Source: Jiangella asiatica
GTDB taxonomy: Bacteria > Actinomycetota > Actinomycetes > Jiangellales > Jiangellaceae
Length of the DNA: 64,000 nt
Assembly: GCF_004349065.1 (NCBI RefSeq)
Contig: NZ_SMKZ01000007.1
Coordinates: 62,001 to 126,000, forward strand
Direction of reading: 5' to 3'
Shown: positions 1-64,000 of the stretch, one piece after another
Layout of the letters: every line of letters begins with the position of its first letter
Position numbering within the stretch: position 1 is the stretch's first letter
Program-made: the position numbers and the translations under genes
The notes under the pieces: model-generated
The model's database searches: none
What the model saw: the letters and a program-made list of their open reading frames with translations, nothing else
Told to the model about the DNA's origin: nothing

Positions 1-1020
1 AGCCACCGGGTCGCGCAGGACGCACCGCTGGTCCGTATCGGCGCCGAGCGCGCGGTGGTGCGCGGCAGCATCGTCGACTCCGCCTCGTCCGAGGGGCGCA
101 GCACGCTGCTGGAGGTCGAGATCACCCCCGGGAAGGCCAACCGCGCCCGAATCAACCGATCGCCGGTGCCGCGGGCGCGCGAGATCCTCGGCGTGCTGAA
201 CACCGTTCTGTTCGCGCCCGAGGACTTGGCGCTGGTCAAGGGCGATCCCGCGGAGCGTCGGCGCTTCCTCGACGAGCTCCTGGTCTCCCGGACGCCGCGA
301 TTCGCCGGCGTCCGCTCCGACTACGAGCGCGTGCTCAAACAGCGCAACGCCCTGCTCAAGTCCGCCGGCGCGGCCGTGCGGGCGGCCCGTGGCGGATCCG
401 GCGGACCCGACCTGCGCACGCTCGACGTGTGGGACACTCACCTCGCCCAGCACGGTGCGGAGCTGCTGGCCGCCCGGCTCGAGCTGGTCGAGGCGCTGCG
501 GCCGCTGGTGGCCAAGGCGTACGACGCGGTCGCGGGTGGTGACGGCGGCGAAGGTGGACGCGAAACGCAGCTGGCGTACAAGTGCTCGCTGGGCCAGCAG
601 GCCGAACTGGTGCCCGATCGCGAGCGGCTGGCGGCGGCCCTGCTCGGCGCCGTCGGCGAGCGGCGACGCGACGAGCTGGACCGCGGCATCTCACTGGTCG
701 GCCCGCACCGCGACGACCTCGTGCTCAACCTGGGCCCGATGCCGGCGAAGGGCTACGCGAGCCACGGCGAGTCGTGGTCGTTCGCGCTCGCGCTGCGGCT
801 CGCGTCTTACGAGCTGTTGCGTTCCACGGGAAGTGACCCTGTACTGGTGCTGGACGACGTCTTCGCCGAGCTCGACTCCGGTCGCCGTGACCGGCTGGCC
901 GAGCTGACCGCAGGCGCAGAGCAAGTGCTGGTCACGGCAGCCGTACCAGGTGACGTGCCGGCCGGGCTCAGCGGCGTGCGCGTCGACGTCCTGGGCGGAG
1001 AGGTACGACGCGTCGGGTGA
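1..1020 (+). CDS. recF: DNA replication/repair protein RecF, 5' end outside window
   Basis: The reading frame is open from base 1, so the true start lies upstream; about 339 C-terminal residues are present. RecF is an SMC-like ABC ATPase that loads RecA at gapped DNA. The part seen holds the [21 protein letters not shown] block typical of RecF, a central coiled-coil-like Arg-rich region, and near the C-terminus an ABC signature-like stretch ([15 protein letters not shown]) followed by the Walker B/D-loop [11 protein letters not shown]. The N-terminal Walker A is outside the window. Position directly before a DUF721 gene and gyrB is the classic actinobacterial origin-proximal order dnaA-dnaN-recF-DUF721-gyrB-gyrA. 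Identification is secure; only the missing start is uncertain. Confidence 0.96.
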
Positions 1021-1045
1021 CCGGCCGGGGAGGTGACCGCGACCG

Positions 1046-1669
1046 ATGACGACGAACGACGGCGGCCCGCCCGACGGGTTGCCTCCAGGCTCTGAGGGCG
1101 CGCCGGCCGCCGACGACACCGCCGGCGGCGACGGTTTCACGTGGAACCCCGACGGCGACGAGCTCGCGAAGGCGCTGGTGGCCAGGGCCAAGGCGGCAGG
1201 TCGTCCGGGTGGCGCGGCTCGCACGCAGCGGGCACCCCGCAAACCTGGCGGTCGCGACGGCTGGCGTTCGCGGCGGGCGCCGGGTTCGGGTTGGAGCGGT
1301 CCGGGCACCGACGACCGCGACCCGCAGTCGGTCAGCGCCGCCCTCGACCGCCTCGTCGGCGAGCACGGCTGGTCCGAGGACCTCGCGGTGCACGGCGCCG
1401 TCGCCCGCTGGGACGACGTCGTCGGGCCCGAGGTCGCCGCCCACGTCCAGCCGGAGCACTACGACGGCGGCGTGCTGACGGTGCGTGCGGACTCCACCGC
1501 ATGGGCCACACAGGTCCGCCTCTTCGCGGCCGAGCTGGTCCGCAAGCTCAACCATGAGATCGGCGACGGCACGGTCACCCGGGTCGAGGTCCTGGGTCCG
1601 CAGGGGCCGAGCTGGCGCAAAGGGCCGCGCAGCGTGCCCGGCCGCGGGCCACGCGACACCTACGGCTGA
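1046..1669 (+). CDS. DUF721 (DciA-like) family protein
   Basis: This is a 207-aa protein that starts 26 nt after recF, so the two are probably co-transcribed. The first ~85 residues are Gly/Pro/Arg-rich and probably disordered. The conserved DUF721 domain is the C-terminal ~110 residues, beginning near VSAALDRLVGEHGW and including VAAHVQPEHYDGGVLTVRADSTAWATQ and a KLN helix. In bacteria without DnaC/DnaI, DUF721 (DciA) proteins help load the replicative helicase DnaB, and the recF-gyrB position is where actinobacterial members are found. The family call is from motif and synteny; a helicase-loading role here is inferred. Confidence 0.88.
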   Translation: MTTNDGGPPDGLPPGSEGAPAADDTAGGDGFTWNPDGDELAKALVARAKAAGRPGGAARTQRAPRKPGGRDGWRSRRAPGSGWSGPGTDDRDPQSVSAALDRLVGEHGWSEDLAVHGAVARWDDVVGPEVAAHVQPEHYDGGVLTVRADSTAWATQVRLFAAELVRKLNHEIGDGTVTRVEVLGPQGPSWRKGPRSVPGRGPRDTYG

Positions 1670-1846
1670 TCGGTCCCCGGTGCGTTTACGAGAGGCGCCA
1701 CCACCCTCGATCCGCTCCGCGGCGCCAGATGGCCCTCAGCGTCCCCGAGCCTCCCGGTGCGGGTATGGGGACACACGACTGTCGATCCATGCGGCTGCGA
1801 GCGCCATTCCGGGCCGCAGAACGCGCATTCTGGGGTCGGCTCAGGG

Positions 1847-1861
1847 TAGACTGGACCAGTC
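1847..1861 (+). promoter_or_regulatory. candidate gyrB promoter -10 with overlapping 13-bp palindrome
   Basis: The 276 bp between the DUF721 gene and gyrB hold no gene. TAGACT at 1847-1852 fits a -10 hexamer; no good -35 is visible. The perfect palindrome GACTGGACCAGTC at 1849-1861 overlaps it, as an operator or an RNA hairpin would. A transcript starting near 1860 would carry a leader of about 85 nt before gyrB. Function is inferred from position only. Confidence 0.35.
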
Positions 1862-1921
1862 CATCCAGGCCGCTCGGTCTCCTGGGGCGCTCAGCGGCCT
1901 GCAGGGTGCGGCGCGGCCTGA

Positions 1922-3946
<2,025 letters not shown>

Positions 3947-4071
3947 GCTCGTCGCGGGACGACGCGCCCTGGGCGCGACATGAAACACGACGGGGACGAA
4001 GACAACCGTGGGCCTGTCTCGCGCGTCATACATGACGTGTGGCCGGCAGGTCGCACCTGGAGGAACCACTC

Positions 4072-6615
4072 GTGACCAACGACACCACCACGGCCGGCGA
4101 CGCGTTCGGACCCGGGGGACGGATCGAGCCGGTCGACCTGCAGGTCGAGATGCAGCGCAGCTATCTCGACTATGCGATGACCGTCATCGTCTCGCGGGCG
4201 CTGCCGGACGTCCGGGACGGGCTCAAGCCGGTCCACCGGCGGGTGCTCTACGCCATGTTCGACGGCGGCTACCGGCCCGACCGTGGCTTCTCCAAGTGCT
4301 CGCGCGTGGTCGGCGACGTCATGGGCAACTACCACCCGCACGGCGACACCGCCATCTACGACACCCTGGTCCGGCTGGGCCAGTGGTGGTCCATGCGCTA
4401 TCCGCTGGTGCAGGGGCAGGGCAACTTCGGTTCGCGTGGCGACGACCGTCAAGCGGCCATGCGGTACACCGAGTGCCGGATGGCGCCGCTGGCCATGGAG
4501 ATGGTCCGCGACATCGAAGAAGAGACCGTCGACTTCTCCCCCAACTACGACAGCCGTGGCGCAGAGCCCGACGTGCTGCCGGCGCGGTTCCCCAACCTGC
4601 TGGTCAACGGATCCGGCGGCATCGCCGTCGGCATGGCCACGAACATCCCGCCGCACAACCTGCGTGAAGTGGCCGCTGGCGTCGACTGGTACCTCGAGAA
4701 CCCCGAGGCCGACAGCGAGCAGCTGCTGACAGCGCTGCTGGAACGGATCAAGGGCCCCGACTTCCCCACCAGCGCGCTGATCGTCGGCACCACCGGCATC
4801 GAGCAGGCCTACCGCACCGGCCGCGGCTCGGTCATCATGCGGGCCGTCGTCGAGGTAGAGGAGGACAGCCGGGGTCGCACCTGCCTGGTGATCACCGAGC
4901 TGCCGTACCAGGTCAACCCGGACGCGCTGATCCGCAAGATCGCCGAGCTCGCCGATTCCGGCCGGGTGCCCGGCATCGCGGACCTCAAGGACGACTCGTC
5001 GTCGCGCACCGGCATGCGCATCGTCGTCGTTCTCAAGCGCGACGCCGTCGCCACCGTGGTCCGCAACAACCTGTACAAGCACACCCAGCTGCAGGACACC
5101 TTCGGCTGCAACATGGTGGCGCTGGTCGACGGGGTGCCGCGGACGCTGTCGCTGGACGCGTTCGTGCGCCACTGGGTGATTCACCAGATGGAGGTCATCC
5201 GCCGGCGTACCGAGTTCCGGCTGCGCAAGAAGCGCGAGCGGCTGCACATCGTCCTGGGCCTGCTCAAGGCCATCGACGCCATCGACGAGGTCATCGCCCT
5301 GATCCGGCGCTCGCAGGACGTCGAGGAGGCCCGCAACGGCCTCATGCAGCTGCTGGACATCGACGACATCCAGGCCACGGCCATCCTCGACATGCAGCTG
5401 CGTCGGCTCACCGCGCTGTCCCGCGACGAGTTGCAGAACGAGCACGACACCCTGGTGGCCGACATCGCCGAGCTGCAGGCGATCCTCGAGTCCGACGACC
5501 GCAAGCGGACCATCATCCGGGAGGAGCTGGCCGAGATCGTCGACAAGTACGGCGACGACCGGCGCAGCCGTATCATCCCGGCTGAGGGCGACATGACCGC
5601 CGAGGACCTCATCCCCGAGGAGCCGGTGGTGGTCACCATCACCCGCGGCGGCTACGCCAAGCGCACCAGGGCCGAGCTCTACCGCTCGCAGAAGCGCGGC
5701 GGCAAGGGCGTGCGCGGCGCGCAACTGCGCGAGGACGACGTCGTCGACCAGTTCTTCGTCACCACGACGCACCACTGGGTCCTGTTCTTCACCAACCGCG
5801 GCCGGGTCTACCGCGCCAAGGCCTACGAGCTGCCCGAGCTGGCCCGTGACGCCAAGGGCCAGCACGTCGCCAACCTGCTGGCCTTCCAGCCCGACGAGAA
5901 GATCGCCCGGGTGCTCACCCTGCGCGACTACGAGCAGGCGCCGTACCTGGTGCTGGCGACGAAGCACGGCATGGTCAAGAAGACCCGCCTGTCCGAGTAC
6001 GACTCCAACCGCAGCGGCGGCGTCATCGCAGTCCTGTTCCGGGAGGAGGACGACGAGCTGATCGGCGCGGAGCTGGTGACCGCCGACGACGACATCCTGC
6101 TGGTGTCACGCAAGGCCCAGGCCATCCGGTTCACGGCCACCGACGAGCAGCTGCGCCCCATGGGACGGGCCACCGGCGGCGTGGTCGGCATGAAGTTCCG
6201 CGGCGGGGACGAATTGCTCTCGATGTCTGTTGTGAGGGATGGAACCGACTCGTACGTCTTTACCGTCACAGATGGTGGATTCGCCAAACGAACCGTGGTC
6301 GAGGAATATCGTGTTCAGGGACGCGGCGGTTTGGGTATCAAGGCGATGAAGATCAATGAAGATCGCGGCTCCCTCGTCGGTGCGCTCGTCGTTGGTGACG
6401 GCGACGAAGTGCTGGCCATCCGGGCATCCGGAGGGGTGACGCGCAGTCCCGTGAGGGACGTTCCGGCCAAGGGACGTGACACCATGGGTGTGAAGTACGT
6501 TGCGCTCGGCAGCGACGACGCGGTCGTCGCGATCGCGCGCAACGCCGAGGAGGACGCGGCGGAGGACGACGACGCCGAGGTCTCCGAGAACGACGCGGAA
6601 GGTGATGGCTCGTGA
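4072..6615 (+). CDS. gyrA: DNA gyrase subunit A
   Basis: The 847-aa DNA-cleaving subunit of gyrase. The start is GTG 4072, preceded by GGAGG at 4059-4063 with 8-nt spacing; an in-frame GTG at 4039 lacks that support. The winged-helix/tower domain has the quinolone-resistance region ([17 protein letters not shown]) and the catalytic Tyr in [10 protein letters not shown]. The C-terminal beta-pinwheel carries the GyrA-box [10 protein letters not shown] near residue 540. The last ~60 residues end in an acidic Glu/Asp tail. Bases about 6210-6500, which encode a pinwheel blade, use noticeably AT-richer codons (GAT, AAA, CGA, GGA, TTT, TAT) than the rest of the gene, though the protein sequence is normal. 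The next gene overlaps the stop codon. Confidence 0.98.
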
Positions 6616-7748
6616 CGAGCAGCGGCGCGACCGGGCGTCCGGCGACCGACCAGGACGCGCGCCAGCAGGGTGCGCCCCCACCCGACCGGGGACAGTCCCA
6701 GCAGTCCAATGGCAAGCCGCCGAGCGCCCAGAGCTCCAACGGCGTACCGGCCGGCGGGAGTGACGATCAGCCCAACTCCCCCGATCCGGCCGTGAACACC
6801 CGCCGGCAGCAGGCCGGCGCCGAGCCGCCGCGCGGCGCCGCCGCGGCCCGCGTCGCCACCAGGGCCAACCGCACTCGCCAGGACTCCACGCCGCGCAGCG
6901 GTCAGGACTCCACGCCCAACCCGTGGTCCCGGCAGGGCAACCAGGGCCCGCAAGGCAACCGTGCCGCGGCCGCACCCACGGCGCCCAGCCCGGCGTCCGC
7001 GCCGGCGGCCGGGCAGAACGGCCCCGGCAACGCCGGTGGCCAGGGTCGCTCCGGGCCGCAGGACGCACCGCCGCAGCCGCGGCCCGATCAGCGTCCCGGT
7101 CCGGTTCCGCCGCCGTCCCTCGTCGCCAAGCAGCGCCGCGACGCCGCCGCGGGTGGCGCCGGTGGTGTCGCCGCCGGCGGTCTGGCGGCTGGTTCCGCTT
7201 CCGCCGCGCCGAGCGTCTTCCCGGCCCCGCCCGCTCCCGTTCCCGCGGCTCCGGCCCCGGAGCCGCAGCCCACCGTCGACACCCAGGCCAGCATGGAGGC
7301 AGTGCCGGCCACGGTCACCAAGCCGGCTCCGTCGAAGTCCACCCCTACTCGCCCCGCGTCGTCTCGGCGGCCGGGCCGGGTCCGCAAGGCCCGGCTGCGG
7401 CTGATGCGGGTCGACCCGTGGTCGGTCATGAAGACCGCCTTCCTGCTGTCGGTGGCGCTGGGTATCACACTCTTCGTCGCCGTGGCGGTGCTCTGGTCGG
7501 TCCTCGACGCCGCCGGCGTGTTCGAGTCGATCGACGAGGTCATCACCGACATGACGGCGTCTGACACCGCCTCGGGCATCGACATCAACCAGTACATCGA
7601 GTTGTCCCGGGTGCTCGGCTTCACCACGCTCATCGCGGTGGTCGACGTCGTGCTCCTGACGGCGCTCGCCACCCTGGGTGCGTTCCTCTACAACCTCTCC
7701 GCCAGCCTGCTCGGCGGCCTGGAGCTCACCCTCGCCGAGGACGACTGA
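6612..7748 (+). CDS. DUF3566 membrane protein with long disordered N-terminus
   Basis: This is a 378-aa protein whose GTG start overlaps the gyrA stop (GTGA, 6612-6615), so translation is probably coupled. Residues 1 to about 255 are Pro/Ala/Gly/Gln-rich and low in complexity. The C-terminal ~115 residues are the DUF3566 domain: a basic [20 protein letters not shown] segment, a first membrane helix ([21 protein letters not shown]), a short extracytoplasmic loop with INQYIEL, then a second helix ([21 protein letters not shown]). Actinobacteria keep one such gene after gyrA (Rv0007 in M. tuberculosis). Function is unknown; the position suggests a membrane role linked to division or polar growth. 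Confidence 0.9.
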
Positions 7749-7758
7749 CCCTCCCCGT

Positions 7759-7806
7759 CGCGGGCGGCCGGCGGGTTTGGGTTGGCCGCCGCGGGTGAGG
7801 TAGTCT
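7759..7806 (+). promoter_or_regulatory. GC-rich hairpin and probable tRNA-Ile promoter
   Basis: An imperfect inverted repeat (CGCGGGCGGCC at 7759-7769, GGCCGCCGCG at 7784-7793) follows the DUF3566 stop and may act as a terminator. TTGGGT at 7777-7782 and TAGTCT at 7801-7806, 18 bp apart, fit a sigma-A promoter 26 bp before tRNA-Ile. Both readings come from sequence alone. Confidence 0.4.
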
Positions 7807-7831
7807 GCTGCGGCGCACGCAGTGCGATTCC

Positions 7832-7908
7832 GGGCCTATAGCTCAGACGGTTAGAGCGCTTCCCTGATAAGGAAGAGGTCACAGGTTCAAGTCCTGTTAG
7901 GCCCACCA
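7832..7908 (+). tRNA. ileT: tRNA-Ile (anticodon GAT)
   Basis: A complete cloverleaf of 77 nt. The acceptor stem GGGCCTA pairs with TAGGCCC, followed by discriminator A and an encoded CCA. The anticodon arm is CTTCC-CTGATAA-GGAAG with GAT at the centre, and the T-arm contains GTTCAAGTC. It sits after gyrA and DUF3566 and before tRNA-Ala, as in other actinobacteria. Confidence 0.97.
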
Positions 7909-7923
7909 ACCTCGCCCACTCTC

Positions 7924-7975
7924 ATGATCATCAACCGTTGGCTACGTCATAGGGTCGCCACCAGTTGATGATCAT
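7924..7975. repeat. 12-bp perfect inverted repeat after tRNA-Ile
   Basis: ATGATCATCAAC (7924-7935) and GTTGATGATCAT (7964-7975) are perfect inverted arms separated by 28 bp. The core GTTGAT/ATGATCA resembles the ends of the palindrome inside the CobU-CobC gene at 45525-45592, so both may belong to one dispersed family. It could also end the tRNA transcript. Confidence 0.6.
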
Positions 7976-7986
7976 GGATAAGCTCT

Positions 7987-8403
7987 GTGACCGTGAGGAT
8001 CGGGACGCGGCTGCTGGTGGTGGCCGCGCTCGTTCTGGGCATCGTGATGATGCACCACGTGGCTCGTTCCGGGCACGAGGCGGTGCAGGGCGCCGAGCGC
8101 ACGTCGTCGCCGTCCTCGATGGTCGTCACGGCAGGACACGACGAGGCGGGTTCGCCGGGAGCGTCGTCCACGGACCACGGTGAACCCGACCACTCCTCGT
8201 CCGCTCACGGGCTGCTGCACCTGTGCGTGGCCGTGCTGACGGCCGCGGTTCTGCTCGTGCTCGGACGGCTGGCGCATGCCGGGCGGCTGCTGCCGGCGTT
8301 CCTGTCCGCCACCGCTGCCGTCGTGCGGCGGGTGTTCCGTCCGCCGCCTCCCCGGCCGGCCGGCTGGGAACTGTTGACCTCCCTGTGCGTGATGCGGACG
8401 TGA
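7987..8403 (+). CDS. DUF6153-type small membrane protein
   Basis: This is a 138-aa protein with two hydrophobic segments: an N-terminal helix (RLLVVAALVLGIVMMHHV) and a central one (GLLHLCVAVLTAAVLLVLGRL). A His/Asp/Ser-rich linker between them could bind metal. The C-terminus is Pro/Arg-rich and ends in LCVMRT. Start is GTG at 7987, with a second GTG at 7993. The pattern of a short membrane protein with a His-containing loop, followed at once by a DUF305 lipoprotein, matches DUF6153 proteins of actinobacteria, often found near metal-handling genes. The function is not established. Confidence 0.6.
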   Translation: MTVRIGTRLLVVAALVLGIVMMHHVARSGHEAVQGAERTSSPSSMVVTAGHDEAGSPGASSTDHGEPDHSSSAHGLLHLCVAVLTAAVLLVLGRLAHAGRLLPAFLSATAAVVRRVFRPPPPRPAGWELLTSLCVMRT

Positions 8404-8465
8404 TCAGTCAGAGCGATTCTTGACCAGCACGTTCGTACGTTCATGTCACTGAGAGGGACCACACG

Positions 8466-9071
8466 ATGTACCGCAAGCGCTTCACCCTGCCCATCGTCGG
8501 CGCCGTAGCGGCCGGCGTCCTGCTCGCCGGATGCGGCGCCGACGGCGACGAGCCTGCGGCCGGCGCCAGCACTGGCACCAGCGTGAACCAGAGCGGTGTC
8601 GACCAGGCCGACGTCGACTTCGCCCAGCAGATGATCGCGCACCACGTCCAGGCCGTTCAGATGGCCCAGCTGGTGCCCGACCAGGGCGTCGGCCCGGGAC
8701 TGATCCAGGTGGCCGACGCCGTCGAGGCTGCGCAGCAGCCGGAGATCGAACAGCTGACGGCCATGCTCGAACGGTGGGGCGAGGATCCCGCATCCACCGA
8801 CGACCCGCACGCCGGTCACCACGGCGGCGGCATGGAGGGCATGATGACGCCGGAGGATCTGTCGGCTCTCGAGGCCGCCACCGGCGTGGAGTTCGAGCGG
8901 ATGTGGCTGACCATGATGATCGAGCACCACCGTGGCGCGATCGCGATGTCCGAGACTCAGCTCGCCGACGGCACGGACGCGGAGGCACGGGCGCTGGCCC
9001 AGGCGATCATCGATGCGCAGAGTGCCGAGATCGAACAGCTGGAGCAGTTGCTGGCCGCCATCCCCTCCTGA
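8466..9071 (+). CDS. DUF305 lipoprotein, putative metal-binding ferritin-like fold
   Basis: This is a 201-aa exported lipoprotein. The signal peptide has a lipobox VLLAGC with the lipidated Cys near residue 23. Two DUF305 repeats follow, each with an H-H pair: FAQQMIAHHVQAVQMAQ near residue 57 and MWLTMMIEHHRGAIAMS near residue 150. Both share the spacing of the DUF305/CopAB-like four-helix bundle. A His/Gly/Met-rich linker (DPHAGHHGGGMEGMM) separates them and could bind copper or silver. GAGAGGGA at 8450-8457 is the likely ribosome-binding site. The gene pairs with the DUF6153 gene upstream. Metal handling at the cell surface is inferred from the motif. Confidence 0.85.
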   Translation: MYRKRFTLPIVGAVAAGVLLAGCGADGDEPAAGASTGTSVNQSGVDQADVDFAQQMIAHHVQAVQMAQLVPDQGVGPGLIQVADAVEAAQQPEIEQLTAMLERWGEDPASTDDPHAGHHGGGMEGMMTPEDLSALEAATGVEFERMWLTMMIEHHRGAIAMSETQLADGTDAEARALAQAIIDAQSAEIEQLEQLLAAIPS

Positions 9072-9099
9072 CCGACGCGAACGTTGGTGCCGGGCCGTG

Positions 9100-9355
9100 G
9101 TCGTCGGCCCGACCCCGGCGACCGGCGACCGGCGAGCTCGTCGTGCCCACCGAGACAGGGCGCGACCAGATGGTGCGCTCGGACGCCATCCTCGCCGAGC
9201 TGGACCGCGGCCGCGCCGCCGCCGTCGGTGAGGCATCGTACGAGGCGTTCAGGCAGGTGTTCCGGGAGGTGGCCGAACACCAGGTCGACCGGCGGCGGAG
9301 CCGGTCGCCCGCCGGTTCGGACGTCGCCCTGATGCCTCGCGGCCGGCTGCGTTAA
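9100..9355 (+). pseudogene. remnant of a MarR-family regulator C-terminus
   Basis: In the frame ending at 9355, residues from GELVVPTETGRDQMVRSDAI through LAELDRGRAAAVGEASYEAF to FRQVFREVAEHQVDRR follow the end of a MarR winged helix: wing-end T-x-x-G-R, then the C-terminal dimerisation helix. The DNA-recognition helix that should precede it is missing, and no plausible start exists because the upstream sequence is the DUF305 gene in another frame. It is read as a decayed fragment. Confidence 0.45.
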
Positions 9356-9395
9356 CCTCACACGAGATGTCGAGACCGTCTGGAGGCGGAGCATC

Positions 9396-9536
9396 GTGTT
9401 CAACAAGAAGATCCTGTTCGGCGTGGTTCTGGCGGTCCTGGGGTACCTCGGTTACCGCCGCTACCAGTCCGGGCAGGCCGAGCAGGACCTGTGGGCCGAG
9501 GCGACGGACCCGATCCCGCCGGCCGACCCGCGCTGA
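9396..9536 (+). CDS. DLW-39 family small membrane protein
   Basis: This is a 46-aa protein with one membrane helix near the N-terminus (ILFGVVLAVLGYLGYRRY), then a short tail with the invariant DLWAEATD that names the DLW-39 family of actinobacteria. The GTG start is supported by GGAGG at 9382-9386. Members are usually about 39-46 aa and lie close to gyrA and the tRNA-Ile/tRNA-Ala pair, as here. Function is unknown. Confidence 0.85.
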   Translation: MFNKKILFGVVLAVLGYLGYRRYQSGQAEQDLWAEATDPIPPADPR

Positions 9537-9623
9537 TCATCTCCGCGGCCACGTGAGCCTCCGTTCCGACGGGGCTCGCGTGGCCGTTCTGTGTTCTCCG
9601 AGTGACGGCCGTCGTCTTTCGAC

Positions 9624-9654
9624 TTGAAGTTGACGCTACGTCAACGCATACCGT
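9624..9654 (+). promoter_or_regulatory. MerR/TipA-type promoter with central dyad
   Basis: The dyad GTTGACG-CTA-CGTCAAC at 9629-9645 lies between TTGAAG (9624-9629) and TACCGT (9649-9654). Their spacing is 19 bp, the overlong spacer that MerR-family activators need. The TipA-like gene starts 53 bp downstream, so autoregulation is likely. Confidence 0.6.
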
Positions 9655-9706
9655 CGTAGACGGATCGGAGAGTCCGGTCCGGTGAACCCCACGGGACGGT
9701 TCGGCG

Positions 9707-10456
9707 ATGAGCTGGTCGATCAACGAGGTGGCGCGCGAGTCGGGCGTGACGTCGCGCACGCTGCGCCACTACCACGCGATCGGGTTGCTCGAGCCGGCCT
9801 GGACGGCCGAGGGCGGCCGCCGCTACTACGAGCAGGAGCAGTTGCTGCGCCTGCAGCGGATCCTCCTGCTCCGCGAGCTCGGCCTCGGTCTCGACGCGAT
9901 CGGCGAGATCCTGGGCGCTCAGGACGGTGACGGCGCCGTCGACGTCCTCCGCCGGCACCGGGCATGGCTGCTGGCCGAGCGCGAGCGGCTCGACCGTCTC
10001 GTCAGCACCGTGGAGAACACCATGACCACCCTGGAAAAGGGAGGAACCATGACGGCACACACCATGTTCGAGGGCTTCGAACGCAACCCGTACGAGGCCG
10101 AGGCCCGCGAGCGCTGGGGCGACCAGGCCATCGACGACGCCACCGTACGCATGCGCGGCTGGCCCAAGGACCAGGCCGAGCAGGCCCGCACCGGCTTCGA
10201 TGCCACGCGGACTCGCATCGTCGAGTTCGTCGGCGCCGGAACCCCGGTCGACGACCAGCGGGTCCAGGACGTGATCCACGGCCACTACCAGTGGATCTGC
10301 CTGTTCTGGACACCCAGCCGCGAGGCCTACAAGGGTCTTGCCGACCTCTACGTCGACGACGACCGCTTCCGCCAGAACATCGGCGCCGGCGACGACGCCC
10401 TGGTCGAGTACCTGCGCGACGCCATGAAGGTCTACGCCGACGCCCGCCTCAGCTAG
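9707..10456 (+). CDS. MerR-family transcriptional regulator, TipAL-like with TipAS drug-binding domain
   Basis: This is a 249-aa two-domain protein. Residues 1-70 form a MerR winged helix-turn-helix (SWSINEVARESGVTSRTLRHY, then EGGRRYY), followed by a dimerising coiled coil to about residue 105. Residues about 115-249 match the TipAS antibiotic-recognition domain, with FEGFERNPYEAEARERWGD and a C-terminal helix. TipAL binds thiopeptides and other hydrophobic drugs and activates its own promoter by untwisting a 19-bp spacer, a geometry visible upstream. TipAL can also be translated from an internal start to give TipAS; M103 or M115 could serve here. No target exporter is adjacent. Confidence 0.9.
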   Translation: MSWSINEVARESGVTSRTLRHYHAIGLLEPAWTAEGGRRYYEQEQLLRLQRILLLRELGLGLDAIGEILGAQDGDGAVDVLRRHRAWLLAERERLDRLVSTVENTMTTLEKGGTMTAHTMFEGFERNPYEAEARERWGDQAIDDATVRMRGWPKDQAEQARTGFDATRTRIVEFVGAGTPVDDQRVQDVIHGHYQWICLFWTPSREAYKGLADLYVDDDRFRQNIGAGDDALVEYLRDAMKVYADARLS

Positions 10457-10595
10457 GCCGCCCGGCGGGGCCCGGGAGAGCTGCAGATCTCCCGTCCCTT
10501 CCGGTGAGAATTCGCTGTACAACGGGACCACGCGCTATCGTTGACGGCGCGGTCCGGCGCCTGCGCATGTCGCCAGTCGCCGCTCCGCACCACCC

Positions 10596-10671
10596 GGGGA
10601 CGTAGCTCAATTGGCAGAGCACTGCCTTTGCAAGGCAGGGGTTAGGGGTTCGATTCCCCTCGTCTCCACCA
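10596..10671 (+). tRNA. alaT: tRNA-Ala (anticodon TGC), AICE integration target
   Basis: A complete 76-nt cloverleaf with acceptor stem GGGGACG/CGTCTCC, discriminator A and encoded CCA. The anticodon arm is CTGCC-TTTGCAA-GGCAG with anticodon TGC. The 3' 48 nt belong to the 68-bp attachment repeat, so integration of the element leaves a functional tRNA. Confidence 0.97.
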
Positions 10672-10691
10672 GCACGAACACCGCCAGCCCG
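10624..10691 (+). repeat. left attachment site of the AICE
   Basis: A 68-bp sequence running from the tRNA-Ala anticodon arm to 20 bp beyond CCA, identical to 26858-26925. The integrase gene begins 27 bp away on the element side, the usual int-att arrangement. Confidence 0.92.
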
Positions 10692-10717
10692 ACCATCGTC
10701 ACTCCTCTTCGTGCCCG

Positions 10718-11866
10718 TCACGTGCCCGCACGGTTGTCGTCGGCCACCTGGGCACCGGGGAGCATGATGCCCTTTAGGTGCCCGTTGAGCGAGTCGGCGA
10801 TCTGCCGATCACGTCCGTTTGCGGCGTGCAGGTAGATGACGGCGGCGCGGGTGCTTGCGTGGCCCATCCGCTCCATCAGCTCACGCAGGTTCGCACCGCT
10901 CGCAGCGGCCAGGGTGTTCCCGGTGTGCCGCAGATCGTGAAAGTGCACGTCGGTCAGGCCCACCGCCTTGAGGGCCTTGATCCAGAGGCGGCGGAAGTTC
11001 TGGCGCCGGATGTAGCCACCCTTTGGCCCGATGAACAGGCGGCCATCCGGGCCTGGTTCGGCGAACGTCTCCACATGCCACCTCAGCGACCGGAGCAGGT
11101 CAGAGGGGATGCCGACCCGCCGCTTCCCAGCCTCGGATTTGGGGTCTTTGACCAGCAGCTCACCCGTGCTCAGCTCTACCTGCCCTCGGCGAACGTGCAC
11201 CCATCCGTCAATGAGGTCGACGTCACGACGGCGCAGCGCGGCCAGCTCGCCAAGCCGCAACGTAGTGAACGCCGCCAGGAGCACCATCGCCTGATACCGC
11301 TTGTCGATCTTCGCCATGACGGCGGCGACCTCGTCCACTGTTAGAGTCGGCCGTTCCGGACTCCGGTCAGCTCCGGCGCCCTTGATACGACACGGGTTGC
11401 GGCGAATCCGGCCGTCGTCCACGGCGGTGTTGAACATCACGCGAAGCGTCCGGTACGCCTTCGCAGCAGAGGGCCACTCAACGCCGTTGGTGAGCAGGCC
11501 AGCGTGCCAGGTCCGGATGACCTCGGGAGTGATCTCGGTCAATGCCTTGCCACCCAGCTCCGGACAGACGTGCAGCCGGAATGCAGATTCGTACCGCTCG
11601 TGTGTCGTGCGAGCGAGGTCGACGCGTTGGGCCAGCCATGCCTTTCCGAATTCGTGGAGAGTGATCTTGCCCGCGTCAGGGTCGAGCCAGTCACCGCGCC
11701 GCAGCTCGGCTTGCTTGTCGACCAGCCAGTTCACGGCATCGGTCTTGTGCTCGAAGGTGTGCGCTGCAGGGCGATCGATCCCATCCGGACCGGGGTACCG
11801 GACCTGGTAGTTGCCCGACGGCAGCCGCCGAATGCGTCCGAACTGACGACGTCTCTTCGCGGCCAT
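10718..11866 (-). CDS. int: site-specific tyrosine recombinase (AICE integrase)
   Basis: This 382-aa integrase recombines the tRNA-Ala attachment sites. An N-terminal arm-binding domain (GRIRRLPSGNYQVRYPGPDG) and a core-binding SAM-like domain (about 70-165) precede the catalytic domain. The catalytic set is visible: Arg204 in TTLRLGEL, Lys243 in VKDPKSEAGKRR, His310 and Arg313 in HDLRHTGNT, His336 in MGHAS, and the nucleophile Tyr345 in AAVIYLHA. Length and spacing are normal. It follows xis by 1 nt, so the two are made together; it reads toward the left attachment site. Confidence 0.96.
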   Translation of the reverse strand: MAAKRRRQFGRIRRLPSGNYQVRYPGPDGIDRPAAHTFEHKTDAVNWLVDKQAELRRGDWLDPDAGKITLHEFGKAWLAQRVDLARTTHERYESAFRLHVCPELGGKALTEITPEVIRTWHAGLLTNGVEWPSAAKAYRTLRVMFNTAVDDGRIRRNPCRIKGAGADRSPERPTLTVDEVAAVMAKIDKRYQAMVLLAAFTTLRLGELAALRRRDVDLIDGWVHVRRGQVELSTGELLVKDPKSEAGKRRVGIPSDLLRSLRWHVETFAEPGPDGRLFIGPKGGYIRRQNFRRLWIKALKAVGLTDVHFHDLRHTGNTLAAASGANLRELMERMGHASTRAAVIYLHAANGRDRQIADSLNGHLKGIMLPGAQVADDNRAGT

Positions 11867-11867
11867 G

Positions 11868-12050
11868 TCACGACCTCCGCGGTTCGACGGTGCCCCGCTC
11901 GATCAGCTCACTGAGAGCTGAAGCCGGGATGCGCACGTGACGGCCGACCCTGACGAAGCGGATGCGCCGTTCGGCGATCAGCCGCCGGGGAAACCGGGAC
12001 GTGGTGCCGAGCTGCTCGGCGGCCTCATCGACGGTCAACAGCCGATCCAT
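11868..12050 (-). CDS. xis: excisionase, helix-turn-helix
   Basis: This is a 60-aa protein of the excisionase/MerR-like winged-helix type: LLTVDEAAEQLGTT (first helix pair), RFPRRLIAERRI (recognition helix) and RFVRVGRHVRIPASAL (wing), then a last helix. AICE excisionases of this size lie directly before int, as here. It directs Int toward excision. Confidence rests on the fold pattern and position. Confidence 0.88.
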   Translation of the reverse strand: MDRLLTVDEAAEQLGTTSRFPRRLIAERRIRFVRVGRHVRIPASALSELIERGTVEPRRS

Positions 12051-12069
12051 GATGATGGTTCCTTTCTGC

Positions 12070-13632
12070 TCACACCGCCGGGGCGGCGGTTGATCGTGCG
12101 GTTGCCGAAAGATCGGGCGTGGTGGGTCCGGCGCGGGTCTTGGCGGTCTCGTACTGGTTGCGCCAGCGCTGCCGTTGGTTGATGGCGTGGGCGATGAGGC
12201 GGGCGTAGGAGGGTCCGTCGAGGTCGCCGGGGTGGGTGGTGGTCCAGACGAACCGCGGTGTGCCGTCTGGGGTGGTGGTGGTTGCCGAAAGCTCGTCGTG
12301 GTCGTCCATGTCGATTCCGGCTTCGGTGAGGACGGCGCGGATGACGGCGGCGCGGTCGGCGCGGTGTTGGTCGAGGCTCTTGCCGGTCCAGCGCCTGCTG
12401 ACGAGGACGCGGCGGCCGCCGAGGCCGAGGTGGTCGCGGTCGTGGGCCTTGGAGGTGCAGCGGCCGGGTTCGAGGCCGGGGCGGGGGTTCTTGGGTTGGA
12501 TGCCGTGGCGGAGCCAGTTCGCGCAGGTGGGTGAGCAGGGCAGCCACCGGACCTCGTCGGCGAGCCGGTCGATATGCGCCCTGCATGCTGCCGAGATCGG
12601 GGCTTCGCCGTCGTGGTCGTTGTGGAGGGGGTCGGTGATGGACTTCGTGAGGTACTTCGTCAGGTAGCCGATGACCCGGTCCGCCAGCGGCGTGCCGGCG
12701 ATGACGCCCTGAATGTCGACCTGCGACCCGGCCCGGATCACGTGCGCCGGCATCGCGGCCGGGTCGTCGTTGATCTCGTCCAACGCCGCGTCCCAGGACG
12801 GGAGCAGCGCGCCCGTCTGTGGGTCGGCGTATGCGTGCGCCAGCTCGTCCCACACCGGCATGGCGGCGGGGTCGGTGTGGACGGGTTCGTCGAGGTTGGG
12901 CCACCAGACCTGGTGGTAGGTCGCGGCGACCACTTGGCGGATGAGTTTGCGGGGGATGGCTCCGCGGATGGCGGCGTGCAGGTGCGGGGCGAGGCGGCGT
13001 TGGGGTTCGACGGTGGCGAAGTACTGCACGTTGTAGCCGGTGGCGCGGCGGAGGTTCTGCCAGAACCGGTCCACCAGCTTCGGGAAGTGCATCGCATCCA
13101 GCGCGGCGCGGCGGTAGTCGTAGGTGGCCGGGTCGGCCGGGGCACCTTCGCTGGTGACGCGTCCGTAGGAGGGCAGGGTGAGGGTGAGGAACATGGAGGG
13201 CCGGTAGGTCTTGCCGTCCGGGGCCTCGAAGATGCGGCCGGTGGTGCGGTCGGACACCTCCAGCCTCGGGATGTTCGGCGCGTCCTGGCGCCGGCGGGTC
13301 GACCTGACCCGCCGACCCGTGTCCTCGTACTCGTCGGCTTGGCCGTCGTTCTCGGGCTCGTCGTCCTGGTTGTCGGGTTCGGGTCGGGGTGGGTCGTGGT
13401 CGAGGTGCCAGCCTTCGCGGCATTGCTGGATCCGCAGCCGGCGGGCGGTGTCGGCGCAGGAGGGGCAGACCTTGGCGCGGGTGGCCCCGCACGCGATCAC
13501 CACCGTGCGGGTGGTGCCGGTGAGGGTGTCGGTGACGTGTTGCAGGATCGGCCGCACACACACGCCCTGCCGTGCTGCGAGCTCGCGCAGGGTCGCGTCG
13601 TCGGGCAGCCCGGCCGACAACGGGGTGGTCAC
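12070..13632 (-). CDS. rep: replication initiator protein (RepSA-like)
   Basis: This 520-aa protein probably nicks the element's origin for rolling-circle replication of the excised circle. An N-terminal Cys pair (CPSCADTARR) may bind zinc. The HUH-type motifs are present: motif I FLTLTLPSYG near residue 150, motif II PHLHAAIRG near 220, and a tyrosine motif YLTKYLTKS near 330. The size agrees with pSAM2 RepSA-type initiators. The start overlaps the end of the translocase gene by 4 nt. The double-strand origin was not recognised. Confidence 0.85.
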   Translation of the reverse strand: MTTPLSAGLPDDATLRELAARQGVCVRPILQHVTDTLTGTTRTVVIACGATRAKVCPSCADTARRLRIQQCREGWHLDHDPPRPEPDNQDDEPENDGQADEYEDTGRRVRSTRRRQDAPNIPRLEVSDRTTGRIFEAPDGKTYRPSMFLTLTLPSYGRVTSEGAPADPATYDYRRAALDAMHFPKLVDRFWQNLRRATGYNVQYFATVEPQRRLAPHLHAAIRGAIPRKLIRQVVAATYHQVWWPNLDEPVHTDPAAMPVWDELAHAYADPQTGALLPSWDAALDEINDDPAAMPAHVIRAGSQVDIQGVIAGTPLADRVIGYLTKYLTKSITDPLHNDHDGEAPISAACRAHIDRLADEVRWLPCSPTCANWLRHGIQPKNPRPGLEPGRCTSKAHDRDHLGLGGRRVLVSRRWTGKSLDQHRADRAAVIRAVLTEAGIDMDDHDELSATTTTPDGTPRFVWTTTHPGDLDGPSYARLIAHAINQRQRWRNQYETAKTRAGPTTPDLSATARSTAAPAV

Positions 13633-15134
13633 GTGCGCACCCCCGCAGCCTCACCCTCGGTCTCGCCCTGGTCCGCGCCGTCGCCCTGTTCGGAGTCCTC
13701 CGTGTCGGTGTCGGGTGCGGGTGTGCCGAGGTCGGTGAGGTCGCGGCGTAGGGCGGTGGTGCGGGTGGCGATGGCCTGGGCGGTGTGTTCGTCGACGAGG
13801 GGGAAGCGGACCCGTTCGAGCCGGCCAGTGTCGGTGGCGACGACGGCGACGCCGCGGTGGGCTTCGCCGATGTCAACCGGGGACACGTCGGCGTCGTTGA
13901 CGACCGGTCCGAGGATGGCTTCGGCGGATTCGCGGGACATGACCCGCCACGCCGTCCTGACGGAGGCGTTGTCGCGGATGCCGGTGGGGATCGCATCGGC
14001 CGTGGGTTTCTGGGTGAGTAGGCGGGTGATGATGCCGGCGGAGCGGCCCTTCTTCACCAGCGCCGACAACCGAGCGGTGATGCGCTGCGCGGTGGCTTTG
14101 GTGTCGGGGTCCATGCCTTTGGTGTCGGTGAAGGTCTGCACCTCGTCCACGACCAGGAACACCACCGGATGCTGCGCCTCGAGGGGCAGGTTCCAGAAGT
14201 TCGCCTCACCCCGCAGGGTCTTCTGCGTCTTGAGCCGGTGCCGCATCAACCCGTGCACCTGCTCCACCACCTGCAGGACGGTGTCCAGGTGCTCGTCTTC
14301 AGCGGAGTACGCGGCGGCGCGGGGGACGATCCAGGACCAGTCCTCCCCACCCTTCCCATCGATGACGACGTATTGGACGGCGGGGTTCTGGATCAGCCCA
14401 CACGCCAGCGACGTTTCACCGGCGGTCTTCCCCGACCCGGGGACGCCACCGCCGACCTCAGCGGACACGTTCGCGTAGTTCCGGGTCCGCCATTCCCCGT
14501 CTTCCCCGATGGCGAACCGCACCACGCGCAGGTCCGTCACGGCGGGGACGTCGTCAAGGACGACCGGTTCGGCCAGCACGTTTCGCTCGACCAGGGTCAG
14601 CTCCACTCGCCCGGGCGCGGAGGACGCGACGCGGACTTCCGGGACGCCGAGCGCGTGGGCCAGGTCGTCGGCCTGCCGGGCGTAGTCCGCCGGCGCCTGA
14701 CCGGGCAGGAGGCGCACGTGCAGCATGTCACCGACCGGGGCCAGGCTCACCTTGTCGAGCGAGGGGGTGAGGGTGTCGCCGGTGGGGGTGGTCTTGTGCA
14801 GCTCGCACGCCCGGATCACTGCCGCCCACCGGGGCCGGTGCACATGCCGGAGCCGATGCCGGGCCACCATCCGGCCCACGAACCATCCGTGCGACCGGGG
14901 GTGCACGGCCCGCCAGGTCAGCGACAACAGCGGCAGCGCCACCACGAGCATCACGACGCCGAGCCAACCGAACGCCGAGTAGGCATACAGGCCGGCGCAG
15001 ACGACGGCGACGGGTGCCTTGAACCGCCACAGCAGCCGGATCAGCCACCACCCGGTCAGCACCGACACCGCGCCGCCTACGACCGGGCGGGGCAGCACCA
15101 GCACGGCTCGTAGGAACCGCAACGCGTTCACCAT
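13629..15134 (-). CDS. FtsK/SpoIIIE-type DNA translocase (AICE transfer protein, TraSA/TraB-like)
   Basis: This 501-aa motor moves double-stranded element DNA between mycelial cells. Two N-terminal membrane helices (about 17-35 and 40-72) precede a basic linker. The ATPase has Walker A GGVPGSGKTAG near residue 233, Walker B VVFLVVDEVQTF near 325, and the FtsK-like block IRDNASVRTAWRVMSRESAEAILG near 392. The tail after residue 465 is acidic (DTDTEDSEQGDG). AICEs need only this protein for transfer, not a type IV system. A homologous scrap lies beyond the right attachment site at 26926-27050. Confidence 0.9.
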   Translation of the reverse strand: MVNALRFLRAVLVLPRPVVGGAVSVLTGWWLIRLLWRFKAPVAVVCAGLYAYSAFGWLGVVMLVVALPLLSLTWRAVHPRSHGWFVGRMVARHRLRHVHRPRWAAVIRACELHKTTPTGDTLTPSLDKVSLAPVGDMLHVRLLPGQAPADYARQADDLAHALGVPEVRVASSAPGRVELTLVERNVLAEPVVLDDVPAVTDLRVVRFAIGEDGEWRTRNYANVSAEVGGGVPGSGKTAGETSLACGLIQNPAVQYVVIDGKGGEDWSWIVPRAAAYSAEDEHLDTVLQVVEQVHGLMRHRLKTQKTLRGEANFWNLPLEAQHPVVFLVVDEVQTFTDTKGMDPDTKATAQRITARLSALVKKGRSAGIITRLLTQKPTADAIPTGIRDNASVRTAWRVMSRESAEAILGPVVNDADVSPVDIGEAHRGVAVVATDTGRLERVRFPLVDEHTAQAIATRTTALRRDLTDLGTPAPDTDTEDSEQGDGADQGETEGEAAGVRT

Positions 15135-15140
15135 GGGCGG

Positions 15141-15335
15141 TCACCGCCCGCCGAGGTGGTCGTCGGCGAGGGTGGCGGCGACGGCGGCGCGGGCTCGGGC
15201 CTCGAACCGTTCGGTCCGGGTGGTGACCCAGCAGTCCGGGCACAATGTGCCGGCGCCGTGCAGCACCATCCCCGCCCCGTTCAGCCGGCCGGTGCAGCGG
15301 TTGCAGTTCCGGGTGTGCAGGCGTGGTCGTTTCAC
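15141..15335 (-). CDS. small zinc-ribbon protein, AICE backbone
   Basis: This is a 64-aa protein with two Cys pairs (CNRC near residue 11 and CPDC near 32) and a basic, Ala-rich C-terminal helix. Its GTG start overlaps the stop of the gene before it (GTGA), and it ends 7 nt before the translocase start. It is probably a zinc-binding DNA- or protein-contact module. The family is not recognised. Confidence 0.6.
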   Translation of the reverse strand: MKRPRLHTRNCNRCTGRLNGAGMVLHGAGTLCPDCWVTTRTERFEARARAAVAATLADDHLGGR

Positions 15336-15490
15336 AGGTGTTCACTCCTCAGGGCGGTCAGCCGGGCGTACCGGGACCGATCGACTTCGTGGCAGTCGGT
15401 GCAGGTGGCGTCGCCGGTGCCGGGGTGGAACCACACCTCCACGGCATCCACGCCACGGCCGCATCTGGAGCAGGCGGTCAGGACGGCCAC
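15332..15490 (-). CDS. small Cys-rich protein, AICE backbone
   Basis: This is a 52-aa protein starting at GTG 15490, inside the last codons of the preceding gene. It has a CSRC pair near residue 7 and CTDC near residue 31, with VEVWFHPGTGDATC between them: a treble-clef or zinc-ribbon pattern. A longer reading from 15667 is rejected because that part is Arg-rich shadow of another gene. Function is unknown. Confidence 0.5.
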   Translation of the reverse strand: MAVLTACSRCGRGVDAVEVWFHPGTGDATCTDCHEVDRSRYARLTALRSEHL

Positions 15491-15654
15491 GACAACCCAC
15501 CGCCTCGCCAGTCCTGCGGGACGGGCAGACAGGCCGGACAGCGGGCGTTCCCGAGGATGTCGCCGTCTGCGAACACGAACCAGGCACCCGCCTCGCCGGT
15601 ATCGGCCGTGGCGGCGCCGCACACGTCGCACGACAGAACGACGCGGGGGTTCAT
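15478..15654 (-). CDS. small zinc-finger protein, AICE backbone
   Basis: This is a 58-aa protein from ATG 15654, overlapping the stop of the preceding gene (ATGA). It has CDVC near residue 9 and CPAC near residue 41, with a hydrophobic AWFVFADGDI between them. The spacing fits a single zinc ribbon. It is one of four consecutive small Cys-pair proteins. Function is unknown. Confidence 0.55.
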   Translation of the reverse strand: MNPRVVLSCDVCGAATADTGEAGAWFVFADGDILGNARCPACLPVPQDWRGGGLSWPS

Positions 15655-15833
15655 CGCTTCCCACCACCCCGACTGGCTCGCCGGCGGACCGGTTTCACGA
15701 CGGGGGCGCAGTCCCGGCACGGCTGGTCGGGTGTGGTGGCGCGGACTTTGTCGCAGACCGGGCAGTGAAACGCGTACGCCGTCTGGGTCGTGTCGTGTGG
15801 GAGCAGCCCGAACAGGACCGGGTCGCCGTTCAC
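15651..15833 (-). CDS. small zinc-ribbon protein, AICE backbone
   Basis: This is a 60-aa protein with CPVC near residue 24 and CRDC near residue 39, a zinc-ribbon arrangement, and a strongly basic C-terminus (VRRRASRGGGKR) suited to nucleic-acid contact. Both ends overlap the neighbouring genes by 4 nt (ATGA). Function is unknown. Confidence 0.6.
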   Translation of the reverse strand: MNGDPVLFGLLPHDTTQTAYAFHCPVCDKVRATTPDQPCRDCAPVVKPVRRRASRGGGKR

Positions 15834-15997
15834 GGTCGATCACCACCGCAACGGGTGATCTGCGTCGTGTCGACGGCGCGGGACCGCTCCGCTTCGGCGT
15901 CGACGGTCGCGGCCGCGATCTGCGCAGCGGTCAGCACGAGGACGGCGAGGATGGTTAGTAGGGCGAGCGGGAGTCGCCAGAACGTAAGCTTGGGCAC
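15830..15997 (-). CDS. small single-pass membrane protein, AICE backbone
   Basis: This is a 55-aa protein, GTG start at 15997, with GGAGGGG just upstream (about 16003-16009) as the ribosome-binding site. One membrane helix (LPLALLTILAVLVLTAAQIAAA) is followed by a short polar tail. Its stop overlaps the next start (ATGA, 15830-15833), so it heads the translationally coupled chain. Small membrane proteins beside the translocase in streptomycete elements (Spd) aid intramycelial spread; that role is only a possibility here. Confidence 0.55.
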   Translation of the reverse strand: MPKLTFWRLPLALLTILAVLVLTAAQIAAATVDAEAERSRAVDTTQITRCGGDRP

Positions 15998-16081
15998 ACC
16001 AATCCCCTCCCTACGGGGGTGGTTGGGGCCACCGGGGACGGGGACGGTTTCCTAGGCCTTGCACCCGTCCCCGGTGGGGTC

Positions 16082-16612
16082 TCATCGCGAGATCGCGGTC
16101 ACCGGGCCGTTCGTCGCGTCGCTCACCGCCGCCAACCGCGCCACCAACGCGTCATCACTGGCGGGCGGGTAGAGCCAGGCCGGGAGCTGGGCGTGCACGA
16201 TCGCCAACCAGTCGGCCAGGACGGCGGCGCCGCGCTGATCGAACGACACATCGGTCAAGGACCACGCTGTGCGCCCGGCCAGCGTCGCCACGAGCCGGAT
16301 CAGGTTCTTCTCCCCGCTGGACATGACACCGAACGCGTGCGCCTCCGGCGTCGACGTCGGGCCGTTGGCCTCCCACCGCGCATACGCGGCATCGTCCTCC
16401 GGTGCCCGACGCCGACGCTCATACTCCGCCCAGGCGGCCTGGTTGGCCTCGCAGTCGCGGACAGCTTGGGCGATGGTGTCGGGCCAGTTGACGTCATGGT
16501 CCAGCGGGCCGGCGATCCGCTCGGCCAGCTGGCGCACCCACGCATGCCGAGCGGCCAGCCAGTCCGCCGCCAGATACGGCGACGGCGGTACCTCGAAAGT
16601 CTCGGGCATCAT
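16082..16612 (-). CDS. conserved AICE protein of unknown function
   Basis: This is a 176-aa soluble, mostly helical protein. Trp-rich segments (ADWLAARHAWVRQLAERIAG; QAAWAEYERRR) are followed by a more conserved-looking C-terminal half with SSGEKNLIRLVATLAG and FDQRGAAVLADWLAIV. No catalytic motif is evident. Its start overlaps the stop of the Pra-like gene (TGATG), so they form one transcription unit. It is not recognised as a named family. Confidence 0.65.
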   Translation of the reverse strand: MMPETFEVPPSPYLAADWLAARHAWVRQLAERIAGPLDHDVNWPDTIAQAVRDCEANQAAWAEYERRRRAPEDDAAYARWEANGPTSTPEAHAFGVMSSGEKNLIRLVATLAGRTAWSLTDVSFDQRGAAVLADWLAIVHAQLPAWLYPPASDDALVARLAAVSDATNGPVTAISR

Positions 16613-17097
16613 CAGTTCGCCTTCGCCTCAGCCGCGGCCTTGCCCTCACCGCTCGGCTTGCCGTCGCCGCGGCCAGCAGCAGGACGGGCAGCAGCCGGGG
16701 TGCCGGGTGTCTTGACGCCGGTGGCGCGGTACTCATACCCCAGGTACTTGAACTCGCCCTGACCCATCACCTTCGGCGACGCCGTCACCCCGACCAGCTC
16801 CACCGGCCGCATCCCTGGCAACACCTCATCCGGCAACGGAGCCGGCTGCACCTCCGCGGTGAAGATCACCTCGAAGCTGGCGCGCTTCGCCTTCGCCTCA
16901 TCCGGGTCCGTCACCGTGGCCTTCCACTGCCGCAAACCGGTGACCTCGTCCACCCGCTGCCGCTGCTCACGACCACGAGCCCGGTCATCCTGCGACTGAT
17001 ACTCCAGATCCGGCTCGATCTCACCGACCATCACCAGACCACGCGGGAACGCCTCACCGAACTCCACCGGGAACCGATGCCCCTTGATCAACGCCAT
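16612..17097 (-). CDS. putative Pra-like activator of element replication/excision
   Basis: This is a 161-aa protein at the head of the minus-strand operon. The first 110 residues (GHRFPVEFGEAFPRGLVMVG, VTGLRQW, SFEVIFTA, GEFKYLGYEYRATG) look like the Pra family annotated as plasmid replication, integration and excision activator. The last 35 residues are a disordered Ala/Lys/Gly tail. In pSAM2, pra switches on rep-xis-int. Here the gene is first in a chain that ends in rep, xis and int, which fits that role. The family call is from memory of the pattern and is moderate. Confidence 0.5.
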   Translation of the reverse strand: MALIKGHRFPVEFGEAFPRGLVMVGEIEPDLEYQSQDDRARGREQRQRVDEVTGLRQWKATVTDPDEAKAKRASFEVIFTAEVQPAPLPDEVLPGMRPVELVGVTASPKVMGQGEFKYLGYEYRATGVKTPGTPAAARPAAGRGDGKPSGEGKAAAEAKAN

Positions 17098-17112
17098 GAC
17101 CTAACCTCCATC

Positions 17113-17210
17113 TGTATAGGGGACTACACAACAAGGTAGGTGGTCCTCACGACCCTGTCCACCCCCCTATACATTGAATCTTTGCCGAACCTGTCCATCC
17201 CCCTAGACTC
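17113..17210. promoter_or_regulatory. divergent promoter region with three CCCCTATAC-type sites
   Basis: Between the divergent Pra-like and regulator genes lie TGTATAGGGG (17113-17122), its exact inverse CCCCTATACA (17164-17173), and a variant CCCCTAGACT (about 17199-17208). The last two sit in a 36-bp direct repeat that begins CCTGTCCA. TATACA and TAGACT also resemble -10 hexamers, so a bound protein would block the promoters. These are candidate operators for the adjacent HTH protein. Confidence 0.55.
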
Positions 17211-17238
17211 AGCGCCACGACACGTACCGGGGAGCACC

Positions 17239-18081
17239 GTGACTGACCAGGTAGAGCGCATCGCAGCCATCGACGACCGATTCGAGCTGCTGCGCGAGGC
17301 AAGCGAGCGCATCAATGTCGCCCAACGCGAAGTCACCGAGCTCGCCCGACTGCGACGCCGAGTGATCCAAGAGCTACGAGACCAAGGCCTGTCCTACGCC
17401 GATATCGCTGCCGCCGCCGGCGTCACTCGTGGCCGGATCTTTCAGCTTCGTCAGGTTGGACCGGCTCCAGAGGCCGCACTGCTCGGAAGCGGACAGGTCG
17501 AGGTCCTGACTCCACTCAAGCGCGAGGCTGGCAACGCGCGGCCCGTTGTGGCTGCCGAAGACTTCACCGCTGCTCAGCGCCTGGGCGAACTGGCCCGATC
17601 CCTGCGCTTGGACGTGGAGTACGAGCAGATCCCCACCACCGGCAAGGTCAACCTGAATCGGGACAACCTCATCGTCATCTGCGGACCAAGGCTCTCCGAG
17701 CCGGTAGCGAACGTGCTCAGCCGCGACCCGGTCATCCAGTTCGAACGAGCACCCGACGGACCTTGGACCCTGCACGACACCCGGACCAGCGCGACCTACC
17801 GGTCAGGACCGGACAGCACGCCAGAAGTAGCATTCGACGTCGCCTACCTCGGCCGGCTCCCACGACCGGACCGTGAGGGCACCATTCTCGTGCTCACGGG
17901 CATCCATCCGCCCGGATCACTAGGTGTCGTACACCTGCTCACCAGCGACTTGGCCGCGCTCTACGAGCAAGCCGGCACCGAGCCGTTCTCCACAGTCGTC
18001 GGCGTCGACTACGACTCTGATACGCACGAGCCCGTGGCCGTTCGCCTGCTCACGCCGATCTACCGCCACGAGGACCACTGA
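17239..18081 (+). CDS. HTH regulator with C-terminal putative ligand-binding domain, AICE control protein
   Basis: This is a 280-aa protein starting at GTG 17239 with GGGGAG about 5 nt upstream; in-frame codons before it run through the operator region. Residues about 40-68 form a sigma-70 region 4-like HTH (RRRVIQELRDQGLSYADIAAAAGVTRGRIFQLRQ). The C-terminal half, from DNLIVICGPRLSEPVANVLS to GILVLTGIHP-like GTILVLTGIHPPGSLGVVHL, is an alpha/beta domain with Rossmann-like strands. I cannot assign it to a named family with certainty. The gene overlaps a PP2C gene (TGATG) and faces the transfer operon, so it probably controls it. Confidence 0.7.
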   Translation: MTDQVERIAAIDDRFELLREASERINVAQREVTELARLRRRVIQELRDQGLSYADIAAAAGVTRGRIFQLRQVGPAPEAALLGSGQVEVLTPLKREAGNARPVVAAEDFTAAQRLGELARSLRLDVEYEQIPTTGKVNLNRDNLIVICGPRLSEPVANVLSRDPVIQFERAPDGPWTLHDTRTSATYRSGPDSTPEVAFDVAYLGRLPRPDREGTILVLTGIHPPGSLGVVHLLTSDLAALYEQAGTEPFSTVVGVDYDSDTHEPVAVRLLTPIYRHEDH

Positions 18082-18920
18082 TGCGCGCACAGCTCGCGTC
18101 AATCCCCGCGAAGCCGGGTCAGGAAAATGAGGATTTCGCCGCCGTCACTACGAATGCCGCGGTTGTGATCGACGGCGCCGGAACACCGGCCGGCTCCACC
18201 TCCGGATGCCGGCACGGAGTCGCCTGGTACAGCCGAATGCTCGGCTCCGCCCTCACACATCAACTCGCCGATCAGCACCAGCCGATCAGCACTTGCCTAG
18301 CCGCAGCCATCAGCAACGTCACACGACTGCACAGAGACACCTGCGACCTCGACCACCCTGGCACACCTTCGGCAACCGTCACGGCAATCCGCGAACAAGG
18401 CGGAACGTTTGAGTACATCGTCCTCGCCGACTCGCCTCTCGTCCTCGACCTTGCCACCGGCCCGATGGTGATCTGCGACGACCGGGAAGCAAGGATCGGC
18501 GCTCGCTACCGCTCAGCCATGGACGCAGCTCCCAATGGCACCGCCGCCCACACAACCGCCCTACGCGAGTACGTCGAGACCATGCGGAATCACCGCAACC
18601 GGGTCGGTGGCTTCTGGGTCGCCAGCACAGATCCCACAGCCGCCGAGCACGCCGTCACAGGATCGCTGGCGATAAGCGACGTCCGTGCTGCTGCGCTTCT
18701 CAGCGACGGCGCCAGCAGGCCGGTAGACCGCTTCCAGCTCATCGACTGGCAGACCCTACTCCAGCTCATCGACAGACATGGGCCCGAACACCTCCTACGG
18801 CTTGTGCGAGAGGCCGAGACGTCGGACCCCGACGGCAAGAGGTGGCCGCGCGGCAAGGCCACCGATGATGCGACAGCTGTCTACTCAGAGCCGAGCTTGC
18901 CAGGCAATGCCAGCTCGTAG
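18081..18920 (+). CDS. PP2C-like protein phosphatase
   Basis: This is a 279-aa protein translationally coupled to the HTH regulator. PP2C metal-site signatures are visible: ENEDFAAV at about 15-22, VVIDGAGTP at about 28-36 (in place of the usual DGMGG), a central loop LADSPLVLDL, and the final KATDDATAVY, whose Asp pair closes the metal site. The order matches PPM phosphatases or their integrase-associated relatives, although the DG-G motif is variant. Its substrate may be the partner regulator or a host kinase target; that is inferred only from the pairing. Confidence 0.72.
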   Translation: MRAQLASIPAKPGQENEDFAAVTTNAAVVIDGAGTPAGSTSGCRHGVAWYSRMLGSALTHQLADQHQPISTCLAAAISNVTRLHRDTCDLDHPGTPSATVTAIREQGGTFEYIVLADSPLVLDLATGPMVICDDREARIGARYRSAMDAAPNGTAAHTTALREYVETMRNHRNRVGGFWVASTDPTAAEHAVTGSLAISDVRAAALLSDGASRPVDRFQLIDWQTLLQLIDRHGPEHLLRLVREAETSDPDGKRWPRGKATDDATAVYSEPSLPGNASS

Positions 18921-19129
18921 CCCAACGCAGGGCACTGGCCCTCTACTCAGCCCCCTGCGAGGGCTCCAGCGCGTGTCGCCCACGCTCGCAACCCTGCGGC
19001 GACGAGCCATCGAGCAAATGTTCGAAGACTAGTTCCCCGTTCGACGGCATGGCCTGCTTGCGCCGAGCCTCGGTCACGATAGATTCACCATGGCGAGCCC
19101 GTCGGCGACGGCGAGAGGGGTGGGCAAAC

Positions 19130-20296
19130 GTGGGTTCCGGCACCGTTGTCGGGTTGTTTGCTGGCATTGGCGGCCTGGAACTCGGTCTCCACGCGCACGG
19201 CTGGTCCACCTCGCTGTTCTGCGAGATCGACCCCGCCGCCAAGGCTGTCTTGAGTGCGCGGTTTCCCACCATCGAGACTGCCGACGACGTAACGAAGCTT
19301 CGTGCTCTCCCGCAAGGCACCGACCTAGTTGCGGCCGGCTTCCCGTGCCAGGACCTGAGTCAGGCGGGGTTGACGAAGGGTATCCGCGGCGCACGCTCTG
19401 GGCTCGTTGACCACGTCTTCAGGTTGGTGGCCAGGAAGCGGGGGGGACCTCAGTGGTTGCTGCTTGAGAACGTGCCGTTCATGCTCCAGCTCGACCGAGG
19501 CCAAGCGATGCGCTACTTGACCAGCCGCCTCGAAGACCTTGGGTATGCATGGGCGTACCGCGTCGTCGATGCCAGAGCCTTCGGCAGGCCACAACGGCGC
19601 CTGCGCGTCCTGATGCTTGCCTCCCGTACCCACGACCCACGCGAAGTTCTATTCAGCCAGGAAGCGGGCCCACGGCCAGACGATGACCCTCAGCTTCGTG
19701 CCTGCGGCTTCTACTGGACCGAAGGAACTCGAGGCCTCGGGTGGGCAGTCGACGCCATTCCGACCCTCAAGGGTGGCTCGACGATCGGCATTGCCAGCCC
19801 ACCAGCCATCCGCCTAACCCGCGGCCGTGGGATCGTCACACCCGGTATCACGGACGCCGAGAGGCTCCAGGGTTTCGACCCTGACTGGACCCTTCCCGCA
19901 ATCGACGTCCCCGGCGTCCGTGCGGGAAACAGGTGGAAGCTGGTCGGCAACGCCGTCAGCACGCTGATGTCCAGATGGATCGGCGAACGACTTTCCGACC
20001 CACGCCCTTACGACGCCATCCTCGATCAACCGCTCCCGGACGGCGCCCCGTGGCCCACCGCCGCTTGGGGTTCCAACGGCCAGGCATTTCGAGTCGAGTT
20101 GAGCCAATGGCCAGTTCAGCGAGCGTATCATCATCTCGAACAATTCATCTTGGAGCCTAAGGCTCTCTCGCTCAGGGCAACTTCCGGATTCCTTCGTCGA
20201 GCCAAGTCTGGAAATCTCCGGTTCGCGCCCGGATTTCTCGATTCCGTGGAACAGCACCTCGCCCTCATGGGCGGCGATCCCTTGCGGGCAGCATGA
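19130..20296 (+). CDS. DNA (cytosine-5-)-methyltransferase
   Basis: This is a 388-aa C5 methylase starting at GTG 19130, after GAGAGGGG. Motif I VGLFAGIGGLELG (about 7-19) binds SAM; motif IV GFPCQDLSQAG has the catalytic Cys73; motif VI LLLENVPFML and motif VIII FGRPQRRLRVLML follow; motifs IX/X end with RWKLVGNAVS. The region between VIII and IX, near the SASPPAIRLTRGRG-like IASPPAIRLTRGRG, would read the target. The downstream putative nuclease starts inside its stop codon (ATGA). Together with Vsr it forms a restriction-modification island. The target sequence cannot be read from this. Confidence 0.95.
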   Translation: MGSGTVVGLFAGIGGLELGLHAHGWSTSLFCEIDPAAKAVLSARFPTIETADDVTKLRALPQGTDLVAAGFPCQDLSQAGLTKGIRGARSGLVDHVFRLVARKRGGPQWLLLENVPFMLQLDRGQAMRYLTSRLEDLGYAWAYRVVDARAFGRPQRRLRVLMLASRTHDPREVLFSQEAGPRPDDDPQLRACGFYWTEGTRGLGWAVDAIPTLKGGSTIGIASPPAIRLTRGRGIVTPGITDAERLQGFDPDWTLPAIDVPGVRAGNRWKLVGNAVSTLMSRWIGERLSDPRPYDAILDQPLPDGAPWPTAAWGSNGQAFRVELSQWPVQRAYHHLEQFILEPKALSLRATSGFLRRAKSGNLRFAPGFLDSVEQHLALMGGDPLRAA

Positions 20297-21162
20297 GGGG
20301 CCCCGAGATAATTGCCCGAACCTTGTCAGTTCCGGCAGTCGTCGACAGGTACGGACAAAAGTGGCAATACCACTCTCGTTCAGACCGCCATTCAAAGGTT
20401 TCCTGCTGGGCAATACTTTTCGACCTCCTTCAATCCAGCAGTCTGCTGAGGAGGCACGTGCGCGAAGGAAAAGTGACCTTCGGCATCAACCGGCAGCTAA
20501 ACGACTGGGAGACCGGGAAGAAGAAGGACCTCGACCTCGTCGTCGCTAGGGCTCCCGGTCCCAGCACTCAGGCTGTCGGAGAAGCGCTCGACCTGACCAC
20601 CCTGGCGGCCAGGTACGAGGTCGTGCTGACGGCAGACGAGCGGCAAATTCTGGACGAGCTTCCGAAGGGTCGGAGCGGGACCTCGGGCGCAACCGTCCTC
20701 GTCGCGCTCGAAGCCAAGGCGTGCATGACAGCTCACGTCCGAGCATTGCCCCGACTCTATGACGAACTCACGTCCAGCCATGCGACAGTGCACGGTGACA
20801 ACACGAACGCGCTCGCGATCGGCTTCGTAATGGTCAACTTGGCGGAGAGCTTTATCAGCCCAGACCTCCATCGACGACTCATTACACCAGAGGCACCAGC
20901 TCAGCCTAGTGAGCACCGTCAGCCGCATGCGACGGAGCGAACCATCAGCAAGATACGTGAAATACGCCGACGACCAGGTCCCGGCAGCGGGCGGGCAGGG
21001 TTTGACGGTATCGGTATCATGGTGATCAATATGCGGAACGATGGAACGCCAGTACAACTTGTCACCACCGCACCCGCACCAGCCACAAACAACGAGTTTT
21101 ACTATGGGCAGATGATCGGCCGTGCCGCCCACCTCTACGACTCCGCCTTTGGGAACGTCTAA
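20293..21162 (+). CDS. putative type II restriction endonuclease, PD-(D/E)xK type
   Basis: This is a 289-aa protein coupled by ATGA to the cytosine methylase and overlapping vsr by 41 nt. KKKDLDLVV (Asp79/Asp81) and VLVALEAKACM (Glu140, Lys142) fit the D...E-x-K core of PD-(D/E)xK nucleases, and an acidic/Asn-rich DNTNALAIGFVMVNLAESF follows. Codon usage is AT-richer than in the backbone genes, a sign of separate origin. The nuclease role rests on this motif plus placement between a methylase and Vsr; I recognise no named enzyme. Confidence 0.65.
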   Translation: MRGPEIIARTLSVPAVVDRYGQKWQYHSRSDRHSKVSCWAILFDLLQSSSLLRRHVREGKVTFGINRQLNDWETGKKKDLDLVVARAPGPSTQAVGEALDLTTLAARYEVVLTADERQILDELPKGRSGTSGATVLVALEAKACMTAHVRALPRLYDELTSSHATVHGDNTNALAIGFVMVNLAESFISPDLHRRLITPEAPAQPSEHRQPHATERTISKIREIRRRPGPGSGRAGFDGIGIMVINMRNDGTPVQLVTTAPAPATNNEFYYGQMIGRAAHLYDSAFGNV

Positions 21163-21604
21163 GAACGTCCCACCCGCCGCAACTGACGCTGCGACGTTGC
21201 GGCGCATGAAGAATACTCGACAACGTGACACCACGGCTGAGGTAGCTTTACGCCGCGAGCTATTTCGTCGCAGACTGCGCTATAGGATCGATCAGTCTCC
21301 CATCCCGGGCACAAGGCGTCGGGCGGACATCGTGTTTCGGAAGGCAAAGCTCGCCGTATTCGTGGACGGTTGCTTCTGGCACTGCTGCCCTGAGCACGGA
21401 ACAAAGCCAAAAGCAAATGCCGAGTGGTGGGCTACCAAACTTGCTGCCAATGTTCAGCGCGACAGGGCCGTTGACGCCGAGCTGCGCGCGGCCGGATGGG
21501 CAGTGATCAGAGTCTGGGAGCATGAGGACGTCCTAGCTGCGGCCGACCTTGTGGCTGCGAATGTGAAGGCGAGACTCGGTCGCGGTGGCGCGGCCAACGG
21601 ATGA
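21122..21604 (+). CDS. vsr: very short patch repair endonuclease (Vsr)
   Basis: This 160-aa enzyme nicks T:G mismatches that arise by deamination of 5-methylcytosine. The family pattern is clear: RRMKNTRQRDTTAEVALRRE, LRYRID, RRRADIVF with the catalytic Asp69, KLAVFVDGCFWHCCPEHGT with zinc ligands, EWWATKL, and GWAVIRVWEHE. The first ~28 residues overlap the putative nuclease gene. An internal ATG at 21206 would give a form beginning at the family core, so the GTG start is uncertain. Its presence shows that the methylase marks cytosine C5. Confidence 0.93.
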   Translation: MPPTSTTPPLGTSKNVPPAATDAATLRRMKNTRQRDTTAEVALRRELFRRRLRYRIDQSPIPGTRRRADIVFRKAKLAVFVDGCFWHCCPEHGTKPKANAEWWATKLAANVQRDRAVDAELRAAGWAVIRVWEHEDVLAAADLVAANVKARLGRGGAANG

Positions 21605-21660
21605 GATCGAACGCTGGCCACGGCACGAAACGCTGACACTCCATCTTGCCTAGACGCAGG

Positions 21661-21698
21661 TGATGCTTGACAAATCTGTTGCAGCTGATCCTCGACAC
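21661..21698 (+). repeat. cassette A left terminal repeat
   Basis: It begins TGATGCTTGACA and ends TGATCCTCGACAC, two versions of one 13-bp word spaced 25 bp. The 40 bp before it share GCTGACACTCCATCT with the sequence just beyond the right end of cassette B. Confidence 0.6.
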
Positions 21699-21780
21699 TC
21701 ACGGCGGGTGTGGGGGTCGCGTTGGCACCCAGGTGTGATTCTCGATTGCTCGGTTGTGCGACTGTCCGTACTTTGGCGGC

Positions 21781-22626
21781 GTGACCACACAGGTGCCCTA
21801 TCGACCAATCCCGGTCGATCAGTCGGACATTCGGTACGATCACGGCCCTGACTCCGTCCTCGGGCCGGGCGTACCCGCCGGCGAGACGATCGAGTTGGAC
21901 TGGAACGACAGTTGGGCCTACCCGGGCACCTCAAGAAAGCTCTGGGTTCACGTCCCGGCGGCGTACGACCCCTCGGAAGCGGCCGCGCTCATGGTGTTCC
22001 AAGACGGCTGGTGGTACCTCGACCCTGATGGAGAAGTACGCGGCGGGATCGTTCTGGACAATCTCATCCATCGCGGGGACATCCCGGTCACCATCGGCGT
22101 TTTCGTCGATCCCGGCGTCTTCGAGGACGTCACGGATGCCGATGGCCGGAAGAACCGCAACGCTGAGTACGACGCGTTCGATGACCGCTACGTCACCTTC
22201 TTGCTGCGTGAGATCCTGCCTCAGGTCACCGACCGCTACTCGCTCATCAAGGACCCCGACCGATGGGGGATCTGCGGCGGTAGCAGCGGCGGCAACTGCG
22301 CCTTCACCGCAGCATGGCTGCGGCCGGACAGGTTCCGCCGGGTCATCGGCTTCCTGTCCAGCTTCGTGCAGATGCCGCAAGGCAACCCATACCTGGACCT
22401 GATTCCCACCGTTCCTCGCAAGCCACTGCGCGTCTTTCTGCAGGCGGGTCACCGCGACCTGCGCTGGAACGAGCCAGAGCGGAACTGGCTTGCGGACAAC
22501 CTGCGAGTTGCTGCCGCACTCGCAGAAGGCGGCTACGACTTCCGCCTGGTCCTCGGCGATGGCGGCCACAGCCCCAACCACGGAGGCGTTCTGTTACCCG
22601 ACGCCCTCCGCTGGCTGTGGCGATAG
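21781..22626 (+). CDS. esterase family alpha/beta hydrolase (EsteraseD/Fes-like), cassette cargo
   Basis: This is a 281-aa predicted serine hydrolase starting at GTG 21781. The fold resembles enterochelin esterase or S-formylglutathione-type hydrolases: LWVHVPAAYDPSEAAALMVF opening strands, a lid region, FLLREILPQVTDRY, then GGSSGG with probable nucleophile Ser169. Near the end HRDLRWNEPERNWLADNLRVA and LGDGGHSPNHGG give the catalytic His263. No signal peptide is seen, so it acts in the cytoplasm. It is the only gene in cassette A and starts 83 bp after the left repeat. The substrate is unknown. Confidence 0.85.
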   Translation: MTTQVPYRPIPVDQSDIRYDHGPDSVLGPGVPAGETIELDWNDSWAYPGTSRKLWVHVPAAYDPSEAAALMVFQDGWWYLDPDGEVRGGIVLDNLIHRGDIPVTIGVFVDPGVFEDVTDADGRKNRNAEYDAFDDRYVTFLLREILPQVTDRYSLIKDPDRWGICGGSSGGNCAFTAAWLRPDRFRRVIGFLSSFVQMPQGNPYLDLIPTVPRKPLRVFLQAGHRDLRWNEPERNWLADNLRVAAALAEGGYDFRLVLGDGGHSPNHGGVLLPDALRWLWR

Positions 22627-22649
22627 CCGCCGCTGTAGCCACCGTCGCA

Positions 22650-22687
22650 GCGTCAAGAATCAGCCGACACACAACTGTCAACCATCA
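22650..22687 (-). repeat. cassette A right terminal repeat
   Basis: Read on the minus strand, it begins TGATGGTTGACA and ends CTGATTCTTGACGC. It begins 24 bp after the esterase stop. A 30-bp spacer separates it from the left repeat of cassette B. Confidence 0.6.
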
Positions 22688-22717
22688 CCCGCGACGGAAC
22701 ACTTGCCTTGACTCACC

Positions 22718-22755
22718 TGATGCTTGACGGATCTGTATCATCTGACCCTTGACAC
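22718..22755 (+). repeat. cassette B left terminal repeat
   Basis: It begins TGATGCTTGAC and ends CTGACCCTTGACAC, the same paired-word layout as the cassette A ends. Confidence 0.6.
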
Positions 22756-22846
22756 TGTGGCCGACCTCGTCGATCGCTGTGGTGGTGCTTCCGGGGGCGG
22801 TTGGACGTTGTCGTCGCTCGACAGTTCGCACGCCGCTTGGCCTGGA

Positions 22847-23731
22847 TCAGCAGAACAGGTCCAGGAGACGGCGACACTTCGGCGGATCCGACGTGAGGCC
22901 GTGGGGAATCCCCCACAACAGGTAGGACATCGAACGCAGGACCACCCAGCAGCGAGCTCGTTGGGCCGGTACCTGCGCGGCATCGACAAACGCGTCGAAC
23001 GCGGCAATGATCTCCGAGTCCTTGGACAGCTCGTCCAGTCGGTCCCACAACACTCTTGCGAAGTCGTACTCGCGGTCACCACGCAGGAGCACGGGGTCGA
23101 CGATTAGCCATGGCGCACGCTTCGCGGCCAGAACCTGCGCGCAGTGAAGATCACCGTCCACCGCGAGATCTGACGTCGGTGCTTCGGATCGTTCCTCCGC
23201 CAACTGAATCGCCGTAGTGAGCTGGCTTCGTGGCGTCGGTCCCTCGACGGCCAACCAATCCCGCTCGAATGTCTCGACATGGCCAGCCGCGATCGTGGCG
23301 GTTGACAGCACGTCGGCAGGGGCTGGGACTGCCAGCACACCTACCAGGTGGGCGAGTATCGGGACCGCGATCGTGAGCGGCTGCGATTGGAGGCTTCGGG
23401 AACTGTCGAGACGTTCCAACAGCATGGCGCGTGATCCTCTGTCCACATCGAACAACCGGACCGTTCCTCGACCGGCCCAGAAGTGGAGGGCAGCCGCCTC
23501 TTGGTCAATGTTGTCTCCTGGTGGCGACAGTCTTAGAACGTACGGTTCGCGACGCCGGCGAACTGGGACGATCAGCGCGTTTGATCCGTGCATCGGCTCA
23601 CCATCGATGCGCAGGTCCCAGCGACGGCATTGAGCCGAAACCAGCGACGGTAACGTGCCGAGCCACTGACGCCCGGGGCGATCGTGCCACCAGCGGGGCA
23701 TCTCTCGAAACGACTCAGGGACGGTAATCAC
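22847..23731 (-). CDS. APH(6)-family aminoglycoside/hydroxyurea kinase-like protein, cassette cargo
   Basis: This is a 294-aa predicted small-molecule kinase. The N-terminus VPESFREMPRWW and LVSAQCRRWDLRIDG is typical of streptomycin 6-kinase relatives, and PYVLRLSPPGDNIDQEAAAL gives the ATP-site Lys/Glu region (here Arg67 replaces the usual Lys). The catalytic loop reads VDGDLHCAQVL: the His before GD is Asp and the usual Asn is Gln, while the base Asp194 remains. IVDPVLLRGDREYDFARVLWDR is the metal-binding Asp and family C-terminal block. Start GTG 23731 is chosen by alignment to family N-termini; no clear ribosome-binding site precedes it. Whether it phosphorylates an antibiotic is unknown. 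Confidence 0.78.
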   Translation of the reverse strand: MITVPESFREMPRWWHDRPGRQWLGTLPSLVSAQCRRWDLRIDGEPMHGSNALIVPVRRRREPYVLRLSPPGDNIDQEAAALHFWAGRGTVRLFDVDRGSRAMLLERLDSSRSLQSQPLTIAVPILAHLVGVLAVPAPADVLSTATIAAGHVETFERDWLAVEGPTPRSQLTTAIQLAEERSEAPTSDLAVDGDLHCAQVLAAKRAPWLIVDPVLLRGDREYDFARVLWDRLDELSKDSEIIAAFDAFVDAAQVPAQRARCWVVLRSMSYLLWGIPHGLTSDPPKCRRLLDLFC

Positions 23732-23931
23732 AGGTGGGGGCTGAGCGTCGTTGGCACAGTCTGAGTCAAACGACTCGGGGGAGCCCGACGCAAGCGGGTT
23801 TGCGGCCAGGCTCTGAAGTCCGCCTGAACTGGCCGCATCCTTGGCATGCCCGCAAGCCGCTCCACGACCGGTCAGGGCTTCTGGCTGTATCGTCCGCCGC
23901 GCGTCACATGCCCAGGCTGCCGACCCGGCCG

Positions 23932-23969
23932 GTGTCAAGCATCAACCGACACACGAGTGTCAAGCATCA
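23932..23969 (-). repeat. cassette B right terminal repeat
   Basis: On the minus strand it holds two identical copies of TGATGCTTGACAC at 25-bp spacing, the clearest example of the paired word. Some 200 bp separate it from the start of the kinase gene and would hold the promoter. Confidence 0.65.
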
Positions 23970-24213
23970 ACCGCGACAGGACAGCTGACACTCCATCTGG
24001 ACTGCCGGACAGACCTCTTAAGGATCAAGGCGGCGCGCAGGCGCGCCGCAGCCGCGCGGCCTTGCGCCGGGCATGCGGCCTGGCGGCCGTTCCGGGCGCG
24101 TCGGCCGGCGGGCACACGAGTGCCTGCAACCAGCTCACCTAGCCGAGCGAGCACAGTCACCGTGGGGGAGGCGTCGCCCTCATCGCAGCCATTCTTTGGC
24201 CTCCACTCCACGC

Positions 24214-24316
24214 GTCAAGGGCGGCAAGATCTTTCGCAGGTCATGGATCGGTACAGGCTGGCACGTAGGGGCGAAACATCTTGCCGTCGCTGCGCGATGG
24301 CTACGCCACCCTTGAC
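24214..24316. repeat. nested inverted repeat, about 103 bp
   Basis: Outer arms GTCAAGGG (24214-24221) and CCCTTGAC (24309-24316) pair perfectly. Inner arms CGGCAAGATCTTTCGC (24222-24237) and GCGAAACATCTTGCCG (24271-24286) pair at 15 of 16. No gene is seen in 23970-24401; this structure is the main content of that 430-bp gap. It may be a mobile-element end or a strong RNA hairpin. Confidence 0.6.
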
Positions 24317-24401
24317 CCGCTCCGCTCCAGCCAACGACCGGCCGCTACGAGGACGACGCCTCAAAGTGGCAACTGGCCAGCCCCGGGTCTACGCTCCGGA
24401 C

Positions 24402-24941
24402 ATGGATCAGGGCTTGGCTGCGCTGCTGGGGGCCGGGATTGGCGTAGTCGGCACGTTGGCCGCAACTCGGATCGCAATGTCAATGCAAGCTCGACAGGCT
24501 GAAGCTCAGCGCCGGGCTGAAGTCGCCGTTCACGTCTCTGACCTGCTTGAACGGGCGAAAAAATTTCTTGACGAAGCAGACGAAGCTGATCCGATGACAG
24601 CCCGATACAAAGTTCACGATCTCTCAAATGAGATAGATCGTTTCGTCGGTCGCCATTTGTACGGGCGCATGGAGAGCCGCATAGCAACGCCACTAGCGGA
24701 CGGGGTTCAGATTGCCCAGTCGATCGTTAGGCGACTAAACGACGATGACGCCGGCGATGAGTGGTCGGATGAAGACGATTGGCTCTTGGGTGAACTTGCC
24801 ACTGCGGTTTCGGAAACGCGCGTAGCCCTCGGCGACTATCGTTGGCCACCTACGGCCCGGCAACGGATTTGGTCTGCATGCACCAACCTGCTGTTGACAT
24901 TTCGCGTGGCTCGCATACGCCGGCAATCACCACGCGGGTGA
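24402..24941 (+). CDS. hypothetical protein with N-terminal membrane helix
   Basis: This is a 179-aa protein with one N-terminal hydrophobic segment (LAALLGAGIGVVGTLAATRI) followed by a long helical, charged domain (coiled-coil-like QARQAEAQRRAEVAVHVSDL, then an acidic DDDAGDEWSDEDDW). The layout resembles small membrane-anchored effectors or sensors of defence cargo, but no catalytic motif is visible. Codon usage is AT-richer than its neighbours, which suggests recent transfer. The family is not recognised. Confidence 0.6.
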   Translation: MDQGLAALLGAGIGVVGTLAATRIAMSMQARQAEAQRRAEVAVHVSDLLERAKKFLDEADEADPMTARYKVHDLSNEIDRFVGRHLYGRMESRIATPLADGVQIAQSIVRRLNDDDAGDEWSDEDDWLLGELATAVSETRVALGDYRWPPTARQRIWSACTNLLLTFRVARIRRQSPRG

Positions 24942-25010
24942 TGATGCCGACCTTGGACACTAGCGAACGTCACAAGCTTGCCTCTGTTAGCACGTGAACG
25001 TTTGAGAAGG

Positions 25011-25388
25011 TCATACGGTGTGCAGACGGAGCGGTCTGTTGAGGGCGTCGGCCAAGCCTGCGAGGTCGCCGGGGTCGCTGGTGACGACGAGGTCTCCGCG
25101 CGACAGGGCGGAAATGACGACGGTGGCGTCGACGACGTCGCTTGTTCTCGCGGCTGCGCATGCGGCGCCGGCCTCGCGGGCGAGCTGTTCGGTCATCGGC
25201 TCGATCTTGCAGCCACGGAGCAGGCGCGAGAGCTGATGCTGTGGGCCGCCGCGCCAAGCCTGCGCCAGAACTGCAGCGGGGACGACGGGGCGGATCTCGT
25301 GGCGCAGCGCGTCACGATGAAGGGCCCAGATGTCGACGCGGTTGGCTTCCGCCGCGACCAACGCGCCGGTGTCGTAAGTGATGCCCAT
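25011..25388 (-). CDS. PIN-domain ribonuclease toxin (VapC-like)
   Basis: This is a 125-aa toxin. PIN-domain acidic residues are visible: Asp6 in ITYDTGAL, Glu14 region in VAAEANRVD, Asp88 in DVVDATVVISAL and Asp in VVTSDPGDL. This set coordinates Mg/Mn for RNA cleavage. Its start overlaps the antitoxin stop (TGATG), the usual antitoxin-first arrangement, with both genes on the minus strand. It may stabilise the element after integration. Confidence 0.88.
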   Translation of the reverse strand: MGITYDTGALVAAEANRVDIWALHRDALRHEIRPVVPAAVLAQAWRGGPQHQLSRLLRGCKIEPMTEQLAREAGAACAAARTSDVVDATVVISALSRGDLVVTSDPGDLAGLADALNRPLRLHTV

Positions 25389-25642
25389 CAGTCAGTGATG
25401 ACGCCCTCGCGGACCAGCACGTCGTGCGCCTTGCGTGCCTCGTCGGCGGGGATCGGTCCGTGCTCGGCCTCGAACTCCTCAACGGCAAGCAGGCCATCGA
25501 GGACGGCGGCGCGTTCCGCCGGCATGATGGCGGCCAGGCGCTCCCCGTGGTCGGTCAGGTAGATGACCTCCCCGGTGGACGTGGCTCGGCTGATCACCTC
25601 GCTGAGGTGATCCTTCGCGTCCTGCACCGGCATCTCGGACAT
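25388..25642 (-). CDS. Phd/YefM-type antitoxin
   Basis: This is an 84-aa antitoxin from ATG 25642. MPVQDAKDHLSEVISRATSTGEVIYLTDHG is the Phd/YefM DNA-binding fold, and the C-terminal EEFEAEHGPIPADEARKAHD would bind the toxin. A longer frame reaching 25768 is Arg-rich and not family-like. It is coupled to the PIN toxin. Confidence 0.85.
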   Translation of the reverse strand: MSEMPVQDAKDHLSEVISRATSTGEVIYLTDHGERLAAIMPAERAAVLDGLLAVEEFEAEHGPIPADEARKAHDVLVREGVITD

Positions 25643-25813
25643 AGTCCCAGCGTACGGCAGAAGCTCAGCAGACACAGCAGTCCTCACTTCCTGTCGAGGC
25701 GAAACGCCGGCCCGTAGGCTCGATCGTCGTCGCCGGATATCACCCTCGGAACGGCCGGCCCGTCGCATCGAGAGACAATGACACGACGTGCCGGCCGACG
25801 CTATGCAGATGGT

Positions 25814-26107
25814 TTAGATGCCGCGACCGATCAGCCGGTGCACGCGTTTGACGGCGTCGTTCATCGCGGCGGCAAGTTGTTGAGCCTCACGGGTGGTCAA
25901 GTGCACCATCACCGGTGTGCCTCGGCGCGCCATCGCGGTCAGCTCGACCGCTGTTGCCTCGGCGCCCGGGCGGGCGATCGTGACCCCCAACGACCAACGG
26001 CCCGCGACAACCGGGATCGACGCCAGGTAGAGCCGATGTGTCCAGTGCTCGCCGGCTTCCTCACACCACCGCACCCCACACTCAGCCCGGTCCACGGCCC
26101 CAGTCAC
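25814..26107 (-). CDS. small conserved AICE protein of unknown function
   Basis: This is a 97-aa soluble protein with beta-rich middle part (GRWSLGVTIARPGAEATAVELTAMA, TPVMVHLTTREAQQLAAAM) and a C-terminal helix. Its start overlaps the stop of the gene before it (ATGA), so the two are one operon. No motif gives a function. Confidence 0.6.
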   Translation of the reverse strand: MTGAVDRAECGVRWCEEAGEHWTHRLYLASIPVVAGRWSLGVTIARPGAEATAVELTAMARRGTPVMVHLTTREAQQLAAAMNDAVKRVHRLIGRGI

Positions 26108-26628
26108 GACGCGTCCTGCGTGTCGGTGCGGTAGACCTTGCGCAGATCACCGACCACAGACTCCAGCTCGCCCAGCGACACCCCAGCCGCCGACAAAACG
26201 CCCGCGACCCGGTCGACCACCTCGCGATGCGCCTCGGTCGTCAGCGTGAAGCCGTCCTGCGGATGCAGCACCCCCGGCTTCAGCAGCTCCAGACCGCCGT
26301 CACGTTCGACCAGCCGGTTCAGCCGCTCAACGATCTCGACATCGGTCGCGCCGGGCAGATACCGCTCCCGCACGTGCGCGAGCAGCTTCGGTGTCCACAT
26401 CGCCCGCTGCACCACATCAGCGATACGGACCAGCTCGGCAGCGAGGCGGCGGGCCTCCTTCGGCAGCAGATCGAACTGTGCGTACATGTCGGACTCGAAC
26501 GGCTTGATCACCACATCGATGTGGGCCTCACCGCGTTGCAGGTGCGCGACCATCTCGCCGACCATCTCGTCGACGAACGATGCACGGGCGATGATCTCTC
26601 TCGTATCGGGTTCGGGTAGCTTGACCAC
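26104..26628 (-). CDS. conserved AICE protein of unknown function
   Basis: This is a 174-aa mostly helical protein that starts at GTG 26628 behind AGGGAGAG. It has an N-terminal Glu/Arg-rich helix pair (EIIARASFVDEMVGEMVAHL), a central KEARRLAAELVRIADVVQRA, and a C-terminal GVLSAAGVSLGELESVVGDLRKVY. It is the gene nearest the right attachment site. The 229 bp from 26629 to the attachment site contain no gene that I can support. Confidence 0.6.
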   Translation of the reverse strand: MVKLPEPDTREIIARASFVDEMVGEMVAHLQRGEAHIDVVIKPFESDMYAQFDLLPKEARRLAAELVRIADVVQRAMWTPKLLAHVRERYLPGATDVEIVERLNRLVERDGGLELLKPGVLHPQDGFTLTTEAHREVVDRVAGVLSAAGVSLGELESVVGDLRKVYRTDTQDAS

Positions 26629-26857
26629 GGGTCTCTCCCTGGTTGGTTCAGGTTGGGATCAAGTCCCCGGCCCGGTGCTCACAACACCGGCCGGGGGCGA
26701 CTAATCGATGAGGCCAATCGCGGGCGGGGCGGACCGCGTGCCCGCTGCGTGCCCGTACGGATGGGCGAGAGCGGCCACGTCCGGTCAACAACGAGAACCC
26801 GGCGGCACGTGAGGCCACGGTCATAACTGCCGAGGTCAGTGCGGCCGAAGCCAGCTC

Positions 26858-26925
26858 GCCTTTGCAAGGCAGGGGTTAGGGGTTCGATTCCCCTCGTCTC
26901 CACCAGCACGAACACCGCCAGCCCG
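26858..26925 (+). repeat. right attachment site of the AICE
   Basis: A perfect 68-bp copy of 10624-10691, containing the last 48 nt of tRNA-Ala and 20 bp beyond. The bases on either side differ from the left copy, so the repeat ends are exact. Confidence 0.92.
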
Positions 26926-27050
26926 GCCACCGGGGACGTCGGAGTCGTTGACGATCGGCCCGAGGATCGCTTCGGCGGACTCGCGGGACATGGCCCGCCA
27001 CGCCGTGCGCACGGATGCGTTGTCGCGGATCGCGGTCGGGGTCGCGTCAC
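26926..27050 (-). pseudogene. remnant of a second AICE translocase gene
   Basis: On the minus strand this stretch encodes AIRDNASVRTAWRAMSRESA and EAILGPIVNDSDV, nearly the same as the translocase block encoded near 13880-13990. The DNA match is roughly 80-85 % by eye, so it is a relative and not a copy. It starts directly at the right attachment site and has lost both ends. Confidence 0.8.
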
Positions 27051-27148
27051 TGGGCCGAGCCCTGCGAGCCGCGCCGCCAACCGTCGGCAACTGAGACGCT
27101 TCTCGGACCGGGCTGGCGATCATTGGACATGAGTTCGATGATTGTGGG

Positions 27149-27448
27149 ATGAGCTTGGGTCCGAGCATGGATGTGAACCGTCTGCGTGACCATCCGTACG
27201 CGCAGGGATGGCAGCGGGTTCTCAACGAACACTGGCCCGCTCAGCCCGGTGACTTCGAAGACCGCTCGCCCGGCATCCCCGTCCGCGCCCGGGTCGTCTG
27301 GGAGACGGATGGCGAGGAGTACCTGTCCGGCCTGGCCGTCCGCTGGGACCGCGACCACGTCTACGTGCGGCTCCACCAGCATGGCGGCCGGCTCAGCGCC
27401 GCCGGCGTCTGGCTCAAGCCGGCCGACATCTACCGCAACTCGTCCTGA
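27149..27448 (+). CDS. hypothetical protein, intact copy of a duplicated gene
   Basis: This is a 99-aa soluble protein, Trp- and Arg-rich, with an SH3-like beta pattern (VRARVVWETDGEEYLSGLAV, DHVYVRLHQHGGRLSAAGVWL, KPADIYR). A broken copy of its second half lies at 35149-35290. Two possible starts exist (ATG 27149 and ATG 27167). I do not recognise the family; the pattern suggests a small binding domain. Confidence 0.6.
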   Translation: MSLGPSMDVNRLRDHPYAQGWQRVLNEHWPAQPGDFEDRSPGIPVRARVVWETDGEEYLSGLAVRWDRDHVYVRLHQHGGRLSAAGVWLKPADIYRNSS

Positions 27449-27538
27449 GCTTGCGCGGTCGACACGCCGGCGGGCACGGCATCATCGGTCGAGCTGGGAC
27501 GTCTCGCAAACGCGTCTAGCTCAGCCGATGACCTGATA
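27311..27538 (+). repeat. 228-bp repeat, copy 1
   Basis: It begins GGCGAGGAGTACCTGTCCGG inside the 99-aa gene and runs 90 bp past its stop to CCTGATA, 2 bp before the LuxR gene. It is closely similar to 35149-35377 in the same direction. Confidence 0.85.
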
Positions 27539-27540
27539 GA

Positions 27541-29169
27541 TCAGGCGAGCTCGTTTTCGTAAGCGAACGCGGCCGCCGCGGTGCGTGACCTCACGTCGAG
27601 CTTCGCGAAGATGTTGGACAGATGTCGCGCCACCGTCTTCTCCGAGAGCACCAACTCGGCGGCGATCTCGGGATTGCTCTGCCCCGCAGCAACGAGCCTT
27701 AGCACCTCCAGCTCACGGGGGCTGAGCCCTGCCGGTCCCGAAATGTCGCCCTGTAGTTCGGCGACCTCACGCTCCGCCGGCCCTGCCCGAAGGTCGGCGA
27801 ACGCGCGGCGGGCCATGGTCAGCTCGTCGGCAGCCGACTTCTCATCGCCGAGCAGGCGTAGAGTCCTGCCCGCCAGCACCCGGCATCGCGCGACCTCGTA
27901 GGGCGCCTCGAGTGCGGCCCATTCCTTCGCGCCCCGGCGTGCAGCCGTCAGGGCGGTCTCGGACTCGCCGCGCGCGAGCGCGACCAGCGCGGTTGCGTGG
28001 TGCCCGGTTGCCATCAGCGCACTGGAGTCGAACGCTGTGCCGAACTCGCAGAGTTGGTCAGCCAGCGCCGCGGCGTCTTCAAGCTCGCCCGAGGCGACCA
28101 GCACTTCAACCGCCGCGGGCAGCACCTGTGAGCGATGAACCGGGTCCTGTCGCTCGGCCAGCAGCCGCCGAACGATGGGCACCGCTGTGTTGACGCGTTG
28201 TCGGCTGAGCCACAGCAGCGCTCGGCCGGGCTGTCCGGGGTGGCCGTACTCTTCAGCGCGGTCGTAGGCAGCCTGAGCGCCGGCATACTCACCGAGCAGC
28301 CGCAGGACCTCGGCCCGCTCGTAGTGTGCCTGGCCCACAGCCGGGTTACCGCCGGCTGCGGCATACCGCTGCGCGGCGCGTTCCAGCTCGGCCAGAGCAT
28401 CTTGGTAGGCACCATGGAGCCTCATCAGCTGGCCCCGGTGCACGGCGCACTGTCCGGTGAATGCGACGAGTCCGGGCTGGGTGTCGCACCATGTGGTCAA
28501 CGCGTGGGTCCACTCGGCTGCCCGCCCCAGATCGGAGATCTCTTGGCAGGCCTCGATCGACGAGCAATAGATCACGCCCGAGAAGATCGCCGAGACCTCA
28601 CCGGCAAGAACTGCGACCATCGCTTCGTCCAGCAAGCGCAACCCGTCGGCGACATGGCCCGAGAAGATCATCAGCCGCCCCTCCGTGTGCACTCCCAAGG
28701 CCGTCAACTCTGCATCTGCGAACCGCCGGCCGTACTCGGTGACCTTCGGTGCGGTGGCGACCGCCTCGCCGAACTCGCCCCGCATGATGTGCCGCATGGT
28801 CGCCCGCTCGAGGAGGTATCCGCGCTCCACCACATCCTCGCCGTGCTCGTCGAGCAGCCGTTCGGCTCGGGCCAGCCAGCCGCTGCCGATGGCGACCTCG
28901 CCGTCCTGCCACAGCGTGGCGACCAGGAAGTAGGCCGTGCGGACGGCGCCGAGAACGACCCCCTGTTCGAGATAGTCGCGGTAGGCCCGCTGCAACGCCT
29001 GAACGGTGTCGTTGCGACGACCGAGCAGGAACGCAGTTGTGGCGAGTGCGGTGAAGTCATCCCCGGACAGATCGGACTCGTCCTGGTCCGACAGCACTCG
29101 ATAGGCCTGCACCCAGTCGCGGCGCTCATAAGCCTCGCGAGCCCGATGCAGATCGTCAATGACGCTCAT
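27541..29169 (-). CDS. LuxR-family transcriptional regulator with TPR-like N-terminal region
   Basis: This is a 542-aa regulator from ATG 29169. Residues about 1-460 are Ala/Leu/Arg helical repeats of TPR type ([60 protein letters not shown]), a probable ligand- or protein-sensing scaffold. Residues about 475-540 form the LuxR HTH ([40 protein letters not shown]). No LAL-type ATPase is present. The membrane protein and monooxygenase genes upstream on the same strand are likely targets or partners. Confidence 0.88.
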
Positions 29170-29239
29170 GGCGCATCTTCCCCCTACGGCACGAGGGTAG
29201 TCGCTCCAGTAGACCGGGCGGCCACCCTTCGCCCTCGCG

Positions 29240-29917
29240 TCAGGCCGCGGCGACGCGCGCGGACCGCGCTGCCCGGGCAGCGACCTCCGCGGCAATCGGG
29301 AGAAGCGCGAGCAGAGCCGCAGCCGGCTGCACATAGAACTGCACCACGCCGATCGGCACCAGCCGCGAGAGCCCGAAGAGGACGAGGGAACCGGCGATCA
29401 CCAGCCCTTCGGTCCGGCCGAGGCTGGCCGAGCGCACCACCGCGACCGCGAACAGCGTCGTACCGATCGCGAACAGCAGCGAACCGCCGATGAGGACCGG
29501 CACGAACCACGACTCCAGCGCGTCCTGGGTAGCCGCGAGGTCAGCGCCGGTATTGTGGGCAGCCAGGACCGAGAACTCCATCCCGGGCAGTACGGCGTAG
29601 AGCGTGCTGCCCATCACCACGAACCCGAGGCCGACCGCACTCAGCGAGCGGTCGCCGCGGTCACGTAGGTGGCCGCGGACCGCGACGAAGGCGAGCACGA
29701 TCATCGCCGATGCGATCGCCAGCGCGAGGTGGGACAGTCCCCACCGCGTGGTGTCCGCAGCCGCGGCGTCGGCGACCGCGTTGCTGTCCGGCAGGCGGCC
29801 GGGGAGTGGCGGGTGCCACAGCAGGGCACCCAAGAGCAGGAGCGGACCGATCGCGACGATGGCTGCGCTCTCCCGCGCTGAGGCGTCGTGTGTCGTCTCA
29901 CCGGTGTCGGTGTACAT
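29240..29917 (-). CDS. multi-pass membrane protein of unknown function
   Basis: This is a 225-aa protein with about six hydrophobic segments ([112 protein letters not shown]). It resembles small unannotated actinobacterial membrane proteins paired with LuxR regulators. It ends 70 nt before the LuxR start on the same strand. No active-site motif is seen. Confidence 0.7.
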
Positions 29918-29941
29918 GACTTATCCCTTCGTCCGTCCATC

Positions 29942-31042
29942 TCATGCCGTAGCGGGTGCCGGCGCCGGAGTGCGGGCGGCGATGCGGCGCGCGAGGTACT
30001 CCGCGTCGCGGCTGACCCCGTTGACCTCTCCCGAGGCGAAGCAGTACTGGAACGCCAGGCCGCAGAAGTAGAGACCGGGGATCGCGTCGACGACGCCGCG
30101 GTACTCAACCGGCCAGCCGTCCTCGACCGGAAGCGGCAGCTCGATCCAGTCGTAGCTCTGCCGGAAGCCGGTTGCCCAGACAATGCTCGCCACGTCGAAG
30201 TTCCGTCCGTTCGCGAGGCACGGCCGACCGTCGACCACATCAGTGATGTGCTCGGTGATCCACTCCACGTCGCGGTCGGCGAGGTGGTGGCGCTTGATCC
30301 GCAATTGGGGAGCTCCGTGATGCCGGATCTTCGCCATGACCTTGCGCCCCATCGGGGTGCGTCGCGTCAGTACGTGGTTGAAGACGAACTCGATGACAGG
30401 AAATGCCCTCTCCAAGCGACGGGTTCCCCACTCGAGCGGGATGTTGCCACGTTCCGGTCCGACCAGCGTGGTGGGACGGGTCGCGGCAATCTCGTGGGCG
30501 ATGTCGAGGCCGCTGTGTGATGCGCCGACGACCAGCACGGGGCCGTCGGGAAGGTCGTCGGGGCGCTGGTATTCGCTGGAGTGGAGCTGCCGGATGCCTG
30601 GGTCGATCTTGCTGGCGAGCGTCGGGATCTGTGCCGAACGACCGAAGGTGCCGGTCGCGACGACGACGTAGTCGCAGGTGACCTCGTCATCCCCGAGCGT
30701 CGCGGTGAATCCGCCGCCCTCGCGGCCGGTGAGTCGCTCGACCCGGGTCTGCATACGGACCGGTAGGTCGTTCGCTACGGCGTACAGCTCGAGGTACTCG
30801 GCGAACTCGTCCTTGGTCGGGAAGTGCCACTGATCGCCAGGGAAGGGTATGCCGTCCAGGCTGTTCGCACGCGCCGGCGTGAAAAGCGTCAGGCTGTCGT
30901 AGTGGCAGCGCCAGTTGTCGCCGATGCGAGCCATGCCGTCGACAATCAGGAAATCGCGACCGAGCCGCCTGAGTTGGTAGCCGGTTGCCAGACCGGCCTG
31001 GCCGGCCCCGATGATCAAGGTCTCGATGTGTTGAGTGTTCAT
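29942..31042 (-). CDS. flavin-containing monooxygenase / NAD(P)/FAD-dependent oxidoreductase
   Basis: This is a 366-aa class B-type flavoprotein from ATG 31042. The FAD Rossmann motif is LIIGAGQAGLATGYQLRRLG at the N-terminus; a second, NADPH-binding GxGxxG variant is VLVVGASHSGLDIAHEI near residue 175. The block VIWATGFRQSYDWIELP near 310 closes the FAD site as in Trk/FMO-type enzymes. It lacks the exact BVMO fingerprint. The substrate is unknown. It ends 24 bp before the membrane protein start on the same strand. Confidence 0.88.
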   Translation of the reverse strand: MNTQHIETLIIGAGQAGLATGYQLRRLGRDFLIVDGMARIGDNWRCHYDSLTLFTPARANSLDGIPFPGDQWHFPTKDEFAEYLELYAVANDLPVRMQTRVERLTGREGGGFTATLGDDEVTCDYVVVATGTFGRSAQIPTLASKIDPGIRQLHSSEYQRPDDLPDGPVLVVGASHSGLDIAHEIAATRPTTLVGPERGNIPLEWGTRRLERAFPVIEFVFNHVLTRRTPMGRKVMAKIRHHGAPQLRIKRHHLADRDVEWITEHITDVVDGRPCLANGRNFDVASIVWATGFRQSYDWIELPLPVEDGWPVEYRGVVDAIPGLYFCGLAFQYCFASGEVNGVSRDAEYLARRIAARTPAPAPATA

Positions 31043-31324
31043 GCCGTCGACGCTAGGGACGGCGTACCGCACCCCACATCGGCCAGCAGACCCATCTGTC
31101 CCCCCGCAGGCGATGGGTATATCCACCCATCGGCCCGCAGGTCACGCGACCCGGCGATGAGATATTACTCATGATCGCGAGGTACAACGCCGGCGTCCGT
31201 GATGTACCAACCATCCACGAAGAAGTCCACCGTGTCAGCGATGCCGACCGGTCGGCGCGGCCTCGATGGCGCGGCGCGAACAAGCTGCCCGCTGCGAGAT
31301 CTTGGCCAGAGAGCGCCGCTCGCC
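31043..31324. other. intergenic region without a supported gene
   Basis: The 282 bp between the monooxygenase and the kinase genes contain short frames only. A minus-strand frame ending ADTVDFFVDGWYITDAG looks faintly like the tail of an enzyme, but has no start or partner. No clear repeat is seen. Confidence 0.5.
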
Positions 31325-32485
31325 TTACGCGGTAAGCGGGAGGGTGAGCCGGGCCTGCAGCCCTCCGGCCTCGAGCGCGGTGAGCCGCAGTTCGGCATGG
31401 TGGTGCTCGGCCACGGCTCGGACGATTGTCAGCCCGAGGCCGGTGCCTCGTGCGGACGAGGTCCGGTCGCCGGTGCCGCGCCGGAAGGGCAGTGTGAGGT
31501 CGTTGACGGTGGCGGCGTCGAGTACCGGTCCGCTGTTGGCTACCTCGATGATCGCGCTGCCCACGGTAGCCAGGACCCGCACCCGGACCCACCCGTCGGG
31601 CGCGTTGTGGAAGACGGCGTTCTGAAGCAGGTTGCCGACCGCCCGGGCGAGCAGCTCGGCATCGCCAGGCGCGGTCGCCGGGTCGAGCGAGACCTCCCAC
31701 GACAAGCCGAGGAGTTCGCCCTGGTCGCGGGCGGCCTCAACCGCGGCCCGCGTGACCTGGTCGAGCGCGACCGGATCGAGCCGCGGCGAGTCCACCCCCG
31801 CCTGCACCCGGGCCAGTGTCAGCAGCGCGTCGACCGTGCGTTGCGCGCGCCCGGTCTGGCCCAGCGCGACCTCGCCCGCCTGCCGCAGCGTGTCGGCGTC
31901 GGCCGACGGGTCGGCGAGTGCGACGTCGAGGGCCGCCCGCTGGTTGGCCAGCGGGGTACGTAGCTCGTGCGACATCGTCGCCACTAGGCGTCGTTCGGAC
32001 TCGAACGCGCTCTGGATCCGGTCCAACAGGGAGTCGAAGGTTTCGGCCATCTCGCGTAGCTCGTCATGCGGGCCCTGGATCCGGAGTCGCTCGTCGAGGG
32101 AGGCGGCGGAGATCTGCCGCGCCCGGCTGGTGATCGTGTGCACCGGCCGCAGGGCGCGTCCGGCGAACGCCCAGCCCACCGCCACCGAGACCCCCGTCAT
32201 CAGCAGCAGGCCCAGCCCCGAGAACAGCCGTAGATCGTCGAGCGTCTCTTCGACTGCCGCGGAGGCCGAGTCCCTGATCGCTTCTTCCTCTGGGTTCGGC
32301 AGTTCTGGGTAGACCGGCGGGTCGGGTCCCGAGCCGGGCTCGGACACGAACGCCACATGTTCGGTGCTCACCAGCGAATACACCCCGATGAGCAGAACGG
32401 CGGCCGTGGCCACGGCCGCCGTGGTGTAGGTCAGGGTGAGCCGCCACCGCACACTCAGGCCACGCCTGGCGCGCTTGCTGCTCAC
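31325..32485 (-). CDS. sensor histidine kinase
   Basis: This is a 386-aa membrane sensor kinase. Membrane helices at about 17-40 (TLTYTTAAVATAAVLLIGVY) and 92-115 flank a short extracellular loop rich in Pro/Glu. HAMP follows (GRALRPVHTITSRARQISAA). The phospho-acceptor is in the H-box ATMSHELRTPLANQRAAL, near residue 172. The ATPase shows N-box GNLLQNAVFHN, G1 IEVANSGP (degenerate) and G2 GTGLGLTIVRAVAEHH. Its start overlaps the response-regulator stop (ATGA). The partner regulator and the stump of an ABC permease nearby suggest that it once sensed a peptide or envelope stress. Confidence 0.93.
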   Translation of the reverse strand: MSSKRARRGLSVRWRLTLTYTTAAVATAAVLLIGVYSLVSTEHVAFVSEPGSGPDPPVYPELPNPEEEAIRDSASAAVEETLDDLRLFSGLGLLLMTGVSVAVGWAFAGRALRPVHTITSRARQISAASLDERLRIQGPHDELREMAETFDSLLDRIQSAFESERRLVATMSHELRTPLANQRAALDVALADPSADADTLRQAGEVALGQTGRAQRTVDALLTLARVQAGVDSPRLDPVALDQVTRAAVEAARDQGELLGLSWEVSLDPATAPGDAELLARAVGNLLQNAVFHNAPDGWVRVRVLATVGSAIIEVANSGPVLDAATVNDLTLPFRRGTGDRTSSARGTGLGLTIVRAVAEHHHAELRLTALEAGGLQARLTLPLTA

Positions 32486-33141
32486 GACACCACCCGGTAG
32501 CCGGCGCCCCGCAGCGTCTCGACCGGGACCGGCTCTCCGAGCTTGCGACGCAGCCCCACCATCGTTACGCGTACCGCGTTGGTGAACGGGTCGGCGTTCT
32601 CATCCCACACCCGGGCCAGTAGCTCCTCGGCCGACACCACCGCGCCGTCGGCCCGCACCAGTTCCACGAGTACGCCGTACTCCTTCAACGTCAGCGGCAC
32701 CGGTTGCCCGGCCCGCCGCACCTCCCGGCGGCCGGTGTCGATCTCGAGATCGGCGAAGCGGAGCACCGGCGGGGCAGCTCGCGTGGTGCGCCGGCAGAGC
32801 GCGTCGACCCGGGCCAGCAGCTCGGCGAACGCGAACGGCTTGGCCAGGTAGTCATCGGCGCCGAGGTGGAGCCCCTCGACCCGGTCGTCGAGCGCACCCG
32901 CGGCGGTCAGCATCAGGATCCGGGCCCGGTTGCCGGCATCGACCAGCCGGCGACACACCTCGTCGCCGTGCAGCACGGGCAGGTCACGATCGAGCAGCAC
33001 CACGTCGTACGGGTTGAGATCGGTGAGTGTAAGCGCCTCCTCGCCATCGACAGCGACGTCGGCGGCGTAGCCCGCCCGCCGCAGCCCGAGCGCCACGGCC
33101 TCGGCCATCACGTCCTCGTCCTCCACCACCAGGACCCGCAT
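32482..33141 (-). CDS. OmpR/PhoB-family response regulator
   Basis: This is a 219-aa regulator from ATG 33141. The receiver domain has acidic pocket Glu8-Asp9 (VVEDED), phospho-Asp in VVLLDRDLPV near 52, and Lys in LAKPFAF near 103. The C-terminal winged helix (about 125-219) holds LTLKEYGVLVELVRADGAVV and VWDENADPFTNAVRVTMVGL. It is the first gene of the two-gene operon and overlaps the kinase gene by 4 nt. Confidence 0.93.
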   Translation of the reverse strand: MRVLVVEDEDVMAEAVALGLRRAGYAADVAVDGEEALTLTDLNPYDVVLLDRDLPVLHGDEVCRRLVDAGNRARILMLTAAGALDDRVEGLHLGADDYLAKPFAFAELLARVDALCRRTTRAAPPVLRFADLEIDTGRREVRRAGQPVPLTLKEYGVLVELVRADGAVVSAEELLARVWDENADPFTNAVRVTMVGLRRKLGEPVPVETLRGAGYRVVS

Positions 33142-33244
33142 CCCAACAGCATGGCACGGGAAATGTTCAGCCCCGATAAGCGAACGGTCAGAGATCGCCG
33201 TGAATGCCAACGGTGGCTGAATGCGCCCTCCGCTGGAGTGTTAC

Positions 33245-33364
33245 CGGAGCACACAGTTCCTCACCGAGTCGATACTGCTGGCCCTGATCGGCATGATCGT
33301 TGGCCTCCACCCCGCCGCCCGCGCGGCTCAAGTGCCGCCGACACAGGCTCTGCGCTCGGCCTGA
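33245..33364 (+). pseudogene. C-terminal stump of a MacB/FtsX-type ABC permease
   Basis: In one frame, 39 residues read RSTQFLTESILLALIGMIVG then LHPAARAAQVPPTQALRSA and stop. This joins the start of the last permease helices to the conserved end P-A-x-R-A-A-x-x-P-x-x-A-L-R, with the middle deleted. Nothing of the ATPase or the rest of the permease remains. It lies divergent from the two-component genes, where such transporters usually sit. Confidence 0.75.
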
Positions 33365-33443
33365 AGCCGGCGACAACCCCCGGCCGGAATAGCCGATGGC
33401 CCATACGCCGCCCAGCCACCCGACGAGAAAAAGGATACCCACC

Positions 33444-34748
33444 ATGGACGAGACACCCGACGAGCCGCGTCGTCCCGATAAGGACCGGCGCGCCCAGCAG
33501 AACAACCCGACAGCCAGCGACCGGCTCAGCCCTCCACCGCCCCGGCCCCAGGAGCAGGACAAATACGAGGACGAGAACCTGGCGCCCACCCGGCGTGGGA
33601 TCCTGAACAGACGACGCCTCGCCGCCGCCGGGGTGGCCGTCGTGCTGCTGGGCGGGGCTACTGCCCTCATGCTCAATGGCAGAGACGACGGCGCCGCCTC
33701 GCCCTCTGACGACAATCGATCCTCGCAAAAGGACGGCGCGCCTGAGCGATCGGGTACCAAGGGCGAGTCGGATTGGCAGAAGATCGTGCCGGGTGGCGAC
33801 TGTCAATGCGCCGATGGCAGCGAGTTCGCCTTCTGGGAGCGCCACGCAGACCCGACCAAGGTCGTGCTCTACCTCGACGGCGGAGGTGCCTGTGTCGACG
33901 CGACGTCCTGCGCCTTCACCGGTGAGGCCGGCGAGAACCCCAGCTACAACTGGAGCCTCGCAGGCGAGAACCCGGACTTCCCGGGAGGCGGAATCCTCGA
34001 CTTCGACCGGCCTGACAACCCATTCGCCAACTACTCGTTCCTGTACATGGCCTCGTGCACCGGTGACCTGGACCTCGGCAACATCACCCGGGACTACTCA
34101 GTCGAGCTAACCGTCGAGCACAACGGGTTCGTCAACGGCACGGCGGTGCTCGACTACCTCGCCGAGCACTACCCGCACGCCCGCCAGGTCGTCGTCGTCG
34201 GCAAGACCGGCGGATCGGTCGCCGCGCCCGTCTACGGCGGCCTCGTCGCCGACCGGCTCCCCGACGCCCAGCTCACCGTGTTCGGCGCCCAGTCAGGTGC
34301 CTTCCCCGACCTCCCCGACTTCAACGAGGCGATCCTCGGCGACCTGTGGGGAACCTACGGCAACATGCCCGACTGGAAGGTCAACAAAGGGCTCACCGCC
34401 CGGGACTGGGGCATCCCGCGATTCTGGATCCAGGCCGGGCTGCATGACCCTGACATCGTCATGGCCCGCTTCGACTACGCCTACGATCCCCACGCTGCGA
34501 GGGGTGTCGAACGGATGGGTGGCGACGCGACGGACCTCCTCGCCCTCATCGACGCCAACGAGGCGACGATCGAGGCTGCCGGGGTGGTCCAGCACAGCTA
34601 CACCGCACCGGGTGCGGAGCACCAGATCCTCGACATCGACAAGTTCTACGAGATGGAGGTCAACGGCGTCCGGTTGGTCGACTGGGTCGAATCGCTGCTT
34701 GCTGGTGAACCGGTCGACGACGTCCATTGCGAGCAATGCGGAGGATGA
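33444..34748 (+). CDS. pectinacetylesterase/Notum-like hydrolase, membrane-anchored
   Basis: This is a 434-aa protein from ATG 33444, with AAGGAT upstream. A cytoplasmic Pro/Arg-rich tail (1-52) precedes a membrane helix (LAAAGVAVVLLGGATALML) and a Ser/Asp-rich linker. The extracellular domain has VPGGDCQCADGSEFAFW, VVLYLDGGGACVDATSC and YSFLYMASCTGDLDLGN, typical of the pectinacetylesterase family. The expected nucleophile elbow reads VVVGKTGGSVAAP, and the end has GAEHQILDIDKFYEM with the His. It probably deacetylates a surface or environmental polymer. It stands alone, downstream of the permease stump. Confidence 0.8.
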   Translation: MDETPDEPRRPDKDRRAQQNNPTASDRLSPPPPRPQEQDKYEDENLAPTRRGILNRRRLAAAGVAVVLLGGATALMLNGRDDGAASPSDDNRSSQKDGAPERSGTKGESDWQKIVPGGDCQCADGSEFAFWERHADPTKVVLYLDGGGACVDATSCAFTGEAGENPSYNWSLAGENPDFPGGGILDFDRPDNPFANYSFLYMASCTGDLDLGNITRDYSVELTVEHNGFVNGTAVLDYLAEHYPHARQVVVVGKTGGSVAAPVYGGLVADRLPDAQLTVFGAQSGAFPDLPDFNEAILGDLWGTYGNMPDWKVNKGLTARDWGIPRFWIQAGLHDPDIVMARFDYAYDPHAARGVERMGGDATDLLALIDANEATIEAAGVVQHSYTAPGAEHQILDIDKFYEMEVNGVRLVDWVESLLAGEPVDDVHCEQCGG

Positions 34749-34826
34749 TGTCCTCGACGGGGCTCGAGGCGTGACCCCGGTGACGCCATCTGCTTCCCGG
34801 GGCGATTCCTACGCGGCAACCGACGC

Positions 34827-34965
34827 GATGCACGGACCGGAGGGTCGAATCGGGCCTTGCTGCGGAGGTACCGGGTCGGCTACCGGACCGTGGCGCGGGC
34901 ACTGAAGTCGGCCTGGCCTGATGCGCGCAAGCCGCATCCGAAGCGGGCATCGCGGGCCTGGAGCG
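34827..34965 (+). pseudogene. fragment of an IS21-family IstA transposase
   Basis: The frame reads ARTGGSNRALLRRYRVGYRT then VARALKSAWPDARKPHPKR, which is the N-terminal HTH-linker part of IS21 IstA proteins. It has no start or rest of the gene. It marks an old insertion in the scar between 34749 and 35460. Confidence 0.7.
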
Positions 34966-35148
34966 TTCGGGGGTGGGTCGAGCCAGGCTTCGGCAGCTTC
35001 CGCAGCAGCGCCTCCAGCTCACTGACCTGTGTTTTTGTGTCGTAGTAGGCTCCCCCAAGGTCCCACCAGCAGCACAGGATCGCTGGACGTGCCACGAACG
35101 TGCCACACGAAGCCGGTGCCGCGTTCGCGAGTCGTCGGAGAGAAGGAC

Positions 35149-35377
35149 GGCGAGGAGTACCTGTCCGGCCGGGTTCGTGCGCTGGGACCGCGACCACGTC
35201 CACGTGCGGCTCCACTAGCATCGCCGCCGCCTCAGCGCGGCGAGCGTCTGGCTCAAACCGGCCGACATCTACCGCGACTCGTCCTGAGCTTGCGGGTCGA
35301 CACTCCGCCGGGCACGGCATCATCGGTCGAGCTGGGACGTCCTCGCAAACGCGTCCAACTCAGCCGATGACCTGATA
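35149..35377 (+). repeat. 228-bp repeat, copy 2, with broken copy of the 99-aa gene
   Basis: It matches 27311-27538 closely, but an in-frame CAG is TAG here (CACTAG near 35214-35219) and indels shift the frame, so the gene copy is dead. The 7.6 kb between the copies is variable-region DNA. The IstA scrap lies less than 200 bp upstream. Confidence 0.82.
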
Positions 35378-35460
35378 ACCGTAGGGTCCTTCGTCCGCTC
35401 GTTGACGTGGATCATGCAAGCTGGCGGGGACAGTGGGAGCCAGCCCCGTACTCTCACGAC

Positions 35461-36186
35461 ATGAACGACCCCCCGGTGAACAACGATCGTGGGAGAGCCC
35501 GATACGACGGCATTGCAGCGTGGTACGACGGGATCGCCCAAGGCTCCATGGTCGAGAGCGAGCAGGCGTTGACCGACCTACTCGGGCCAGGGACCGGACT
35601 ATGCCTCGATCTCGGTTGTGGCACTGGCTTGTATTTCGACACAATCCGGCGCACTGGCCGGACGCCCATAGGCGTGGATGTGTCGAGTGACCAGCTCGGG
35701 TTGGCCAGGCAGCGAAGCGCCTTCGTCGTGCAGGGCGACGCGTCACGACTACCGTTCGCAAACGACACATTCCAGACCGCGGCCGCCATCTGGATATCCA
35801 CCGATGTCGACGACTTCGGCGCGGTCGGCCGTGAGGTTGCGCGGACACTCCAGCCGGGCGGCTTGTTCGTCCTCTTTGGCGTCCACCCTTGCTTCAACGG
35901 CCCCTGCGTGGAATCCCGCGAGGACGGCGCACGCGTCGTCCATCCCACCTATCGGGTCTCAGCTCGGCACCACATCGCACGATGGTGGGGCCGTGGCGGC
36001 ATTCGCGAACGTGTCGGCGGCATGTGGCACATCCCGCTCGGCGAGCTGCTCAACGCGATCATCGATGCTGGTTTGCGGATTGCGTACGTGGCCGAACCGC
36101 GCGAGGATCCGATACCCGCCGTCTTGGCGTTGCGCGCCTACAAGGACACCACGTGCCACCAAGGCTCTGGGCCACGTCAACGGTAG
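35461..36186 (+). CDS. class I SAM-dependent methyltransferase
   Basis: This is a 241-aa methylase from ATG 35461. YDGIAAWYDGIAQGSMV is the N-terminal family helix, and LCLDLGCGTGLYFDTIRRTG is the SAM-binding motif I. GVDVSSDQLGLARQR is motif II with its acidic residue, VVQGDASRLPFANDTFQTAA motif III, and RTLQPGGLFVLFGVH motif post-IV. The substrate is unknown. A GTG or ATG earlier at 35407 is less likely because the family begins near residue 10. It stands alone, next to the repeat scar. Confidence 0.9.
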   Translation: MNDPPVNNDRGRARYDGIAAWYDGIAQGSMVESEQALTDLLGPGTGLCLDLGCGTGLYFDTIRRTGRTPIGVDVSSDQLGLARQRSAFVVQGDASRLPFANDTFQTAAAIWISTDVDDFGAVGREVARTLQPGGLFVLFGVHPCFNGPCVESREDGARVVHPTYRVSARHHIARWWGRGGIRERVGGMWHIPLGELLNAIIDAGLRIAYVAEPREDPIPAVLALRAYKDTTCHQGSGPRQR

Positions 36187-36208
36187 GCCGGCCATTCAAA
36201 GTCAGTAG

Positions 36209-36442
36209 TCACATGGACTTGACCCAAGCGACCTTGGCGAGCACCTCTTGGGCGACCTCGTTGGCGGGGCGTTCGTTGACGACGGAGTCCTCCACACCAG
36301 CGGCCTCGTGTTCAGCCTCGTGCTGTGCCAGCCTCGTGAAGTGCCGTTCGAGCCGGTCCCCATCATCGCGACCCCGAAGACGCTCGCGGACGATCTCTGC
36401 CGGCGCCACTAATCGGCACAACTGAACCTCGCAGTCGCGAAC
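36209..36442 (-). pseudogene. C-terminal remnant of an AAA/P-loop kinase-like protein
   Basis: The stretch VRDCEVQLCRLVAPAEIVRE, RLERHFTRLAQHEAEHEAAG and NERPANEVAQEVLAKVAW is the usual end of small AAA-type kinases (lid Arg residues, then the VDN-like and W ends). The N-terminal Walker A is missing because the phosphotransferase gene occupies that space. The gene is truncated. Confidence 0.55.
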
Positions 36443-36498
36443 CAGTGAACCAACAGCGAGCGGTACGGCGCCACGACACGACCGGGCGCCTAGGGCAC

Positions 36499-37578
36499 TC
36501 ATGACCGGAGCCCTCGCCAACTCTGACGCCGTGATCCGCAGCTGAATGCCGTGTGCCATCCGGGGATGCTCAACACGCGGAGGGCCCATTCGTACTGCGG
36601 GCCGCGGAGGGTGGTCAGTTCAGTGCGGCTGGAAGGGCCGAGGTGGGCGAGGTCGCGGAGGAACGTCAGAGGCGTGCGGAGTACCGCGTACGGCAGCGCT
36701 GTGCGTTCGGCCGGGCTGAGCGGAGTGGTGAGGGTGGCGTCGTAGCGGTCGACCAGCTCGCGGAGCGCGGCGATGCGGCTGGGTGAGGTGTCATTGCGGC
36801 CCAGATGCTCGTTGATGAAGAACAGGGTGAGGGCCAGGTCGTCGATCCGTGGGCGTTCGCCGAGGAAGTCGAGATCGAGAAGCAGGGTGAGCTGGTCGCC
36901 GGCGAGGTAGACGTTGGTGGCCCAGAAGTCGCCGTGGACGAGTTGGCGGGGAAGGTCCACAGCGGGCGATTCCTGTCCGAGGCGAGAGGCCAACGCCTCG
37001 GCCGCCGCGACGTACGTCGTCTCCTCCGCGGAGAGGTTCCAGGTGCGGATCTTCGCGATCGTGGGGTCGAGCACGGCATCGGCTTCGACGTGGTTCGCCA
37101 TCGGAGGATGGGTGGCTGCCGGTGAGGCCGGTGCGGCGCGGAGATCATCGTGGAGGCGGGCGAACCACTGGATGCCGGCGCTGATCGCGGGCCAGGTGGT
37201 CATGCTGGTGCCGCGTGGTTCGACGTAGTGCTCGACCTCCACGAGGCACCCGTGCAGTCGAGCCCAGCTTCGAGACGATCGAGTGCGCATCGTCTCGGGA
37301 ATCGGCCAGGTTCGGCCACGGAGGTACTCTCGCACCGCTTGGACCGCGGCCAGTCGGTCCGCCTCGACCCACTCTGGAGAGACCCGGACGACCATGGCGC
37401 CTTGGTCCGTGGCGACCTGCAGGTTCAGGTTGAAGTTCCCGCCGAGGTCGCGGACGAGGGTGACCTCGTTGAGCGGGTACTCCCGGCGGACGAGCTCCAG
37501 CAACTCCGCCGTCGCCGCCGCTCGTCCTGCGCCCACGGGGCCATCTTCAGGAATGGCGCCGGCGCCAGGCAACCCCAT
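36499..37578 (-). CDS. APH-family phosphotransferase
   Basis: This is a 359-aa predicted small-molecule kinase. It has the N-lobe (GGNFNLNLQVATDQGAMVVR with the Arg in place of the ATP-site Lys), a hinge region, and an intact catalytic loop LVHGDFWATNVYL. The metal Asp lies in LLLDLDFLGERPRIDDLALT. The last ~25 residues (FSCGSRRQSWRGLRS) run beyond the fold into the P-loop remnant and look like readthrough of foreign sequence. Start ATG 37578 is used; GTG 37536 is possible. It is divergent from a MazG-like gene. The substrate is not evident. Confidence 0.82.
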   Translation of the reverse strand: MGLPGAGAIPEDGPVGAGRAAATAELLELVRREYPLNEVTLVRDLGGNFNLNLQVATDQGAMVVRVSPEWVEADRLAAVQAVREYLRGRTWPIPETMRTRSSRSWARLHGCLVEVEHYVEPRGTSMTTWPAISAGIQWFARLHDDLRAAPASPAATHPPMANHVEADAVLDPTIAKIRTWNLSAEETTYVAAAEALASRLGQESPAVDLPRQLVHGDFWATNVYLAGDQLTLLLDLDFLGERPRIDDLALTLFFINEHLGRNDTSPSRIAALRELVDRYDATLTTPLSPAERTALPYAVLRTPLTFLRDLAHLGPSSRTELTTLRGPQYEWALRVLSIPGWHTAFSCGSRRQSWRGLRS

Positions 37579-37639
37579 TTCCAGGGCTGACGGACAGGGT
37601 AACGTGACCGACCGGCGGACGCCGTTCGAAAGGATCCTG

Positions 37640-37939
37640 ATGTTCGAGGATGACCGGTTCCACGAGATCGTGGCGCATCATCGGGCCAGCCACAGCGGCG
37701 CCACCGTGCTCGCGAACGCGTTGTGCATGGCTGAGGAGATGGGCGAGGCCATCCAGCAGATACGCCGTCACCTCGGCCTCGCGCGGTCGGCGGCGACGCT
37801 CGAGCAGGTGGGCGAAGAGATGGCCGACGTCGTGATCTCGACGGCGGTGACGGCTCGGCTCATGGGGCTCGACCTCGCCGCGCACATCGATGCCAAGCTC
37901 GACGTCGCGGTGGAACGGACGAGGCAGGGCACGGCCTGA
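37640..37939 (+). CDS. MazG-like nucleotide pyrophosphohydrolase-family protein
   Basis: This is a 99-aa all-helical protein. MAEEMGEAIQQIRRHLG gives the ExxE of a MazG-type helix and VGEEMADVVISTAVTARLMG the second ExxxD pair, the Mg2+ site of these house-cleaning enzymes. ATG 37640 has AAGGA 5 nt upstream; GTG 37604 would add 12 residues. Probably it hydrolyses non-canonical NTPs or has a related role. It ends 5 nt before the stop of the convergent AhpD-like gene. Confidence 0.8.
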   Translation: MFEDDRFHEIVAHHRASHSGATVLANALCMAEEMGEAIQQIRRHLGLARSAATLEQVGEEMADVVISTAVTARLMGLDLAAHIDAKLDVAVERTRQGTA

Positions 37940-37944
37940 CGACG

Positions 37945-38397
37945 TCACCAGGCGCCGGCGACCTGCCGGGTGGCGACGTTGAGCCGGTTGTACACATTGG
38001 TGGTCGCGATCACGAGCAGCAGCGCGGACAGCTGCTCCTCGTCGTAGTGGGCGGCGGCGTGCGCCCAGACGTCGTCCGGAACGGGGTCGGAGCGGTCGGC
38101 GAGACGGGTGACGGCCTCGGTGAGTGCCAGGGCGGCACGTTCGGCGTTGCTGAAGAGGGGCGTGTTGCGCCAGGCGGCCACGGCGAACAGGCGCTCGGTG
38201 CTCTCGCCCGCCTTCTGTGCGTGCCGAGCGCCGGAGTCGACGCACACGCTGCAGCCGTTGATCTGGCTCGCCCGCAGGTGTATCAGGTCGAGCGTCTCGC
38301 GTGGGAGGCTGCCGTTCTTGGCGGCGCGGTCGAGGTCCTTGATCGCCCGCATCGCGGCAGGAAGGACCGTGGTGGGATTCTTCATCCGAGCCTCCAT
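37945..38397 (-). CDS. carboxymuconolactone decarboxylase (AhpD-like) family protein
   Basis: This is a 150-aa protein with the AhpD fold: LIHLRASQINGCSVCVDSGARHAQKAG contains the CxxC pair and nearby His, used for peroxide reduction or alkylhydroperoxidase partner chemistry. The C-terminal AALALTEAVTRLADR and LLLVIATTNVYNRLN are standard. The second ATG at 38385 may be used. It is divergent from an ECF41 sigma gene, the hallmark arrangement of that sigma group, and probably is its target. Confidence 0.92.
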   Translation of the reverse strand: MEARMKNPTTVLPAAMRAIKDLDRAAKNGSLPRETLDLIHLRASQINGCSVCVDSGARHAQKAGESTERLFAVAAWRNTPLFSNAERAALALTEAVTRLADRSDPVPDDVWAHAAAHYDEEQLSALLLVIATTNVYNRLNVATRQVAGAW

Positions 38398-38407
38398 GGC
38401 GGCCTCC

Positions 38408-38434
38408 TGTCACATCGGGCGGTTCCGGTCCGTC
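38408..38434 (+). promoter_or_regulatory. ECF41-type promoter of the sigma factor gene
   Basis: TGTCACA at 38408-38414, a 16-bp spacer, and CGTC at 38431-38434 match the ECF41 consensus. It points at the sigma gene, whose start is 35 bp downstream, so the gene is probably autoregulated. Confidence 0.75.
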
Positions 38435-38442
38435 AACGCAAT

Positions 38443-38469
38443 GACGAACCGAAGCGGGAGAATGTGACG
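38443..38469 (-). promoter_or_regulatory. ECF41-type promoter of the AhpD-like gene
   Basis: On the minus strand CGTCACA (38469-38463), 16 bp, then CGTC (38446-38443): one mismatch from the ECF41 -35 consensus. It overlaps the sigma gene's start codon. Confidence 0.7.
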
Positions 38470-39362
38470 TGATGAACAACGACGACTGGCTGGCGCGGCG
38501 CTTCGAGGAGAACCGACCGCACCTGCGCGCGGTGGCATACCGGATGCTCGGCTCGGCCAGTGAGGCCGACGACGCGGTCCAGGAGTCCTGGTTCCGCCTC
38601 AGCCGCACCGACACCAGCGACGTGCAGAACCTGCGGGGCTGGCTGACCACGGTGGTGTCGCGCGTGTCGCTCGACATGCTGCGCTCGCGCACGTCCCGCC
38701 GTGAGGAGCCGCTCGACACCGACTCGGTCGAGCCGGCGGCCGGCGGCCCCGACCCCGAGCGTGAGGCCATCCTGGCCGACTCGGTCGGGCCCGCGCTGCT
38801 CGTGGTGCTCGACTCGCTGGCTCCGGCCGAGCGGCTGGCCTTCGTCCTGCACGACATGTTCGCGGTCCCGTTCGATGAGATCGCCGCGATCCTCGGCCGC
38901 TCACCTGCGGCGACGCGGCAGCTGGCCAGCCGGGCCCGGCGGCGGGTCCAGGGCGCGGAGGTGCCGAACGCCGACGCCGCCCGGCAGCGGCAGATCGTCG
39001 ACGCCTTCCTGGCCGCATCCCGCAACGGCGAGTTCGAGGCGCTGCTGTCGCTGCTCGATCCGGACGTCGTTCTCACGGCCGACGAGGCAGCCATCGAGAC
39101 CGCGTCGAAAGCACCGACCGGGCCGTGGCTGGCCCCGGTCGTCCGTGGCGCCGGTGCGGTCGCGGAGATGTTCTCCGGCCGGGCACGCGCCGCGCAGGCG
39201 GCCATCATCGACGGTGTGCCCGGTATGGCCTGGGCACCGGGTGGCCGCACGAGGGCCGTGCTCAAGCTCACCTTCACCGCCGACGGCGCCATCTCCGCCA
39301 TCGAGATCCTCAGGGACCCGGAGACGGTCGCCGGCCTGGAGGTCACGCTGCTGGACGCCTGA
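38469..39362 (+). CDS. ECF41-family RNA polymerase sigma factor (SigJ-like) with SnoaL-like C-terminal domain
   Basis: This is a 297-aa sigma factor. Region 2 (about 10-75: HLRAVAYRMLGSASEADDAV, QESWFRLSR) and region 4 (about 112-160: LAPAERLAFVLHDMFAVPFD, EIAAILGRSPAATRQLASRA) are followed by a ~120-aa SnoaL-like domain (RQIVDAFLAASRNGEFEALL onward). In ECF41 factors that domain controls activity in place of an anti-sigma protein. Start is GTG 38469, with ATG 38472 next to it. Its own promoter and that of the divergent AhpD-like gene carry the same motif. Confidence 0.92.
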   Translation: MMNNDDWLARRFEENRPHLRAVAYRMLGSASEADDAVQESWFRLSRTDTSDVQNLRGWLTTVVSRVSLDMLRSRTSRREEPLDTDSVEPAAGGPDPEREAILADSVGPALLVVLDSLAPAERLAFVLHDMFAVPFDEIAAILGRSPAATRQLASRARRRVQGAEVPNADAARQRQIVDAFLAASRNGEFEALLSLLDPDVVLTADEAAIETASKAPTGPWLAPVVRGAGAVAEMFSGRARAAQAAIIDGVPGMAWAPGGRTRAVLKLTFTADGAISAIEILRDPETVAGLEVTLLDA

Positions 39363-39394
39363 GCAGCCCGACGCGCTAGGATCACGAATGCCCG

Positions 39395-39516
39395 GGCTCC
39401 GGCTCGGGTGCTACGAGTGTCTGCGAAGTCCGGTTCCATCCCGGCGCTGTCCCGCAACTGTGAAGCCGCCCGCCTCTCGCGGACGGACGAGCCAGGTCGC
39501 CAGCCTCGTGGCCCGG
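39395..39516 (+). promoter_or_regulatory. cobalamin riboswitch (AdoCbl aptamer)
   Basis: The conserved B12-aptamer core is present: AAGTCCGG near 39426, GCGCTGTCCCGCAACTGT (about 39444-39461), and the B12 box GAGCCAGGTCGCCAGCC at 39489-39505. A -10 hexamer TAGGAT at 39377-39382 starts the transcript just before it. It controls the btuF-cobT operon, lowering expression when adenosylcobalamin is plentiful. Confidence 0.93.
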
Positions 39517-39530
39517 ATTCGTCCTCGGTA

Positions 39531-39573
39531 GAAGGGCGGTTCGCAGACGACCCCCGTCGTCCGCGCCCTTTCA
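39531..39573 (+). terminator. riboswitch expression-platform hairpin
   Basis: GAAGGGCG pairs with CGCCCTTTC, and inside it GACGA pairs with TCGTC, closing on a CCCCCG loop. The hairpin ends about 9 nt before the AAGGAGG of btuF. No U-run follows, so control of translation or Rho-dependent ending is more likely than an intrinsic terminator. Confidence 0.6.
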
Positions 39574-39595
39574 CCGTCGTGAAGGAGGCGCTGCG

Positions 39596-40579
39596 TTGAA
39601 GACGTCCATGACCGTGTCGCGGCTTGCCCTGTTGGCCGCGCTCCCCCTCGCCCTGGTCGCCTGTGGCGACGGCGGCGATGACACCGCAGGCGACGCCGGG
39701 GGTGACACGCCCGCGGCGACGACCGGCGCGGACGGCGACACCGACGAGGCGACGTTCCCTGTCACCGTCGGGTCCGGCGACACCGCGGTCGAGTTGACCG
39801 CGGAGCCGGAGAACATCGTGTCGCTGTCGGCGACGGCGACCGAGATGCTGTTCGCCGTCGGCGCCGGCGACAAGGTCGTCGCGGCCGACTCGTTCTCGAA
39901 CTACCCCGAGGACGCGCCCACCACCGACCTGTCCGGCTTCGAGCCCAACATCGAGGCGATCGTCGGCTACGCACCGGATCTGGTGGTGGCGTCGAACGAC
40001 CCGGGCGAGCTCGTGAGCAGCCTGGAGGAGGTCGGCGTGCCGACCCTGATCCTGGCCCCGGCGGTGACGCTGGACGACTCGTACGCCCAGATCGAGCAGC
40101 TGGGCGTCGCGACCGGGCAGGTCGCCGAGGCCGCCGAGGTGGTCGGCCAGATGCAGGGCGACATCGACGAGCTGGTGTCGCAGGTGCCGGCCGATGCTCC
40201 GCCGGTCACCTACTTCCACGAGCTCGACCCGAACCTGTACACGGTGACCAGCAACACGTTCATCGGTGAGCTCTACAGCCTGGCCGGCATGGCCAGCATC
40301 GCCGACGACGCGGGCGCGGCCGGCGGCGACTACCCGCAACTGTCGCCGGAGTACATCCTCACCGCCGACCCCGACATCATCTTCTTCGCCGACGGCGGCG
40401 TGGGTGGCGTCGTCGCCGAGGACATCGCCGCGCGGCCGGGCTGGGACCAGCTGACCGCGGTGCAGGACGACCACGTCGTCGAGGTCGATCCCGACATCGC
40501 CAGCCGGTGGGGCCCGCGTGTCGTCGACTACCTTCGGGTCGTGATCGAGGAGAGGTCGGCGCTCGCGCCGGCGCAGTGA
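39596..40579 (+). CDS. btuF: vitamin B12 ABC transporter substrate-binding lipoprotein
   Basis: This is a 327-aa lipoprotein starting at TTG 39596, with AAGGAGG 7 nt upstream. An ATG at 39608 is too far from it. The signal peptide has a lipobox LALVAC. After a Thr/Asp/Gly-rich linker the BtuF/FecB type III binding fold runs from NIVSLSATATEMLFAVGAGD to the end, including GFEPNIEAIVGYAPDLVVAS and EYILTADPDIIFFADG. It captures corrinoid at the cell surface for BtuC-BtuD. The riboswitch upstream supports a corrinoid over a siderophore ligand. Confidence 0.9.
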   Translation: MKTSMTVSRLALLAALPLALVACGDGGDDTAGDAGGDTPAATTGADGDTDEATFPVTVGSGDTAVELTAEPENIVSLSATATEMLFAVGAGDKVVAADSFSNYPEDAPTTDLSGFEPNIEAIVGYAPDLVVASNDPGELVSSLEEVGVPTLILAPAVTLDDSYAQIEQLGVATGQVAEAAEVVGQMQGDIDELVSQVPADAPPVTYFHELDPNLYTVTSNTFIGELYSLAGMASIADDAGAAGGDYPQLSPEYILTADPDIIFFADGGVGGVVAEDIAARPGWDQLTAVQDDHVVEVDPDIASRWGPRVVDYLRVVIEERSALAPAQ

Positions 40580-40583
40580 CATC

Positions 40584-41654
40584 GTGAGCGAGGCGGCCGG
40601 CCGGGACCGCGCGACCGCGACGGCGACACCGTCGCCGTTGCGGCCGGTCCGCCTGCCCCGCCGCTGGCTGGTCGTCGCGCTTGCCGGGCTGGTCGTCGCG
40701 GTCCTGTTCGGCATGACGGTCGGCCCGGCCGGACTGCCGCTGCGCGGCGTCGTGCTCGAAATCGTCAACCACGTGCCCGGCGTCGAGCTCGACGGCGGCC
40801 TGGACGATCGCGAGGCAGCCGTGCTGTGGCAGCTCCGCGCGCCGCGGGTGGTGCTCGGACTGCTGGTCGGTGCGATGCTCGCCATTGCCGGCGCCGGCTA
40901 CCAGGGCGTGTTCCGCAACCCGCTGGCCGACCCGTACCTGCTGGGGGTGGCCGCCGGTGCCGGGCTGGGCGCGACGTTCGCCATCGTCTCCGGCGGCAAC
41001 CGCGCGCTGGTGCCGCTCGCGGCGTTCGTCGGTGGCGTCGCGGGCGTGGCGGCCACCTACGCGCTGGGCCGCGGTGTCGGCGGGCGCAGCACCAACTCGC
41101 TCATTCTGGCCGGGGTGGCGGTCGCGGCGTTCCTCACGTCGGTGCAGACGTACGTGAACCAGCGCAACGCGGATTCGCTGCGTGAGGTGTACGGCTGGAT
41201 CCTCGGTCGGCTGTTGACGGCCGGCTGGAGCGAGGTGGTGATCGTGCTGCCGTACGTGCTGGTCGCCGGCGCCGTGATCTTCGCGCACCGCCGCCTGCTG
41301 GACGTTCTCAGCGTCGGGCCGGACGAGGCCGGCACGCTGGGGGTTCCCGCGGCCCGGGTTCGGTTGGTCGTGGTGCTGGCGGCGACCCTCGGGACGGCGG
41401 CCGCGGTGTCGGTGAGCGGGCTCATCGGGTTCGTCGGCATCGTGGTGCCGCACATAGTGCGCATGCTGGCCGGATCCTCCTACCGTGTCGTGCTGCCGCT
41501 GTCCGCGCTGGTGGGCGGCACGTTCCTGGTGGTGTCCGACCTGGCCGCGCGGACGCTGGTCTCACCCGGCGAGCTGCCGGTCGGTGTGGTGACCGCGTTC
41601 GTCGGCGCCCCGTTCTTCACGCTGGTGCTGCGCAGCTCCCGGAGGGCCTGGTGA
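40584..41654 (+). CDS. btuC: vitamin B12 ABC transporter permease
   Basis: This is a 356-aa FecCD-family permease with about ten membrane helices. Typical blocks are LWQLRAPRVVLGLLVGAMLAIAGAGYQGVF near residue 75, RNPLADPYLLGVAAGAGLGA, GVSGLIGFVGIVVPHIVRML-like VSGLIGFVGIVVPHIVRML, and PVGVVTAFVGAPFFTLVLR at the end. GTG 40584 starts 5 nt after btuF. The ATPase gene overlaps its stop by 4 nt. Confidence 0.93.
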   Translation: MSEAAGRDRATATATPSPLRPVRLPRRWLVVALAGLVVAVLFGMTVGPAGLPLRGVVLEIVNHVPGVELDGGLDDREAAVLWQLRAPRVVLGLLVGAMLAIAGAGYQGVFRNPLADPYLLGVAAGAGLGATFAIVSGGNRALVPLAAFVGGVAGVAATYALGRGVGGRSTNSLILAGVAVAAFLTSVQTYVNQRNADSLREVYGWILGRLLTAGWSEVVIVLPYVLVAGAVIFAHRRLLDVLSVGPDEAGTLGVPAARVRLVVVLAATLGTAAAVSVSGLIGFVGIVVPHIVRMLAGSSYRVVLPLSALVGGTFLVVSDLAARTLVSPGELPVGVVTAFVGAPFFTLVLRSSRRAW

Positions 41655-42478
41655 GCACCCTGCGAGTCGACCGGGTCAGCGTGACGCTGCTGGAGCGCAC
41701 GGTGGTCCGCGACGTCAGCCTCAGCGTCCCGGCGGGCAGCTGGGTCACGCTGGTCGGGCCCAACGGCGCCGGGAAGTCGACGCTGCTGCGCGCGATCGCC
41801 GGCACGGTCGAGCATTCCGGGCGGGTCGAGATCGACGGCACCGCGCCGGCCGGTCTGCGCTCCCGCGGGCGGGCCCGGCTGGTCGCCGTCGTCCCGCAGG
41901 AGCCGACCCGTCCCGACGGCATGACCGTCCTCGACTACGTCCTGCTCGGCCGCACGCCGTACGTCCCCTATCTCGGCACCGAGTCCGCCGAGGATCTCGC
42001 GGTGGCTGGTGAGCTGCTGGACACCCTGGAGCTGCGTGACATCGCCACCCGGGCGGTCACCTCACTGTCCGGCGGTGAGTTCCAGCGCGCCGTGCTGGCC
42101 CGCGCGTTGGCGCAGCAGGCCCCGGTGCTGCTGCTCGACGAGCCGACCAGCTCCCTGGACCTCGGCCATGCGCAGCAGGTGCTCGAGTTGGTCGACCGGC
42201 TGCGCGCGGACCGGGGCCTCACCGTCGTCAGTGCGCTGCACGACCTGACCACCGCCGGCCAGTTCGCCGACCACCTGATGCTGTTGGTCGACGGCGAGGT
42301 GGCGGCGCAGGGACCGGCCGCGGAGGTGCTGACCGAGAAGCTGATCTCCACGCACTACGGCGCTCGGGTGCGGGTGCTGACCGACCAGGACGGCGGCGTG
42401 GTCGTGGTCCCGCTCCGCACCCGCGGCTGCGCGCCGGCTGATGCGACCCCCCTCCCTCTGGACGTGCGGCGTGGGTGA
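41651..42478 (+). CDS. btuD: vitamin B12 ABC transporter ATP-binding protein
   Basis: This is a 275-aa ATPase. Walker A LVGPNGAGKSTLLRAIAG, Q-loop VVPQEPTRP, signature SLSGGEFQRAVLARALAQ, Walker B VLLLDEPTSSLD and H-loop VVSALHDLT are all intact. Its start overlaps the permease stop (GTGA), and its end overlaps the cbiB gene. Confidence 0.95.
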   Translation: MSTLRVDRVSVTLLERTVVRDVSLSVPAGSWVTLVGPNGAGKSTLLRAIAGTVEHSGRVEIDGTAPAGLRSRGRARLVAVVPQEPTRPDGMTVLDYVLLGRTPYVPYLGTESAEDLAVAGELLDTLELRDIATRAVTSLSGGEFQRAVLARALAQQAPVLLLDEPTSSLDLGHAQQVLELVDRLRADRGLTVVSALHDLTTAGQFADHLMLLVDGEVAAQGPAAEVLTEKLISTHYGARVRVLTDQDGGVVVVPLRTRGCAPADATPLPLDVRRG

Positions 42479-43364
42479 GTCCCCGGGCTTGGTGCGTGCG
42501 GGTGCCGTCGCGGTCGCCCTCGTGCTCGATCACACGCTGCGCGAGCCGCCGCCGGCGGTACACCCCGTGCGGTTGGCCGGCCGGTACCTCTCCACCGCCG
42601 GACGGCGGGTGCCCGCGGCGCCGCGCGGACCTGCGGTGACCGCCGGTGCCGTCGCGTGGGCAGCCGGCGCGACGACGGCGCTCGTGGCCGGACGGCTCGT
42701 GGAGCGGGCGCTTCGGGGGGCAGCGCCGTGGCGTCGCGCCGTCGTGCTGGGCGTCGTGCTGTGGCCGCTCTTCGCGCACCGGATGCTGCTGGACGAGGTC
42801 GCCGCCGTCGAACGGGCGCTGATTGACGACGGCGTCGGTGCGGGGCGGGCGGCCGTGGCGCGAATCGTCAGCCGCGACGTCTCGGCATTGACGCCGGCGC
42901 AGGTCCGGCAGGCCGCCATCGAGTCGCTGGGCGAGAACCTGTCTGACTCGGTCGTGGCGCCGCTGCTGTGGTTCGCCGCCGCCGGTCTGCCGGCCGCCGC
43001 GCTGTACCGGTTCGCGAACACCGCCGATGCCGTCTGGGGCTACCGGACCGAGCGCTGGCAGCACGCCGGCACCGTCGCCGCCCGCGCCGACGACCTGCTC
43101 AACCTGCTGCCGGCCCGCCTCACCGGCCTGCTCCTCGCCGGCGGTGTGGTCCCACTCGCCGACCTGCGGCGGGAGGCCGCGCGCACGCCGTCGCCCAATG
43201 CCGGCTGGCCGATGGCCGCGCTCGCGCTGCGGCTGGGCGTGCGGCTGGAGAAGCCGGCCGCCTACGTCCTCGGCGCGGCCGGCCGCGAGCCGACGGCCGA
43301 CGACACCGCTGCGGCGCTGCGCCTGGCCGGCCGCGAGTTCTGGCGCGCAGGGCGGCGCCGATGA
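42471..43364 (+). CDS. cobD: adenosylcobinamide-phosphate synthase (CbiB/CobD)
   Basis: This is a 297-aa membrane enzyme that attaches the aminopropanol arm to cobyric acid. Family blocks are PPAVHPVRLAGRYLS near the start, SRDVSALTPAQVRQAAIESLGENLSDSVVAPLLW in the middle (VSRDT-like active-site region), and FANTADAVWGYRTERW. Several helices follow. The GTG start 42471 overlaps btuD by 8 nt; GTG 42492 and ATG 42441 are other possibilities. The symbol follows the cob naming; it is not the decarboxylase also called CobD. Confidence 0.93.
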   Translation: MGESPGLVRAGAVAVALVLDHTLREPPPAVHPVRLAGRYLSTAGRRVPAAPRGPAVTAGAVAWAAGATTALVAGRLVERALRGAAPWRRAVVLGVVLWPLFAHRMLLDEVAAVERALIDDGVGAGRAAVARIVSRDVSALTPAQVRQAAIESLGENLSDSVVAPLLWFAAAGLPAAALYRFANTADAVWGYRTERWQHAGTVAARADDLLNLLPARLTGLLLAGGVVPLADLRREAARTPSPNAGWPMAALALRLGVRLEKPAAYVLGAAGREPTADDTAAALRLAGREFWRAGRRR

Positions 43365-44770
43365 CCGCCGTCATGGTCCAGGGCTGTACCAGCTGGGCGG
43401 GGAAGAGCTTGCTCACCACGGCCCTGTGCCGGTGGTACGCCCGTCAGGGCCTGCGGGTCGCACCGTTCAAGGCGCAGAACATGTCGAACAATGCGCGCGT
43501 CGTGGCCGGCGGGGAGATTGGCGTCGCACAGTGGCTGCAGGCCGGGGCGGCGGGCGTCGAGCCGGACGTGCGCATGAACCCCGTCCTGCTCAAGCCCGAG
43601 CACGGCGGCAGCCAGGTGGTCGTGCTGGGCCGGGTCGACCACGAGCTGTCGCGCCGGCCGTGGCGCGAGCGCAGCGAGCACCTCTGGCCGACCGTCGAGC
43701 GGGCGTTGACGGAGTTGCTCGACACCTACGACCTGGTGGTCATCGAGGGCGCCGGCAGCCCAGCCGAGATCAACCTAGCCGCGAACGACATCGTGAACAT
43801 GCGGGTCGCGGAGGCCGCCGGCGCACCGGTGCTCCTCGCCGCCGACATCGATCGCGGCGGGGCGTTCGCCCACCTCTTCGGCACCTGGGCACTGCTCCCG
43901 CCGAGGCACCGTGAGCGCATCCGCGGCTTCGTCCTCAACCGGTTCCGCGGCGACGCGAGCCTGCTGCCGCCTGGGCCGGAGCAGCTGGAACGGCTGACCG
44001 GCGTGCGCACCGTCGGGGTGGTGCCGATGATCCGGCACGACCTCCCGGACGAGGACGGCGCGGCGCTGCGCGCGCCACTGCGCGGCGGGCTGCCGCCGGT
44101 CGCCGTCGTGCGGTACCCGGCAGCGTCCAACCTCGACGAGTTCGCATCCCTGGAGCAGGTTGCCGACGTGCGCTGGGCCACGCAGCCGTGGCACGTGGAC
44201 GGCGCGGCGACGGTGATCCTGCCCGGCTCCAAGCACGTCTCGGCCGACCTCGCCTGGCTGCGTTCCACCGGTCTGGACGATGCGGTCCGCGACGCGGCGG
44301 CGCGCCCGGGTGTCCGACTCGTCGGTGTGTGCGGCGGGCTGCAGCTCCTCGGCCGGCGCCTGGAGGATCCCGACGGCGTCGACGGCGCCGGCGACGCGCT
44401 CGGCCTGCTGCCGCTGACCACCACGTTCGCGCCGGACAAGCTGGTGCGGCGGCGTTCGCTGAACCTGCCGGCGCTGGACGGACCGTGGCGGGGACTGACC
44501 GGGATCGAGATCGACGGCTACGAGATCCGCCAGGGCCGGTCCGTGGTCGACGGACGGCTCGACGTCGCCGCCGAACAGGCGTTGGTGGTCGCCCGCGGCA
44601 ACGTGCTGGGTTGCTACGTGCACGGGCTGTTCGAACATCCCGCGGTCCTGGAGGCGCTGTTCGGCGCCCGGCCGGACCGCACGCTCGCCGACACGTTCGA
44701 GCTGCTGGCCGACGCGGTCGAGAAGCATGTCGACGGCCGGGTGCTGCGCGACCTGGCGGTGTTGTCGTGA
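43361..44770 (+). CDS. cobQ: cobyric acid synthase CobQ
   Basis: This is a 469-aa amidotransferase that amidates the b, d, e and g side chains of the corrin. The N-terminal DTBS-like ATPase has VQGCTSWAGKSLLTTALCRW and FKAQNMSNNARVV, then VIEGAGSPAEINL. The C-terminal triad-type glutaminase has GVCGGLQLLGRRL with the catalytic Cys near residue 326 and VLGCYVHGLFEHP with the His. Start ATG overlaps the cbiB stop (ATGA, 43361-43364). Length is normal. Confidence 0.96.
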   Translation: MTAVMVQGCTSWAGKSLLTTALCRWYARQGLRVAPFKAQNMSNNARVVAGGEIGVAQWLQAGAAGVEPDVRMNPVLLKPEHGGSQVVVLGRVDHELSRRPWRERSEHLWPTVERALTELLDTYDLVVIEGAGSPAEINLAANDIVNMRVAEAAGAPVLLAADIDRGGAFAHLFGTWALLPPRHRERIRGFVLNRFRGDASLLPPGPEQLERLTGVRTVGVVPMIRHDLPDEDGAALRAPLRGGLPPVAVVRYPAASNLDEFASLEQVADVRWATQPWHVDGAATVILPGSKHVSADLAWLRSTGLDDAVRDAAARPGVRLVGVCGGLQLLGRRLEDPDGVDGAGDALGLLPLTTTFAPDKLVRRRSLNLPALDGPWRGLTGIEIDGYEIRQGRSVVDGRLDVAAEQALVVARGNVLGCYVHGLFEHPAVLEALFGARPDRTLADTFELLADAVEKHVDGRVLRDLAVLS

Positions 44771-45504
44771 TCGGCGGCATGCGGGCAGCGCTCGGCTTCC
44801 TGACCCGCATCCCGGTCGGCCCGCACGACCGCGGCCTCGATCGGGCCGCGCCGTACTTCCCGCTGGTCGGCGTGGTCGTCGGAGGCATCGCCGTGGCGAC
44901 CTGGTGGGTTGCCGACGCCGCGCTCGGCGGCTTCGCGGCCGCGGTGGTCGCGGTGTTGACGACGGTGATCGTGACGGGCGCGCTGCACGAGGACGGCCTC
45001 GCCGACACCGCCGATGGGCTGTGGGGCGGTTCCACCTCGCAGCGGCGGCTGGAGATCATGCGCGACAGCCGGCTCGGCACGTACGGTGCGCTGGCGCTGG
45101 GCGGCGACCTGCTGCTGCGGGTGGCACTGCTGACGCCGCTCGGCCTGGCCGACGCGGCCCGGGTGCTGCTGGCGGGGCATGTGATCGGGCGGGCGGCGCC
45201 GCTGGTGCTGGCCGCGTGGTCGCCGCGAGCGCGCTCGGACGGCCAGGGCGCCCGGCTGGGCCGGCTGCGTGCCGGCGGCGCGACGGTGGCCGGGGCGACA
45301 GTCGTGCCGGTCGCGGTGCTGGCGACGGGGTGGTGGGCACCCGTGCTGGTGGCAGCGGCGATGCTGCCAGTGCTGGCGTTGCGGCGGGCGGCGCACCGTC
45401 GGATCGGCGGGGTGACCGGCGACGTGCTGGGCGCCGGTGTCGCGCTGTCGAACCTCGCGGTCGCGGCGGCGATCGCGATCCTCGCCGGAAGGGATCTGCT
45501 GTGA
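44767..45504 (+). CDS. cobS: adenosylcobinamide-GDP ribazoletransferase (cobalamin synthase)
   Basis: This is a 245-aa membrane enzyme that joins AdoCbi-GDP and alpha-ribazole in the last step. Signature blocks are RAALGFLTRIPVGPHDR at the start, TGALHEDGLADTADGLWGG with its acidic metal site near 75, and RLEIMRDSRLGTYGALALGG. Several hydrophobic helices follow. GTG 44767 overlaps the cobQ stop and the gene ends on the next GTGA overlap. Confidence 0.95.
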   Translation: MIGGMRAALGFLTRIPVGPHDRGLDRAAPYFPLVGVVVGGIAVATWWVADAALGGFAAAVVAVLTTVIVTGALHEDGLADTADGLWGGSTSQRRLEIMRDSRLGTYGALALGGDLLLRVALLTPLGLADAARVLLAGHVIGRAAPLVLAAWSPRARSDGQGARLGRLRAGGATVAGATVVPVAVLATGWWAPVLVAAAMLPVLALRRAAHRRIGGVTGDVLGAGVALSNLAVAAAIAILAGRDLL

Positions 45505-47225
45505 CCAACTCCTCCGCGGAGCCTCCCGTTGATCATGGAGAAGATCATCCTTCCGGTCGCCGGGAAGGGGGTCATCGTCATGATCAACAGGGGTGGGCGG
45601 AGCGGACCGGCCGGCTGACCGTCGTGCTCGGCGGGCAGAAGTCGGGCAAGTCGGGGCTGGCGGCCCGGCGAGCGACGGCGAGTGGTCGCCCGGTGGTCGT
45701 GGTCGCGCCGGCCGTGGTGCGCGACGACGAGTTCCGCACCCGGGTCGAGCGGCACCGGGCCGACCGGCCGGCGCATTGGCGCACGCTCGAGACGTTCGAC
45801 CTCGCCGCCGCGGTGGCCGAGGCCGGTCCCGGGGCGTTCGTGCTGGTGGACGCGCTGGACACGTGGCTGGCCGAGAGGCTGGAGTCGTCCGGCCTGTTCA
45901 TCGGCGACGATGTGCCCGATCCGCGGGCGCGGATGGCGGCCGAGGACCGCCTCGTCGCCGAGCTGACCACGTTCGCCGCGGCGGTGGCACGCTCGGACGC
46001 GGACGTGCTGGTCATCGCCGGGCAGCCGGGGCTGGGCGTACACGCCGGCGGTCCCGGCGCGCGGTTCTACGTCGACCTGCACGGGCGGTGCGTCCAGACA
46101 CTCTGCGCCGCCGCCGACGAAGCGCTGCTGGTGGTGGGTGGGCGACAGGTCCGGCTGGAGCACGACCGGCCGCCGGCGACGAGCACCGCACGGCCGGGCG
46201 CCGTCGACGCCGGCGGGCTGCGCGCACACGGCGACACGCAGGTGCCACCGGGTGCGGTCGACCTGGCCGTCAACGTCGAGCCGGGTCCGCCGTCCTGGCT
46301 GGTCGAGCGGCTGGCGGCGGACCTCGCCGGCCTCGCCGCCTATCCCGACGACCGGCGAGCACGGGCGGCGGCCGCCGCCCGGCACCGCCGCCCGGCGCAG
46401 GAGTGCGTGGTCGTCGACGGTGCCGCAGAGGCGTTCTGGCTGATCGCACGGGTGTTGCGGCCACGGCTGGCGGCGTGCGTGCACCCGTCGTTCACCGAGC
46501 CCGAGGCGGCGCTGCGGGCCGCGGACGTGCCCGTCGTCCGGGTCCTCCGCGACCGCGAACGGAGCTGGCTGCTGGACCCGTCGTCGGTACCGGTGGACGC
46601 CGACCTGGTCGTCCTCGGCCGGCCGGACAACCCGACCGGGGTGCTCGACCCGGTCGCGACGGTGGAGGCGATGGCCCGGCCCGGCCGGACGGTCGTGGTG
46701 GACGAGGCGTTCGCGGAGTTCCTCGACGACGCCGACGGCGTGGCCGGGCGGCGCGACCTGCCCGGCGTCGTGTCGGTGCGAAGCCTGACGAAGCTGTGGG
46801 GACTGGCCGGGCTGCGGGTGGGATACGTCGTCGGGCCGGCGCCGTTGATGGCCCGGCTGGCGGCGGACCGGCAGCCGTGGAGCTGCAACAGCCTCGCGCT
46901 CACCGCGCTGGAGGCACTGGCGGGCTCCGAGGACGAAAGGCGCGATCGAGCCGCTGACGTCGCCGGTCGCCGGTCCGAGCTGGTCGACGCGTTGCGCGGC
47001 GTCGACGGCCTCAGGGTGTGGGACGCCGCGGCCAACTTCGTCCTGATCCAGGCGCCGATGCCGAGCCTGCGTGAGCGGCTGCTGGCTCATGGCCTCGCGG
47101 CCCGCCGCGCGGACACGTTTCCTGGCCTGGACGACCACGCCGTGCGTGTCGCCGTCCGGGACAGGGACACCAACCACCGGCTGGTCCGGGCGTTGCAGGC
47201 GATCGTGAATGGGGACTCGGCATGA
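45501..47225 (+). CDS. cobU: CobU-CobC fusion: adenosylcobinamide kinase/guanylyltransferase + aminotransferase-type decarboxylase domain
   Basis: This is a 574-aa protein with two enzyme domains. Residues about 38-230 are CobU-like: LTVVLGGQKSGKSGLAARRA (Walker A), VLVDALDTWL, and VLVIAGQPGLGVH. Residues about 235-570 are a CobC/L-threonine-O-3-phosphate decarboxylase-type PLP fold: HGDTQVPPGAVDLAVNVEPG, VLGRPDNPTGVLDP, VDEAFAEFLDD, and SLTKLWGLAGLRVGY with the PLP-binding Lys. The N-terminal ~37 residues, His/Gly/Arg/Asp-rich, are not part of CobU. Bases 45525-45592 in that part are a palindromic repeat. Start GTG 45501 overlaps cobS (GTGA). Confidence 0.9.
   Translation: MTNSSAEPPVDHGEDHPSGRREGGHRHDQQGWAERTGRLTVVLGGQKSGKSGLAARRATASGRPVVVVAPAVVRDDEFRTRVERHRADRPAHWRTLETFDLAAAVAEAGPGAFVLVDALDTWLAERLESSGLFIGDDVPDPRARMAAEDRLVAELTTFAAAVARSDADVLVIAGQPGLGVHAGGPGARFYVDLHGRCVQTLCAAADEALLVVGGRQVRLEHDRPPATSTARPGAVDAGGLRAHGDTQVPPGAVDLAVNVEPGPPSWLVERLAADLAGLAAYPDDRRARAAAAARHRRPAQECVVVDGAAEAFWLIARVLRPRLAACVHPSFTEPEAALRAADVPVVRVLRDRERSWLLDPSSVPVDADLVVLGRPDNPTGVLDPVATVEAMARPGRTVVVDEAFAEFLDDADGVAGRRDLPGVVSVRSLTKLWGLAGLRVGYVVGPAPLMARLAADRQPWSCNSLALTALEALAGSEDERRDRAADVAGRRSELVDALRGVDGLRVWDAAANFVLIQAPMPSLRERLLAHGLAARRADTFPGLDDHAVRVAVRDRDTNHRLVRALQAIVNGDSA
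45525..45592. repeat. 68-bp palindromic element inside the cobU-cobC coding sequence
   Basis: GTTGATCATG at 45528-45537 and CATGATCAAC at 45579-45588 are perfect outer arms, extended by CCC/GGG outside with one extra base. GATCATCCTTCCGG and CCGGGAAGGGGGTCATC pair imperfectly inside. It is translated as residues 9 to 31 and adds no stop. Confidence 0.75.
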
Positions 47226-48268
47226 CACCTACCGTGGAGGATCTCATCGAGGCGGTCGTCGCGGTCGACGCCGGTGCGGCCGACACCGCCCGGAAACGGC
47301 ACGCCATCCTGGCCAAGCCGCCGGGCAGCCTCGGGCGGTTGGAGGACCTCGGGGTCCAGCTGGCGGCCATCGCCGGCGCCTGCCCGCCGCCGGTGCCGTC
47401 GGCACCGGTGGTCGTGGTGGCCGCCGCGGACCACGGCGTGCACGCGCAGGGGGTCTCGGACTGGCCGCAGGCGGTCACCACCGCCATGGTCTCGGCCATC
47501 GCCGCCGGCCGGGCGGCCGTCAACGCGATCGCCGGCGCGGTCGGCGCCCGGGTCGTCGCTGTCGACGTAGGCACGCTCACCACCAGCGCCCTGCCCGACG
47601 GCGTCCGCGACGAGCGGGTGCGGGCGGGCAGCGCGGACCTGGCCGTCGAACCGGCGATGAGCCTCGACGAGTGCCGGGCCGCCGTCGCCGCAGGCGCGCG
47701 GGTGGCCGCAGCACTGGTGGACGGGGGTGCGGACCTGCTGGTGACCGGCGAGGTCGGCATCGCGAACACGACGGCGTCGGCGTGCCTGCTGGCTGCCTTC
47801 ACCGGCGCCGACCCGGCCGGCGTGACCGGAAAGGGTGCCAACCTCGACCACAGCCGGACCGCGCACAAGGTCGACGTCGTGCGCACCGGGCTGGCCCGGC
47901 ACGGAGCTGACCGCGACCCGCTCGGCACGCTGGCGTCACTGGGTGGACTTGAGCACGCGGCTCTGGTCGGCGTGATGCTGGCCGGTGCGGCCGCGCGCGT
48001 CCCCGTCGTCGTCGACGGAGTAGTGACTTGCGCCGCGGCGCTCGCTGCGGTCGCGCTGTGCCCCGAGCTGGCCGGCTACCTGATCCCGGGGCACGAATCG
48101 GCCGAGCCGGGCGGGCGAACACTGCCCGACCGGCTCAATGAGATGGCCCTGCTGGACCTGCGGCTGCGGCTCGGCGAAGGAACCGGTGCGCTGCTTGCGG
48201 TGCCTCTGGTGCGGGCCGCGGCCAGGGTCCTCGGTGAGATGGCGACGTTGGACGAGGTGACCGGTTAG
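47222..48268 (+). CDS. cobT: nicotinate-nucleotide-dimethylbenzimidazole phosphoribosyltransferase
   Basis: This is a 348-aa enzyme that makes alpha-ribazole phosphate. KPPGSLGRLEDLGVQLAAIAG is the substrate-binding start, VVVVAAADHGVHAQGVSDWP follows, LLVTGEVGIANTTASAC and GKGANLDHSRTAHKV are mid-domain blocks. Near the end GGRTLPDRLNEMALLDLRLRLGEGTGA contains the catalytic Glu. Start ATG overlaps the fusion gene's stop (ATGA). It is the last gene of the operon, and stops 1 bp before the convergent DUF5324-like gene ends. Confidence 0.95.
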   Translation: MTPTVEDLIEAVVAVDAGAADTARKRHAILAKPPGSLGRLEDLGVQLAAIAGACPPPVPSAPVVVVAAADHGVHAQGVSDWPQAVTTAMVSAIAAGRAAVNAIAGAVGARVVAVDVGTLTTSALPDGVRDERVRAGSADLAVEPAMSLDECRAAVAAGARVAAALVDGGADLLVTGEVGIANTTASACLLAAFTGADPAGVTGKGANLDHSRTAHKVDVVRTGLARHGADRDPLGTLASLGGLEHAALVGVMLAGAAARVPVVVDGVVTCAAALAAVALCPELAGYLIPGHESAEPGGRTLPDRLNEMALLDLRLRLGEGTGALLAVPLVRAAARVLGEMATLDEVTG

Positions 48269-48269
48269 G

Positions 48270-48998
48270 TCAGCTCTGTCCTCCGTCCAGCGTGCCCTGG
48301 CTGGACGCGCCCGCGGCGGCCTTCTTCGCCGGTGCCTTCTTGGCAGCGGACTTCTTGGCCGGAGTTTTCTTCGCCGGTGTCTTCTTGGCGGGTCCGGCGT
48401 CGGCCGTCTCGTCCGTGGCCTCATTGTCGGCGGCCTGCTCGGACTCCTTGTCCGCCTGCTCCGCATCCGGAGCCGGTGCCGGTGCCCACGGGCCGGTGGA
48501 CGGGTCGTAGGTGGTCCACTGGTCGGACTGGCTCTTCCGCCGGACGACCGCGGCCAAGGCCGCGCCGGCCGCGGCGAACGCGCCGAGCACCGTCACCGCC
48601 CTGCGGCGCCGCTTCTTCTTGCGCTCCTTCTCGGCCTTCTCGGCCAGCGCGGCGGTCCGGTCCGACAGCTCGTGGGCGCGCTCGGAGAACTTGTCGGCGG
48701 CCGTCGCCAGCGAGTCGGCGAACCGGGGCACGACGTCGTGCATCAGGGTCTCGCGTGCCTGCGAGGCGGCGGGGCCGACCTTCTCCTTCGCCGCCTGGAC
48801 CTTCGGACCCATCCGGTCGACCGCGGTGTCGACCACCGGGGTGATGCGTTCGCGGGCGGAGTCAACCACGGGCGCCGCGGCATCGCGCGCGCGCCGGCCG
48901 GCGTCGCGAGCGGCCTTCCGGGCCTGCTCGGCAGCCTCCTGCGTGCGCACCTTGGCGTCGCCGGTTCGGCTCTTCCGCCGGTTGAATAGCCTGCTCAC
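48270..48998 (-). CDS. DUF5324-like protein with histone-like Lys/Ala tail
   Basis: This is a 242-aa protein. An amphipathic region (1-130; TQEAAEQARKAARDAGRRAR, KVQAAKEKVGPAASQARETL) resembles apolipoprotein or LEA-type helices. A basic membrane segment KKKRRRRAVTVLGAFAAAGAALAAVVRR follows, then an acidic linker, and a tail of PAKK/AAKK repeats like those of actinobacterial H1-type histones. The layout matches DUF5324 proteins kept beside ppiA. Its role is unknown; envelope-nucleoid contact is possible. Confidence 0.72.
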   Translation of the reverse strand: MSRLFNRRKSRTGDAKVRTQEAAEQARKAARDAGRRARDAAAPVVDSARERITPVVDTAVDRMGPKVQAAKEKVGPAASQARETLMHDVVPRFADSLATAADKFSERAHELSDRTAALAEKAEKERKKKRRRRAVTVLGAFAAAGAALAAVVRRKSQSDQWTTYDPSTGPWAPAPAPDAEQADKESEQAADNEATDETADAGPAKKTPAKKTPAKKSAAKKAPAKKAAAGASSQGTLDGGQS

Positions 48999-49143
48999 GT
49001 TGGGCCTCCCTTATCGGATCGCTGCAGGGCCCTTACCCCGTTGTGTTCTCTCCGATCTTGCCTTGTACCGACCGTATGCCCGCTCACGCCACGGCGTGGG
49101 AGGATGGAACAAAATCGAGAACAACAACGTGAAGGGCATACCC

Positions 49144-49668
49144 GTGGCCGACGAGCTTCATGCCACCCTGCACACCAACCAGGGCGACATCACCCTGGTC
49201 CTGCTTCCCCATCATGCTCCCAAGACGGTGCGGAACTTCGTCGAGCTGGCCAAGGGCGAGCGCGAATGGGTCAACCCCGAGACCGGCGAGAAGAGCACCG
49301 ACAAGCTGTACGACGGCACCGTCTTCCACCGCATCATCTCCGGCTTCATGATCCAGGGCGGCGACCCGCTGGGCGACGGACGCGGCGGCCCTGGCTACGA
49401 CTTCGCCGACGAGTTCCACCCCGAGCTCGCCTTCAACAAGCCGTACCTGCTGGCCATGGCCAACGCCGGGCCCAACACCAACGGCTCGCAGTTCTTCATC
49501 ACCGTCGGCCCGCAGCCGCACCTCAACCGCCGCCACACCATCTTCGGTGAGGTGGCCGACGAGGGCAGCCGCAAGGTCGTCGACGCGATCGCCAACCTGC
49601 CCACCGACCGCACTGACCGGCCGCTGGAGCCCGTCGTCGTCGAGTCGGTCAGCATCAGCGGCAGCTGA
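49144..49668 (+). CDS. ppiA: peptidyl-prolyl cis-trans isomerase (cyclophilin)
   Basis: This is a 174-aa cytoplasmic cyclophilin from GTG 49144 with GAAGGG 7 nt upstream; GTG 49129 is also in frame. HTNQGDITLVLLPHHAPKTV, YDGTVFHRIISGFMIQGGDP with the catalytic Arg, LAMANAGPNTNGSQFFITVG and RRHTIFGEV contain the active-site residues. It catalyses proline isomerisation in protein folding. It precedes the rhomboid gene by 12 nt and probably shares its transcript. Confidence 0.96.
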   Translation: MADELHATLHTNQGDITLVLLPHHAPKTVRNFVELAKGEREWVNPETGEKSTDKLYDGTVFHRIISGFMIQGGDPLGDGRGGPGYDFADEFHPELAFNKPYLLAMANAGPNTNGSQFFITVGPQPHLNRRHTIFGEVADEGSRKVVDAIANLPTDRTDRPLEPVVVESVSISGS

Positions 49669-49680
49669 CCGGATCACCGC

Positions 49681-50598
49681 ATGACCGGATCCGCCGACAG
49701 CACCGGCGGGCCGCCACCCGGCGGCTCCGCCGTGCCGACCTGTTATCGGCACCCCGACCGCGAGACCTACATCCGCTGCTCGCGGTGTGAGCGGCCCATC
49801 TGCCCTGACTGCATGACAGCCGCCCCGGTGGGGTTCCAGTGCCCGCAGTGCGTGGCCGAGGGCAACAAGGGCGTCCGGCAGGCGCGAACCGTGCTGGGCG
49901 GCACGATTCGAGAGACCAACGCCAACACCATCACGCTGTCGCTCCTCGTCATCAACGTGGGCGTGTGGCTGCTGGGCATGGTCATGGGCACTTCCGGCAC
50001 CCTGTACGGCATGTTCGCCCGGGAGTGGAACACCAACGAGCTCGGTGTCCAGCTCGGGCTGGTGCTCGGCAACCCCGACGACGGCTTCGACCTCGGCGTG
50101 GTCGACGGCCAGTGGTACCGCCTGATCACCGCGGCGTTCATGCACGAGAACGCCCTGCACATCGGCATGAACATGCTCGCGCTCTGGGTGCTGGGCAGCT
50201 CGCTGGAGCCGGTGCTGGGACGCTGGCGGTTCATCACGCTGTACCTGCTGTCCGCCCTGGGCGGCACCGCGGCGTCGCTGCTGGCCACGTCGGAGTACAC
50301 GCTGTCCTACGGTGCCTCAGGCGCCGTGTTCGGTCTCATGGGCGCACTGTTCGTGATCATGCGCCGGCTGGGCCGTGAGACGGGGGCCGTCGTCGGCATC
50401 CTCGCCTTCAACCTCGTGCTCGGCTTCACGATCCAGGGCATCGACTGGCGCGCCCACCTGGGCGGCCTCGTCATCGGCACCGGCCTGGCGGCCGTGTTCG
50501 CCTACGCACCGCGGCAGCAACGCCTCGCGTGGTCCATCACCGGGTGTGCTCTCGCGGTGATGATCATCGCGACCGTCATCCTGGTCCGCGTGGGCTGA
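49681..50598 (+). CDS. rhomboid-family intramembrane serine protease with N-terminal zinc finger
   Basis: This is a 305-aa membrane protease. An N-terminal B-box-like zinc finger has four Cys pairs (CYRHPDRETYIRCSRCERPI, CPDCMTAAPVGFQCPQC). Six membrane helices follow. WYRLITAAFMHENALHIGMN carries conserved His, GASGAVFGLMGALFVIM the catalytic Ser, and WRAHLGGLVIGTGLAA the His partner. Members of this family with the zinc finger lie in this position in actinobacteria. Substrates are unknown. Confidence 0.94.
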   Translation: MTGSADSTGGPPPGGSAVPTCYRHPDRETYIRCSRCERPICPDCMTAAPVGFQCPQCVAEGNKGVRQARTVLGGTIRETNANTITLSLLVINVGVWLLGMVMGTSGTLYGMFAREWNTNELGVQLGLVLGNPDDGFDLGVVDGQWYRLITAAFMHENALHIGMNMLALWVLGSSLEPVLGRWRFITLYLLSALGGTAASLLATSEYTLSYGASGAVFGLMGALFVIMRRLGRETGAVVGILAFNLVLGFTIQGIDWRAHLGGLVIGTGLAAVFAYAPRQQRLAWSITGCALAVMIIATVILVRVG

Positions 50599-50619
50599 GC
50601 CGACGCCGTCGGTCATTCG

Positions 50620-50691
50620 GGCCCATCACCGCGGGTGTGCTTCACCAGGCGTGCATCCACGGTGAAGCACGGGAACCCCCGGTGATGGGCC
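50620..50691. repeat. 72-nt imperfect palindrome after the rhomboid gene
   Basis: GGCCCATCACC at 50620-50630 and GGTGATGGGCC at 50681-50691 are perfect outer arms. Inside, GTGCTTCACC and GGTGAAGCAC pair, with a short bulge between. It can end the ppiA-rhomboid transcript; no T-run follows. Confidence 0.7.
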
Positions 50692-50699
50692 TGGCCACT

Positions 50700-50773
50700 T
50701 TATCCACAGGGGTTATCCCCACTGTTGAAAATTACACGCGTGTAATCACAGGTGTGCAATAAGCTGTGGACAA
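50700..50773. promoter_or_regulatory. DnaA-box cluster with a 16-bp perfect palindrome
   Basis: TTATCCACA (50700-50708) and, on the minus strand, TTGTCCACA (50773-50765) are consensus DnaA boxes. TTATCCCCA (50713-50721) differs at one base. Between them ATTACACGCGTGTAAT (50731-50746) is a perfect palindrome. The locus lies 24 bp beyond the stop of crgA, between convergent rhomboid and crgA genes, and is AT-rich for this genome. Confidence 0.65.
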
Positions 50774-50796
50774 CGGTGTTTCTGCAGGTCAGTTGG

Positions 50797-51054
50797 CTAC
50801 TTCCACCGAGTGGCGGTCATGAAGCCACCGGTGATCAAGCCCATGCCGATCAACAGGTTCCATCCACCGAGGTCCTGGATCACCGGGATCTCGTCACCTA
50901 CGAGGTAGTAGACGACGATCCACACGAGCCCGACAACGAGCAGGGTGACCATGGTGGGGACGACCCACGGACCGGAGACTGTCGGGTCCTTGACCTCGCG
51001 CCGCTCCGGCGGGGTGTAGTCGTCGTCCTTGCGACGGCGGCGAGATATGGGCAC
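50797..51054 (-). CDS. crgA: cell division protein CrgA
   Basis: This is an 85-aa membrane protein starting at GTG 51054 with GAGAGGA upstream. A basic N-terminal tail (PISRRRRKDDDYTPPERRE) precedes two membrane helices (WVVPTMVTLLVVGLVWIVVY and NLLIGMGLITGGFMTATRW). CrgA couples division septum proteins with the cell-wall machinery (FtsI, FtsZ, Wag31) in actinobacteria. It is divergent from the DUF881 gene. Confidence 0.95.
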   Translation of the reverse strand: MPISRRRRKDDDYTPPERREVKDPTVSGPWVVPTMVTLLVVGLVWIVVYYLVGDEIPVIQDLGGWNLLIGMGLITGGFMTATRWK

Positions 51055-51168
51055 GGGGCTGTCCTCTCCGTCTTGGCTGGTTACGGTGGTGCTCGGCTAG
51101 CGTAGTCGTCAGCAGGCGAGTCGCCCACATGTGTGGTGCCCGTCGTACCGAGTTCGCGGAGGTGAACC

Positions 51169-51900
51169 ATCAGCCAGCCACCAGGGAACACCCGGGCGTG
51201 GAAGATCCTCGCCCCGGTGGTGCTGGCGTTCTGCGGCCTTCTCCTCGTCATCAGCGCCAGGGCCGCCGACGGCGACGACCTGCGCGGCAGCGACATCCTG
51301 GAGCTGTCCGACCTGGTCCGCGCCGAGGAGCGGCGAGTCCAGGAGCTGGAGGCGCAGGTGGCCGATCTCACCAAAGAGATCGAGGACTACGCCGCCGACA
51401 ACAGTGACAGCCAGACCGACGAGGTCAACCGGCAGATCGAGGAGATGATGCCGGAGGCGGGCCTGACCCCCGTCGAAGGCCCGGCCCTCTCCGTCACGCT
51501 GGACGATGCCCCGCTGCCGGCCAACCTCGACGAGGAGTCCGACGACTACAACGTCGAGGACTACCTGGTCCACCAGCAGGACCTCCAGGGCGTGGTCAAC
51601 GCGCTGTGGGCCGGCGGCGCCGAGGCGATGACCGTCATGGACCAGCGCATCGTCTCCACCAGCACGATCCGATGCGTCGGGTCCGTGCTGCTGCTGCACG
51701 GCCGCACGTTCTACCCGCCGTACACCATCACCGCGATCGGTGACGCCGACGCCATGCGCGACGCGCTCGGGTCCTCCCCGGCGGTGCGCGAGTACCGCAG
51801 CTGGGCCGACCTGGTCGGACTGCGCTACGACGTCGCCGACGAGGGCACCGTCACGATGCCGGCCTACACCGGCACCATCGGAGGAGGATCGACGTCGTGA
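51169..51900 (+). CDS. DUF881 family protein, possibly with ATC start codon
   Basis: This is a 243-aa protein if it begins at 51169. A short tail (SQPPGNTRAWK) precedes a membrane helix (ILAPVVLAFCGLLLVISARA), a coiled coil (LVRAEERRVQELEAQVADLT) and the DUF881 beta-rich domain (VNALWAGGAEAMTVMDQRIV, YPPYTITAIGDADAMRDAL). GGAGGTGA lies at 51158-51165. An in-frame TGA at 51163 blocks any earlier start, and the first ATG/GTG/TTG is GTG 51214. ATC at 51169 fits both the ribosome-binding site and the family's N-terminus. Role unknown; near division genes. Confidence 0.8.
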   Translation: MSQPPGNTRAWKILAPVVLAFCGLLLVISARAADGDDLRGSDILELSDLVRAEERRVQELEAQVADLTKEIEDYAADNSDSQTDEVNRQIEEMMPEAGLTPVEGPALSVTLDDAPLPANLDEESDDYNVEDYLVHQQDLQGVVNALWAGGAEAMTVMDQRIVSTSTIRCVGSVLLLHGRTFYPPYTITAIGDADAMRDALGSSPAVREYRSWADLVGLRYDVADEGTVTMPAYTGTIGGGSTS

Positions 51901-52538
51901 GCCCACGCATCCTCGTGGTCGACAACTACGACAGCTTCGTCTTCAACCTGGTCCAGTACCTCGCCCAGCTCGGCGCCGACTGCGACGTCCGGCGCAACGA
52001 CGAGATCGGCGACACCTCCGGGTACGACGGCGTCCTGCTCTCCCCCGGCCCGGGGACGCCGGAGAAGGCCGGCGGCTGCGTCGAGCTCGTCCACGCCCTG
52101 GGCGGCAGCGTCCCCGTCTTCGGTGTCTGCCTCGGCCTGCAGGCCATCGGCGTCGCCTACGGCGCAACCGTCGGCCGGGCGCCGGAGCTCCTGCACGGCA
52201 AGACCAGCCAGGTGCATCACGACGGCGCCGGCGTGCTGGCCGGCCTGCCCCGCCCGTTCACGGCCACCCGCTACCACTCCCTGGCCGTCGAGCCGGCCAC
52301 CGTCCCGGACGCGCTCGAGGTCACCGCGCGCACCGAGGGCGGCGTCATCATGGCGCTTCGCCACCGCGACCTGCCGGTCGAGGGCGTCCAGTTCCACCCC
52401 GAGTCGGTACTCACCGAGGGCGGGCACCGCATGCTCGCCAACTGGCTGACCACCTGCGGCGACGACGGCGCCGTTGAGCGCTCCGCCGGGCTCGCCCCGG
52501 TGGTGAGCCGCGGCCCGTCGCTGGAGCTGACCGGCTGA
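51897..52538 (+). CDS. pabA: aminodeoxychorismate/anthranilate synthase component II (glutamine amidotransferase)
   Basis: This is a 213-aa class I glutaminase that supplies ammonia for folate or tryptophan precursors. ILVVDNYDSFVFNLVQYL is the start, LLSPGPGTPE the oxyanion-strand block, VFGVCLGLQAIG contains the nucleophile Cys, and VEGVQFHPESVLTEGG the catalytic His and Glu. GTG 51897 overlaps the DUF881 stop (GTGA). In actinobacteria this gene (often labelled trpG) lies at this place beside pknB, far from its partner. Confidence 0.94.
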   Translation: MSPRILVVDNYDSFVFNLVQYLAQLGADCDVRRNDEIGDTSGYDGVLLSPGPGTPEKAGGCVELVHALGGSVPVFGVCLGLQAIGVAYGATVGRAPELLHGKTSQVHHDGAGVLAGLPRPFTATRYHSLAVEPATVPDALEVTARTEGGVIMALRHRDLPVEGVQFHPESVLTEGGHRMLANWLTTCGDDGAVERSAGLAPVVSRGPSLELTG

Positions 52539-52598
52539 GCCACCGACGACGCCGGCCCGGGTTCGTCCGAGCCGGCCGGCGAAGGCCCCCGGCTGCCC

Positions 52599-54482
52599 CT
52601 ACGGGTTGCCGAGGACCCCACCTTCCTCGCCCTGCTCGCCGCTCTCGTTGCCGGTATCGGTGCCCGTATCGGTGCCGGTATCGGTGCCGGTATCGGTGCC
52701 GGTCTCGTCGCCCGTATCGGTGCCGGTCTCGTCGCCGGTGGGCTCGTCGGTGGGCGACTCGGTCTCCGTCTCGGTGGGCTCCTCGGTCGGCTCGTCCGGC
52801 TCCTCGGCGACGTAGATGATGACCGTGTCACCCTCTTCGGCCTCGGTACCTTCCGGGGGGTCCTGGTTGAAGACCACACCGGGGGGCTGGTCGCCAGTGA
52901 CCTCGGTGACCACCGACGGCGTCAGTCCGAGCTGCTCGAGCCTCGCTTCGGCCTCGGCCTGGGTGTCGCCGATCAGGTTGGGCACCTCGACGGTCTCGGT
53001 GCCGCTGGAGTAGACGATGTCGACCGAGGTGTTCGGCGCCACGGGGCTACCACCCTCGGGGTTGGTGCTCAGCACCTCACCCTCCGGGCGGTCGCTGTTC
53101 TGCGCAACCCTGTTGCCCGCACGTAGGCCGGCTTCCTGGATCGCGGTCTCGGCCTCTTCCAAGGGCCGGCCGACGACGGAGGGCACTTCGACCATCTCCG
53201 GCGGCGCGCCGATGACGATGGTGACCGCGGTGCCCTCGTCCAGCTGGGTGGACGGCCGCGGGTCCTGCCGGACGACGGTGCCGACCTGGGCTTCGTCGTC
53301 GACGGGCTCGGACTCGATGGTCGCCTCGAGGTTCTCCTCGGTGAGCCGGGTCTCGGCCTCCTCCTGCGTCATGCCGACCAGGTTGGGCACGGTGGCCTGG
53401 GCCGTTCCGCCGGAGTTGAAGATCAGGTAGCCGATGAGCCCGGCTATGGCCAGCACGGCGAGTGCGCCGAGCACGACGGCCCACCAGCTGAAGCCCCTGC
53501 GCTCGTCCTCGTCCTCCTCCGGCTCGTCCGGGTAGGGCGTCTCGTCGTCGAGCGGCATGGCCTCCGTGCCGGCCGCCATCCCCGCGGGTCCGTGCGCGAT
53601 GAGCTGGGTGGCCGCGGAGGTGTCGGCGGCGGCGGCGACGGGCAGCCCGGCCGCGGCCCGCTCGAGGTCGGCGCGCATGTCGTAGGCGCTCTGGTAGCGG
53701 TCGAGCCGGTCCTTGGCCAGCGACTTCATGACGATGGCGTCGAGGTCCGGCGGGATCGACGGGTCGAGCGCAGACGGCGGGGTCGCCGTCTCGCGCACGT
53801 GCGACACGGCGACGGAGACCAGGGACTCGCCGATGAACGGTGGCCGGCCGGTGAGCAGCTCGTACAGCACGCAGCCGCTGGCGTACAGGTCGCTGCGTGC
53901 GTCGGCCTGCTCGCCGCGGGCCTGTTCGGGCGAGATGTACTGTGCGGTTCCGACGACGGCGGCGGTCTGGGTGAGCGCCATACCGGTGTCGGCGAGTGAC
54001 CGGGCGATGCCGAAGTCGGTGACCTTGACCTCGCCGGTGCTGGTGATCATGATGTTGCCCGGTTTGATGTCGCGGTGGACGATGCCGGCGCGGTGGCTGT
54101 ACTCGAGCGCGTCCAGGGTGGAGCTGAGAATCTCGATGGACCGCTCCGGCGTGAAGCGGACCCGGTCCTGCAGCATCTCGCGCAACGTCTGGCCCTCCAC
54201 GTACTCCATGACGATGTACGGGAGGCGGTGGCCGTCGACGATGTCCTCGCCGGTGTCGTAGACGGCGACGATGTTGCGATGGTTGAGCGACGCGGCCGAT
54301 TGCGCCTCGCGGCGGAACCGGGCCTGGAACGTGGCGTCGCTGGCGTGGTCGACCCGCAGCATCTTCAGCGCGACGATGCGGCCGAGCCGAGAGTCGCGGC
54401 CGCGCCGGACCTCGGCCATGCCGCCACGGCCGATGACCTCGCCCAGCTCGTAGCGATCTCCGAGGAGTCGCAACTCGTTCAT
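52599..54482 (-). CDS. pknB: serine/threonine protein kinase PknB with PASTA repeats
   Basis: This is a 627-aa membrane kinase. Kinase domain 1-270: GRGGMAEVRRGRD, Lys in VALKMLR, HRDIKPGNIM, DFGIARSL and SPEQARGEQ. One membrane helix (WWAVVLGALAVLAIAGLIGY) is near 345. Three PASTA repeats follow, each starting with VPNLVG/VPSVVG/VPNLIG, where four are common in mycobacteria. The C-terminal ~70 residues are acidic and Thr/Gly/Asp-rich, encoded by tandem 12-bp units at about 52650-52740. PASTA domains sense muropeptides or lipid II. No pknA lies beside it. Confidence 0.96.
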   Translation of the reverse strand: MNELRLLGDRYELGEVIGRGGMAEVRRGRDSRLGRIVALKMLRVDHASDATFQARFRREAQSAASLNHRNIVAVYDTGEDIVDGHRLPYIVMEYVEGQTLREMLQDRVRFTPERSIEILSSTLDALEYSHRAGIVHRDIKPGNIMITSTGEVKVTDFGIARSLADTGMALTQTAAVVGTAQYISPEQARGEQADARSDLYASGCVLYELLTGRPPFIGESLVSVAVSHVRETATPPSALDPSIPPDLDAIVMKSLAKDRLDRYQSAYDMRADLERAAAGLPVAAAADTSAATQLIAHGPAGMAAGTEAMPLDDETPYPDEPEEDEDERRGFSWWAVVLGALAVLAIAGLIGYLIFNSGGTAQATVPNLVGMTQEEAETRLTEENLEATIESEPVDDEAQVGTVVRQDPRPSTQLDEGTAVTIVIGAPPEMVEVPSVVGRPLEEAETAIQEAGLRAGNRVAQNSDRPEGEVLSTNPEGGSPVAPNTSVDIVYSSGTETVEVPNLIGDTQAEAEARLEQLGLTPSVVTEVTGDQPPGVVFNQDPPEGTEAEEGDTVIIYVAEEPDEPTEEPTETETESPTDEPTGDETGTDTGDETGTDTGTDTGTDTGTDTGNESGEQGEEGGVLGNP

Positions 54483-54567
54483 TGTGCGGCCCTTTCTCGT
54501 CTCAACCCCGCGCAGGCTACCGTCATCGGCATCCTCGGCGCTGCTCCTGACCGAACAGTGAGGATGG

Positions 54568-56040
54568 TCACGATCCCAGCACCGCCTCCATGACGTCGCG
54601 CGCGATCGGGGCGGCCAGCCGGCCGCCGCCGATGTCGTCGCGTGCTGTCTCGGGCGCTTCTTCGATGACGACGGCGACCGCGACGCGCGGCTCGTCGGCG
54701 GGTGCGAAAGAGGTGAACCACGCGTACGGTGGGTCCTCCTCGCGGCCAGTCTGCGCGGTGCCGGTCTTGCCGGCCACCTGGATGCCCTCGATCTGTGCGT
54801 TCTGTCCGGTCCCGTTCTCGACGACGTCGACCATCATCTCGGTCAGCTGCTCCGCCGTTTCAGGGGAGACGGCGCGGGTCCGCTCCTCCGGCTCGGTCTG
54901 CTCGATAGGGCTGACGAGGTCAGGACCGCGCACCGAGTGGACCAGGTACGGTTCCATGAGCACGCCGTCGTTGGCGATGGCGGCGGAGACCATGGCGATC
55001 TGCAGCGGCGTTGCCGCCACCTCGAACTGCCCGATGGCCGAGTACGCCGTGAGGGCGTCGTCGAGCTCGCTCGGGAAGACGCTGGTGGCGGCGTTCATGT
55101 CGTCGTTGGTCAGCGGCTGGGTGCCGAATCCGAACCGCTCGGCCTGTTCGCGCAGCGCGTCGGCGCCGACCTCGTTGCCGAGGTAGGCGAACGCGGTGTT
55201 GCAGGAGTCGCGCAGCGCCTCGATCAGCGTGGGCGTGCCGTCGGCACACGCCTCGCCGTTCTGGTTGGGCAGGTCGCGGTCGGACAGCGGGACGTCGTAC
55301 TGCGCCGGGCCGGGCACCTCGGTGCCGGCGTCGAAGTCGCCGGTCTCCAGTGCCGCCGCGGCCGTGACCAGCTTGAACACCGACCCCGGTGGTAGCCGCT
55401 GCGCGAACGCGCGGTTGAGGTCCGGGTTGTCCGGGTCGGCCTCCAACGCCTCACGCGCTGCCTGCTGCTCCTCGATGGAGTGGCTGGCCATCGCGTTGGG
55501 GTCGTACGACGGGGTGCTGACCGCAGCGAGGATGGCACCGGTCTCGACGTCGATGGCGACGACGGCGCCCTTGTAGCCCTCGGCGACCATGGCGTCGTAC
55601 GCGGCCTGCTGCGCGGCCGGGTCGATGGTGAGCCGGACCGCGCCGCCGCGAGGCTCCTCGCCCGTCACCAGGTCGATGAGCCGCCGGACGAAGAGGCGGT
55701 CGTCGTCGCCGGAGAGGATGTCGTTCTGTGCCCGCTCCAGCGCGGTGCGGCCGTAGTAATACGAGTAGTAGCCGGTCAGCGGCGTGTAGGCAGGGCCCTG
55801 CGGGTATTGGCGCAGGAACTGGTACTCGTCGTCACTGGGCACCGACTCGGCAACCGGCGTGTCGTCGGCCAGCAGGATCGGGCCGCGCTCGCGGGAGTAC
55901 TCGTCGAGCAGGACCCGGCGGTTCTCCGGCCGCGCGTTGAGCTCGTCGGCCCAGAACGCCTGGACGTACGTGACGTTGATGAGCAGCGCAACGCACAGCA
56001 GCAGGCAGCCGGCGGAGATGCGGCGGATGGGCGAGTTCAT
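54568..56040 (-). CDS. pbpA: penicillin-binding protein 2 / FtsI-family transpeptidase (PbpA)
   Basis: This is a 490-aa class B PBP. An N-terminal membrane helix (ISAGCLLLCVALLINVTYVQ) precedes a dimerisation part with PVAESVPSDDEYQFLRQYP and a transpeptidase domain. The SxxK motif is PPGSVFKLVTAAAA, the SxN motif DSCNTAFA, and the KTG motif QVAGKTGTAQTG. It cross-links peptidoglycan at the pole or septum under PknB/PstP control. Its start overlaps the rodA stop (ATGA). Confidence 0.96.
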   Translation of the reverse strand: MNSPIRRISAGCLLLCVALLINVTYVQAFWADELNARPENRRVLLDEYSRERGPILLADDTPVAESVPSDDEYQFLRQYPQGPAYTPLTGYYSYYYGRTALERAQNDILSGDDDRLFVRRLIDLVTGEEPRGGAVRLTIDPAAQQAAYDAMVAEGYKGAVVAIDVETGAILAAVSTPSYDPNAMASHSIEEQQAAREALEADPDNPDLNRAFAQRLPPGSVFKLVTAAAALETGDFDAGTEVPGPAQYDVPLSDRDLPNQNGEACADGTPTLIEALRDSCNTAFAYLGNEVGADALREQAERFGFGTQPLTNDDMNAATSVFPSELDDALTAYSAIGQFEVAATPLQIAMVSAAIANDGVLMEPYLVHSVRGPDLVSPIEQTEPEERTRAVSPETAEQLTEMMVDVVENGTGQNAQIEGIQVAGKTGTAQTGREEDPPYAWFTSFAPADEPRVAVAVVIEEAPETARDDIGGGRLAAPIARDVMEAVLGS

Positions 56041-57431
56041 CGGATCCTCACCACCTGGGTGACCGCGGTATCGGCGGCCGGCGACGACGACGAACTGGCC
56101 GGGACCGGCCGCCGGGCCGCGTCGGAGAGTCGGATGAGCAACGCCACGAGAACCCAGTTCATCACGAGCGACGAACCACCCAGTGACAGGAAGGGTGTGG
56201 TCAGGCCGGTCAGCGGGATGAGCTTCGTCACGCCGCCGAGCACGATGAACACCTGCAGGAAGAACCCGGCGGCCAGGCCGGCGGCCAGCAGCTTGCCGAA
56301 CGGATCGCGCAGCAGCAGGCCTGCGCGCAGGCCGCGGGAGGCCAGCAGCGCGTACAGCAGGATGACGGAGATGAGCCCGGTCAGGCCGAGCTCCTCACCG
56401 AGCGCGGAGCCGATGAAGTCGCTCTCGGAGATCTGGGTGAGCTCGGGCCGGCCCTGCCCGAGGCCGGTGCCGAGCAGGCCGCCGTAGGCCAGTCCGTACA
56501 GCGACTGCGCGATCTGCCCGGTCGGGTCGATGAACGGGTCGAGCCAGAAGTCCACCCGCGTCTGCACGTGACTGACGACGGCGTTCGCGGCGAGGCCGCC
56601 GGCGACGATGAGCAGCAGGCCCAGGATGATCCACGAGATGCGCTCGGTGGCGACGTAGATCATCAGTACGAAGATGCCGAACAGGAGGACCGACGGGCCG
56701 AGGTCGTTCTGGACCACCAGGATGCCCAGGGCGGCCACCCAGACGATGAGGATGGGGCCGAGGTCGCGGGCCCGCGGCAGGTCGATGCCGAGGATGCGGC
56801 GCCCGGCCAGGGCGAGCGCGTCGCGCGTCTGCACGAGGTAGGCCGCGAACGCGATGATCAGGATGATCTTGGCTGCCTCACCCGGCTGGAACGTCATCGG
56901 GCCGACGTTGATCCAGATGCGAGCGCCGCGGATGGAGTGGCCGATGACCGGCAGCAGCGGCAGCACCAGCAGGAGCAGGCCGGCGAGCCCGGCCAGGTAC
57001 GGCAGCCGGGAGAGGACCCGGTGGTCGCGGACGACTATCAGCACGCCGACGAACATGGCCACGCCGACGGCCATCCAGGTGAGCTGGATGGTCGCGTGCG
57101 TGGTCTCTCTGGCGATGTCGATCCGGTGGATCATCGCCAGGCCCAGTCCGCACAGCGTCACCACGATGGGCAGGATCACGGGGTCGGCGTACGGAGCTCG
57201 GATGCGGATGACGACGTGTGCGACGCCGGTGGCGGCGGTCAGCCCGCCGAGGTAGGCCAGGGCGTTCGGTGGCACTCGTCCGAGAGCACCGAGGTCGACG
57301 TTGATGTACGCGAACGTCGCGATGCCGATGGCGAACATCAGCAGGATCAGTTCGGTACCCCGGCCGCGGCGGGGGACGATCGAGTCGGCCGCCGGGGGCT
57401 CCAGGCGGGCTCGGGCGCGGTCGAGGCTCAT
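56037..57431 (-). CDS. rodA: FtsW/RodA/SpoVE-family glycosyltransferase (RodA)
   Basis: This is a 464-aa SEDS peptidoglycan polymerase with about 12 membrane helices. Conserved blocks are GARIWINVGPMTFQPGEAAK near residue 170, VVQNDLGPSVLLFGIF, SESDFIGSALGEELGLTG with the catalytic-type Asp/Glu, and LIPLTGLTTPFLSLGGSSL. It pairs with PbpA. It overlaps pstP upstream by 4 nt. Confidence 0.96.
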   Translation of the reverse strand: MSLDRARARLEPPAADSIVPRRGRGTELILLMFAIGIATFAYINVDLGALGRVPPNALAYLGGLTAATGVAHVVIRIRAPYADPVILPIVVTLCGLGLAMIHRIDIARETTHATIQLTWMAVGVAMFVGVLIVVRDHRVLSRLPYLAGLAGLLLLVLPLLPVIGHSIRGARIWINVGPMTFQPGEAAKIILIIAFAAYLVQTRDALALAGRRILGIDLPRARDLGPILIVWVAALGILVVQNDLGPSVLLFGIFVLMIYVATERISWIILGLLLIVAGGLAANAVVSHVQTRVDFWLDPFIDPTGQIAQSLYGLAYGGLLGTGLGQGRPELTQISESDFIGSALGEELGLTGLISVILLYALLASRGLRAGLLLRDPFGKLLAAGLAAGFFLQVFIVLGGVTKLIPLTGLTTPFLSLGGSSLVMNWVLVALLIRLSDAARRPVPASSSSSPAADTAVTQVVRIR

Positions 57432-58873
57432 GATGACGTTCCCGCACAGAGCAGACCGGGGTAGCCGACCTCGTTGCCGAGCCAGTCCTCCGGGTCGTCC
57501 GGCTGATCGGTGTCGGTGCCCTCGGTGCTGCCCGGTGTCTGCGTCGACCGCGGTTCGCCGGACGCGGCCGGCGGCGGGGTCGTCGTCTGTCCCGGTGTCG
57601 GCGTGGGCGTGGGTGTCGGCGTGGCCGTCTCCAGGCGCTCGTGGGCGCGGCAGGCGTTCAGCCGCAGGCCGTCGATGACGCGCTGGGCGTCGTCGAGGTT
57701 GTCCGCGGCGATGGTGTCCTCGACCTGTTCGCGGTAGATCTCCGGCAGGGACTCCACCGGCAGCCCGCCAGGGATGTCGTACAGCTCGGACAGTCGGATC
57801 GGGCCGATCTCCTGGCTGACGCCCTGGTAGATGGCGACTTGGCCGGAGCTGTCGGCGACGTAGTACTGGTCGCGGATCCAGTCGTTGGCGAGGTTGAGCC
57901 CGGCCCAGCCCAGCAGGGCGATGGCGGCGACCAGCACCACCGCGCGCGCCCAGCGGAACCGCCGCGGCGGCTGCGGCGCGTAGCGCATGGCCTCGAGGTC
58001 GTCAGGGGTCGGCTTCTCCTCGGCGCCCAGCAGCCCACGAAGCGCCGCGCCGGGGCGTCGTCGGTGCGGCCGCTCTGGCGCCGCCGGGGTGTTGCTGGCC
58101 GCCGCACCCACCAGGAACGCTTCAGCGGTGTCGTCGGGCTGTCGCGGGGTGTCGGTCTCGATGACGTCGGCCAGCACCAGCGTGACGTTGTCGGGCGCGC
58201 CACCGGCCAGAGCCAGCCGGATGAGCTCGTCGGCGGCCTCGTCCAGCTGCGCCACCGAGCCGAGGGTCTCCGCCAGGGTTGAGTCGGACACGACACCGGT
58301 GAGGCCGTCGCTGCACACCAGCAGCCGGTCTCCGGGACTGACCTCGAGCAGCTCCATGTCGGGGTCGACCTCACCCTGTCCCTGCAGCGCCTTGAGGATC
58401 AGTGACCTCGCCGGGTGAACGCCGGCCTCTTCGAGCGTGATGCGGCCCTCGTCGACGAGGGACTGCACGAACGTGTGGTCGTGGGTGAGCTGCCGGATGG
58501 AGCCGTCGCGCAGGAGGTAGGCCCGGGAGTCGCCGATGTGGACCAAGCCCAGTGCCGTGCCGGTCCACATGACGGCGGTGACCGTGGTGCCCATGCCCTC
58601 GCGGCTGGAGTCGTCGACGATGAGCTGCCGGATGCGCGCGTTGGCGGAGTCGATGGCGGCGGTCAGCGCCTCGAGCGGGTCGGTGTCGCGGGGATCGCGC
58701 TCGGCCAGGACCAGCTCGTCGATAGCCGCCTGGCTCGCCACCTCGCCGGCCGCGTGCCCGCCCATGCCGTCGGCGACGGCGAGGAGGTACGGCCCCGCGT
58801 ACCCGGAGTCCTCGTTGCCCTCCCGGACCAGGCCGACATCAGAGCGCGCGACATAGCGCAGCATCAACGGCAT
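57428..58873 (-). CDS. pstP: serine/threonine phosphatase PstP (PP2C type)
   Basis: This is a 481-aa membrane phosphatase, partner of PknB. The catalytic domain (1-240) holds DVGLVREGNEDSGYAGPYLL, AVADGMGGHAAGEVAS, VHIGDSRAYLLRDG, CSDGLTGVV and GAPDNVTLVLAD, i.e. all PPM metal residues. A membrane helix (WARAVVLVAAIALLGWAGLNL) near 315 is followed by an extracellular part ending in a Thr/Pro tail (TPTPTPTPTPGQTTTPPPA). Confidence 0.96.
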   Translation of the reverse strand: MPLMLRYVARSDVGLVREGNEDSGYAGPYLLAVADGMGGHAAGEVASQAAIDELVLAERDPRDTDPLEALTAAIDSANARIRQLIVDDSSREGMGTTVTAVMWTGTALGLVHIGDSRAYLLRDGSIRQLTHDHTFVQSLVDEGRITLEEAGVHPARSLILKALQGQGEVDPDMELLEVSPGDRLLVCSDGLTGVVSDSTLAETLGSVAQLDEAADELIRLALAGGAPDNVTLVLADVIETDTPRQPDDTAEAFLVGAAASNTPAAPERPHRRRPGAALRGLLGAEEKPTPDDLEAMRYAPQPPRRFRWARAVVLVAAIALLGWAGLNLANDWIRDQYYVADSSGQVAIYQGVSQEIGPIRLSELYDIPGGLPVESLPEIYREQVEDTIAADNLDDAQRVIDGLRLNACRAHERLETATPTPTPTPTPGQTTTPPPAASGEPRSTQTPGSTEGTDTDQPDDPEDWLGNEVGYPGLLCAGTSS

Positions 58874-58879
58874 CGGTTC

Positions 58880-59356
58880 CTACTTCCGCAGCTCGACAAC
58901 GGTCTTGCCGAGCCGGAACCTGCTCCTGGCCGTGACCGGTGTACTGCGGGTGAGCCGCTGGTTGCCGACATAGGTGCCGTTGGTCGAGCCGAGGTCCTCG
59001 ACGTACCACTGGTTGTCGTGGAACCGGAGTCGCGCGTGCTGGGTGGACACGTACTCGTCCGCGAGCGGCACGGTGCAGTCGCCGCCGCGCCCGAACGTGA
59101 CCGGGCGGCCGTCGAGCGCGGCGCTGCGTCCGGTGTCGGGGCCTTCGACGATGACCGCCTTGGTGGGTGTGCCCTTGCCGGCCCGCGGCTGGCGGGTCTG
59201 CCGGGCGGCCTCACGCGCCTCCCGGCCCGGCTTGGGCTGCTTCGGTGGGCGCACGCCGAACAGGTCGGCCCGCATGGCCGACGTGACGGAGAGGATGAGT
59301 AGCCACAGAACGGCGAGGAAGCCGAGCTTGATGACCGTGAGCGTCAGCTCCGACAC
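58880..59356 (-). CDS. fhaB: FHA-domain protein FhaB (FipA)
   Basis: This is a 158-aa protein from GTG 59356. An N-terminal membrane helix (LTLTVIKLGFLAVLWLLILS) anchors it. The C-terminal FHA domain (70-158) has FGRGGDCTVPL, STQHARLRF and VEDLGSTNGTYVGNQRL, which bind phosphothreonine. It ends 6 nt before the pstP start. In mycobacteria it connects PknA/B signals to division (FtsZ-FtsQ). Confidence 0.93.
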   Translation of the reverse strand: MSELTLTVIKLGFLAVLWLLILSVTSAMRADLFGVRPPKQPKPGREAREAARQTRQPRAGKGTPTKAVIVEGPDTGRSAALDGRPVTFGRGGDCTVPLADEYVSTQHARLRFHDNQWYVEDLGSTNGTYVGNQRLTRSTPVTARSRFRLGKTVVELRK

Positions 59357-59360
59357 CCGC

Positions 59361-60080
59361 TCACCTCCCGGGGACGCGCCGACTGACGTCGGCGACGGTG
59401 GAGCCGAGAACGATGCGCGAGCCGTCGCTGAGCGGCGCCTGCCCGATGCGGGCACCGTCGACCACGGTGCCGTTGGTGGAGCCGAGGTCGACTGCCACGA
59501 GCTGAGTCTGCGTGCCCTGCTGGTACACCCTGATCTCCAGGTGCCGTCGGGAGACGCCGGGATCGTCGATCCGGAGGTCGCATTCGCTGCCCCGGCCGAG
59601 CACGATACCCGGTGCGATGACGGGGTGCTGCGTGCCGTTGATGATCAAGAACGCGGCTGCCTGCCGCTCCGTCGTCGAGCTCGGCGTGAACGACGAGCCG
59701 CGGTCGACACCCGCGCGGACCGCGCTGCGGATGCGGAAGTCGCCGACGATGAGGTCCTCGTGCCGCTCGAACCCGACGCCGACGGGGCCGGTGAACGCGT
59801 AGTGCTGCAGCTCGGCGTGCTCGCGCGCGAGCTCGACCAGCTCGGTCGCGAGGGTCCCGAGGTAGGCGGAGAGCCGCTCGTGGTCGCCCGGTCCGAGCTC
59901 GACCACGAAGTCGTTGGGGACGAGAGAGCGGTCACGGCTGACGATCTGGGCGTTGTTGTCCAGCTCACGCTGGATGGCAGCCGCGATCTCGACCGGCTGG
60001 ACCTCGGAGCGGAACGCCCGCGTGAACGCGCCCTGAACGAGGTTCTCGAGCCGGCGCTCGAAGCGTTGCAGAACCCCCAC
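59361..60080 (-). CDS. fhaA: DUF3662 and FHA domain-containing protein FhaA
   Basis: This is a 239-aa protein from GTG 60080, with GGAGG just upstream. DUF3662 (1-125) starts GVLQRFERRLENLVQGAFTR and AIQRELDNNAQIVSRDRSLV. A short linker leads to the FHA domain (VLGRGSECDLRID, GVSRRHLEIRV, DLGSTNGTVVDGARI). FhaA binds phosphorylated MviN/CwlM-type partners to control peptidoglycan synthesis. First gene of the fhaA-pknB operon. A much longer frame upstream is not family-like. Confidence 0.95.
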   Translation of the reverse strand: MGVLQRFERRLENLVQGAFTRAFRSEVQPVEIAAAIQRELDNNAQIVSRDRSLVPNDFVVELGPGDHERLSAYLGTLATELVELAREHAELQHYAFTGPVGVGFERHEDLIVGDFRIRSAVRAGVDRGSSFTPSSTTERQAAAFLIINGTQHPVIAPGIVLGRGSECDLRIDDPGVSRRHLEIRVYQQGTQTQLVAVDLGSTNGTVVDGARIGQAPLSDGSRIVLGSTVADVSRRVPGR

Positions 60081-60360
60081 GGAAACCTCCCTCCACCTGT
60101 CAGTCTCTGGTGCCGCCCTGGCAGTGCCCCTGATCGTAACCGCGAGCGGCACGACGATACGGTCCCGCCCAGGAACGCAGCCATACTGATGCCGCGACGC
60201 AACTCGTGTGACGACTGCGGGCGGCTCAGGAGTTCCGGCGGCTCGGCGTGTGCTCGCGCCCATGGTGTCATTTCAACCCTACGTCTGTGGAATCGCGCAC
60301 CGTCGAAGGCGTGTTAACCTTGGTGCCGCAGCACCGGCCCGGCAAGGGTCTGGTGCCCAT

Positions 60361-60447
60361 GCGCGGGTGGCGGAATAGGCAGACGCGCACGGTTCAGGTC
60401 CGTGTGTCCGAAAGGACGTGGGGGTTCAACTCCCCCCTCGCGCACCA
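60361..60447 (+). tRNA. leuT: tRNA-Leu (anticodon CAG)
   Basis: An 87-nt class II tRNA with long variable arm (GTGTCCGAAAGGACGTG). Acceptor GCGCGGG pairs with CTCGCGC, then A and encoded CCA. The anticodon arm is CACGG-TTCAGGT-CCGTG with CAG. It lies upstream of fhaA on the other strand, as in mycobacteria. Confidence 0.96.
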
Positions 60448-60452
60448 CACAG

Positions 60453-60485
60453 AACTCCCGGTCAGGAAGCCCTGACCGGGAGTTT
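60453..60485 (+). terminator. intrinsic terminator after tRNA-Leu
   Basis: AACTCCCGGTCAGG pairs perfectly with CCTGACCGGGAGTT around an AAGC loop, giving 14 bp of stem, followed by TT. It ends the tRNA transcript. Confidence 0.85.
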
Positions 60486-60539
60486 CGCGTCGTGCGCCCA
60501 CCAGGACGTGGACGCCGGGAGGCGATAGGAGTCAGCACT

Positions 60540-61130
60540 GTGAAGGTCGTCGTGATCGGGGCCAGCGGGGTCATAGGGTCGGCCGTGGCCGATGCTCTGG
60601 AGGAGCGGCACGAGGTGGTGCGTGCGTCCCGGCGCGGGCCGGTGGCCGTCGACGTGGGGCGGCCGGAGTCGGTGGAGGCCCTGTTCGAGGCGGTGGGCGG
60701 GCTCGACGCCGTCGCGTGCTGTGCGGCGAACGCGCCGACGGCCGACCTGGTGACGGCCGGCGACGACGAGTTCACCGCGGGCCTGCCGGGCAAGCTGCTG
60801 GGCCAGGTGCGGCTGGTCCGGACGGCGCTGCACCACCTGAACGACGGCGGATCGGTCACGCTCACCGGCGGGACGTTCGTGGAGCCGCTGCCCGGCGGGT
60901 CGTTCGGCGCGCTGGTCAATGCGGGGCTGGCGGCGTTCGTCGAGTCGGCCGCGCCGGAACTGCCGCGCGACCTGCGCCTCAACCTGGTGGCGCCGGGCTG
61001 GGTGCGTGAGTCGCTGGTGGCGTTCGGCTGGAATCCCGCGAAGGGTGTCCCGGTAGCCGACGTCGCCCGAGCGTACGTGGCGGCGGTCGAGGGGACGGCG
61101 CGGGGCGAGGTCGTCACCGTCACCGCGTGA
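60540..61130 (+). CDS. short-chain dehydrogenase/reductase family protein
   Basis: This is a 196-aa compact SDR from GTG 60540. KVVVIGASGVIGSAVADALE is the dinucleotide-binding motif and ASRRGPVAVDVGRPESV suggests NADP binding. The active-site region reads SVTLTGGTFVEPLPGGSFGALVNAGLAAF, so the usual Tyr and Lys of YxxxK are not visible. NLVAPGWVRESL follows. The lack of the Tyr points to a binding or modified function. It is the gene after tRNA-Leu and is convergent with the MFS gene. Confidence 0.8.
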   Translation: MKVVVIGASGVIGSAVADALEERHEVVRASRRGPVAVDVGRPESVEALFEAVGGLDAVACCAANAPTADLVTAGDDEFTAGLPGKLLGQVRLVRTALHHLNDGGSVTLTGGTFVEPLPGGSFGALVNAGLAAFVESAAPELPRDLRLNLVAPGWVRESLVAFGWNPAKGVPVADVARAYVAAVEGTARGEVVTVTA

Positions 61131-61151
61131 GCCTATGGTCGACGGGACACC

Positions 61152-62579
61152 TCACCTGTCCCCGTCGTCGGCAACCGGGCTGACCGTGACGCGGCCGGCG
61201 CTGAGCAGTCCGGCCAAGGCGACACCGGCGCTGGCGGCCAGGATCACCCCGAACGTCGCCGGCCCGGGCGACGGCGCGGCGAACGCGATGGCCGTGCCGC
61301 CGATCGCGAACGCGGCCGCCGTGCTCAGCGAGCCGGCCAGGTGGCCGGCGCTGACGTTGCGGCCCTGGTTCGTGTCGTCGGAGCCGTCGAGGATCAGCAG
61401 TGAGAGCACCGGCGACGTCAGCCCCATCCCGATGCCCGCGACCGCCCAGCCGGTCAGCCCGACCGCGGGCGGCAGGTCCGGCCACGCCAGCGACGTCGCG
61501 ATCGCGATGCCGGCGGTCATCGTCGCCATGCCGGTTCGCAGGACGGTGACCCGCGCGAAGCCGTGGTCGCGTCCCTGGAGCCAGGAGCCGAACGCCCACG
61601 ACACCCCGGTGATCGAGAGGCTGATCCCGGCCGTCGTCGGGCCGAAGCCGTGCACCAGCGTGAGCAGCAGCGGCAGCCAGGCACCGGACGCGCCGAACGC
61701 GGCGGCGGCGAACCCACGCTGGGCGACGACCGTCGGCAGCCCGCGGCGCAGCCGGAACGTGCCGGCGGGAAGGAGCCGGAGCGCCGCGAGCGCGGTCGCG
61801 GCCGAGCAGACGGCGACGGCCGCGCCGACGGCCACGGGATGGGCCTCGAGGTGGTCGCCGGCCAGGGTGAGGCCGAAGACGGCGGCGGCCGCCGTGGCGG
61901 CCCACGGCAGGACCGCGGCCGGCGAGGACACCCCGGGCGAGGACGTTCCTGACGACGGTCGACCCGACGGCGACCGCGCGTCGGCGTCCCGGGCGGCCCG
62001 GATCGCCGGCTGGATGAGCAGCCAGGTCGGCACCAGGATGGCCAGCGCGCCGAGGAACACCCAGCGCCACCCGGCCCCTTCGGTCACGACGCCGGTGAGG
62101 AACGGGCCGATCACCGACGGCAGCACCCACGCCGCGGCGAACAGTGAAAACATCCGCGGCCGCAGCCGCTCCGGCAGCGCCCGCGCGACCAGCACCATGA
62201 TCCCGACGTCGATCAGGCCCTCGGCCAGCCCGCTGAGCAGCCGTCCGGCGATCACCTGCGGCATGCCGACGGCGGTACCGACCAGCACCTGCGCGACGGC
62301 GAACAGCAGCACGCCGGCGCGCAGCGGCGACACCGGGCCGGACCGATCGGCCCATACGCCGGCGATCGCCAGGGAGACGGCGTAGCTCGCGACCGGCGCG
62401 GCGTTGGCCAGGCCGAAGCTGCCGATGGCGTCGAACTCGCGGACCAGCGTCGGGAGTGCTGTGCCGACGGCCCGGTTCTCGAACGCGCCGAGCGTCACCA
62501 ACGCGACAGCACCGACGGCGAGCGGCAGGTGTTCCCGGCTGAAGAGGGTCGACGGCGCCTGCGCCGGACTGGTGGCCAT
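61152..62579 (-). CDS. MFS transporter, drug-efflux type
   Basis: This is a 475-aa antiporter-like protein from ATG 62579, with about 12-14 membrane helices. GVWADRSGPVSPLRAGVLLF is the A-motif loop, and AGRLLSGLAEGLIDVGIMV a C-like motif. A Ser/Pro-rich cytoplasmic loop (about 205-235) separates the halves. It ends close to the convergent SDR gene. The TetR gene ends 23 bp upstream, so both are probably on one transcript and the TetR protein may respond to the same drug. Confidence 0.9.
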   Translation of the reverse strand: MATSPAQAPSTLFSREHLPLAVGAVALVTLGAFENRAVGTALPTLVREFDAIGSFGLANAAPVASYAVSLAIAGVWADRSGPVSPLRAGVLLFAVAQVLVGTAVGMPQVIAGRLLSGLAEGLIDVGIMVLVARALPERLRPRMFSLFAAAWVLPSVIGPFLTGVVTEGAGWRWVFLGALAILVPTWLLIQPAIRAARDADARSPSGRPSSGTSSPGVSSPAAVLPWAATAAAAVFGLTLAGDHLEAHPVAVGAAVAVCSAATALAALRLLPAGTFRLRRGLPTVVAQRGFAAAAFGASGAWLPLLLTLVHGFGPTTAGISLSITGVSWAFGSWLQGRDHGFARVTVLRTGMATMTAGIAIATSLAWPDLPPAVGLTGWAVAGIGMGLTSPVLSLLILDGSDDTNQGRNVSAGHLAGSLSTAAAFAIGGTAIAFAAPSPGPATFGVILAASAGVALAGLLSAGRVTVSPVADDGDR

Positions 62580-62602
62580 GGAGGCGATGATCCAACCTCG
62601 AC

Positions 62603-63325
62603 CTAAGTTGAGGTCAAATCGTGGTCGCTCACCGGCAGCCCGACGAGCCGTCCCAGGGTGTCGATGGTGTGCTCGAACAGCGTGGTGCGGTCGTCGACCA
62701 CGTTGTTGAACTGGCCGAAGATCTCGAAGCTCAGAATGCCGAAGAGCCCCGTCCAGCTGGCGACGGCCCGTGCCACCAGATCGTCCGGGAGGCCAGGCAT
62801 CAGGGACCGCACCGCCTCGGCGTCGTGGCTGAACGACGGCGGCGGCGCGGGGAACCCGTCGGGCGGCGAGAGAGCGCCGCCGGCGTACGCGTCGGCGAGG
62901 ATGCGCCCGTAGACGACCGTGTCGCGGATGGCCGGTTCGACGGTGTCCTGCGGCGCCTGGTAGCCGGGCACCGGTGACCCGTAGAGCAGGGCGTACTCGT
63001 GCGGGTGTGCGAGCGCCCAGCCTCGGGCGGCCCGGCAGACCGCGCGCCACCGTCCCGGGTAGTCGTCCTCGGCGCAGCGGGCGTCGGCCTGCTCCACGGC
63101 CTCTCCGATGGCGTTGTAGGCGTCGATGATCAGCGCGGTCAGGAGGTCGTCGCGGCTCGGGAAATAGCGGTAGATGGCCGACGAGACCATGCCCATCTCG
63201 CGGGCGATGGCCCGCAGGGACAGGCCCGTGGCGCCCTCGCTAGCGAGCTGCCGTCGGCCGATTTCGGTGATCTCCCTGGTCAGCTCGGCCCGGGCGCGTT
63301 CGCGGGCGGTCCGGCTCGCACTCAT
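62603..63325 (-). CDS. TetR-family transcriptional repressor (WHG-type C-terminal domain)
   Basis: This is a 240-aa repressor from ATG 63325. The N-terminal HTH is ITEIGRRQLASEGATGLSLR then AIAREMGMVSSAIYRYFPSR. The C-terminal ligand domain (about 85-220) includes WRAVCRAARGWALAHPHEYA and the YGSPVPGY of WHG-type TetR proteins. It reads away from an epimerase gene. The shared region holds two perfect 13-bp palindromes, which it probably binds to control both directions. Confidence 0.92.
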   Translation of the reverse strand: MSASRTARERARAELTREITEIGRRQLASEGATGLSLRAIAREMGMVSSAIYRYFPSRDDLLTALIIDAYNAIGEAVEQADARCAEDDYPGRWRAVCRAARGWALAHPHEYALLYGSPVPGYQAPQDTVEPAIRDTVVYGRILADAYAGGALSPPDGFPAPPPSFSHDAEAVRSLMPGLPDDLVARAVASWTGLFGILSFEIFGQFNNVVDDRTTLFEHTIDTLGRLVGLPVSDHDLTST

Positions 63326-63340
63326 GGTTCGGACTCTATC

Positions 63341-63406
63341 AGAGCGGCGCATCGAAAAGAGAGCGCCGCTCTTGACATCGCCGATCCAAACAGAGAGCAT
63401 TGCTCT
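63341..63406. promoter_or_regulatory. TetR operators overlapping the epimerase promoter
   Basis: AGAGCGCCGCTCT (63360-63372) and AGAGCATTGCTCT (63394-63406) are perfect 13-bp palindromes 34 bp apart. A third, weaker copy starts AGAGCGGCGC at 63341. The consensus -35 TTGACA (63372-63377) touches the first and the second covers the expected -10, so the bound repressor would block the epimerase promoter. Confidence 0.75.
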
Positions 63407-63483
63407 CGAAAGGAAGCACCAGTTTCACTTCGAGACTGCGACGACGCACCTCGGCGGAACAGCGACCAGAGCGGAGCAATCAC

Positions 63484-64000
63484 ATGAGCAAGCAGGTCAT
63501 CGTCGGAGCCGGCCAGGTCGGCAGCCGGCTCGCCACGCTTCTGTCGGACGAGGGACACGACGTCGTCGTGGTCAGCCGGTCCGGCTCGGGCCCGGACGGG
63601 GTCACGAAGGTGTCCGCGGACGCCGGCGACCAGGAGCGCCTGACCGAGATCACCCGTGGCGCCGACGTCATCTACAACTGCGCGAACCCCCGGTACCACC
63701 GGTGGACGCAGGACTGGCCGCCGATGGCCGCGTCGCTGCTGGCCGCGGCTCAGGACAACGGCGCCGTGCTCGCCATCCTCGGCAACCTCTACGTCTACGG
63801 ACCGGTCGACGGCCCGATGACCGAGGACCTGCCGCTCGCGACCATCGGCGTCAAGGGCGGCGTCCGGGTCAAGATGTGGGCCGATGCGCTGGCCGCCCAC
63901 CGGGCCGGCCGGGTGCGGGTGACGGAACTGCGCGGCTCGGACTACTTCGGGCCCGGCGTCCTCGACCAGGGCCACGTGGGCGAGCGGTTCGTGCCGGCGC
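63484..64000 (+). CDS. NAD-dependent epimerase/dehydratase family protein, 3' end outside window
   Basis: The first 172 residues are present, ATG 63484. SKQVIVGAGQVGSRLATLLS is the NAD(P)-binding Rossmann start, DEGHDVVVVSRSGSG the following strand, and VIYNCANPRYHRWTQDWPPM with GNLYVYGPVDGPMTED the extended-SDR region where a catalytic Tyr lies (NLYVYG). The gene runs to the window edge without a stop. The upstream TetR operators suggest inducible expression. Confidence 0.88.
   Translation, partial: MSKQVIVGAGQVGSRLATLLSDEGHDVVVVSRSGSGPDGVTKVSADAGDQERLTEITRGADVIYNCANPRYHRWTQDWPPMAASLLAAAQDNGAVLAILGNLYVYGPVDGPMTEDLPLATIGVKGGVRVKMWADALAAHRAGRVRVTELRGSDYFGPGVLDQGHVGERFVPA

Follow-up and report, generated by a model that had tools for sequence, protein, structure and literature searches.

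To our knowledge, little is understood about how actinobacteria recycle or restrain DnaA. In Escherichia coli, datA is a non-coding cluster of DnaA boxes outside oriC at which DnaA-ATP is hydrolysed in an IHF-dependent manner, and DARS2 is gated by IHF and Fis. At the facing boxes I and II of DARS, ADP-DnaA dimerises head to head and loses its ADP, according to the available part of the source (PMC8682772). We have read the DARS1 and DARS2 cores of E. coli K-12, and in both of them one box faces two tandem boxes, with gaps of 5 and 3. In Streptomyces coelicolor, the clusters H69, H24 and D78 are groups of DnaA boxes around oriC. H69 is named after a cosmid that carries crgA, and it may be the crgA-linked site discussed below.

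The closest counterpart of the present locus has been described in mycobacteria. In the available part of that study, DnaA of Mycobacterium tuberculosis binds five regions most strongly, including oriC and the Rv0010c-Rv0011c region, binding at the latter being demonstrated by IDAP-seq and EMSA, and ChIP-seq in M. smegmatis found the homologues of the same five regions bound (PMC7738170). Mutants of the Rv0010c-Rv0011c site have longer cells, as do dnaA mutants, whose cell length the authors liken to that of reduced-function dnaA alleles. In the dnaA mutants the expression of Rv0010c and Rv0011c was unaltered, and so was the initiation rate, which the discussion of that paper gives as unchanged for the pathway. 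DnaA binding at the site is already known for mycobacteria, and the difference from the present work is that the paper never uses the name crgA and, in its available part, does not describe conservation outside mycobacteria. In the open-licence literature we found no report that connects crgA with DnaA boxes, and no description of conservation beyond mycobacteria, of a three-box rule, of a DARS-like order or of relocation.

Results and Discussion

The element in Jiangella asiatica

The whole stretch of DNA that was analysed, called the window, comprises 64 kb of Jiangella asiatica (contig C112:62001-126000), and the element lies at contig 112699-112773. The features are, in window coordinates:

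49681-50598, + strand: rhomboid protease gene (PF01694, E 4.2e-34), convergent with crgA
50699..50773, + strand: complete conserved element in its genus-wide form, 75 columns
50700-50708, + strand: DnaA box 1, TTATCCACA, perfect, invariant in 20 aligned family sequences
50713-50721, + strand: DnaA box 2, TTATCCCCA, in tandem with box 1, gap 4 bp
50723-50731, − strand: DnaA box 3, TTTTCAACA, facing box 2, gap 1 bp
50731-50746, no strand: perfect 16-bp palindrome ATTACACGCGTGTAAT, wider core ACA-N4-TGT
50753..50761, − strand: weak DnaA-like box TATTGCACA, kept across the genus
50765-50773, − strand: distal DnaA box TTGTCCACA, its TGTGGA part invariant in 20 family sequences
50797-51054, − strand: crgA (PF06781, E 1.2e-27), its 3′ end facing the element

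The boxes and the palindrome named in the original prediction are exactly where it had placed them, and the box at 50723-50731 on the minus strand had escaped it. This third box is TTTTCCCCA in the remaining 11 genomes of the genus, the J. asiatica version being degraded, and it completes the only three-box array of the window. The AT-rich island that had been described between convergent rhomboid and crgA genes is also borne out: the GC content is 47% at 50700-50799, compared to 66–75% in windows towards the rhomboid gene and 56–74% in those towards crgA, and Pfam confirms both genes.

In our reading of the open reading frames, the end of dnaA is at contig position 59244 and the start of dnaN at 59648, which places the element ca 53 kb from the dnaA-dnaN gap, close to the predicted distance of about 50 kb from oriC. 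The element thus does not lie at dnaA-dnaN, the place of oriC. The gap (L133, C112:59245-59647) has few recognisable boxes, at 59282 (−), 59347 (−) and 59439 (+), and no three-box array was found in it.

The sequence TTNTCCACA occurs three times in the window, once at 17986, compared to 0.43 expected, and none of 100 shuffles reaches three. The 7.03-Mb genome has a single copy of the 16-bp palindrome, TTACAYNNGTGTAA has just two further places in the genome at one mismatch, and no second copy of the array pattern with gaps of 4 and 1 turns up there even when three mismatches are allowed.

A few other sites in the same genome can be recorded here. Three pairs of TTRTCCACA have a start-to-start spacing of 29 bp in all cases (G000:C35:124105/124134, C36:39768/39797 and C79:177835/177864). 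A weaker three-box array with gaps of 3 and 3 is found at L032, offset 1488 (near G000:C41:99254), and the string TGTGTAGTAG beside it is also present in the element of L057. Another weak three-box array, at L018, makes a second such locus besides L032/L033; both arrays differ from that of the element in their gaps and lie by other boxes of the genome.

Conservation in the genus, the family and the class

The element was found 3′ of crgA in all 12 genus genomes searched, that is, J. asiatica and 11 others. Across these genomes 65 of its 75 columns are invariant and the mean pairwise identity is 96% (ungapped), while 20-base windows outside it have ungapped identities of 32–46% on the rhomboid side and 46–63% on the crgA side. 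An 86-position sequence-only model matches 21 of the 22 genomes of the family, which are the whole order in the collection used. The sole miss is G015, a genome that is 81% complete, where a second model gives a weak match (E 0.001).

For the class, we used a sequence-only model of the element alone, built from 20 family sequences, with a cut-off of E 0.01. It matches 156 of 296 genomes and 60 of 114 genera, 22 of the 156 being from the own family; CrgA (PF06781) is present in 289 of the 296. The distance to crgA was taken from 99 of the listed match places, and for 53 genomes outside the family the match and crgA are both among the places listed. In 49 of these the element is at most 254 bp from crgA, with a median of 75 bp, and in the other four (G045, G080, G156 and G191, which share one genus label) it is found 9.3–10.4 kb away, with no boxes in the 160 bases 3′ of crgA. 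These four genomes are small, and their loci are L154-L157.

The tie to crgA can also be seen with tblastn, which places crgA beside the model match in 48 of 50 loci (10 from the class-model search and 40 picked for family spread among the model matches), the exceptions being L086 and L113. At L113 (G262), there is a model match and a three-box array with gaps of 3 and 3, and all six of the genes that usually neighbour the element are missing around it. In a phylum-wide sample of 246 genomes, which includes the own class, eight match at E 0.0001, and G384 is the only one of these outside the class; tblastn found no crgA within 1.5 kb on either side of its match. The DnaA-like boxes that match the class model in this genome of another class are at L288:1440-1640, and tblastn found neither crgA nor another neighbour gene there.

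The crgA-linked site of the mycobacterial type is a cluster of DnaA boxes directly 3′ of crgA, and the J. asiatica element is such a cluster. Comparison with relatives, which the original prediction had proposed as a check, thus found the element conserved in genus, family, class and mycobacteria. The closeness to division genes that it had emphasised holds as a matter of position, the four genomes with a distant element being at odds with a stricter tie.

The mycobacterial counterpart

We now turn our attention to the mycobacteria, for which the best 80 of 439 relatives were scanned (74 Mycobacterium/Mycolicibacterium, 3 Mycobacteriaceae and 3 other actinobacteria). A pattern allowing seven substitutions found the element in 78 of the 80 records. 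In L192 the element is cut by the contig end and the remaining part is visible by eye, and the copy in L245 (M. leprae), too diverged for the pattern, can likewise be made out by eye. M. leprae has a genome known for gene decay. The first box is perfect in nearly all of the mycobacterial copies.

The last base of the GAAT lies 89 bp away from the end of the crgA stop codon in 52 of the 78 records, which is the commonest spacing. Rv0011c is crgA, and its end in M. tuberculosis is at 13714. The available part of the published work gives a GAATC at 13624-13628 in the Rv0010c-Rv0011c site (PMC7738170). With crgA ending at 13714, this position equals the commonest spacing. The Rv0010c-Rv0011c site is thus like the J. 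asiatica element, being the same element at the same place 3′ of crgA. The next gene is different: in mycobacteria it is Rv0010c, which is not convergent, whereas J. asiatica has the convergent rhomboid gene.

The binding in vivo by which the original prediction could be judged is accordingly present for the mycobacterial counterpart, in the ChIP-seq experiment on M. smegmatis as given in the available part of PMC7738170. By analogy, we infer that DnaA of J. asiatica would bind the element.

The three-box array

The boxes were described by the pattern [TC]T[AGT]TCC[AC]CA with up to one mismatch, a definition that was picked once the sequences had been viewed. An array consists of two tandem boxes and one facing box, with gaps of 2–5 and 0–5, respectively, within the crgA 3′ region, taken as at most 400 bases long, or some 450 for set B. 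With this definition, the array is found in 79 of 111 crgA 3′ regions, and in 31 of 41 family labels. The own family is scored as having none among these labels, since its single member there is G015, which is without the array.

It is important to point out how the regions were chosen. The 41 of 48 in set A is biased, because these loci were picked for family spread among the model matches. In set B the array is found in 19 of 33 regions and in set C in 19 of 30, and here 30 of the 33 and 22 of the 30 regions, respectively, come from genomes without a listed model match. The 111 regions represent 109 genomes, as G111 and G224, neither of which has an array, are counted in B and again in C.

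The 32 regions without the array include four of the seven from f19 and four of the ten from f17, and it was absent from every region tried of f3, f8, f27, f32, f37, f42, f43, f44 and f45; some of these array-less regions still show one or two boxes. In the f19 regions there are boxes 3′ of crgA and no palindrome, and three of the seven have the array.

In 400-base control windows from the same loci the array was found in 2 of 619, both overlapping the L113 model match, and in single-base shuffles in 0 of 2220. In 34 of 39 five-kilobase crgA loci it is at most 350 bp from the crgA end, with none elsewhere in 191 kb. When all box orders were counted in the 111 regions with gaps of 0–6, 80 had the tandem-plus-facing order, 4 had three boxes in tandem and 2 were alternating, and a divergent pair beside a third box was found in none. 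In the class, the gap of the facing pair is mostly 1–3 bp and that of the tandem pair 3–4 bp. The most widely shared part of the element is the three DnaA boxes and not the palindrome.

One explanation to be considered for these boxes is that common 9-mers have clustered by chance. Single boxes are indeed not rare, as TTRTCCACA occurs 47 times in the J. asiatica genome (21 for the reversed control). This explanation is refuted by the conservation in the genus, the class and the mycobacteria, together with an array in 79 of 111 regions against 0 of 2220 shuffles, and its probability is negligible.

The palindrome and a possible partner

An ATTACA-N4-TGTAAT-like sequence with the core ACA-N4-TGT is present in 64 of the 111 crgA 3′ regions and 25 family labels, and is absent from the f17, f18 and f19 regions that keep the boxes. 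The first flanking pair of the arms is symmetric in 27 of the 64 compared to 26.3 in shuffles, and the second in 44 of 64 compared to 42.0. One inner pair leans towards symmetry (32 of 64 compared to 25.6, P 0.05), and the remaining pairs do not. Since the arms do not covary in these 64 regions, perfect symmetry is not a general constraint, and a perfect dyad as the core of the element was rejected. The original prediction had a second regulator on the palindrome, and in that form the suggestion is not supported, given the absence in f17–f19 and the symmetry of the arms at shuffle level.

As for proteins that bind sequences of this kind, the available part of PMC11205783 reports that HigA2 of M. 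tuberculosis binds ATCAC-N(4-7)-GTGAT sites in vitro at micromolar protein, and that the authors place one of them at the DnaA site upstream of Rv0010c. MtrA was also considered and set aside, the published MtrA motif being a direct repeat in the available part of its source (PMC6265350).

Neighbouring genes, folding and termination

Another option is that DnaA controls the transcription of crgA, the rhomboid gene or another neighbour through the element. The element is near a division gene in 49 of the 53 genomes among the matches listed, and the mycobacterial site is upstream of Rv0010c, whose expression is raised by HigA2 loss according to the available part of PMC11205783. However, the genes on either side of the element converge in 57 of 68 loci (20 from the own family and 48 others); of the remaining 11, 10 are without a rhomboid match and L101 is arranged differently. 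At L084 and L089, only 48 bp separate the two stop codons and the element fills them wholly, which means that there is no promoter of either neighbour at these loci. A promoter site was accordingly rejected for most loci. Considering also the four genomes in which the element is relocated and the expression of Rv0010c and Rv0011c, unaltered in dnaA mutants in the available part of PMC7738170, control of a neighbour is improbable.

The place between convergent genes, and the inverted repeats in the element, could also suggest a bidirectional transcription terminator. Five of six element strands fold better than shuffles, with z of −1.9 to −2.8, the sixth having +0.3. This somewhat better folding is what facing boxes would give. 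An intrinsic terminator is a GC-rich hairpin followed by a T run; the element has no T run, its folded strands share no common fold, and it is the box sequences themselves that are conserved. No Rfam match near the thresholds was found at the element, and an RNA element was rejected from this and the lack of a shared fold. A tandem repeat was rejected as well. In addition, a far stronger and separate GC-rich hairpin lies to the left, at 50617-50694 (−54.8 kcal mol−1, z −5.1). We consider termination by the element very improbable. The separate hairpin probably serves as a terminator for the rhomboid gene, and other members of the genus have a different sequence at this position.

Proposed action on the DnaA pool

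The reading that we prefer, and with good confidence, is that the element is a cis-acting control site near oriC, old within the class, which would bind DnaA and affect the DnaA pool rather than the adjoining genes. It is favoured by the conservation, the fixed place and box order, the little promoter space and the move in four genomes, and also by the box order shared with DARS1 and DARS2 and the DnaA binding of the mycobacterial copy. A number of points stand against it: the gap of the facing pair is mostly 1–3 bp compared to 5 in the E. coli DARS cores, 32 of the 111 regions are without the array, box 3 is degraded in J. asiatica, and the definition of the box is post hoc. Also, the initiation rate is unchanged in the mycobacterial dnaA mutants in the available part of PMC7738170. 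The original prediction had offered titration, reactivation or timing. Of this, the DnaA site itself is very probably right, in view of the conservation and the mycobacterial binding, and reactivation and titration are both plausible functions.

The comparison with the E. coli sites has two sides. As in DARS, there are three boxes, I facing II and III in tandem with II, with box 3 degraded in J. asiatica; the gaps are 5 and 3 in the E. coli cores and 1 and 4 in the element. Since the element shares the box order and not the spacing, we describe its layout as DARS-like and stop short of classing it as DARS. By description, datA is also similar, being a non-coding cluster of DnaA boxes outside oriC.

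Within the preferred reading, a possible effect of the element, by analogy with DARS1 and DARS2, is reactivation. DnaA molecules on the facing pair of boxes would touch head to head, this contact would help ADP-DnaA to lose its nucleotide and reload ATP, and this would determine how much active DnaA is available when initiation next takes place.

The element may instead be a titration or inactivation site, a reading to which we give a little less weight. Here, boxes of high affinity that lie close to oriC and are duplicated early after initiation would prevent early re-initiation, either by soaking up DnaA or by promoting ATP hydrolysis as datA does in E. coli. Deletion of the S. coelicolor cluster D78 is said to have raised initiation, which counts for this reading. 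So do the first box, perfect in 20 of 20 aligned family sequences and in nearly all mycobacterial copies, and the closeness to oriC (ca 53 kb in J. asiatica; ca 9 kb from dnaA in G245). The mycobacterial site is also one of the five regions with the strongest DnaA enrichment in the available part of PMC7738170. On the other hand, three to five boxes have little capacity, and a sink needs no fixed topology. Furthermore, the site mutants resemble dnaA mutants that were likened to reduced-function alleles, which is the opposite of what loss of a sink would give (PMC7738170, available part).

It is because of this resemblance that we lean to reactivation, a reactivation platform being slightly more likely than a sink, and the argument from the mutants supposes that the mycobacterial site mutations lower DnaA binding.

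A fuller version of the reactivation reading can be put forward, tentatively and with less confidence than either mode by itself. The element could be the ancestral DnaA-reactivating site of the Actinomycetes, analogous to DARS with its facing pair set closer together, and retained beside crgA over much of the class. As part of the same proposal, ACA-N4-TGT would have joined the array in many families, and a partner on it might gate the site in the way that IHF and Fis gate DARS2.

Conclusions

The DnaA-box cluster 3′ of crgA in J. asiatica belongs to a site whose fixed architecture is present in 31 of the 41 family labels sampled across the class. It offers one small target with which reactivation, titration and inactivation could be separated, and this in laboratory species that are harmless. 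The mycobacterial site, which was found through drug-susceptibility genetics and left without a mechanism, can now be seen in this class-wide frame.
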